Position numbers and translations under genes: made by a program. The notes under the pieces are model-generated. The model searched no databases, was not told the origin of the DNA, and worked only from the letters and a program-made list of their open reading frames with translations. Below are positions 1 to 32,259 of a DNA stretch of 32,259 nucleotides, in pieces (within the stretch, counting starts at the first letter, position 1; every line of letters starts with the position of its first letter). Location: positions 1 through 32,259 of the forward strand of contig NZ_JACUTY010000018.1 in assembly GCF_014859555.1 (NCBI RefSeq). Reading direction: 5' to 3'. The stretch is from Thiomicrospira sp. (GTDB lineage: Bacteria > Pseudomonadota > Gammaproteobacteria > Thiomicrospirales > Thiomicrospiraceae).

Positions 1-158
1 CGAAGAAGTGACCTTTAAGCCCCGCCCGCAGGGGCTTAGCCAAGTTTCTCAGCTCGGCGTTGTGAACCTTTGCAAGGTCTAGACATTCCTTCAGGTTCAC
101 GCCTTGATCTGAAAAACTTGGCGTTGCCAGAATGAATCAGGGGTTAATCGAGGTGCCC
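1..158. repeat. Inverted-repeat (MITE-like) element, copy 1, left end decayed
   Basis: This stretch is a diverged copy of the element at 12226-12380, in the same orientation. The inner hairpin arms are intact: GCCAAGTT at 39-46 pairs with AACTTGGC at 115-122, and GTGAACCT at 62-69 pairs with AGGTTCAC at 93-100. The right terminus GGGGTTAATCGAGGTGCCC (140-158) is preserved, but the matching left terminus (about 9-23) is degenerate. One inner stem differs from copy 2 by a compensatory C-G to G-C swap, which suggests that the folded form is what is maintained. Its reverse strand translates for some 35 codons without a stop, but I do not regard that as a gene. Confidence 0.7.
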
Positions 159-184
159 GTTTGTAAAAAAACGCATAAATGGAT

Positions 185-198
185 CACCAGGCCTGGTG
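185..198. repeat. Iterated palindrome CACCAGGCCTGGTG upstream of parE
   Basis: A perfect 14-bp palindrome ends 24 bp before the parE GTG start, just upstream of its ribosome binding site. It is one of 12 perfect ACCAGGCCTGGT copies in the window. Its position would put a small hairpin in the 5' untranslated region of the parE message. Confidence 0.9.
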
Positions 199-222
199 GT
201 TGGTTGAGTTAAAGGAGAGTTT

Positions 223-2109
223 GTGAGTCAAGCGTACAATTCGGCAGAAATTGAAGTTTTAACAGGACTGGACCCTGTCCGTAAACGCCCTGGTATGTAC
301 ACCGATACCACTCGCCCCAATCATTTAGCCCAAGAAGTTATCGATAACAGCGTCGATGAAGCCTTAGCTGGCCATGCTTCCGAAATTAATATTACACACT
401 ATGCCGATGGCTCGGTGAGCGTCGAAGATAATGGCCGCGGCATGCCGGTCGATATTCACCCAGAAGAAGGGGTGTCGGGTGTCGAAGTTATATTAACGCG
501 TTTGCACTCCGGTGGTAAATTCTCCAATAAAGCCTATCAATTTTCCGGTGGTTTACACGGTGTGGGGGTGTCGGTTGTAAATGCGTTATCCAAACGTGTT
601 GAAGTCGAAATTAAACGCAATGGTGAGCAATATGCGATTGCGTTCGAACACGGTGTGTTGGTTGAACCGTTAAAAGTAACTGGCAAAGTTGCCAAAAAAA
701 CCAGTGGTACACGATTGCGTTTTTGGCCGGACGCTTCGTTTTTTGATACACCTAAATATGCATTAAGTCGCCTTAAACACTTATTAAGAGCCAAAGCCGT
801 TTTATGTCCCGGTTTAACGGTTAATTTTTTAGATGAAGTCAGTGGAGAGCAAACCAGTTGGCATTATGAAGACGGTTTAAGAGATTATTTAAATCAATCT
901 TTAGAAGGCTTGGAGCGTTTGCCACTAGAAGGTTTTGTGGGCACTCAGTCCTCGGATAACGAAGCCGCATCTTGGGCGATTGCCTGGTTAGAAGAACCGC
1001 ATGAAGCGCTCAACGAAAGTTATGTAAACCTTATCCCTACACCGCAAGGTGGTACACACGTAAACGGGCTGCGCCAAGGCATCACCGATGCGGTACGCGA
1101 GTTTTGTGAGTTTCGCAATTTGATCCCTCGTGGGGTCAAATTGTCGCCGGATGACGTGTGGCAGAATGTCGCGTTTGTGTTGTCGGCTAAACTTCGCGAC
1201 CCGCAATTTGCGGGGCAAACAAAAGAACGGTTGTCTTCACGTGAATGCGTGCCGTTTATTTCGGGCGTGGTGAAGGATGCCTTGAGTTTGTGGCTAAACC
1301 AGCATACCGGAATTGCCGAAAAAATTGCCGAATTGGCGATTAATAATGCGCAAACCCGTAATAAAAAAGCCCGCCAAGTCTTGCGTAAAAAAATCACTTC
1401 TGGTCCCGCCTTGCCGGGCAAATTAGCCGATTGTACCGAAACCGATTTGAGTTTAACCGAGTTGTTTTTGGTGGAGGGGGATTCGGCCGGAGGCTCCGCA
1501 AAACAAGCGCGTAACAAACGTTTTCAAGCCATTATGCCGTTAAGAGGCAAAATTCTAAACACTTGGGAAATCGACTCCAATCAAATCTTAGCCTCGCAAG
1601 AAGTGCATGATATTAGCGTAGCTATTGGGGTGGATCCAGCTTCCGAAGATTTATCGAGTTTACGTTACGGAAAAATTTGTATTTTGGCCGATGCCGACTC
1701 GGATGGCGCGCACATTGCTACTTTAATTTGTGCCTTGTTTGTACGCCACTTCCCAACTCTGGTTGAGAACGGCCATGTGTATGTGGCGATGCCGCCTTTG
1801 TATCGTATTGATGTCGGTAAAAACGTATTTTACGCGCTGGACGAGGCTGAACGCCAAGGTGTATTGGATCGTATTCAAGCCGAAAAACTAGCAGGCAAAG
1901 TCCAAGTCACACGCTTTAAAGGTTTGGGTGAAATGAACCCGATTCAATTAAGAGAAACCACTATGTCGCCAGAAACACGTCGTCTTGTGCAATTAACTCT
2001 AGAAGCCGAACATGCTTATCCGATGATGGACATGATGTTGGCTAAAAAGCGCGCGCCTGATCGCAAAGCTTGGCTAGAGAAAAACGGCGATTTGGCTGAG
2101 GTGATCTAG
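223..2109 (+). CDS. parE: DNA topoisomerase IV subunit B (ParE)
   Basis: ParE is the ATPase subunit of topoisomerase IV, which works with ParC to decatenate daughter chromosomes. The 628 residues are the usual length for the family. The GHKL ATPase fold is visible: the EVIDNSVDEA motif is near residues 38-47, DNGRG is at 69-73 and GGLHGVGVSVVN is near 109-120. The TOPRIM metal-binding elements EGDSAGG (418-424) and DADSDG (490-495) follow. ParE rather than GyrB is favoured by the short length and the lack of the GyrB insertion. The start is GTG, supported by AAAGGAGAG at 211-219. The stop overlaps the next start as TAGTG, so the following lipoprotein gene is probably co-translated. Confidence 0.96.
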   Translation: MSQAYNSAEIEVLTGLDPVRKRPGMYTDTTRPNHLAQEVIDNSVDEALAGHASEINITHYADGSVSVEDNGRGMPVDIHPEEGVSGVEVILTRLHSGGKFSNKAYQFSGGLHGVGVSVVNALSKRVEVEIKRNGEQYAIAFEHGVLVEPLKVTGKVAKKTSGTRLRFWPDASFFDTPKYALSRLKHLLRAKAVLCPGLTVNFLDEVSGEQTSWHYEDGLRDYLNQSLEGLERLPLEGFVGTQSSDNEAASWAIAWLEEPHEALNESYVNLIPTPQGGTHVNGLRQGITDAVREFCEFRNLIPRGVKLSPDDVWQNVAFVLSAKLRDPQFAGQTKERLSSRECVPFISGVVKDALSLWLNQHTGIAEKIAELAINNAQTRNKKARQVLRKKITSGPALPGKLADCTETDLSLTELFLVEGDSAGGSAKQARNKRFQAIMPLRGKILNTWEIDSNQILASQEVHDISVAIGVDPASEDLSSLRYGKICILADADSDGAHIATLICALFVRHFPTLVENGHVYVAMPPLYRIDVGKNVFYALDEAERQGVLDRIQAEKLAGKVQVTRFKGLGEMNPIQLRETTMSPETRRLVQLTLEAEHAYPMMDMMLAKKRAPDRKAWLEKNGDLAEVI

Positions 2110-3830
2110 TGAAATTAATCGGGCGTGTTTTTTTAGGGGTTTGTGTATTAAGTTTAATGGGTTGCGGACAGTTACAGACCAAGTCGACGCCAGTCAGTCA
2201 GGCTGATTCTGCAAATTCAACTGTCAATAAGACACCGAAAACCAAGCTTGATCCCGCCACCATGTTTGAAATTATGATGGGGGAAATGCTTGCGCAGAAG
2301 GGTGATCTTATTAGTGCTTATAACTTAATTTATGCCTCTGCCAAAAATACGCGTGATCCTGCTTTAGCTGAGCGTGCGTTTCAATTGGCGATGAGTGCGT
2401 TCTATGCAGAGGGTATTGATAAAAGCGCACGTCTTTGGCGTGAAATGAACCCGCAAGACCCGACACCTTGGCGTGTGGGTTACATTATGGCGTTACGCCA
2501 AGGTGAGTTAAATGACGCGTTAGAGTTTTGGCATGCCTATCGTAAGCGTTCCGATCTAAGTTTAGAAGATGATCTAAGAAATTCTGCCGCTCAAGTTGTG
2601 CAGTCGACACCGCCCGAAACTGGCGTGGCTTTTTTTAAAGCCCTCTACCAACTTTACCCTAACGAGTGGGCGGCGGGTTATTCCTATGGTTATGCCGCCG
2701 ATCAATATGGCCGGGTAGACTTAGCCGTGGAGGTGCTTGAGGAAGTCGTTGATCAACACCAAGCCCCCGCAGAAGTTTATTATGCGTTGGCCAACTTATA
2801 TGTCGAAAATGATTTATTTAAACGTGGCTTAACTAAATTGGCAAGTTACGTTAAGTCCCATCCTAAAGACTGGATGATGCAGGAACGTTATGCACGTTTA
2901 GAAGCCAAGGCCTCACTTTATAATCAAGCCAAACAACGTTATGCACGCATTGTCGAAGCGAATCCAAATGCCTATACCTCAAAATTATCCTTGGCTTTGC
3001 TAGAGCTAGAGCAAGGCGATTTAGCGGTGGCAAAACAACAGTTAGAAACGCTGTTAAAAATTGAAGGTTATCAGGATGTTAGTCATTACTATCTGGGTGT
3101 GGTAGCGAAAAATCAGGGTGACTATGTACAGGCACGTTCTCATTTGGAACGCGTTGTCCATCCAAATTACCAGTTGGATGCTAACCTACTGATTTCACAA
3201 ATTCTATTTGAAACTCGAAGCCTGGATGCGGCTTTGCAGTATCTGGATCAGTTGCAACCATCCGATGATCAGGAACAGGTCAAAATACTCCGTGCGCGTG
3301 GTATCTTTTATGGGCAATCGGGCGAATGGGCGAGTGCGGCCGATCAATATCGGTTGGCTTTAGAATTGTCGATTGAGCGACTCACATTGAGTTATTCGTT
3401 GGCAATGGCGTTATACGAACTGGGTGCCTACGATGAGTACGAGCAGATTATAAAAGAGGTGTTAAAAGACCATCCTGATGAGCCAGATGCGTTGAATGCA
3501 CTTGGGTTTTATTATGTGGAGCAAAATCGACAACTGGACGAAGCCGCACGCTTATTAAATCGCGCCCTAGAGCTCGCACCCAATAGCTATCATATTATCG
3601 ACAGCTTGGCTTGGTTGGCTTATAAAGAGCAACGTTATACCGAAGCCGAAAAATATATTGAGCAGGCCTGGTCACTCAATCAAAATGATGAAGTGTTAAT
3701 ACACATGATCAAAATTAAGTGGGCGTTAAAAAAATATAATCAAGCACAAACCCTATGGGAAAAACACCATAAGCAATTCCCGGATAATCCGATTTTGCCC
3801 GACTTGATGAAACAGTTAAAAACTAAGTAA
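2109..3830 (+). CDS. TPR-repeat lipoprotein
   Basis: This is a 573-residue tetratricopeptide protein with a lipoprotein signal peptide. A basic start and a hydrophobic stretch lead to a lipobox L-M-G-C, with the acylated cysteine at residue 19. The rest is helical TPR-type repeats, clearest in the last third, where ALNALGFYYVEQNR and a following LNRALELAP unit fit the consensus. It starts with GTG overlapping the parE stop by one base. Proteins of this kind typically act as scaffolds in envelope biogenesis, and the substrate here cannot be read from sequence. In related genomes, as I recall, lolB and ispE lie between this type of gene and tRNA-Gln; here the 207-bp gap is too short for either. 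Confidence 0.85.
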   Translation: MKLIGRVFLGVCVLSLMGCGQLQTKSTPVSQADSANSTVNKTPKTKLDPATMFEIMMGEMLAQKGDLISAYNLIYASAKNTRDPALAERAFQLAMSAFYAEGIDKSARLWREMNPQDPTPWRVGYIMALRQGELNDALEFWHAYRKRSDLSLEDDLRNSAAQVVQSTPPETGVAFFKALYQLYPNEWAAGYSYGYAADQYGRVDLAVEVLEEVVDQHQAPAEVYYALANLYVENDLFKRGLTKLASYVKSHPKDWMMQERYARLEAKASLYNQAKQRYARIVEANPNAYTSKLSLALLELEQGDLAVAKQQLETLLKIEGYQDVSHYYLGVVAKNQGDYVQARSHLERVVHPNYQLDANLLISQILFETRSLDAALQYLDQLQPSDDQEQVKILRARGIFYGQSGEWASAADQYRLALELSIERLTLSYSLAMALYELGAYDEYEQIIKEVLKDHPDEPDALNALGFYYVEQNRQLDEAARLLNRALELAPNSYHIIDSLAWLAYKEQRYTEAEKYIEQAWSLNQNDEVLIHMIKIKWALKKYNQAQTLWEKHHKQFPDNPILPDLMKQLKTK

Positions 3831-3981
3831 TTGATTTTTAAAGCTTGTCGTAGAGCTAGGCTCATTGTATAGTTAAGCTTAATTCAGACGAGCGGATTAC
3901 CCCATTCGATTAAGTTGCATACTAAGGTGATGATTTATGAATAAGCCACGTATAAAAATTCAAAAAAACGTCAACTTTTAC

Positions 3982-4009
3982 TTGATCTTTTCGCCAATCA
4001 ATGGATAAT
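3982..4009 (+). promoter_or_regulatory. Sigma-70-type promoter for tRNA-Gln
   Basis: TTGATC at 3982-3987 and GATAAT at 4004-4009 are separated by 16 bp, placing the start site about 20 bp before the mature tRNA. The rest of the 3831-4037 gap shows no gene. Confidence 0.6.
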
Positions 4010-4037
4010 ACGCACCTGTCTTACGACAGAGATCTTT

Positions 4038-4112
4038 TGGGCCGTAGCCAAGCGGTAAGGCAGCGGGTTTTGATCCCGTCATGCGAAGGTTCGAATCCTT
4101 CCGGCCCAGCCA
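4038..4112 (+). tRNA. tRNA-Gln (anticodon TTG)
   Basis: A complete cloverleaf is present. The acceptor arm pairs TGGGCCG (4038-4044) with CGGCCCA (4102-4108). The anticodon loop TTTTGAT is closed by GCGGG/CCCGT and gives anticodon TTG. The T arm is GAAGG-TTCGAAT-CCTTC. The discriminator is G and the CCA end is encoded at 4110-4112. Confidence 0.97.
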
Positions 4113-4163
4113 TCTCACCCTTATTCCCCAAATTCAGTTTATCCTCGACAGGAGCCGCCATTA

Positions 4164-5123
4164 ATGGCTAACAAAAGTGTCATGATATTTGCGGGAAATG
4201 CAAATGTCACTCTTGCAGAGAACATCTCCCTCTATTTAGATCAACCACTTGGTAAAGCAAATGTAGGCCGTTTTAGTGATGGCGAAATCATGGTCGAGAT
4301 TACTGAATCTGTCCGTGGTCGAGACGTTTATGTCCTACAACCGACTTGCACACCTGAACCCGCCGTCAACTTGATGGAAATGCTGGTAATGATTGATGCG
4401 CTTAAGCGAGCCTCCGCTAAACGTATTACGGCCGTTGTGCCTTATTACGGGTTTGCTCGTCAAGATCGTCGCCCACATTCGGCTCGAGTGCCGATTACGG
4501 CTCGCCTAGCCGCCGATATGATTACCTTAGCCGGTGCTGATCGCGTGATTACGGTGGACTTGCACTCGGATCAGATTCAAGGGTTCTTTGATATTCCAGT
4601 TGATAACATCTACGCCTCGCCTGTGTTGGTTGAAGATATGCTGAAAGAGTTAGATGTCAGCAATGCAACTGTTGTGTCACCGGATGTTGGTGGTGTGGTG
4701 CGTGCACGTGCTGTGGCGAAAGCCTTAAATGCTGATTTGGCGATTATTGACAAACGTCGTCCAAAAGCCAATGTGTCACAAGTTATGCATGTTATCGGTG
4801 AAGTAAAAGGCCGTGATTGTATCGTGGTAGATGACATGGTGGATACGGCGGGCACGTTATGCAAAGCCGCAGCGGCCTTAATGGAAAATGGTGCCAAGAG
4901 TGTGACCGCGTATGCAACGCATGCGGTACTGTCGGGTCCGGCGGTTGAAAATATTCGTAAGTCGATGCTTAAAGAATTGGTCGTGACCGATACAATTCCA
5001 CAATCCGCCGAAGCTATGGCTTGTGATAAAATTCGCCAGGTATCAATTGCCTCAATGTTAGGTGAAACGATTCGTCGCGTAAATAATGAAGAATCGGTGA
5101 CCGCGTTAATGCCTGAAATCTAA
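4164..5123 (+). CDS. prs: Ribose-phosphate pyrophosphokinase (PRPP synthetase)
   Basis: The enzyme transfers pyrophosphate from ATP to ribose 5-phosphate, making PRPP for nucleotide, histidine, tryptophan and NAD synthesis in the cytoplasm. The 319 residues match the family length. The flexible-loop motif [10 protein letters not shown] is at 94-103, [12 protein letters not shown] is near 131-142, and the PRPP-binding loop [10 protein letters not shown] is at 222-231. ATG 4164 follows CAGGAG at 4149-4154. The gene stands alone between tRNA-Gln and a strong terminator at 5150-5190, so it is likely a single-gene transcript. Confidence 0.97.
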
Positions 5124-5149
5124 ATCGGTGGTTAATTAAATGGTTCGAA

Positions 5150-5190
5150 AGCCGAGTAAGCACCAGGCCTGGCACTTACTCGGCTTTTTT
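5150..5190 (+). terminator. Rho-independent terminator of prs, with palindrome in the loop
   Basis: A 10-bp stem pairs GCCGAGTAAG (5151-5160) with CTTACTCGGC (5175-5184) and is followed by six T residues. The loop carries a one-mismatch copy of the iterated palindrome (ACCAGGCCTGGC at 5162-5173), which can fold as a second hairpin on top of the stem. Confidence 0.9.
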
Positions 5191-5205
5191 GTTTGTTAAT
5201 TTAGA

Positions 5206-5234
5206 TTGGAAAATAGCTGTGAAATCAGTATAAT
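5206..5234 (+). promoter_or_regulatory. Sigma-70-type promoter for rplY-pth-ychF
   Basis: TTGGAA at 5206-5211 and TATAAT at 5229-5234 are spaced by 17 bp. This supports a transcript starting near 5241, downstream of the longest in-frame start and upstream of the ATG chosen for rplY at 5311. Confidence 0.75.
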
Positions 5235-5310
5235 GCACGCTTTCCTTTATCTGGTCGCGGGTAAAGGCTTATTGAATTGGGTTTTAAACCCTGTTAACGG
5301 AGTAATCACT

Positions 5311-5898
5311 ATGAGTGAAGTATGGACAGCAGAAGTTCGCTCGACTGAGGGGAAAGGTGCGAGCCGCCGCCTTCGTCATGCGGGCAAAGTACCGGCTATT
5401 ATTTACGGTTCAGATAAAGAGGCCGTGTCGGTCACCTTTCAAGGTAACTTTGTAAAAAAAGCCCTAGTCGATATTGATATTTACAACACTGTATTTACGG
5501 TTGATGTAAAAGGCGGTAGCAAAGAAAAAGTCATCATTAAAGATATGCAAAGACACCCGGCTCGTGCTGATGTTATGCACTTGGACTTGCAGCGTGTAAC
5601 CGATAAGACGCTTGTTACTAAGCGCATTCCTATCAAGTTTACTGGCGCGGCAAAAGCACCGGGCGTTAAGCTAGGTGGTTTGATGACTTTCTTCCAGAAA
5701 ACGGTTGAAATTCGTTGTACCGCTAAAGACCTTCCAAAAGCCATCGAAATTGATGTGTCTACCATGGAAGCCGGCGCTAACCTTCGTTTGTCTGACCTTA
5801 AATTGCCAAAAGGCGTTGAAGTTATGGCCTTGTTGCACGGCAATACAGACTATGACCAAGCCGTTGTCGGTATCGGTAAAGTTAGAACTAAAGCTTAA
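5311..5898 (+). CDS. rplY: 50S ribosomal protein L25 (long Ctc/TL5 form)
   Basis: L25 binds 5S rRNA in the large ribosomal subunit. The 195-residue product is the long form: an N-terminal L25 beta-barrel (about residues 5-95, beginning WTAEVRSTEGKGASRRLR) plus the C-terminal TL5-type domain. I chose ATG 5311 because it follows AACGGAG (5296-5302) and gives the family N-terminus. An in-frame reading opens 105 bp earlier, but that segment contains the promoter at 5206-5234. The gene begins a probable operon with pth and ychF, a common arrangement in gammaproteobacteria. Confidence 0.95.
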   Translation: MSEVWTAEVRSTEGKGASRRLRHAGKVPAIIYGSDKEAVSVTFQGNFVKKALVDIDIYNTVFTVDVKGGSKEKVIIKDMQRHPARADVMHLDLQRVTDKTLVTKRIPIKFTGAAKAPGVKLGGLMTFFQKTVEIRCTAKDLPKAIEIDVSTMEAGANLRLSDLKLPKGVEVMALLHGNTDYDQAVVGIGKVRTKA

Positions 5899-5940
5899 TA
5901 TTTAGGTTTTTACAAACCTAACCTTCAGGAACCAGCGTTT

Positions 5941-6519
5941 ATGTCCTCTGTTCAACTCATTGTCGGTCTGGGAAATCCAGGCGAGCAATATGACCAGACC
6001 CGACATAACGCTGGTTTTTGGTTTGTGGAGGAAATAGCCCGTCAACAAAATTCGGTGTTTCGTCCAGAAACCAAATTTCTAGGTCAAGTAGCTAAGATTG
6101 ATTTGAATGGCCACCAGGCCTGGTTGCTTAAACCTATGACTTTTATGAATCGTTCGGGTCAGTCTATTCAAGCCCTAGCCAACTTTTATCGTCTGTCGCC
6201 AGAGCAAGTGTTGGTCGCGCATGATGAGCTCGACTTGCCAGTCGGGGTTGCAAAGCTCAAAACCGGCGGTGGTCATGGTGGTCACAATGGACTGCGTGAC
6301 ACGATTGCCGCATTAGGTAGTCCCGGTTTTCAGCGTTTGCGGTTAGGCATTGACCACCCAGGAGATCGCCATCAAGTGGTCAATTATGTATTGAAATCCC
6401 CGTCTAAGATCGAACGTCAAAAAATAGATGACGCCATTTATGACGCCACGCGCGTGCTAGCCGATATTTTAGCGGGTGATTTTGCCAAAGCGATGAATCA
6501 ACTTCATACGCGCAGTTAA
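5941..6519 (+). CDS. pth: Peptidyl-tRNA hydrolase
   Basis: Pth releases tRNA from prematurely dropped peptidyl-tRNA. The 192 residues are full length. GLGNPG is at 9-14, the catalytic His is H22 in TRHNAGFW, and the second catalytic residue is D95 in AHDELDLP. The glycine-rich [12 protein letters not shown] motif follows near residue 110. Residues Q-A-W at 59-61 are encoded by a perfect iterated palindrome (6113-6124). It lies 42 bp after rplY and 20 bp before ychF on the same strand. Confidence 0.97.
6113..6124. repeat. Iterated palindrome inside pth
   Basis: A perfect ACCAGGCCTGGT, read in the frame that gives Gln-Ala-Trp. Confidence 0.9.
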
Positions 6520-6539
6520 CTAATTTTAAGGAGTGTTCG

Positions 6540-7631
6540 ATGGGAATTAAATGCGGAATTGTGGGTTTACCAAACGTGGGCAAATCCACTTTATTTAATG
6601 CCTTAACCAACGCCGGTATTGATGCGGCTAACTACCCATTTTGTACTATCGAACCGAATGTTGGCATCGTACCCGTGCCGGACGCGCGTCAAGATAAATT
6701 GGCTGAAATTGTCAAACCCGAACGTGTTTTATCGGCCACGATGGAGTTTGTGGATATTGCAGGCCTGGTAGAAGGCGCTTCAAAAGGTGAAGGCTTAGGC
6801 AATAAATTCCTCGCAACTATCCGTGAAACCGACGCGATTACCCAAGTCGTGCGTTGTTTTGAAAATGATGACATCGTGCATGTTGCGGGCAAAGTTGACC
6901 CATTATCGGATATTGATATTATCAATACCGAATTGGTGTTAGCCGATATGGAATCGATTGATAAAGCCATTCAGAAAGTCCAGCGTATTGCCAAAAGCGG
7001 CAATAAAGAAGCCGCCGCGCGTTTAGCCGTACTAGAAAAAGTTTCCGCCGAAATTGCCGAAGGAAAATTGGTTCGTAATGTCGATTTAACTAAAGACGAG
7101 CAAGCTGAACTTTACGACCTGCACTTGTTAACCATCAAGCCCATGATGTATATCGCCAACGTTAACGAAGATGGATTCGAAAATAACCCATTTTTGGACG
7201 CGGTTTGCAAGATAGCGGAAGAGCAGGGTGCGGTAGTCGTGCCAGTTTGTGCTGCGATTGAATCCGAAATTGCCGAGTTGGATGACGAAGACAAAATGGA
7301 TTTCTTACAGGGTATGGGCTTAGAAGAGCCTGGTCTTAACCGCGTAATCCGTGCTGGCTACAGTCTATTAGGCCTACAGACCTACTTTACCGCCGGTGTG
7401 AAAGAAGTACGCGCCTGGACAGTCAAAGTCGGCGCTACCGCCCCTCAGGCGGCAGGAGTGATTCATACCGATTTCGAGAAAGGCTTTATCCGTGCCGAAG
7501 TCACCGCCTATGAAGACTTTGTTAAATACAACGGCGAGCAAGGTGCAAAAGAAGCCGGTAAGTTACGCCTAGAAGGCAAAGAATATATCGTGCAAGATGG
7601 CGACGTCATGCATTTCCGTTTTAACGTATAA
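6540..7631 (+). CDS. ychF: Redox-regulated ATPase/GTPase YchF (OLA1 family)
   Basis: YchF is a conserved Obg-family P-loop ATPase that associates with ribosomes and affects translation and oxidative-stress responses. The 363 residues are full length. The P-loop GLPNVGKST is at 9-17, the switch II region [21 protein letters not shown] follows near residue 72, and a C-terminal TGS domain ends in [18 protein letters not shown] 6540 follows TAAGGAG. It is the last gene of the rplY-pth-ychF run. Confidence 0.97.
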
Positions 7632-7639
7632 CATCTGCA

Positions 7640-7657
7640 ACCACCAGGCCTGGTGGT
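7640..7657. repeat. Iterated palindrome, 18-bp version
   Basis: ACCACCAGGCCTGGTGGT is a perfect 18-bp palindrome just after the ychF stop. There is no T-run, so it is not an ordinary terminator. The same 18-mer recurs at 27754-27771. Confidence 0.9.
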
Positions 7658-7687
7658 GGCAAAAGCCATCAGCCCTGCATAAAAGTT

Positions 7688-7715
7688 TTGACAAAATCCA
7701 AAACTTCCTTATAAT
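7688..7715 (+). promoter_or_regulatory. Sigma-70 promoter for tRNA-Met
   Basis: Consensus TTGACA (7688-7693) and consensus TATAAT (7710-7715) with a 16-bp spacer, 13 bp before the tRNA. Confidence 0.88.
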
Positions 7716-7728
7716 ACGCGCATCTTTT

Positions 7729-7805
7729 GGCTACATAGCTCAGTTGGTTAGAGCACATCACTCATAATGATGGGGTCCCAGGTTCGAATCCCGGTGTAGC
7801 CACCA
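7729..7805 (+). tRNA. tRNA-Met (anticodon CAT, elongator type); integration site
   Basis: The acceptor arm pairs GGCTACA (7729-7735) with TGTAGCC (7795-7801). The anticodon stem-loop is CATCA-CTCATAA-TGATG. The CCA end is encoded at 7803-7805. The standard first acceptor pair and the sequence style point to the elongator rather than the initiator tRNA. The last 15 bases recur at 9529-9543, showing that the 3' end has been used as an attachment site. Confidence 0.96.
7791..7805. repeat. Attachment-site direct repeat, tRNA copy
   Basis: CCGGTGTAGCCACCA forms the tRNA-Met 3' end. An identical 15-mer lies at 9529-9543, 1.7 kb downstream and outside any tRNA. Recombination of tyrosine integrases at a tRNA 3' end leaves this pattern. 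Confidence 0.8.
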
Positions 7806-7818
7806 AACATTAAAATCA

Positions 7819-7840
7819 ACCCGCTTCATGCGGGTTTTTT
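7819..7840 (+). terminator. Terminator after tRNA-Met
   Basis: ACCCGC (7819-7824) pairs with GCGGGT (7830-7835) around a 5-base loop, with T residues to 7840. A similar terminator follows the second attachment-site copy at about 9557-9581. Confidence 0.85.
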
Positions 7841-7935
7841 GTGCCTAAAATCAACGGTTTAGCGCCACTCCTATCTAATTCCCTGTTTCATGGTGTTGCA
7901 CTTATTACCACTAAATTGCAAAATGGAGTGGGGTG

Positions 7936-7991
7936 AAAAGTGGGGTAAATTGATTTTTACCCCCTGCTGGAATAATTTCTACCCCACTTTT
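7936..7991. repeat. 12-bp inverted repeat, probable integrase arm-type sites
   Basis: AAAAGTGGGGTA (7936-7947) is repeated in inverted form as TACCCCACTTTT (7980-7991). A partial TTTTTACCCC lies between them, and GAGTGGGGTG just before. GTGGGGTA-type repeats between a tRNA and an integrase start are what arm-type integrase or excisionase sites look like. The function is inferred. Confidence 0.5.
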
Positions 7992-8027
7992 AGTGTTCTA
8001 AGCCAATAAATCAGGGCACCCAAGACA

Positions 8028-8129
8028 ATGAATCTGACGGATACAGCAATTAGAAAAGCAAAAGCGATGGGTAAGACTCAAAAAATGCCAGATGGTAAAG
8101 GTTTGACAGTCCAGTTCATTTATAAATGA
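8028..8129 (+). pseudogene. Integrase N-terminal remnant (P4-type tyrosine recombinase)
   Basis: ATG 8028 opens 33 codons beginning MNLTDTAIRKAKAMGKTQKM and ending at TGA 8127-8129. This matches the N-terminal DUF4102-like start of P4-type integrases (LTDtaIrkAK followed by a DGkGL motif). The remaining 350 or so residues expected for the family are missing. Its place directly after tRNA-Met and the arm-type repeats is where such an integrase would sit. A C-terminal remnant lies beyond the second attachment-site copy. Confidence 0.72.
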
Positions 8130-8144
8130 CAGGGTCATTGTAGA

Positions 8145-8175
8145 TAAAAAAACCGCCTTTAATTGGTGGTTTTTT
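8145..8175. terminator. Bidirectional terminator-like hairpin
   Basis: An A-run, then AACCGCC (8151-8157) pairing with GGTGGTT (8165-8171), then a T-run. It could stop transcription on either strand, insulating the abiF cassette from the integrase remnant. Confidence 0.6.
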
Positions 8176-8301
8176 ATTGAAGCCATTGAAATGCTTGTTT
8201 AGGTCAAACTTTTGACTTGGTTTACTTATTATCGCTCTACAGTCTGGATTCATACATGAAGTGCAAAACTTTAAGTGAACATTCAACGTTTCCGTTTTTT
8301 G

Positions 8302-8342
8302 GTGCTTGACGAAATTGATATGCAGAAACCCTTTAAAACAGG
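8302..8342. repeat. 41-bp direct repeat, left copy flanking the abiF cassette
   Basis: This 41-bp block matches 9464-9504 with two visible mismatches and contains the shared core TTGATATGCAGAAACCC. Weaker similarity extends upstream to about 8246 (compare GGATTCATACATGAAG with GGATTCAAACATGAGG at about 9390). The pair brackets the ncRNA and the AbiF-like gene. Confidence 0.8.
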
Positions 8343-8371
8343 TTGACTAATATCTATATCGTCACTAGAAT
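8343..8371 (+). promoter_or_regulatory. Promoter of the AbiF-associated RNA
   Basis: TTGACT at 8343-8348 and TAGAAT at 8366-8371 with an optimal 17-bp spacer. Transcription would start near 8378, a few bases before the structured RNA. Confidence 0.65.
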
Positions 8372-8377
8372 TATAGT

Positions 8378-8449
8378 CAACATACCCGCCACACTTCCTG
8401 CCTTCGGTCAGGGATCTGTTAAGTCAGAAGTGCAAAAGGCGGGTTTTTT
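8378..8449 (+). ncRNA. Structured small RNA upstream of abiF (candidate abiF RNA)
   Basis: A promoter, about 65-70 nt of strongly pairing sequence and a T-run mark a discrete RNA. The outer stem ACCCGCC (8384-8390) pairs with GGCGGGT (8438-8444). After an asymmetric internal loop containing CAAAA (8433-8437), CACTTC (8392-8397) pairs with GAAGTG (8427-8432). Inside, CTG (8398-8400) pairs with CAG (8409-8411) around C-TTCG-G, a stable UUCG-type loop. Bases 8412-8426 are left unpaired and free to contact a protein or another RNA. It ends 27 nt before the AbiF-like start codon. AbiF genes are known to be accompanied by a conserved RNA motif. The alternative is a plain terminator or leader hairpin, but the internal structure is more elaborate than a terminator needs. 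Confidence 0.62.
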
Positions 8450-8476
8450 GTATCCAGCATTTATCGAAAAGAGATC

Positions 8477-9349
8477 ATGACCCCTCGTACTACCTTTATC
8501 AAGCCTGCGCTAACACCTGAGAAACTGCTCGAAAAATATATTCAGCAGGGATTGGTTGTTGCTGAGGCGGAATATGAGCTAGCTTTACGATACTTTCGAT
8601 TTGTAGGTCCTTATCGTCTCAAAGGCTATCTTCACCATAGAATTGATTCACAAACAAAACAGCTAACTGACGAGTTAAGCTTCGACACACTGCGCCAATA
8701 TTATGAGTTTGATCGTGAGTTAAGGTTGTTAGTGATTGGTGCGATTGACCGTATTGAGGTTGCTGTAAGAACGAGTATGTCGAATGTTTTAAGCTTAAAG
8801 CATGGTGCGCACTGGTTTTTGAATCCCTCAATTTTTAATGAGACACGAGAATGGTCACATGAAAAGTTGGTTAAAACACTAACGCAAGATACGTCTAAGG
8901 CTCACAATCGTCAATTTGTAAGTCATTATTTCAAGCACTATGAATCTCCTGATCTCCCCCCTAGCTGGGCGATAAGTGAAATCGTGTCATTTGGTTTTTG
9001 GTCAAAAACCTATTCAGTGTTAAATCAGTCAAATGATCGCAAGGCTATTGCAATGAAGTTTAAAATTGACCAGCCAGAAGTGTTTCGTTCTTGGCTGCAT
9101 GCCTTAACCGTGTTAAGAAATCATGCCGCACACCATAGCCAAATTCTTTACGCACCAATTCGAGTAAAACCGAGCCATTACAAGCGAAAAGATATTCATT
9201 TCACCGCACCTGAAAGCTTTGAAAGCTTGTCAATTATTTTAGAGTATTTTTTGAGCCAAATTGCACTGGGCGAAAGTTGGGACATTCAACTTTCTCAGCT
9301 TTTTGTTCGCTACCCAGCCGTTTCAAATCAGGACTTAATGAAGTATTGA
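8477..9349 (+). CDS. AbiF/AbiD-like abortive infection protein (Abi_2, HEPN)
   Basis: The 290-residue protein has the Abi_2 layout. An N-terminal segment near residues 11-50 has the family spacing, a central helix contains ELRLLVIGAIDRIEVAVR (81-98), and the C-terminal half carries the HEPN ribonuclease motif R-X4-H as R214-N-H-A-A-H219. In the family, HEPN proteins cleave RNA, and AbiF/AbiD proteins give abortive phage resistance. They have been proposed as ancestors of Cas13. ATG 8477 follows AAAAGAGA. No protein antitoxin is adjacent; the upstream structured RNA is the likely partner. The cassette lies inside a degraded tRNA-Met island between direct repeats. The family call is strong; activity and phage target are inferred. 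Confidence 0.85.
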   Translation: MTPRTTFIKPALTPEKLLEKYIQQGLVVAEAEYELALRYFRFVGPYRLKGYLHHRIDSQTKQLTDELSFDTLRQYYEFDRELRLLVIGAIDRIEVAVRTSMSNVLSLKHGAHWFLNPSIFNETREWSHEKLVKTLTQDTSKAHNRQFVSHYFKHYESPDLPPSWAISEIVSFGFWSKTYSVLNQSNDRKAIAMKFKIDQPEVFRSWLHALTVLRNHAAHHSQILYAPIRVKPSHYKRKDIHFTAPESFESLSIILEYFLSQIALGESWDIQLSQLFVRYPAVSNQDLMKY

Positions 9350-9367
9350 TTTGGGTTATGTCGGGGT

Positions 9368-9404
9368 CTCATGTTCGGGTCTCAAACTGGGATTCAAACA
9401 TGAG
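9368..9404. repeat. 8-bp inverted repeat after abiF
   Basis: CTCATGTT (9368-9375) and AACATGAG (9397-9404) can form a stem with a 21-nt loop just after the abiF stop. There is no T-run. Its function is unknown. Confidence 0.4.
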
Positions 9405-9463
9405 GTACAAAATGGTTAGTGAATGTGCACAGTTGCGCTTCTATTTTTTACGTGATTTAATAC

Positions 9464-9504
9464 GTGCTTGAAGAAATTGATATGCAGAAACCCTTTAAAA
9501 TAGG
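9464..9504. repeat. 41-bp direct repeat, right copy flanking the abiF cassette
   Basis: Near-identical to 8302-8342, in the same orientation, with two mismatches. See the left copy. Confidence 0.8.
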
Positions 9505-9528
9505 GGGTTTAGAGATAAAGTTAGGAAG

Positions 9529-9543
9529 CCGGTGTAGCCACCA
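9529..9543. repeat. Attachment-site direct repeat, distal copy
   Basis: CCGGTGTAGCCACCA is identical to the tRNA-Met 3' end (7791-7805) but is not part of a tRNA, since no acceptor partner or anticodon arm precedes it. It marks the right edge of a 1.7-kb inserted segment carrying the integrase start, ncRNA and abiF. Confidence 0.8.
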
Positions 9544-9556
9544 TATCTTTAAAAAA

Positions 9557-9581
9557 AGCCCGTCTTATACGGGCTTTTTTA
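9557..9581 (+). terminator. Terminator-like hairpin after the distal attachment site
   Basis: AAGCCCGT and ACGGGCTT form the stem around a short loop, followed by T residues. Its position relative to the attachment sequence mirrors the terminator after tRNA-Met, so it may be the original tRNA terminator displaced by the insertion. Confidence 0.75.
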
Positions 9582-9600
9582 TTGCTAAAATTCAACGACT

Positions 9601-10041
9601 TACGTTGCAGGGCTAAAGTGGTCACAAGTCGATTTTGAACAACGAATGATTACGATTGAAGCCGAAGAGATGAAAAAAAGGCGAGAGTTCCTGATTCCAC
9701 TCAGTGATCAAGCGATTGGTATTTTGGAAGAGCTTCAACCGCTCACGGCTCACAGTTCCTTTGTATTCCATTCACCGTATGGCACGGGCAAACCAATTTC
9801 ACGCGATAGTTTGAGTAATGCGCTAACAAGAAACGGTGTTACCGAGATCAGTCCACATGGCATGAGACATACAGCAAGCACCTTGTTGCATGAAAAAGAA
9901 TTTAACAGCGATGCAATTGAGCTGCAATTGAGTCATGTGATTTCAGGGGTGAGGGGTGTTTATAACAAGGCGCAATACATCGAGCAGCGCAAGCAAATGA
10001 TGCAGTCTTGGTCGGATTTTGTATATGCATTGGCAGGCTGA
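9601..10041 (+). pseudogene. Integrase C-terminal remnant (tyrosine recombinase)
   Basis: The reading opens without a proper start around 9601 (VAGLKWSQVDFEQR) and continues through ATG 9646 to the stop at 10041. It carries the catalytic half of a P4-type integrase: SPHGMRHTAST with the H-x-x-R pair, the LSHV histidine, and YNKAQYIEQRKQMMQSW around the tyrosine nucleophile. The N-terminal DNA-binding domains and the first catalytic arginine region are missing, so it should be inactive. It lies outside the 1.7-kb abiF segment, so either two elements were stacked at this tRNA or one integrase was split and rearranged. Confidence 0.85.
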
Positions 10042-10105
10042 CTTTTTTGAAAGGTGCTTGAATATAGTTTAATATTCTATAAAAACGTAAACTATTGGTT
10101 GTCAA

Positions 10106-10903
10106 ATGTCTTCAAAATTAAATGATCTTTTAAAGATAGTTACGCCGGGCGCTTTTGTGCTTCAGTCTTGGCTGACTGAACAAGGCATAAGTAGGCAACT
10201 TGCAAACAAGTATGTTGAAAGTGGTTGGTTGAATCGAGTGAGTTCTGGCGTCTATGTAAGACCTGGTAAGCTTGCTAGTTGGTTTGATGCGCTAGCCGCT
10301 GTATCGCAACAAACGGACGTTTCAATCAGCTTGGCGGGGCTCTCCAGCTTAACCTATCAAGGTCGTGCTCACTACCTTACATTTAACGAGAAAGAAGTTT
10401 GGTTATCGACTGAATCAAAGGCAAAGCTTCCTTTGTGGTTAAAGCATTTTTCTCAACTCGAATCTCCAGACTTAGACCCAAAGCAACCAGCGTTAAGCTT
10501 TGTGCAATATAACGCATTCGATAATGTTTCCGATGCTGATTTTATAGATGTTGATGTTAACGGGGTTAAAGTAAAAGCAAGTCGCCCAGAATTGGCTGGA
10601 TTTGAATTACTTGAGCTGGTGCCTAATCAAATATCATTCGAGCATGCCGCACATTTGTTTGAAGGCTTAGTCAATTTGAGTCCTCGAAAAGTGCAGTCAA
10701 TCCTAGAGCGAAGTCACGCAGTCAAAACAAACCGACTCTATCTATTTCTTGCTCATTATTATAATCATGACTGGTTAAAGCGAGTTGACGAGAGCAGGGT
10801 GCGTTTAGGGGTGGGTAAACGCCAGATTGTTAAAGGCGGCAAGTTAGATAAAGCCTATGAAATCACAGTCCCATCAATATTTTCAGTAGGTTTAATTCAT
10901 TAA
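10106..10903 (+). CDS. Orphan AbiEi-family antitoxin
   Basis: The 265-residue protein resembles AbiEi antitoxins of type IV toxin-antitoxin systems. An N-terminal winged helix (about residues 5-55, including YVESGWLNRVSSGVYVRPG) is followed by the AbiEi_3 domain and the C-terminal signature GKRQIVKGGKLDKAYEITVP. In the family, AbiEi represses its own promoter and neutralises the nucleotidyltransferase toxin AbiEii encoded next to it. No AbiEii follows here; an AAA ATPase does. The last residues after ITVP differ from what I remember of the family, so the 3' end may have been altered when the toxin was lost. ATG 10106 is preceded by an AT-rich stretch with no clear ribosome binding site. Confidence 0.8.
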   Translation: MSSKLNDLLKIVTPGAFVLQSWLTEQGISRQLANKYVESGWLNRVSSGVYVRPGKLASWFDALAAVSQQTDVSISLAGLSSLTYQGRAHYLTFNEKEVWLSTESKAKLPLWLKHFSQLESPDLDPKQPALSFVQYNAFDNVSDADFIDVDVNGVKVKASRPELAGFELLELVPNQISFEHAAHLFEGLVNLSPRKVQSILERSHAVKTNRLYLFLAHYYNHDWLKRVDESRVRLGVGKRQIVKGGKLDKAYEITVPSIFSVGLIH

Positions 10904-10915
10904 TTTAATAATAGA

Positions 10916-10929
10916 GTATAAATTTATAC
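10916..10929. promoter_or_regulatory. 14-bp perfect palindrome, possible operator
   Basis: GTATAAATTTATAC lies 13 bp after the AbiEi stop, in the AT-rich gap before the ATPase gene. It could be an operator or part of a promoter; nothing in the sequence decides which. Confidence 0.4.
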
Positions 10930-10944
10930 CTAAATTGAATACAA

Positions 10945-10980
10945 TTAACAAAATTTGTTAACTAATGTATATTTTGTTAA
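10945..10980. promoter_or_regulatory. TTAACAAA inverted repeat plus third half-site, probable operator
   Basis: TTAACAAA (10945-10952) and TTTGTTAA (10954-10961) form an 8-bp inverted repeat around one base, and a third TTTGTTAA lies at 10973-10980, directly before the ribosome binding site of the ATPase gene. Three identical half-sites in 36 bp suggest binding of a dimeric repressor. AbiEi-type winged-helix proteins are known to bind repeats near their own genes. Confidence 0.5.
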
Positions 10981-10991
10981 AGGTGAGTTTT

Positions 10992-12182
10992 ATGGATCCA
11001 CGTTACAATCCCTTTGCGCCAGGCGCAGGAACACCACCACCGGAATTAGCAGGTCGTGACGATATTATTGAGCGCGCTACGATTTCATTGCATCGTATTG
11101 CAGCAGGTCGTGCAGCACGAAGCGTGGTGTTGTATGGTCTGCGTGGAGTCGGTAAAACAGTATTACTGCATAAACTCACTGATCTAGCTGAGGCAGAGGG
11201 TTATCTGTCTGTGGTGATTGAAGCGCCAGAAGATCGATCTTTGCCGGCAATGTTGGGTCCGGCATTACGTACGGCTTTAATTAAGATGAGTAAGCTCAAT
11301 CAAGCCAAGGCTGTGATGGTAGCGTCTCTTAGTCAAGCGAAGAGTGCATTGGCCGGTTTTATTAAAGCAGCGAAAGTTCGCTTTGATGATGTTGAAGTCA
11401 ACATCGACTTTGATTTTGAAGAAGGTTTGGCAGATAGTGGTGACTTTGAAAGCGACCTAACCGACTTGATTGTGACTGTTGGAGAATCCGCCAAACATCA
11501 TAAAAAGCCGATTGTGTTGGTTATTGATGAATTGCAATATGTTCCAGAGGAACAATTATCTGCCTTGATCACAGCGTTGCACCGTGCGAGTCAAAAGCAA
11601 TTGCCGATTACCTTGGTTGGAGCGGGTCTGCCTCAGTTGCTTGGTCAAATGGGTAAAGCCAAATCCTACGCAGAACGCCTGTTTGAGTTCGTATCCATTG
11701 ATGCACTTGATAACGAATCCGCAAAGCAAGCCATTCAAATTCCGCTGGAGCATGAATCTACCCAAATTACGGATGACGCGATTGACGAAATTATTGCTCA
11801 AACAAAAGGCTATCCCTATTTTATTCAGGAGTGGGGGAAACATGTTTGGGATTTAGCCGAGTCTTCACCTATCCAAAAAAAGGATGCATTAAATGCAACG
11901 GATGTGGCGTTATCAGAATTGGATGACAGTTTTTTTAGAGTTCGGTTTGATCGTTTAACTCCTGCTGAAAAACGCTATATGCGCGCGATGGCCGAACTTG
12001 GCGAAGGGCTACATCGTTCCAGTGATATTTCTGAGCTACTGGGGAAAGGCGCATCAACCGTAGCACCCATTCGAGCAAGGCTGATTCTCAAAGGGATGAT
12101 CTATAGCCCATCTCATGGTGATACGGCTTTTACTGTGCCCTTGTTTGATGGGTTTATGAAGCGGATTATGCCGGAGTTTTAG
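10992..12182 (+). CDS. AAA-family ATPase with C-terminal winged helix (Orc/Cdc6-like fold)
   Basis: This is a 396-residue P-loop ATPase. Walker A is GLRGVGKT at residues 49-56 and Walker B is VLVIDELQ near residue 175. The sensor-type LPITLVGAGLPQL follows, and the C-terminal region near 310-380 looks like a winged helix. I chose ATG 10992 (MDPRYNPFAPGAG) because AGGTGAG lies 4 bp before it; an in-frame ATG nine codons upstream lacks a site. ATPases of this type are widespread and often sit in accessory DNA, but a specific role is not known to me. It follows the orphan AbiEi gene by 88 bp and may form a module with it. Confidence 0.75.
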   Translation: MDPRYNPFAPGAGTPPPELAGRDDIIERATISLHRIAAGRAARSVVLYGLRGVGKTVLLHKLTDLAEAEGYLSVVIEAPEDRSLPAMLGPALRTALIKMSKLNQAKAVMVASLSQAKSALAGFIKAAKVRFDDVEVNIDFDFEEGLADSGDFESDLTDLIVTVGESAKHHKKPIVLVIDELQYVPEEQLSALITALHRASQKQLPITLVGAGLPQLLGQMGKAKSYAERLFEFVSIDALDNESAKQAIQIPLEHESTQITDDAIDEIIAQTKGYPYFIQEWGKHVWDLAESSPIQKKDALNATDVALSELDDSFFRVRFDRLTPAEKRYMRAMAELGEGLHRSSDISELLGKGASTVAPIRARLILKGMIYSPSHGDTAFTVPLFDGFMKRIMPEF

Positions 12183-12225
12183 TAGTAGCTGACTTTTAAG
12201 CTCTGTTGACATTATTGTTTAGAAT

Positions 12226-12380
12226 GGGCACCTCGATTAACCCCCGCCCGAAGGGGCTTAGCCAAGTTCGCCAGTTCTGCGTTGTGAACGTTTGCAAGGT
12301 CTAGACATTCCTTCACGTTCTCGCCTTGATCTGACAAACTTGGCGTTGCCAGAATTCATTGGGGGTTAATCGAGGTGCCC
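12226..12380. mobile_element. Intact 155-bp MITE-like element, copy 2
   Basis: The element is bounded by perfect 20-bp terminal inverted repeats (12226-12245 and 12361-12380, beginning GGGCACCTCGATTAACC). GAAT flanks it on both sides (12222-12225 and 12381-12384), a possible target duplication. Inside, GCCAAGTT (12261-12268) pairs with AACTTGGC (12337-12344), GAACGT (12286-12291) with ACGTTC (12315-12320), and AAGG with CCTT near the tip. It encodes no protein. It matches the element at 1-158. A non-autonomous mobile element is the best reading; a conserved structured RNA is the main alternative. Confidence 0.72.
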
Positions 12381-12456
12381 GAATGTATAAACGCTTCCTT
12401 GCGATGTTAACGTCAATTCATTTTTCAATAATTCAATTGCTTAAAATTTAAAGGTG

Positions 12457-12936
12457 TTATTCAAAATGAGAAAGCAGTTTTGCTTTGTCGGTTTTGATTA
12501 GGTCAAGTGGTAAGGACTTTTTTAAGTTGGTTTGTGTTTGGGCTGGCAATAAAGCGACTAACTGTTGATGGGTTTGCTTGGGAAAAGCTAAATACCAGCT
12601 TTCAGGCGACTCAGTATTAATCAGCTCTTTGATATCATCGCCAATTTTATTAAGGCCGCGTTTCGCCATTTCGGTTTCTAGGTTGTGATTTTCGCCACTC
12701 GCGTTATTGAAGTTACCGGCTTGGTCACTGACTAAATCGCTGGTTTTCTGGCGAGCTTCGTTGTAGTCAAATTCTTTAATCAGTTGCATTTGAGTGTTGA
12801 TTTTTGGTGTGCCTTGGTGTCGGGTATGGCTTATTTGGCTTGTTTCTTGGCGATCCATGGCCGGTGTTTGAATAACACGGTAAGCGGTAAGATGGCTTAA
12901 ATTGCCAATAACTAAAATGGCTTGATTGAACTTCAT
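12457..12936 (-). CDS. Host-attachment family protein
   Basis: The 159-residue product resembles the family annotated as 'protein required for attachment to host cells' (Host_attach). The N-terminal strand MKFNQAILVIGN, the mid segment with Y-N-E-A-R, and the C-terminal half with a WYLAFPKQTHQQLVALLP strand-helix, then DLIKTDKAKLLSHF, follow the family pattern. The family resembles eRF1 domain 1-like or baeRF folds, and its biochemical role is not settled. ATG 12936 is preceded on its strand by CTGGAGG. It is divergent from the DUF1840 gene and shares a 140-bp intergenic region with it. It probably does not reflect host association. Confidence 0.75.
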   Translation of the reverse strand: MKFNQAILVIGNLSHLTAYRVIQTPAMDRQETSQISHTRHQGTPKINTQMQLIKEFDYNEARQKTSDLVSDQAGNFNNASGENHNLETEMAKRGLNKIGDDIKELINTESPESWYLAFPKQTHQQLVALLPAQTQTNLKKSLPLDLIKTDKAKLLSHFE

Positions 12937-13031
12937 GGTGACCTCCAGATTGGAATTCGAATGAAAACTTCAATATTAATCATAACCCTATCTAGAATTT
13001 AATCAACCAGACGAATAAGGCTATTTGATGA

Positions 13032-13047
13032 ATGCCAGTTATGGCAT
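13032..13047. promoter_or_regulatory. ATGCCA-N4-TGGCAT inverted repeat, possible operator
   Basis: A 6-bp inverted repeat (13032-13037 and 13042-13047) lies 30 bp before the DUF1840 start, in the divergent promoter region. The regulator is unknown. Confidence 0.35.
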
Positions 13048-13076
13048 ACTGAATATAAGATTAATAGGAGCGCAAA

Positions 13077-13373
13077 ATGATTCATTTTCAAACTAAAAAT
13101 CACGCAGACGTCAGCATGTTTGATCATGTCGCATTAAAATTAATTGGTTTAATGGGGCACAGTGGTAGTGTGCCGGGTGCATTAACCGAAGACGAAATTG
13201 AGCCGGCTTTAAAAAAGTTAAGTGATGCCGTGACCAACCCATCCGCGCAATCGGGTGAGGATTGGGATGATGATTCAGTGAGTTTAGCGCATCGCGCACA
13301 ACCGTTATTAGACTTATTAAATGCGGCAAAAAACGGACATAATCATGTCATCTGGGAAAAGACATTACGTTAA
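13077..13373 (+). CDS. DUF1840 domain-containing protein
   Basis: The 98-residue protein shows the DUF1840 pattern: an F-x-T/S-K start, MFDHVALKLIGLMGHSGSVPGALTEDEI in the first half and a C-terminal helix with AQPLLDLLNAAKNGHNHVIWE. Members are small cytoplasmic proteins with no established function. ATG 13077 follows AATAGGAG. It ends 50 bp before the TonB receptor gene, without an obvious terminator between them. Confidence 0.85.
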   Translation: MIHFQTKNHADVSMFDHVALKLIGLMGHSGSVPGALTEDEIEPALKKLSDAVTNPSAQSGEDWDDDSVSLAHRAQPLLDLLNAAKNGHNHVIWEKTLR

Positions 13374-13423
13374 TATAGAATAACCAAGCTAAAATTAATT
13401 AAAAACAACATAACGAATTTTTT

Positions 13424-15592
13424 ATGCTTAAACGTCAATTAGCTACCTTGATTTTTTCTATTGGCTTTCTGCCATTTCAATTACACGCCAACGATCCAGA
13501 TGAACAAGCCTATCAAGAGTTAATGGCGTTATTAAACGCCCAAACCGAGCTGGTCACCCGCACAAAAGTGAACGCGGACTATGTGCCGGGATCAATTAGT
13601 GTTTTACGTGGCACTGAGTTAATGCGTTATGGCGTTCGAACCGTTAAAGACGCCTTGTCTATGACGACTTCGATTGAGATTCAGCCGAATCATTTGGGGC
13701 AGTCGGTTTTAGTCATGCGCGGGTTAGGTACGCCTTATTCCGGCGGCACGGTTAAGCTGATGCTTGACGATGTTAATATGGTGAGTGCTTCTGCGGGATA
13801 CAGTGAAGGCATTTTACATATGCCGATCGAGCAGGTTGAACGCATTGAAATTATTCGTGGGGCCTCATCGGTGTTGCATGGTGACTTTGCTTATTCGGGT
13901 GTGGTAAATGTGGTTTCCAAAAAAGACCGTCACCTGTCTGTCGGATTCGGCAGTCGTGCTTACACACAGGTTAGTGCCAGCGAGCAGTTTGAATCTGAGT
14001 CCAAGCAGAGCCGGCTTTCATTAAGTTTTTCGCAATGGCAACAAGACAAAAGCGGTCGTCGAGCCGAAGGCGATGTATTAACTGAGGCTGATCCTTTATT
14101 CGGTGCGGGTGGTGCTTTAGCCGCTTATTCACAAGCACCAGGCCTGGTGAATGATCGCAAAGCTTATCGTAATCTGCTGATGAGTTTTTCTCATAACGAT
14201 ACCGAGTTTTATTGGCAAGCACAGGAATATAAAACCGGTGATTATTATGGTTTAATCGAGTTTTTGCCCAAACAAACGCAAGATTATAACCAGCGTTATC
14301 GCGATATGTTACTGGGTGTGCGCCAAAGCAGCCGATTAAATGCGGATTGGAATTATGAATGGCATCTGGGCGCGCAGCAAAGAAATCATCAGTTAAAGAC
14401 CTTGTACACTTCTGAAGACATAGATTTTATGCAAGAGACACCATACAGTCGGTTTGCTTATGAAAGCCCAGTTGAAAGTTATTTGACCGAACGTGTGATG
14501 AATCTGTCCGGTCATCTGGTTTACGACGCGCTGTCATCCCACCGAGTTTTAGTCGGAGCCGACATCGAGCGAGTCGAGCTTATTAAATTAAGTTCAGATT
14601 CAATTCTAGGCAATGGGGATGACATACGGAAAAGTCTTGAACAAGGTTCTGAGGGCGATATGCGTCATGTGTTGGCGGTTTATTTGCAAGATGAATGGCG
14701 TCCACATGATCGTTTTACTTTAACCACAGGGCTACGCGCGCAAAAAGCCTTTATTAGTTATCAAGATCGAACAGATGAAGATGATATCCGTCAGGATAAG
14801 CCGTTTGAAAAGTTGGAAGAGCTTAATATCACCCCAAAAATTGCCGCGGTTTGGCGATTAAATGATCAACATATTGTTAAAGCGCAATACAGTCGTTCCT
14901 TGATTACCCCGCCCATTGGTCAAGTCACCAATGTAGGTCAAGCACCTGAGCCTAAACCCTATACCAGTGAAACCGATCACTATGAGCTTGGTTATGTTTT
15001 TCAGGGTTTAAAGCAAACGCACCGTATTACCGGTTTTTATTCAGACTATAACAATATGCCTAAGGGCACGGTTTATTATGAATATTTTGATGGTGGTCGT
15101 GATGAGGCCGAGCCATTTAATAATGTTCGTTCGAAAGGACTTGAATGGGATACGGAGTTCAACTTAATTCGTGGCTTAAACGGGTTTGCAAATGCAAGTT
15201 GGCTGGAAACGAAAGACGCCGATAACGATGTGCGTTTAGTCGGCTCAACCGATCGAATGGCGGCATTGGGTTTAAATTATGAACTTAACCCACAATGGCG
15301 CTTGGCGGTTTGGTCTAAATATATTGGCGAACGCTTCCGAGAGCCTTATGATTCACGCGAAAACCTAAAGCCCTATAGTGTAACGAACTTAACCGCTTCT
15401 TATGCGAGTGAGACGTTTAAAGGCTTGGTATTTAGGCTGGGTGTAGAGAATTTGGCTGACAGCGAACAATATTATGCTTCGCCGGTGAATGGCACCTTGT
15501 CAGGATTAGCTGGTGAATTCATTGCCGCCTACCAAGCTGATTATCTAGGAACGGGTCGTCAGTTCTGGGCGAAGATGCACTATGCGTTTTAA
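13424..15592 (+). CDS. TonB-dependent outer-membrane receptor
   Basis: The 722-residue protein has a Sec signal peptide (residues 1-22, cleaved near LHA-ND). A plug domain follows, with YVPGSISVLRGTEL, RTVKDALSM and IEQVERIEIIRGASSVLHGDFAYSGVVNVVSKK (about 138-170). The 22-strand beta-barrel closes with a terminal phenylalanine (AKMHYAF). Such receptors import siderophores, haem, cobalamin or other scarce ligands using the TonB-ExbBD complex. No transporter or regulator gene is adjacent, so the substrate is unknown. A perfect iterated palindrome (14137-14148) encodes P-G-L inside the barrel. ATG 13424 has only a weak upstream site. Confidence 0.9.
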   Translation: MLKRQLATLIFSIGFLPFQLHANDPDEQAYQELMALLNAQTELVTRTKVNADYVPGSISVLRGTELMRYGVRTVKDALSMTTSIEIQPNHLGQSVLVMRGLGTPYSGGTVKLMLDDVNMVSASAGYSEGILHMPIEQVERIEIIRGASSVLHGDFAYSGVVNVVSKKDRHLSVGFGSRAYTQVSASEQFESESKQSRLSLSFSQWQQDKSGRRAEGDVLTEADPLFGAGGALAAYSQAPGLVNDRKAYRNLLMSFSHNDTEFYWQAQEYKTGDYYGLIEFLPKQTQDYNQRYRDMLLGVRQSSRLNADWNYEWHLGAQQRNHQLKTLYTSEDIDFMQETPYSRFAYESPVESYLTERVMNLSGHLVYDALSSHRVLVGADIERVELIKLSSDSILGNGDDIRKSLEQGSEGDMRHVLAVYLQDEWRPHDRFTLTTGLRAQKAFISYQDRTDEDDIRQDKPFEKLEELNITPKIAAVWRLNDQHIVKAQYSRSLITPPIGQVTNVGQAPEPKPYTSETDHYELGYVFQGLKQTHRITGFYSDYNNMPKGTVYYEYFDGGRDEAEPFNNVRSKGLEWDTEFNLIRGLNGFANASWLETKDADNDVRLVGSTDRMAALGLNYELNPQWRLAVWSKYIGERFREPYDSRENLKPYSVTNLTASYASETFKGLVFRLGVENLADSEQYYASPVNGTLSGLAGEFIAAYQADYLGTGRQFWAKMHYAF
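14136..14149. repeat. Iterated palindrome inside the TonB receptor gene
   Basis: CACCAGGCCTGGTG, perfect over 14 bp, read in the frame that gives Pro-Gly-Leu. Confidence 0.9.
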
Positions 15593-15629
15593 ACAATTGG
15601 TGTAGTGGTTGGTCAGATTTTATTGAACC

Positions 15630-15641
15630 ACCAGGCCTGGT
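15630..15641. repeat. Iterated palindrome after the TonB receptor gene
   Basis: Perfect ACCAGGCCTGGT, 38 bp after the receptor stop, with the left arm extended to ACCACCAGG. No T-run follows. Confidence 0.9.
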
Positions 15642-15724
15642 CGCCTGTGAATTGGTCGCATAACTAGCCGGTAAAGACTATGTGACCAGCTCATAACATG
15701 CCGTCAGTATGCCATTATTAAGCC

Positions 15725-15846
15725 GAACTCAATCCACTTATACAAGTCAATTCAACGCAGGATTATGATGCGATTTTGCGTAAGTTAGATCGGATAAAGA
15801 TATTCAAACTGTGGTGCCGGTGTTAATCGAAGCCGACACTTGTTAA
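15725..15846 (+). pseudogene. Possible decayed gene fragment
   Basis: The gap 15593-15881 has no intact gene. Within it, one frame from 15725 reads ELNPLIQVNSTQDYDAILRKLD, and a one-base shift near 15791 continues as DKDIQTVVPVLIEADTC before TAA at 15844-15846. The two halves look protein-like and join naturally. I do not recognise the family, and this could be chance. Confidence 0.3.
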
Positions 15847-15881
15847 ACGCTTAAGGTTATAGCCAGTTAAGTCAGTCAGCT

Positions 15882-17507
15882 TTATTTCTTAAAGGTCAAA
15901 TAAGCGGCGATCGCAACCAAGCCGGCTTGTGCCCAAATCGCCCAGTCCCAACCCCAAGTTTGAAACTCCAAATATAAGGCCGCACCAATGAAAGCAAGCG
16001 CAATGCCGCGTTGACGTTGTTGTTTGGCTTGGGTTTGAAGGGCTTGTTCTAAACGCGATAATTGACCGGAATGTAACTCTAATTGGCCATGCGCGGCCTT
16101 GGTTAATACCGAGTGCACCAGGCCTGGTATTTGCGGTGCATTTTCAATCCAGAAGGGCAGGTTGCGTTTGGTGTTTCTAATCAAGCTCTTTAAGCCCACA
16201 CGCTCTTGCATCCAGTCTTCTAAAAAGGGTTTGGCGGTATCCCACAAATCTAATTCGTCATCTAACTGACGCCCTAAACCTTCGATGTTTAATAGAGTTT
16301 TTTGTAATAACACCAATTGCGGCTGCACTTCCATGCCAAACCGACGCGCGGTTTGGAACAAACGCATTAAGAACAAACCAAACGAAATGTCTTTTAATGG
16401 CCGATCCCAAATCGGCTCACACACCGCGCGAATCGCGGATTCGAGCTCGTTAACCCGCGTATCGCGTGGCACCCAGCCGGATTCAATGTGCAGTTCCGAC
16501 ACGCGCAAATAATCACGGTTAAAAAACGCTAACAGGTTTTCGGCTAAATAACGCTGATCTTCCGGTGTAAGTGTGCCCATAATGCCAAAATCAATCGCGG
16601 CATAACGCCCATCCGGCAATACAAAAATATTGCCCGGGTGCATGTCTGCATGGAAAAAGTTGTGTTTAAACACCTGGGTGAAAAAGATCGTCACGCCTTT
16701 AGCCGACAAGTCGGTCAAGTCGATACCGGCTTCGATGAGTTTGTCGACTTCTGAAATACGAATTCCGTAAATGCGTTCCATCGTCATCACGTTTTCGTTG
16801 GTGTGCGACCAATAAATTTCAGGCACATACAACAAATCCGAATTTTCGAAATTGCGTTTTAATTGCGCAGCATTGGCGGCTTCGCGCATCATATCCATTT
16901 CATCTAAAATGGTTTTCTCAAATTCACCGACCACCTCGACCGGGTGCAAACGCCGACTTTCTTTAACCGCCAACTCCAATAGACGCGCCAAATTGTACAT
17001 AATCGACACGTCTTGCTGAATCACGGGTTTGATATTCGGGCGCACCACTTTAATCACCACATCTTCGCCCGTCGGCAGGGTGGCGGCATGCACTTGTGCC
17101 ATTGAAGCCGAAGCCATAGGCGTGGCTTCAAATTGAGAGAAAGCTTCGTTAATCGGTCGTTTTAAGGCTTTTTCGATAATACGACGTGAGTGGTCTTCAT
17201 CAAACGGTGGGCAGTCATCTTGCAGTTTGGTCAATTCAACGGATAAGTCTTCTGGCAGCAAATCTTTACGAGTCGATAAGGCCTGGCCAAGTTTGATAAA
17301 AATCGGCCCAAGTTCTTCCAAGGCCAAACGCAAACGCACACCGCGATCGGCTTTGTTAGTTGGCCGCCAGTTCCATGGAAACAGCAAACGGTTAACCCAA
17401 ATCAGCGCACGATATTTACTGTTCGCCAACACCATATGATCCAAACGATAGTGTGTAATGACACGGTTGATTTTGATGAGACGAAACAGTTGTTTAAATG
17501 GATTCAT
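15882..17507 (-). CDS. ubiB: Ubiquinone biosynthesis protein UbiB (ABC1/ADCK atypical kinase)
   Basis: UbiB is a membrane-anchored atypical kinase/ATPase that supports ubiquinone synthesis, probably by handling lipid intermediates for the Ubi complex. The 541 residues are full length. The KxGQ motif is seen in FIKLGQALSTR, the Ala-rich loop in ASASMAQVHAA, the lysine in VVIKVVRP, the catalytic-type loop in HADMHPGN and the metal site in AIDFG. Two C-terminal hydrophobic segments lie near 505-538. It is the last gene of the minus-strand run hslU-DUF971-ubiE-ubiJ-ubiB. A perfect palindrome at 16117-16128 encodes P-G-L. Confidence 0.95.
   Translation of the reverse strand: MNPFKQLFRLIKINRVITHYRLDHMVLANSKYRALIWVNRLLFPWNWRPTNKADRGVRLRLALEELGPIFIKLGQALSTRKDLLPEDLSVELTKLQDDCPPFDEDHSRRIIEKALKRPINEAFSQFEATPMASASMAQVHAATLPTGEDVVIKVVRPNIKPVIQQDVSIMYNLARLLELAVKESRRLHPVEVVGEFEKTILDEMDMMREAANAAQLKRNFENSDLLYVPEIYWSHTNENVMTMERIYGIRISEVDKLIEAGIDLTDLSAKGVTIFFTQVFKHNFFHADMHPGNIFVLPDGRYAAIDFGIMGTLTPEDQRYLAENLLAFFNRDYLRVSELHIESGWVPRDTRVNELESAIRAVCEPIWDRPLKDISFGLFLMRLFQTARRFGMEVQPQLVLLQKTLLNIEGLGRQLDDELDLWDTAKPFLEDWMQERVGLKSLIRNTKRNLPFWIENAPQIPGLVHSVLTKAAHGQLELHSGQLSRLEQALQTQAKQQRQRGIALAFIGAALYLEFQTWGWDWAIWAQAGLVAIAAYLTFKK
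16117..16128. repeat. Iterated palindrome inside ubiB
   Basis: Perfect ACCAGGCCTGGT; in the ubiB frame it reads Ile-Pro-Gly-Leu-Val. Confidence 0.9.
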
Positions 17508-17538
17508 AAGGGTCTTTTAAAAGTCTTTACTGTTAAAT

Positions 17539-17805
17539 TTAGGATTGGATAAGCTTATTCAGGCGGGCTTCTAGCTCAGTTATATGGCTATCGAGTTGCT
17601 CAACTTTTTGGTTAAATGCGGTCACTTGTGAACAAGAGGGCAGTAAATCTAATTCGTATTGCAGGTATTCGCTTAGCATTTGCTGCGCATCAAGTTTGAT
17701 ATGGCGAGTTTGATCTTTAAATTCACGCACACGATAGCCCACCTGAAAGGCCAATGGATCACCAATCAATTGGGCTAAATCCTCTTCCCAATCACGCGAC
17801 GCCAT
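17539..17805 (-). CDS. ubiJ: Short UbiJ-like accessory factor lacking the SCP2 domain
   Basis: The 88-residue protein corresponds to the C-terminal part of UbiJ. DWEEDLAQLIGDPLAFQVG, then a YLQYELDLLPS segment and a closing coiled coil (VEQLDSHITELEARLNKL), match that region. The SCP2-type lipid-binding domain that forms the first half of usual UbiJ (about 200 residues) is absent. The start is exactly coupled to the ubiE stop (TAATG, one-base overlap), so no N-terminal coding sequence is hidden upstream. Its place between ubiE and ubiB is that of ubiJ. A UbiK-like assembly role is an alternative. Confidence 0.7.
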   Translation of the reverse strand: MASRDWEEDLAQLIGDPLAFQVGYRVREFKDQTRHIKLDAQQMLSEYLQYELDLLPSCSQVTAFNQKVEQLDSHITELEARLNKLIQS

Positions 17806-18563
17806 TAAAACTTCCAGCCTCGGTGAAGCGCCACAATACCTTCGTTCATATTGATGTATTCCGCTTTATCAAAGCCGGCATCCAGCATCATATTCTTTAA
17901 GGTTTCTTGGTCTGGGTGCATGCGAATCGACTCGGCCAAATACTGATAACTGGCTTCGTCGTCGGCAATCAATTTGCCCATTTTAGGCAGAATATTAAAC
18001 GAATAAAAATCGTAAACCTTAGACAACAAAGGTTGATGCACTTTAGAAAACTCCAAAATCATCGCCTGACCGCCGGGTTTTAATACACGTGCGATTTCGG
18101 CTAACGCCTTGTCTTTATGTGTCACGTTACGCAAACCAAACGCCATCGTCACCACATCAAATGTATTATCCGGGAAGGCCAGGGCTTCGGCGTTAGCGAT
18201 GGTATAGTCCACCTGTGCGCCAATGCCTTCGTCCAGCAAACGATCACGCCCGACGCGCACCATGCTTTCGTTAATATCCGCCAAAATCACTTTGCCATGT
18301 GCGCCCACACGTTTGGCAAAGGCCTTGGTTAAATCGCCGGTGCCGCCCGCCAAATCCAACACCGTCATACCGGCGCGCACACCGCTGAGTTCGATGGTTT
18401 GGCGTTTCCATAAACGGTGAATACCAAGCGACATCACATCGTTCATCACGTCGTATTTTTTCGCGACCGAATCGAATACGCCTTTTACTTTTTTGACCTT
18501 CTCGTTGAGCGGCACTTCGCTAAAGCCGAAATCGATGGTTTGATCCTGTTTGGATGACTTCAT
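17805..18563 (-). CDS. ubiE: Ubiquinone/menaquinone C-methyltransferase UbiE
   Basis: UbiE uses S-adenosylmethionine to C-methylate the quinone ring during ubiquinone synthesis. From ATG 18563 the protein has 252 residues, normal for the family. The N-terminal F[27 protein letters not shown] motif is clear. The SAM site [12 protein letters not shown] is near residue 68, and [16 protein letters not shown] and [12 protein letters not shown] follow. A longer in-frame reading upstream runs through the DUF971 gene. ATG 18563 is preferred because CAGGAGT precedes it and it overlaps the DUF971 stop as ATGA. Confidence 0.95.
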
Positions 18564-18943
18564 TTGCCGGACTCCTGTTTGAGTTTGGTCAGCTCGGGAT
18601 GGTCGTGACCCGCCCGCATTAATTGGCGTAAATAAGCGACCCAATAACTTTGATAATGTTCGCCCAGGTCGTACAAACGTTCCCAAGTGTATAAACCGCT
18701 GTCGTGGCCGTCGCTAAAATGCAATCTTACCGCGTAGTTGCCCACTGGGCTAATCGCCTCAATACTCACGTCCTGTTTACCGACCTGCAGTGTTTCCTGG
18801 CCTGGTGCATGGCCGGTTACTTCGGCGGACTGTGAATACACGCGTAAAAACTCACAAGTGTATTCAAACGCTTTGCCATCATCAAAACTCACGGCCAGTT
18901 TGCGCGATTTCTGATGCAGCTTAATATCGGTTGGGTTAGGCAT
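18560..18943 (-). CDS. DUF971 family protein (GBBH-like N-terminal domain)
   Basis: The 127-residue protein is a stand-alone DUF971 domain (the N-terminal domain of gamma-butyrobetaine hydroxylase), with [20 protein letters not shown] at the start and [24 protein letters not shown] in the C-terminal half. Related proteins are linked to iron-sulfur cluster carriers, and no enzyme activity is expected. It sits between hslU and ubiE, as in many gammaproteobacteria, and overlaps ubiE by four bases. Confidence 0.88.
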
Positions 18944-18997
18944 AAGACGCTCAAACTTTTAAATTATGGCGGGGAAGGCTGTTCACCCGCCGGATTT

Positions 18998-20317
18998 TTA
19001 TAAAATATATTGCGATAAATCCTGGTCTTTTGCCAGCTCGCCCAAACGTTCATCCACAAACGCGCCATCCACAATTACAGTCTGACCCGCTTGATCTGGT
19101 GCGTTATAAGACACCTCTTCTAATAAACGTTCCATCACCGTATGCAAACGACGTGCGCCAATGTTTTCGGTACTTTCATTTACCTGGTAGGCAATTTCCG
19201 CCAAGCGTTGAATACCGTCTTCGGTAAACTTCACTTCCACGCCTTCGGTTTGCATTAAAGCGGTCGCCTGAATAGTTAAAGCGGCTTTAGGTTCAGTCAG
19301 AATACGTTTAAAGTCTTCTACACGTAATGATTTAAGTTCAACCCGAATTGGCAAACGTCCCTGAAGTTCGGCAATTAAATCCGACGGCTTGGTGACGTGG
19401 AACGCGCCCGACGCGATAAACAAAATATGATCCGTCTTGATCATGCCATATTTGGTCGAGATGGTGCTGCCTTCAATCAAGGGCAATAAATCACGCTGCA
19501 CACCTTCGCGCGACACATCGCCGCCACTTGAATCCGAGCGCTTCGCCACCTTGTCGATTTCGTCCAAAAACACGATGCCGTTTTGCTCAACGTTTTCCAC
19601 TGCCTGGCTTTTCAAATCATCATCGTTGATCAGCTTGTGGGCTTCTTCATCAGTTAAAAGTTTGAAGGCTTTTTTGATCGGCAATTTGCGTTTCTGTTTT
19701 TTGCTCGAACCCAACGATTCAAACATATCCTGCAACTGCGAGGTCATGTCTTCCATGCCTGGCGGCGTCATAATCTCAACATGCGCGGGGGCCATTAAAA
19801 TATCAATTTCGATTTCTTTATCGTCCAAATCACCTTCGCGTAATTTTTTACGGAATTTCTGGCGGGTTTCAGACATGGCTTCGTGACTATCTTCTTCACG
19901 GCCACGAGCCGGTGGCAACAGAATATCTAAAATACGATTTTCAGCCGCATCTTCAGCGCGATTTTGCACGTTTTTAACCGCTAAATCGCGTTGGATTTTG
20001 ACCGCGTTATCCACCAAATCGCGAATAATCGAATCTACATCGCGCCCAACATAACCCACTTCGGTAAATTTAGTGGCTTCGATTTTAATAAACGGCGCGT
20101 TCGCCAATTTAGCCAAACGGCGCGCAATTTCAGTTTTACCCACACCGGTTGGGCCAATCATCAAAATGTTTTTGGGGGTGACTTCCGGGCGCAAATCGCT
20201 GCTCAATTGCATTCTGCGCCAGCGATTACGCAAGGCCACCGCCACCGCACGCTTAGCGTCGGCCTGGCCAATAATGTGTTTATCGAGTTCGTGAACGATT
20301 TCTTTTGGCGTCATCAT
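18998..20317 (-). CDS. hslU: ATP-dependent protease ATPase subunit HslU
   Basis: HslU is the AAA+ unfoldase that feeds substrates to the HslV peptidase. From ATG 20317 it has 439 residues, the normal size. It starts [18 protein letters not shown], with Walker A GPTGVGKT (K61), the pore motif [11 protein letters not shown], Walker [13 protein letters not shown] and the C-terminal [14 protein letters not shown] sensor 2. An extended reading 20 codons upstream lacks family similarity. hslV is not adjacent: it lies at 24610 on the opposite strand, although hslVU is normally one operon. A -10-like TATAAT is present on the minus strand at 20358-20363. Confidence 0.95.
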
Positions 20318-20573
20318 GCTAGTCGCATTCCTTAAATCAATAACAAGTAAAGCCTGCATTATAAAGCAAAACCACACACCCTGCTAAACCAGCCATAGTG
20401 AAAATAATGTGTTTGAACTTGAAAGATTAGGCGCGGGGAGGTGGAGGTGAGGAAAAACTTTAAGCGAGTTTAGATGTGTCGAATAATGGAAGCTAATCTT
20501 TGCAATAGGGCTAGAATAAATTAAAGGTTAGTGTTTTCTTTTCATGCGTTACAACTTAAAGCCTGCTTTGGAA
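20318..20573. other. Intergenic region upstream of hslU
   Basis: 256 bp with no gene visible. It holds a probable hslU -10 element (ATTATA on the plus strand at 20358-20363) without a convincing -35. A purine-rich stretch lies at about 20431-20457. It would be one side of the rearrangement junction discussed in the findings. Confidence 0.4.
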
Positions 20574-20909
20574 TCATTCCGCTAATTGATCAAGGGTTAA
20601 ATTCATGGCCTTCGCTAGTTTGTATAAAGTGTCTTTTCTTGGACTAACCGCCTGAGCTTCAAGGCGCGCAATGGCCGATTGCGCCATACCGCATTTTTCT
20701 GCAAGTTCAGACTGTGTTAGTCCCAAGTATTCGCGCCAAGCCTTAATCATAGGCACACCTTCCACCGCATTACGCTCAACAATCACATGCGGAATCAAAC
20801 CCTCATCAGCTGGTTCGGCATAACGGCTCATGAATTCCTCATAAGGCACCACCACAAAAGCGGGCTGGCCTCCCAGCTCAATCACTTGATAATTAGTAAG
20901 TGCGTTCAT
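20574..20909 (-). CDS. XRE-family antitoxin (HTH)
   Basis: The 111-residue protein has a C-terminal helix-turn-helix (LGLTQSELAEKCGMAQSAIARLEAQAVSPRKDTLYKLAKAMNLTLDQL) and an N-terminal segment typical of antitoxins paired with RelE-type toxins (VIELGGQPAFVVVPYEEF). The start at ATG 20909 gives a 17-bp overlap with the upstream toxin gene; a longer in-frame reading continues inside that gene without family similarity. Toxin-first order with an XRE antitoxin is the HigBA-type arrangement. It should neutralise the toxin and repress the operon. Confidence 0.85.
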   Translation of the reverse strand: MNALTNYQVIELGGQPAFVVVPYEEFMSRYAEPADEGLIPHVIVERNAVEGVPMIKAWREYLGLTQSELAEKCGMAQSAIARLEAQAVSPRKDTLYKLAKAMNLTLDQLAE

Positions 20910-21147
20910 CACGTTTTCTGACCTCTTCGATACTGATAATTTCAACCACTTCGTGCACATTAAAAAACACACGGTAATCACCCACCCGTAACCGATACGA
21001 ATAATCATGATTAACCAAAGTTTTAACGTTCGTCACGTCTGGAAACCCATCCAAACCAGCCACCGCTTGCACAATGCGCCCGATCACTTGCTTATCTTTC
21101 AGCTTTTTTAACTGCTTGCTAGCTTTGGGTTGCCACTTAATCTGCAT
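20893..21147 (-). CDS. RelE/ParE-family toxin
   Basis: The 84-residue protein follows the RelE/ParE pattern: MQIKWQPKASKQLKKL at the start, then a central YSYRLRVGDYRVFFNV strand pair and a C-terminal EVVEIISIEEVRKRDERTY. RelE relatives cut mRNA on the ribosome, whereas ParE relatives inhibit gyrase. The C-terminal VRKRDE-TY ending favours the RelE type. It is the first gene of a two-gene operon with the XRE antitoxin. AT-rich repeats TTGTTAT (21163-21169) and ATAACAA (21186-21192) upstream are operator candidates. Confidence 0.85.
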   Translation of the reverse strand: MQIKWQPKASKQLKKLKDKQVIGRIVQAVAGLDGFPDVTNVKTLVNHDYSYRLRVGDYRVFFNVHEVVEIISIEEVRKRDERTY

Positions 21148-21199
21148 GCTATTGCCTATTGATTGTTATGTAAATAATAACATTTATAACAAATAAAAC

Positions 21200-21213
21200 A
21201 ACCAGGCCTGGTT
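21200..21213. repeat. Iterated palindrome between the two toxin-antitoxin operons
   Basis: AACCAGGCCTGGTT, perfect over 14 bp, in the gap between the two minus-strand pairs. No T-run follows on either strand. Confidence 0.9.
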
Positions 21214-21271
21214 GCTTCAAGAACGCTTGAATAAAAGGGGACGCTACCCTTTTTTCTGGTTGCCGTGCAAT

Positions 21272-21535
21272 TTATTCGCTGTAATGCGTTTTTGCTTTTA
21301 CAATCAATACAACACAGCGGTTTTTTTCGATGCGATAGACAATCCGGTCTTGGTAGCTTAAACGTACTGAATAAAATCCTTTTAAATCGCCGACTAGAGG
21401 CTTACCACTTTCCGGTTTGATGACGATTTTATTGCGCAGTATGTCTTTGAGTTTGGTTTTTAGCTTAGGTGTAAGTTGCGAAATGTCTTTTTGCGCTTGT
21501 TTAGTGAACTCTATTTGATAGCGCTCACAACTCAC
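21272..21535 (-). CDS. YoeB/Txe-like RelE-superfamily toxin
   Basis: The 87-residue protein has the RelE fold pattern: YQIEFTKQAQKDISQL at the N-terminus, KPLVGDLKGFYSVRLSYQDRIVYRI in the centre, and a VVLIVKAKTHYSE ending close to the R-x-H-Y ending of YoeB/Txe toxins. YoeB relatives cleave mRNA at the ribosome. It overlaps the antitoxin gene by four bases (ATGA-type coupling), with the antitoxin encoded first, as in yefM-yoeB. Confidence 0.85.
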   Translation of the reverse strand: MSCERYQIEFTKQAQKDISQLTPKLKTKLKDILRNKIVIKPESGKPLVGDLKGFYSVRLSYQDRIVYRIEKNRCVVLIVKAKTHYSE

Positions 21536-21792
21536 AAGGGTTCTCCGAATACCTGTTCAAAGTTTGCGACTTCACCGGCTTCGGCTTCCTGAAGGGATTG
21601 GTTAAATTTCTGTTTAAAATCAGGCTGTGATAAAAGATGCAAAGTTTCTTGCAAGCTTTCATAATCGTCTGCCGACATAATTACAGCATTGCCTGCTTTG
21701 TGTTGAACTTCAAAAATTTCATGCTGTTGATTGGTTTGCTTAATGAGCTCAAAAAAGGTTTTTCTGGCTTCGGTAGCGGTTAGCGTCATCAT
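21532..21792 (-). CDS. Phd/YefM-family antitoxin
   Basis: An 86-residue antitoxin with the family N-terminal DNA-binding part MTLTATEARKTFFELIKQ, then GNAVIMSADDYESLQETLHLLS, and a C-terminal acidic tail that would wrap the toxin. I chose ATG 21792 because AGAGGA lies upstream on its strand; an extended reading 13 codons earlier would begin inside the operator. Paired with the YoeB-like toxin. Confidence 0.87.
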   Translation of the reverse strand: MMTLTATEARKTFFELIKQTNQQHEIFEVQHKAGNAVIMSADDYESLQETLHLLSQPDFKQKFNQSLQEAEAGEVANFEQVFGEPL

Positions 21793-21811
21793 GGGAGTTG
21801 TCCTCTGTTTA

Positions 21812-21835
21812 TGTACATAAAAGTGTACCACTTTT
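21812..21835 (-). promoter_or_regulatory. YefM-type operator
   Basis: TGTACA (21812-21817) and TGTACC (21824-21829) are exactly 12 bp apart, and AAAAGTG-TAC-CACTTTT (21819-21835) is a perfect inverted repeat. YefM-YoeB operators are known to carry paired TGTACA cores at about this spacing. The site lies 20 bp upstream of the antitoxin start, where autorepression is expected. Confidence 0.7.
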
Positions 21836-21878
21836 AGGGCTTTTGTAAATTGCTGGAAAACGGTTGGCTTACTAAATT

Positions 21879-21907
21879 CTTCGTGACCTTCGTGTTCTTC
21901 GTGGTTT
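21879..21907. repeat. CACGAAG short tandem repeat, minus orientation
   Basis: Read on the minus strand, this is a 9-base-period repeat (CCACGAAGA/ACACGAAGG/TCACGAAG). A plus-orientation version lies at 23516-23542, so inverted copies flank dapF and the DUF484 gene. Such CACGAAG arrays occur in many bacterial intergenic regions; their function is unknown to me. Confidence 0.6.
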
Positions 21908-21964
21908 AAGCTGGATTCGTTTATAATCTGTTAATCTTTTATTTTATTCATCAGGTTTGGTGAA

Positions 21965-21980
21965 GCACCAGGCCTGGTGG
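21965..21980. repeat. Iterated palindrome upstream of dapF
   Basis: A perfect ACCAGGCCTGGT core (21967-21978), with CACCAGGCCTGGTG perfect over 14 bp. It ends about 16 bp before the dapF start, next to the AGGAAT ribosome binding site, much like the copy before parE. Confidence 0.9.
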
Positions 21981-21995
21981 TTTTAGGAATATTAC

Positions 21996-22841
21996 ATGGG
22001 TTTAGGTTTTACAAAAATGCACGGTTTGGGTAACGACTTTATGGTGATTGATGCCATTTCGCAGCCTATGAGCTTTAGCGCGAAGCAAGTGAAAGCTTGG
22101 GCGAATCGCCACACGGGAGTGGGGTTTGATCAGTTGTTGGTGGTGGAAAAGCCCAGCAATGATCAGGCTGATTTTCGTTACCGAATTTTTAATGCCGATG
22201 GTTCTGAAGTTCAGCAATGCGGCAATGGCGCGCGTTGTTTTGCGCGTTTTGTGTTTGATAAAGGCTTAACCCAGAAACGTGAAATTCCGGTTGAAACCGC
22301 CTCAGGTTTAATTGTGTTGTATTTGGAAGACGATGGCCAAGTGCGCGTGAATATGGGCGTGCCCAAGTTTGCACCGCAAGCCTTGCCGTTTGACGCGCCT
22401 GTGCAAGCTGAGCAATACGAAATCGAAGCGCTCAACCAGGCCTGGTGCATTGGTGCGGTGTCGATGGGCAATCCGCATGCGGTGCTTGAAGTGGAGAATA
22501 TTCAACAAGCGCCGGTCGAAAGCTTGGGCGCGGCGTTGGAATCACACCCGCGTTTTGCCGAACGAGTGAATGTCGGCTTTGCGCAAGTCATCTCGCGCCA
22601 ACAAATACAATTACGCGTGTATGAACGCGGCGCGGGCGAAACCCAAGCTTGCGGCACCGGTGCCTGTGCCGCGATGGCGGTGATGCGTTTGTGGGGCAGG
22701 GTGGATGACACGGTCACGGTCAGTTTACCCGGCGGCGATTTGTTGATCCACTGGAGCGGCGAGCCGAGTGCGCCTTTATGGATGACCGGCCCAGTGGCGA
22801 CGGTATTTGAGGCAGAATTGACCGATGAGGTGAGCGGGTGA
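21996..22841 (+). CDS. dapF: Diaminopimelate epimerase
   Basis: DapF converts LL- to meso-diaminopimelate, used in lysine and peptidoglycan synthesis. The 281 residues are the family length. Both catalytic cysteines are present: C75 in QQCGNGARC and C219 in QACGTGAC. The N-terminal [13 protein letters not shown] motif is intact. ATG 21996 follows AGGAAT. A perfect palindrome (22435-22446) encodes Q-A-W at 148-150. The stop overlaps the next start as GTGA, opening a dapF-DUF484-xerC-hslV run. Confidence 0.96.
22435..22446. repeat. Iterated palindrome inside dapF
   Basis: Perfect ACCAGGCCTGGT, in the Gln-Ala-Trp frame. Confidence 0.9.
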
Positions 22842-23506
22842 TTAAAGCCGACGAAATTCACGCTGAACACGTCGCCGATTATTTGGCGCACAACCCTGAG
22901 TTTTTTCATGTGTTTCCGAATTTGCTGGATAAATTAAGCATTCCACATCCGTCGTCGGGCAAAGCGGTGTCTTTGCTGGAACGCCAGGTTTGGCAGTTGC
23001 GCGAACAAAAAGAAAAGCTGCAAGACGAGGTGGATTCGCTGGTGGATATTGCCGGCGATAACGGGCGTTTATTGCATAAAGTGCAACAGCTCACGCGTCA
23101 GATGATGGCGGCGGAAACCGAACAGCAGGCGGTGGACGCGATTTACGCGCAAATGCGCGATGTGTTTAAAGTTGATTATATGACGCTGGTTTCTTGGGAA
23201 GTGCCGCGCCAGGGCATTCAAGGCATTAGTCAATTAGGGGTGCGCCAAGATTGGGTTAAAAACCTACGCGAAACCCTGCAACCCGGCAAGCCGGTGTGTG
23301 GCTTGATTGAAGAAAAATGGAAAACCGGCTTATTCCACGGCGAATCGAATGTGCATTCGGTGTGTTGTTTGCCGTTGGGTTGGGATCGGGTTTGGGGTGT
23401 GTTGGCGCTAGGTAGCCCAACCGATCGTTTTCAACCGGATTTAGGAACGTACTTTTTAAAGGTCATGGCGGAGTTGATTACGGCTCGGTTGAATCGGTTG
23501 TTTTAG
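22838..23506 (+). CDS. DUF484 family protein
   Basis: The 222-residue protein has the DUF484 N-terminus ([45 protein letters not shown], a helix-rich and coiled-coil segment to about residue 70) followed by a GAF-like domain ending [29 protein letters not shown]. Its function is not established; it is almost always encoded between dapF and xerC. The GTG start overlaps the dapF stop by four bases. Confidence 0.9.
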
Positions 23507-23632
23507 TGTCTTTGAACCACGAAGGACACGAAGAGCACGAAGGTTTTGATACGTTTCCCCTTAACCCCCTCCTTTATGCCCTTTGGGTGCTGAGGGAGAG
23601 GGCTTTTTATGTTGGTATGGTAAAAGGGATGT
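23507..23632. other. Intergenic repeats before xerC
   Basis: The stretch 23516-23542 is a CACGAAG array (plus orientation). After it, a C-rich then G-rich stretch (about 23560-23606) can fold: CCCTCC pairs with GGAGAGGG-type sequence, with an inner GCCC/GGGT stem. It resembles common interspersed intergenic repeats. No gene is visible. Confidence 0.45.
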
Positions 23633-24598
23633 ATGCAGCAGATTAGACGGTTTTTAGATCAGATGCAGGCGCAGAATAAATCGGCGCACACGCGTAGCAA
23701 TTATCAGCGTGATTTGCTGACGTTTGTGGCGTTTCATTTGACGGCCGACGCGCAAAACTCGGCGGATAAATCAAACGAGCAGGCCTGGTCGTTTGATCAA
23801 TTATGGCATCAAATGCCCAGCCTAAACTGGGCGGAGCTGACCTCTAAAGACATTAAACGCTTTGTGATGCAGCGCGTTAAAGTCGGCATAAGCGCTAGCA
23901 GTGTGGCGCGTCAGTTGTCGGCATTGCGCAGTTTTTTTCAGTTTCTGCTCACTGAAGGGCTGATGCAACATAACCCGGCCAAAACCGTTAAAGCGCCCAA
24001 ACAGCCCAAACCCTTGCCTAAAAGTTTGGATGTAGACCAAACTCGTCAATTGCTTGAACAACCCATTGAAGGCTGGCAATCGACTCGGGATCAGGCGATG
24101 TTTGAACTGCTGTATTCCGCCGGATTACGTGTCGCCGAACTGGTGAGTTTGGATTTATCACCAGGCCTGGATGGTTTAAGCGCGGGCACAATTAAGGTGT
24201 TAGGTAAGGGCAATAAACAACGTGTTGCCTTAGTGGGTCAGCAAGCGCAAAGTGCAATGCAGGCCTGGTTGTTAGCGCGCGCCGAATTTGCCAAACCAGA
24301 CGAAACGGCGGTGTTTATTAACCAAAAAGGCCAGCGTTTAAGCACACGTTCGGTGCAATTAAGATTAGACAAACGCACGCGAGAAGCGGGGTTGGCCACC
24401 AAAATGTCGCCGCATCGCTTGCGTCACGCCTGTGCCACACATGTGTTAGAATCCAGCGGCGATTTGCGCGCGGTGCAAGAACTATTGGGACACGCCAATT
24501 TATCCACCACTCAGATTTACACCAAGTTGGATATGCAACATTTGGCACAGGTTTATGACCAAGCGCACCCGCGAGCGCGTAAAATAGCGAAAAAATAG
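23633..24598 (+). CDS. xerC: Tyrosine recombinase XerC
   Basis: XerC works with XerD at dif to resolve chromosome dimers. The 321-residue protein has a SAM-like N-terminal domain (residues 1-115) and the catalytic domain. The first catalytic arginine is seen in [10 protein letters not shown], the lysine in [10 protein letters not shown] and R in [10 protein letters not shown], the second histidine in LLGHANLS, and the nucleophile in TQIYTKLD. Two palindrome-related sequences lie inside: 24160-24171 (one mismatch, S-P-G-L-D, in a loop where XerC proteins are usually shorter) and the shorter core at 23780. It is followed by hslV after 11 bp. Confidence 0.95.
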
Positions 24599-24609
24599 AG
24601 GACAGATTT

Positions 24610-25164
24610 ATGCAACATCATCCAGAAACAATCTACGGCACCACGATATTGTGCGTTAAACGCGGCGGTAAAATGGTGATCGGCGGCGACGGCCAAGTCA
24701 CCTTGGGCCATATCGTGATGAAAGGCAATGCACGTAAAGTGCGCCGTTTGTATGACGGTAAAGTGCTGGCTGGTTTTGCCGGTGCGACCGCCGATGCGTT
24801 TACCTTATTTGAGCGTTTCGAAGGCCGTTTGCAAACGCATAATGGTCAATTAATGCGCGCGGCGGTAGAGATGGCGAAAGATTGGCGTACCGATCGCGCT
24901 TTACGCAAACTTGAAGCCATGATGATTGTGGCGGATGCCGATACCATGTTATTAATTTCTGGCACGGGTGATGTGATCGAGCCGCAAGATGACTTTATCG
25001 CCATAGGTTCTGGCGGCAGTTACGCCCACGCGGCGGCACAAGCTTTAATGCGCCACACCGAAATCGACGCGGAAGACATGGTTAAAAATGCCTTAACCAT
25101 CGCCGCGGATTTATGCATTTACACCAATCATAATTTTACAATTGAAACCCTAGAAAATTCTTAA
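24610..25164 (+). CDS. hslV: ATP-dependent protease peptidase subunit HslV
   Basis: HslV is the threonine peptidase of the HslUV protease. The 184 residues include a 10-residue leader ([10 protein letters not shown]), so processing should expose T11 of [10 protein letters not shown] as the N-terminal nucleophile. The motifs [42 protein letters not shown] and [10 protein letters not shown] are intact. ATG 24610 follows GAGGA. Its partner hslU is encoded 4.3 kb away on the opposite strand. Confidence 0.96.
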
Positions 25165-25190
25165 ACAAAATTCCTAAACCGGAGAGAAAT

Positions 25191-25808
25191 ATGAGTGATA
25201 AATTAAATCAAAGCTTGGCCTCATGTGATACTAAAGGCCCAGCCATAAAAGGCTTTGAAGCGATGCTGTGGAATAGCCGTTTGGTAGTTTTGTCCGCAGT
25301 CATTGCCAGTTTGATTATTGCGTTTGTGATGTTTTATATCACCGCGATTGAGATTTTTTACCTGCTGGGCGCGTTAAGTGATTACCATGCATTGGAATAC
25401 ACCGAACGTGCGGCCCTAAAATCAAAAGCCATCGGCACGGTGATTGGCGCGGTTGATGGTTTTTTGATCGGCGCAATTATGTTGATTTTCTCTTTAGGTT
25501 TGTATGAGCTGTTTATTTCGAAACTTAGCATTGCAAAAGAGGCTTATGGTGCAAGCCAGATTTTGGTCATTAACAGTTTGGATGACTTAAAAGACAAACT
25601 GGCCAAGGTGATTTTATTGGTATTGATCGTGATGTTCTTTGAAGCCGCAATTTACTTGAAACCGAGCAGCGCATTAGAGTTGCTCTATTACGCGGTAGGT
25701 ATTGCGTTAGTTGGGTTGGCTTTGTATTTCTCGCACATTGCGTTTGCAAAAGGTCCCAAAAAAGACAAACCACAAAACTCGCTATTGTCGGAAGAGTCAA
25801 ACAACTAG
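25191..25808 (+). CDS. UPF0114 (YqhA-like) membrane protein
   Basis: The 205-residue protein has four hydrophobic segments (about 32-62, 80-110, 138-155 and 163-185). The family start FEAMLWNSRLVVLSAVIASL and the DGFLIGAIMLIFSLGLYELFIS segment are typical of UPF0114. It is an inner-membrane protein of unknown function. ATG 25191 follows CGGAGAG. It may be read through from hslV, 26 bp upstream; a bidirectional terminator follows at 25852. Confidence 0.88.
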   Translation: MSDKLNQSLASCDTKGPAIKGFEAMLWNSRLVVLSAVIASLIIAFVMFYITAIEIFYLLGALSDYHALEYTERAALKSKAIGTVIGAVDGFLIGAIMLIFSLGLYELFISKLSIAKEAYGASQILVINSLDDLKDKLAKVILLVLIVMFFEAAIYLKPSSALELLYYAVGIALVGLALYFSHIAFAKGPKKDKPQNSLLSEESNN

Positions 25809-25851
25809 GTTTAATTTAGCTTTAGGGCACTCGAGTAAGCCCGCGAAAAAC

Positions 25852-25881
25852 AAAAAAGCAGGCCTGGTGCCTGCTTTTTTT
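25852..25881. terminator. Bidirectional terminator built from a half palindrome
   Basis: An A-run (25852-25857), GCAGGC (25858-25863), loop CTGGT, GCCTGC (25869-25874) and a T-run to 25881. It serves both the UPF0114 gene and the convergent methyltransferase gene. The stem uses the CAGGCCTGGTG half of the iterated palindrome. Confidence 0.88.
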
Positions 25882-25886
25882 ATGGG

Positions 25887-25900
25887 CACCAGGCCTGGTG
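25887..25900. repeat. Iterated palindrome next to the terminator
   Basis: CACCAGGCCTGGTG, perfect over 14 bp, immediately before the methyltransferase stop codon region. Confidence 0.9.
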
Positions 25901-25901
25901 A

Positions 25902-27440
25902 TTAAATCAGCTTTAAGCCTTGAAACATAGGTAAGTCACGGCGTAAAAAGTCTTGCGCACGTTCGGTTAGTTCGGCCAAATTTTCTTCTGGTGTTTGTAG
26001 AATCTGACCATATTTGCTAACGCCTTCGCCTTGCGACTCAAGAATCGACCAAACCAAACTCGCCAAGGCTTCCGCTTGGGTGTGGCCTTGTTGATAAGCC
26101 AGCAAAAATAACTGCTGGAATCGTGTCACTTCAATGCCGCCACCGGTGACGGGGCTAGCGAGGAAATACACCTCATCGCTGCCTTGTGAACGCATCATTA
26201 AGTGTTGGTTCAAACGCGTGCAAGCGGCTTGCGCCTTCTCGGTTGCTTGATCCGATTGAGCGGCTTGTATTTCGCCACGATGGGTGAAGATAAACATGGC
26301 TTGAACAATTTCTTGTAGGCCAATTTTTTCATGACTACTTAATGCTTGTTCGATTTCGCCTAGCGAGTGTGGTTGATAGTCCGCCAAGAAATCTAGAATG
26401 GGATCATATACATCCGCCGCCAAGTCAGCCACGCCGAGCGCGCCTTCTAACACCAGCGAAATCACACCACGCGGTTTGGTCATGACCACGCGTTCAGCGC
26501 GTAAACTTTCGATGACCTGAACCGGATTTAAATTACGTGCACCGCGCACCCAATAGTCTTTGCGGAATTTTTTATCAACGCAAAAATCACGCGTGTTTTC
26601 ACGTAACGCCACATCACCAATTTGGGCTAATAAAGTTTGTTGATCCGGGCTTAGATTAATGGCTTCGATCAAGTCCAAATAACTGGCTGAACTGGCGTAT
26701 TCGAGTTTTGATACCGCCATATAATCGGCCATATCAGCAAAGTCCATTGGCTGCCAATCACGATTGAAATATTCATGCGCTAAATAATGCGGGTCTTGGC
26801 TTAATAGCTCTTGCAGTTTGGGCGACACCTGAGCGTTTGCGGTGGCGTGCAGTGGGTTGGTTTTAATGACCTGATCGGCAAACTGCAAAGCCTGACGAAT
26901 GCGTTGTGCCGTGCCTTCGCCTGGTGCGCCCATGCGCTGGGTGTGTTGCACCATTAAACGGCGCAACGGCATAATTTGCGCCCAACCAACTTGGGTGTTG
27001 TAACTGACATACACTACGCCGCCGACTTTAAGATTTTTGCGGATAAACGCCATAATAAGCTGGCGGTTTTCTTCCGAAACCCAGGTCCAAATGCCGTGCA
27101 GACAAATAAAGTCAAACTTGGGTAAATCGTCGCGTGCTAAAAATTCGGCAAAGGATTCATCGGTAAATTCAGCTGGCACACCGGCGGCTTCGGCGAGCGA
27201 TTGGGCAAACGCAGCTTGTGACGGCAAAAAGTCGTTGCCAAACCATTGGGTATCGCTGGCGGCGGCGTGAATTGCGGCGCTTAATCCTTGACCAAATCCC
27301 AGCTCACAAGCGGTGGATTGTTTGGGTGGTTCGATACCGGCATTCAATAACGCCAACCGTATACGCAGCGGATTAAGTTCTTTGTAGTACCCATAGGTGT
27401 AACCAATGTCGGCCACATAACCGGCTGTCCAATCACTCAT
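25902..27440 (-). CDS. SAM-dependent methyltransferase with regulatory domain
   Basis: The 512-residue protein begins with a class I methyltransferase domain. The SAM-binding ACELGFGQG is at 44-52 and FDFICLHGIWTWVSEENRQ lies near 110-130. A methyltransferase regulatory domain follows (about residues 220-310) with a C-terminal extension. The start motif Y-x-x-x-Y-x-x-E-L-N-P is typical of this architecture. The substrate is unknown; related proteins occur in cell-surface polysaccharide loci, but none is visible here. ATG 27440 has only a weak ribosome binding site. Confidence 0.82.
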   Translation of the reverse strand: MSDWTAGYVADIGYTYGYYKELNPLRIRLALLNAGIEPPKQSTACELGFGQGLSAAIHAAASDTQWFGNDFLPSQAAFAQSLAEAAGVPAEFTDESFAEFLARDDLPKFDFICLHGIWTWVSEENRQLIMAFIRKNLKVGGVVYVSYNTQVGWAQIMPLRRLMVQHTQRMGAPGEGTAQRIRQALQFADQVIKTNPLHATANAQVSPKLQELLSQDPHYLAHEYFNRDWQPMDFADMADYMAVSKLEYASSASYLDLIEAINLSPDQQTLLAQIGDVALRENTRDFCVDKKFRKDYWVRGARNLNPVQVIESLRAERVVMTKPRGVISLVLEGALGVADLAADVYDPILDFLADYQPHSLGEIEQALSSHEKIGLQEIVQAMFIFTHRGEIQAAQSDQATEKAQAACTRLNQHLMMRSQGSDEVYFLASPVTGGGIEVTRFQQLFLLAYQQGHTQAEALASLVWSILESQGEGVSKYGQILQTPEENLAELTERAQDFLRRDLPMFQGLKLI

Positions 27441-27498
27441 TAATCTATCCTTTTGTTGCGGGCGTGCGATTCAAAAAAATCATTATAACGGTTTCATT

Positions 27499-28311
27499 TT
27501 AATAATCGACCGGGATTGGTGCGGGCCACCACTCGCTGGTTTTGCCTGTATGGTAGTACACTGTCAAGCCAATCCACTCGCGCCAACCTGGTTCAAGCGC
27601 TTTAAGATGATCAAATAGGTCAAAGTCAACACGTCGCAGTTCGGTGCTATTGCTACGGTAATCCACCGGATATGGGATGACATGAAGGCCAAATTGGCGA
27701 GCTATACCGACGGAACGCGGCATGTGATAGGCCGAGGTGACGAGTAAATATTGACCACCAGGCCTGGTGGTGGATTGAATATTGCGAAAATTCTCAAAGG
27801 TATTGCGTGATTTAGATTCTAAAATAAGGCGATCCGGTTTTAATCCCATATCATTAAATAATTGCGCGGCAATTTCCCCTTCGCTTCCCGTGTCTTGCAA
27901 CTGAATTGAACCACTGCCGCCAGTAAAAATGACGGGCGCATCTGGGTAGAGATCAGCCAGTTTTTTGGCGGCTATGTAGCGATCACCGCCCAACCCAAGT
28001 TCTGCGACCTTCCAGCTAAGTGAGCGTTTAAGATCTTCGCCGCCGCCTAATACAATAATGCCATCGACTTTTTCGGGCATCACATAGGGTTTGGCAAAGC
28101 GTTTTTCGAGCGGCTGAATCAGCCAATCACCCACTGGATAAGCCAGCACCAAAGCGCCCGCAAGTGCGGTAGGCATTAAAATCCACTTGGCCGCCGAATA
28201 AGCCTTGAAAAGCACCAATACAGAGCCTAATATAAAGCTTATGACCAGTAAATTTCCTGGGCTTAAAATCATCCAGCCCAGTTTTGACAACACAAAGAAA
28301 ACTGTATCCAT
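27499..28311 (-). CDS. ElyC/YdcF-like envelope protein (DUF218)
   Basis: The 270-residue protein has two N-terminal membrane segments (about 15-36 and 42-60) and a periplasmic DUF218 domain starting DGIIVLGGGEDL (83-94), with VIFTGGSGS, then ESKSRNTFENF and LVTSAYHMPRS. The architecture matches ElyC, which in Escherichia coli affects the shared lipid carrier for envelope polymers. A perfect 18-bp palindrome (27754-27771) encodes T-T-R-P-G-G, a third reading frame of the repeat. It is divergent from clpB. Confidence 0.85.
   Translation of the reverse strand: MDTVFFVLSKLGWMILSPGNLLVISFILGSVLVLFKAYSAAKWILMPTALAGALVLAYPVGDWLIQPLEKRFAKPYVMPEKVDGIIVLGGGEDLKRSLSWKVAELGLGGDRYIAAKKLADLYPDAPVIFTGGSGSIQLQDTGSEGEIAAQLFNDMGLKPDRLILESKSRNTFENFRNIQSTTRPGGQYLLVTSAYHMPRSVGIARQFGLHVIPYPVDYRSNSTELRRVDFDLFDHLKALEPGWREWIGLTVYYHTGKTSEWWPAPIPVDY
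27754..27771. repeat. Iterated palindrome, 18-bp version, inside the elyC-like gene
   Basis: ACCACCAGGCCTGGTGGT, identical to 7640-7657, read as Thr-Thr-Arg-Pro-Gly-Gly. Confidence 0.9.
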
Positions 28312-28356
28312 AATTCCTTTATTTTCAACTAATTAAAAATTATTTTAATCGCGCTA

Positions 28357-28385
28357 CTTGAAAACCTCTCGCTAAGTCCTATAAA
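28357..28385 (+). promoter_or_regulatory. Sigma-32-like heat-shock promoter of clpB
   Basis: CTTGAAA (28357-28363), a 14-bp spacer and CCTATAAA (28378-28385) fit the heat-shock pattern, with a full -35 match and a partial -10 match. clpB is a classic member of this regulon. Confidence 0.65.
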
Positions 28386-28414
28386 GCCAATAATAGAAAC
28401 TGAGGTAACGCACT

Positions 28415-30985
28415 ATGATGGACAAGTTTACTACACAATTCCAATCCGTTCTGGGCCAGGCACAGTCCTTGGCGGTAACGAACGACAATCAATTTATCGA
28501 ACCTTTACATATTCTGGCGGCGCTCATTCCAGAGCAAGGTCACTTGCTGCGTTTAGCTGGTGTGGATGTGAATGCGCTTAACCAAGCGGTGCAATCCAAA
28601 CTGAGCGGCTTGCCGCAGGTTTCGGGCACAGGCGGCGAAGTTCAGCTGTCTCGTCAATCGGGCGCGATTTTAAACTTAATGGAAAAACAAGCGCAGAAAA
28701 ACGGCGATGCCTATATTTCGAGCGAATTGTTTTTACAAGCGGCGTTAGATTCGAAAGATCAGGTCGCCGACCTACTTAAACAAGCCGGGGCGCAAGCCAA
28801 CAAGCTCGCCGATGCGATTCAACAAGTACGTGGAGGGGAAAGCGTGCAAGATCAAAATGCAGAATCAACGCGCCAAGCGTTAGAAAAATATACGATTGAT
28901 TTAACCTCATTGGCCGAATCCGGCAAGTTAGATCCGGTGATTGGTCGCGATGACGAAATCCGCCGCGCGATTCAAGTATTGCAGCGTCGTACCAAAAATA
29001 ACCCGGTGTTAATCGGTGAACCTGGCGTGGGTAAAACCGCGATTGTCGAAGGCCTCGCGCAACGTATTATCAATGGCGAAGTGCCGGAAGGACTGCGCCA
29101 TAAACGTGTATTGTCTTTGGATTTAGGCTCATTATTGGCCGGCGCGAAATATCGTGGGGAGTTCGAAGAACGCCTAAAAGCGGTATTAAAAGACCTATCG
29201 AAAAACGAAGGCCAGGTAATTTTGTTTATCGACGAAATCCACACCATGGTCGGTGCGGGTAAAGCCGAAGGCGCGATGGACGCGGGCAATATGTTAAAAC
29301 CGGCGTTAGCGCGTGGTGAGTTGCATTGCATTGGCGCAACCACGCTCAACGAATACCGTGACAATATCGAAAAAGATGCGGCTTTAGAACGTCGTTTCCA
29401 AAAAGTCTTGGTGGACGAGCCGTCTGAAGAAGATACCATCGCGATTTTGCGTGGTTTAAAAGAACGTTACGAAGTGCATCACGGTGTCGCGATTACCGAT
29501 CCAGCGATTGTGGCGGCGGCGCGTTTGTCACAGCGTTATATTACCGATCGTCAATTGCCGGATAAAGCAATTGATTTGATCGACGAAGCCGCCTCAAGAA
29601 TCCGTATGGAAATCGACTCCAAGCCGGAAGAAATGGACAAATTGGATCGCCGCTTAATCCAACTCAAAATGGAGCAGGTGGCGCTGAAAAAAGAAAAAGA
29701 TGACGCGTCGAAAAAACGTTTAGAAATCTTAAAAGACCAAATTAAAGACCTGGAAAAACAATATTCCGATTTTGAAGAAGTCTGGAAAAAAGACAAGGCC
29801 GCCTTGCAAGGCGCGCAACAATACAAAGAAGCGCTCGACAAGGCGCGTACCGAAATGGAAGCCGCGCGTCGCGAAGGCAATTTAGGACGCATGTCTGAGT
29901 TGCAATACGGTGTTATTCCCGACTTAGAAGCCAAAATTAAAGCGGCGGACGAGTTGGAAATTAACGACGAAAACAAGGGCGAAATGCACCTGTTGCGCAA
30001 TAAAGTATCCGAAGAAGAAATTGCCGAAGTGGTGTCGCGTTGGACGGGGATTCCGGTGTCGCGCATGATGGAAGGCGAACGCGATAAATTGTTGCGCATG
30101 GAAGACAGTCTAAGTGCCAAAGTGGTTGGTCAAGACGAAGCGGTCAAAGCCGTATCGGATGCGATTCGTCGCTCACGCGCCGGTTTGTCTGATCCAAACA
30201 AACCCAACGGTTCGTTCTTATTTCTCGGCCCAACCGGGGTGGGGAAAACCGAGCTAACCAAATCCTTGGCGGATTTCTTATTCGACAGCCAAGACGCGAT
30301 TGTGCGGTTGGATATGTCTGAATTTATGGAAAAACACTCGGTCGCGCGTTTAATCGGTGCGCCACCTGGCTATGTGGGTTACGAACAAGGCGGTTACTTA
30401 ACCGAAGCCGTGCGCCGCAAACCCTATTCGGTAATCTTGTTGGATGAGGTCGAAAAAGCGCACCCGGATGTGTTTAACATCCTGTTACAAGTGCTAGACG
30501 ACGGGCGTTTAACCGACGGCCAAGGCCGCACAGTTGATTTCCGTAACACGGTGATTGTGATGACCTCGAACCTCGGTTCACAGATCATCCAAGAGCTGGC
30601 AGGCGAAGGCAATTACGACGCAATGAAGTCGGCGGTAATGGAAGTGGTCGGTGGTCATTTCCGCCCCGAATTCGTTAACCGAATTGACGATATCGTGGTG
30701 TTCCACCCACTCGGTAAAGGCCAGATTCGTGCGATTACCGATATTCAGCTCGAAAGCCTACGCAAACGTTTGGCCGACATCGACCTGAAAATCGACGTCT
30801 CGATTCCGGCACTAGATGTGTTGGGTGAAGCTGGGTTCGATCCAGTATATGGTGCGCGTCCGCTAAAACGTGTGATCCAGCAACGTCTGGAAAACCCATT
30901 AGCGCAACGCATCCTAAAAGGCGAGTTCCAACCCGGTTCGACTATTCATGTTGAACTAGAAGACGGCGAACTCAACTTCCACTAA
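28415..30985 (+). CDS. clpB: ATP-dependent chaperone ClpB
   Basis: ClpB is the AAA+ disaggregase that rescues aggregated proteins with DnaK. The 856 residues are full length. The Clp_N domain covers 1-145 and the first Walker A is GEPGVGKT (201-208). The ClpB-specific coiled-coil middle domain lies at about 400-530, with many K/E heptads. The second Walker A, GPTGVGKT, is near 605, with Walker [12 protein letters not shown] and sensor MTSNLGS after it. ATG 28415 follows GAGGT. A strong terminator follows the gene, so it is a single-gene unit. Confidence 0.97.
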
Positions 30986-31007
30986 TCACCTCTGTCATAA
31001 TGCTCCC

Positions 31008-31032
31008 AACCCCGCGAAAGCGGGGTTTTTTT
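31008..31032 (+). terminator. Terminator of clpB
   Basis: AACCCCGC (31008-31015), a GAAA tetraloop, GCGGGGTT (31020-31027) and a T-run. Confidence 0.93.
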
Positions 31033-31131
31033 ATGCCTGTAATTCAACGATAACTAGGCCTTGTGAATTTGGTATCAGAAAATATTTGATTTGATGACAA
31101 AAGGCATACATTTTGTTAAAGTGTTGAAACT

Positions 31132-31410
31132 ATGAAATTATTTAATTGGAATCCAGATAAAAATACCTTACTCATTCAGGAACGAGGTCTTTGTTTTGAA
31201 GATGTGGTGTTTGCCGTACAGCAGGGAAAGTTGCTAGATGACATCGAACATCCAAATAAACAACAGTATTCAAATCAGCGAATCATGGTGATTGAACTTG
31301 ACGGTTATGTTTATCTGGTGCCTTATGTTGAAAATGACCAAGAAATTTTTCTAAAAACCATCATTCCAAGCCGTAAGGCGCGTAAAAAGTATTTAGGGGA
31401 AGAAGCATGA
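31132..31410 (+). CDS. BrnT-family toxin
   Basis: The 92-residue protein resembles BrnT toxins, RelE-fold ribonucleases of type II systems: an FNWNPDKN start, RGLCFEDVVFAVQQGKLLDDIEHPN and a VPYVENDQEIFLKTIIPSRKARKKYLG ending. The toxin precedes the antitoxin and overlaps it by four bases (ATGA), as is usual for brnTA. There is no clear ribosome binding site. Confidence 0.78.
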   Translation: MKLFNWNPDKNTLLIQERGLCFEDVVFAVQQGKLLDDIEHPNKQQYSNQRIMVIELDGYVYLVPYVENDQEIFLKTIIPSRKARKKYLGEEA

Positions 31411-31694
31411 AAAAACATCAGACTATAATTTTAGACGACGAAGAGCAGTCAATATTGGAAGCCTTTGAATCTAATGAATTTGAATCAGTGTTGACTGATG
31501 ATCGTAAAACAGAGTTGATGGCGATAGCTCAAGCGAGTATCAAAAAAGACAAGCGTATCAATATTCGTATTGCGCAACGTGATCTAGATGCGATTCAACG
31601 TAAAGCCATGCAAGAAGGCATGCCATATCAAACCTTGATTGCCAGTATCTTGCATAAATATGCTTCTGGAAGTTTAACCGAGCAACGCACTTAG
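31407..31694 (+). CDS. BrnA/CopG-type antitoxin
   Basis: The 95-residue protein has an acidic N-terminal region (DDEEQSILEAFESNEFES) and a C-terminal ribbon-helix-helix-like segment INIRIAQRDLDAIQRKAMQEGMPYQTLIASILHKYASG, typical of antitoxins partnering BrnT. It should neutralise the upstream toxin and autoregulate. Translation is coupled to the toxin gene by the four-base overlap. Confidence 0.82.
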   Translation: MKKHQTIILDDEEQSILEAFESNEFESVLTDDRKTELMAIAQASIKKDKRINIRIAQRDLDAIQRKAMQEGMPYQTLIASILHKYASGSLTEQRT

Positions 31695-31789
31695 TCAGGC
31701 TACTTGGTTTCGGATAATAAGTGCAATCTAGGAATGAGAAGCCAGTTGAGCTAAACTCACTGACTTTTCCCCACCAAGAGATAAGCACA

Positions 31790-32194
31790 ATGAAATATAG
31801 TTAACTGACCGAAGGTGAACGATACCAGATTTACGGACTTTTGAAAGTCGGTTTTACACAAAAAACTATCGCCAAGAACTTAAATCGCTCAGCGGATGCG
31901 CAACCGGATGCGTGGGAAATTAAGGTGTTGACGCGCTTTGATCAACAGCGCGCGCAAGGGGCTGATCCAGCTAAGATGGAATATAGCGAAGTGGTGGAAC
32001 ACGGGGGCCAAGCCACTTTCCGTTATATGAAAGCGATTGCGATTGGCGAAGGCCAGCCTTGTTTGCACTGTCATGGCACCAAGCTTAACGAAGACGTTAA
32101 ACAAAGATTGGGCGAGCTTTATCCACACGATAAAGCCATCGGCTATAAAGTTGGTCAAGTGCGTGGTGCGTTTAGTTTTAAAAAGCATTTATAA
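31790..32194 (+). pseudogene. Chimera: IS30 transposase start fused to a Tll0287-like haem domain
   Basis: From ATG 31790 the frame reads MKYS, a TAA stop at 31802-31804, then LTEGERYQIYGLLKVGFTQK and onward to NLNRS. This is the N-terminal helix-turn-helix start of IS30-family transposases. At about 31892 the same frame passes into PDAWEIKVLTRF and EVVEHGG, then PCLHCHG and RLGELYPHDKAIGYKVGQVRGAFS. That is the C-terminal half of a Tll0287-like (DUF3365) domain with a CxxCH haem motif. Codons after the stop, from 31841, could give a 117-residue protein, but it would lack a signal peptide, so cytochrome c maturation is unlikely. The N-terminal half of the haem protein and the rest of the IS element are missing. 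Confidence 0.8.
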
Positions 32195-32196
32195 CC

Positions 32197-32236
32197 AAAA
32201 AAGCCTAACCACCAGGCCTGGTGGTTAGGCTTTTTT
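32197..32236. terminator. 40-bp perfect palindrome, bidirectional terminator with repeat core
   Basis: AAAAAAGCCTAACCACCAGG (32197-32216) is followed without spacer by its exact reverse complement (32217-32236). The core is the iterated palindrome (32211-32222). With A- and T-runs at the ends it can terminate transcription from both sides. Confidence 0.9.
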
Positions 32237-32259
32237 AAAGACCACAACATCGTTATGCG

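Follow-up and report, generated by a model that had tools for sequence, protein, structure and literature searches.

The locus described here raises the question of what a small structured RNA does when it lies directly in front of a HEPN toxin gene with no obvious protein antitoxin ORF adjoining it. In the 2.1-Mb genome of a sulfur-oxidising, Thiomicrospira-like host, a sigma-70-like promoter is followed by a structured RNA with its own terminator and then by an Abi_2/AbiD-F HEPN gene. The whole 32,259-nucleotide stretch that was analysed is referred to as the window, and its features are listed in Table 1. The locus very probably encodes a type III-like system, in which an AbiF-type toxin is paired with an antitoxin RNA, on a small mobile cassette at a tRNA-Met site. 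Systems of this kind have already been published (PMC12373285; PMC12165695; review PMC12737573), so the candidate defence system suggested in an earlier note on this DNA does not form a new class. Within the open-access literature searched, the new element is the enlarged architecture of the RNA, which is confined to one toxin clade with an altered active-site neighbourhood. It is also new that RF03085 misses this enlarged abiF RNA at its cut-off.

Insertion and gene order at the tRNA-Met site

An exact insertion lies between two copies of the tRNA-Met 3' end, which places the cassette in a tRNA island, as the earlier note had held. By blastn, the insertion is absent at the tRNA-Met site of five congeners (G001, G002, G005, G007 and G008), where tRNA-Met abuts the sequence found to the right of window position 9543; in G003, a 1.5-kb abiF insertion is bounded by the same kind of repeats. 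Judged from these sequence comparisons, the insertion is a small mobile cassette. No complete integrase was found within its 1,738 bp. Positions 8028-8129 hold a 33-aa Arm-DNA-bind-like start that falls below the cut-off (E = 0.011), and an integrase C-terminal piece lies at 9646-10041, beyond the right repeat.

Inside the insertion, the RNA-abiF unit is flanked by direct repeats of 41 nt (8302-8342 and 9464-9504, 95% identical), and a copy related to them occurs downstream of abiF in L155. Further to the right, positions 10106-12182 hold a gene for an AbiEi_3-type antitoxin-like protein and, after it, one for an AAA ATPase; among the genes scanned, none was recognised as an AbiEii toxin. A counterpart of 10902-12183 with 88% identity adjoins tRNA-Met in G008 (L139) without the abiF cassette, and the tRNA-Met site therefore looks like a defence hot spot.

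Table 1. Coordinates of the features of the RNA-abiF locus in the window
Feature	Position	Strand	Evidence
tRNA-Met(CAT)	7729-7805	+	ARAGORN
Left repeat copy CCGGTGTAGCCACCA, last 15 nt of tRNA-Met	7791-7805	+	Repeat search, blastn
Right repeat copy CCGGTGTAGCCACCA, 15 nt	9529-9543	+	Repeat search, blastn
1,738-bp insertion with RNA-abiF cassette	7806-9543		blastn against relatives' tRNA-Met loci
Sigma-70-like promoter TTGACT-17-TAGAAT	8343-8371	+	12 nt 5' of RNA outer stem
Enlarged abiF-type RNA (candidate antitoxin), three-way junction	8378-8449	+	R3 model, covariation
Outer stem 5' arm ACCCGCC, partner 8438-8444 GGCGGGT	8384-8390	+	Covariation, R3 model
Inner stem 5' arm CACTT, partner 8428-8432 AAGTG	8392-8396	+	Covariation
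Hairpin A, CCUGCC-UUCG-GUCAGG	8397-8412	+	Covarying stem, invariant UUCG loop
Hairpin B, CUG-UUAAGU-CAG	8416-8427	+	Fold, covariation
3' bulge CAAAA, inner/outer stem boundary	8433-8437	+	Invariant in enlarged form
abiF/abiD (Abi_2) HEPN ribonuclease toxin (putative), 290 aa	8477-9349	+	PF07751, PADLOC AbiD, 8vz6
HEPN catalytic motif R214-N-H-A-A-H219	9116-9133	+	Aligned to PbAbiF R210/H215
Q222-I-L224, clade-specific residues	9140-9148	+	Comparison with 63 relatives

The promoter matches the consensus at 10 of 12 positions. Promoter-like sites are unremarkable on their own, as three were found where shuffles of the region led to an expectation of 4.4. A promoter with 10/12 matches stands exactly 12 nt 5' of the outer stem in each of the five closest loci (the window, L004, L005, L008 and L009); L057 carries TATAAT 11 nt 5' of its outer stem, and L059 has no promoter before the enlarged RNA. 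The T-run of the window RNA ends at 8449, and the abiF ATG begins at 8477. Because the intervening 27-nt gap holds no plus-strand promoter-like site, abiF is most likely expressed by readthrough, as is the case in C. difficile. The earlier note had read the promoter, this 27-nt spacing, the 290-residue Abi_2 protein with R214 and H219, and the lack of a protein antitoxin beside the gene in the same way, and all of these hold.

An enlarged form of the abiF RNA

Folded with three flanking bases, the RNA folds better than shuffles (z = -2.8). The nested stems proposed in the earlier note are borne out by covariation of the outer and inner stems, and its UUCG-type loop is the cUUCGg of hairpin A (UUCG at 8403-8406). 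The RNA measures 72 nt, however, not 65-70 nt, and the 15-nt segment that had been taken as unpaired contains hairpin B, in which CUG (8416-8418) pairs with CAG (8425-8427) in six of six aligned members. The 7-bp outer stem, together with the T-run at 8444-8449, is likely an intrinsic terminator as well. The 5-bp inner stem reads CACGT/ACGTG in L009 and L057, a compensatory change from U-A to G-C, and the CAAAA bulge occupies the position of the 3' bulge in the RF03085 consensus. Relative to the short form, both stems and the bulge between them are retained, and the 11-nt loop gives way to an apical part of 29-33 nt with two hairpins. The window locus carries a single RNA unit.

Covariation is present in all four helices of an alignment of six sequences, with two-sided changes at 8 of 21 pairs, and paired cells amount to 99.2% versus 31-45% in slid controls. 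As the structure was derived from the same six sequences, the stronger test is the held-out covariance model R3, which was built only from L008, L009, L057 and L059 and left out the window and its nearest relatives. On the window, R3 recovered the full 74-nt architecture at 90.6 bits, the next best site reaching 17.4. Covariance support, the lack of which the earlier note had named as a refutation, is thus present as strong covariation together with a conserved place 5' of Abi_2 genes.

Searches against Rfam gave a different outcome. At the gathering threshold, a search of the whole window returned no match for the RNA at 8378-8449, and a search at E<=10 on a 1.6-kb stretch also missed it. With an 84-nt query, RF03085 was the top family, at 19.0 bits over 8385-8444 against a gathering cut-off of 37, so the covariance search suggested in the earlier note did not recognise the RNA at that level. 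The alignment is in the right register, and the two RNAs share, in the same order, a 6-bp CCCGCC/GGCGGG outer stem, a one-base 5' bulge A, an inner stem, a 3' bulge starting with CA and a T-run, as well as a place directly 5' of an Abi_2 gene (27 nt before the ATG here, and in all clade members). They differ in the apical part, which in the window is about two dozen nucleotides longer and forms two hairpins: 32 nt of the window RNA stand for eight loop positions, and the short (about 11-nt) GCCUCUC-type apical loop is absent. The window RNA falls short of the cut-off because it is an enlarged variant. By the Rfam criterion it is no member; from the alignment, it looks like RF03085 with a bigger head. 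Applied at its cut-off, RF03085 undercounts AbiF/RNA systems, and AbiF with its RNA is the proposed root of Cas13.

A covariance model of the short form (R1, from 16 abiF RNAs of ~40 nt) matched at the gene 5' end in 24 of 29 held-out Abi_2 loci at the phylum level. It scored the window RNA at 21.6 bits versus up to 20.5 for plain terminators in the window; given that these nearly equal it, R1 by itself is no proof of kinship. A scan of 369 genomes of the class with the enlarged-form model found no second strong locus. Its other matches scored 25-30 bits; G326:C21 and G175:C262 are short-form abiF RNAs, and the remainder, only some of which were inspected, look like plain terminators. Exact-pattern matches at L060-L063 were rejected as chance, since they lack both the remainder of the RNA and an Abi_2-like ORF downstream. 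In plasmids and E. coli genomes, blastn found no similar RNA besides two short marginal Rhizobium pieces. Linkage counts were taken from the covariance model because a simple stem finder gave a few false calls within coding sequence (e.g., L102, L103, L106 and L047).

The putative AbiF toxin and the clade with the enlarged RNA

The protein matches PF07751 at 153.6 bits (cut-off 25.6) and is assigned to AbiD by PADLOC (E = 5.7e-52). The PDB holds one sequence relative of it, 8vz6, PbAbiF with its antitoxin RNA (E = 8e-29), and this homology settles the fold. The arginine, asparagine and histidine of the R-polar-xxx-H motif are invariant across the enlarged-RNA clade; AbiF_Cd of C. difficile has RNQCAH in place of the RNHAAH of the window. 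R210/H215 of PbAbiF and R202/H207 of AbiF_Cd are required for activity (PMC12373285), and C. difficile AbiF mutated at R202/H207 loses toxicity (PMC12373285). By analogy, the window protein would be a toxic RNase. Position 222 is Q in the enlarged-RNA clade versus R in 63 of 63 others, and position 224 is L versus W in 95% of those 63. These residues, 3 and 5 positions past H219, may form an adapted RNA contact.

In related genomes, most genes for Abi_2 homologues are immediately preceded by a small RNA, a placement conserved across Pseudomonadota, and RF03085 itself passes in four relatives. By size, these RNAs form a series, from an 11-14-nt loop through a single apical hairpin (L038, L043, L045, L019 and others) to the enlarged two-hairpin form. 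The enlarged form was found at seven distinct loci, each with the RNA 5' of abiF. The closest relatives that carry it share 48-82% protein identity with the window: 82% in T. microaerophila (L004/L007), about 60% in L008 and L009 of the same family, and 48-49% in L057/L058 and L059 from two IMG/VR sources. The enlarged RNA is also present in a Thiomicrospira MAG (L005), where abiF is split over two frames. A tree built from 53 Abi_2 proteins places the six that go with enlarged RNAs in one clade on a long branch (SH-aLRT 100). Variation of the antitoxin RNA is growth of its apical part, from a short loop to a single hairpin to a two-hairpin three-way junction, and the largest form is confined to one protein clade, which has lost the arginine that all others have next to the active site. 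As the correlation between RNA and protein lies along a single branch, it counts as one event and is no proof.

Since the apical part and residues 222/224 set this clade apart from other family members, the RNA may inhibit its toxin in a different way. It is a rather doubtful extension that the two-hairpin head and Q222/L224 have co-evolved into a toxin-antitoxin interface with a specificity of its own, in which the head might sense a phage product that releases the RNA. The large and short forms offer a natural variant pair for asking which part of the RNA is responsible for inhibition and whether each toxin recognises its cognate RNA exclusively.

Several further loci deserve mention. At L005 2501-3191 (L158; MAG UBA5634), abiF is broken while the RNA and promoter are intact, possibly through an assembly error; an intact RNA beside a broken abiF would fit an RNA that does no harm in the absence of the toxin. 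L055, L128 and L129 have, 5' of the Abi_2 gene, an RNA-like hairpin whose 5' half is of the CTCCTCT or CCCTCTG type; it has no R1 match and may be another abiF RNA subfamily. A distant Abi_2 locus, L119 (reverse strand, from base 1444), has an RNA with the enlarged-form signature CCACAC...GTGCAAAAGG and only one apical hairpin, possibly an intermediate or a convergence.

Proposed mechanism and its alternatives

In the proposed mechanism, an RNA of ~72 nt would be transcribed from the one promoter, the outer-stem terminator would halt most transcripts, and rare readthrough would yield the abiF mRNA. An AbiF HEPN homodimer would bind the free RNA, which would mask R214/H219 and keep the RNase silent. 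The trigger would be a drop of RNA relative to protein, through phage host shut-off or loss of the cassette; the freed AbiF would then cleave cellular RNA and stop growth, which would either limit the spread of phage or keep the element in its host. The basis in sequence comprises the RNA structure, its covariation and position, the terminator shape, the HEPN motif, PbAbiF homology, clade-wide linkage and the mobile insertion; binding, neutralisation, RNase toxicity and phage triggering would follow by analogy with AbiF_Cd-RCd22 and PbAbiF. The corresponding RNA of C. difficile binds AbiF directly and neutralises it both in cis and in trans (PMC12373285). The earlier note's choice of the RNA as the likely partner agrees with the homology of the protein to characterised AbiF toxins with RNA antitoxins (PMC12373285).

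Alternatively, though this is unlikely, the RNA could be merely a cis-acting leader, a terminator or attenuator opened by a phage or stress signal, with no direct inhibition in trans. Such a leader would accord with a terminator in the outer stem, with a gap before abiF devoid of a separate promoter-like site, and with the control of AbiD1 by a structured 5' UTR, in the form cited in PMC12373285. A terminator would, however, need neither the two additional hairpins, which covary, nor the invariant CAAAA bulge; the form of the RNA follows the protein clade, with residues beside the active site changing along; and characterised relatives bind and act in trans (PMC12373285). With the RNA as antitoxin, an attenuator role in cis probably coexists with the antitoxin role, as in C. 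difficile (PMC12373285).

AbiD/F is the proposed ancestor of the Cas13 HEPN domains (PMC12165695; PMC12737573), and the RNA might accordingly be imagined as a Cas13-like guide that steers the HEPN nuclease to target RNAs. This is highly improbable because a free variable segment is absent, two conserved hairpins filling the loop region. Moreover, no repeat-spacer array was found at 7600-10200, and the 290-aa protein has only one Abi_2 domain, whereas type VI CRISPR-Cas13 has two HEPN domains and a CRISPR array. That the stem-loop is an upstream transcript's terminator, linked to abiF by chance, has next to no probability: terminators of such shape are common (those of the window reach 20.5 bits with R1), yet the held-out R3 score for the whole architecture, the covariation, the presence of this RNA before abiF at 7/7 distinct loci of the clade and the fixed promoter spacing refute it.

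Among known systems, type III toxin-antitoxin systems (ToxIN, TenpIN and CptIN) share the order of promoter, RNA, terminator and toxin gene, a likeness of sequence anatomy only; by published account, the toxin and antitoxin structures are unlike (PMC12373285). In classical type III systems the antitoxin is repeated in tandem, whereas the window has a single three-way junction. PbAbiF-AbiFr from a Prevotellaceae bacterium (8vz6, compared at the protein level) shares a structured RNA partner and Abi_2 HEPN homology over residues 2-239 with the catalytic R/H aligned. It differs in that PbAbiF, like the rest of the family, has R/W where the window has Q222/L224, and in that two hairpins replace the short loop here. 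AbiF_Cd-RCd22 of the C. difficile phi027 prophage (PMC12373285) likewise has one promoter, a terminator-ended structured RNA and an Abi_2 gene. RCd22, however, contains two abiF motifs and a separate terminator, whereas the window has a single larger RNA with its outer stem as the terminator, and the cassette lies in a tRNA-Met insertion with no recognisable prophage. Two copies of an abiF-type RNA 5' of one Abi_2 gene, like RCd22, were observed at L024 2469-2614 and L122 1133-1439.
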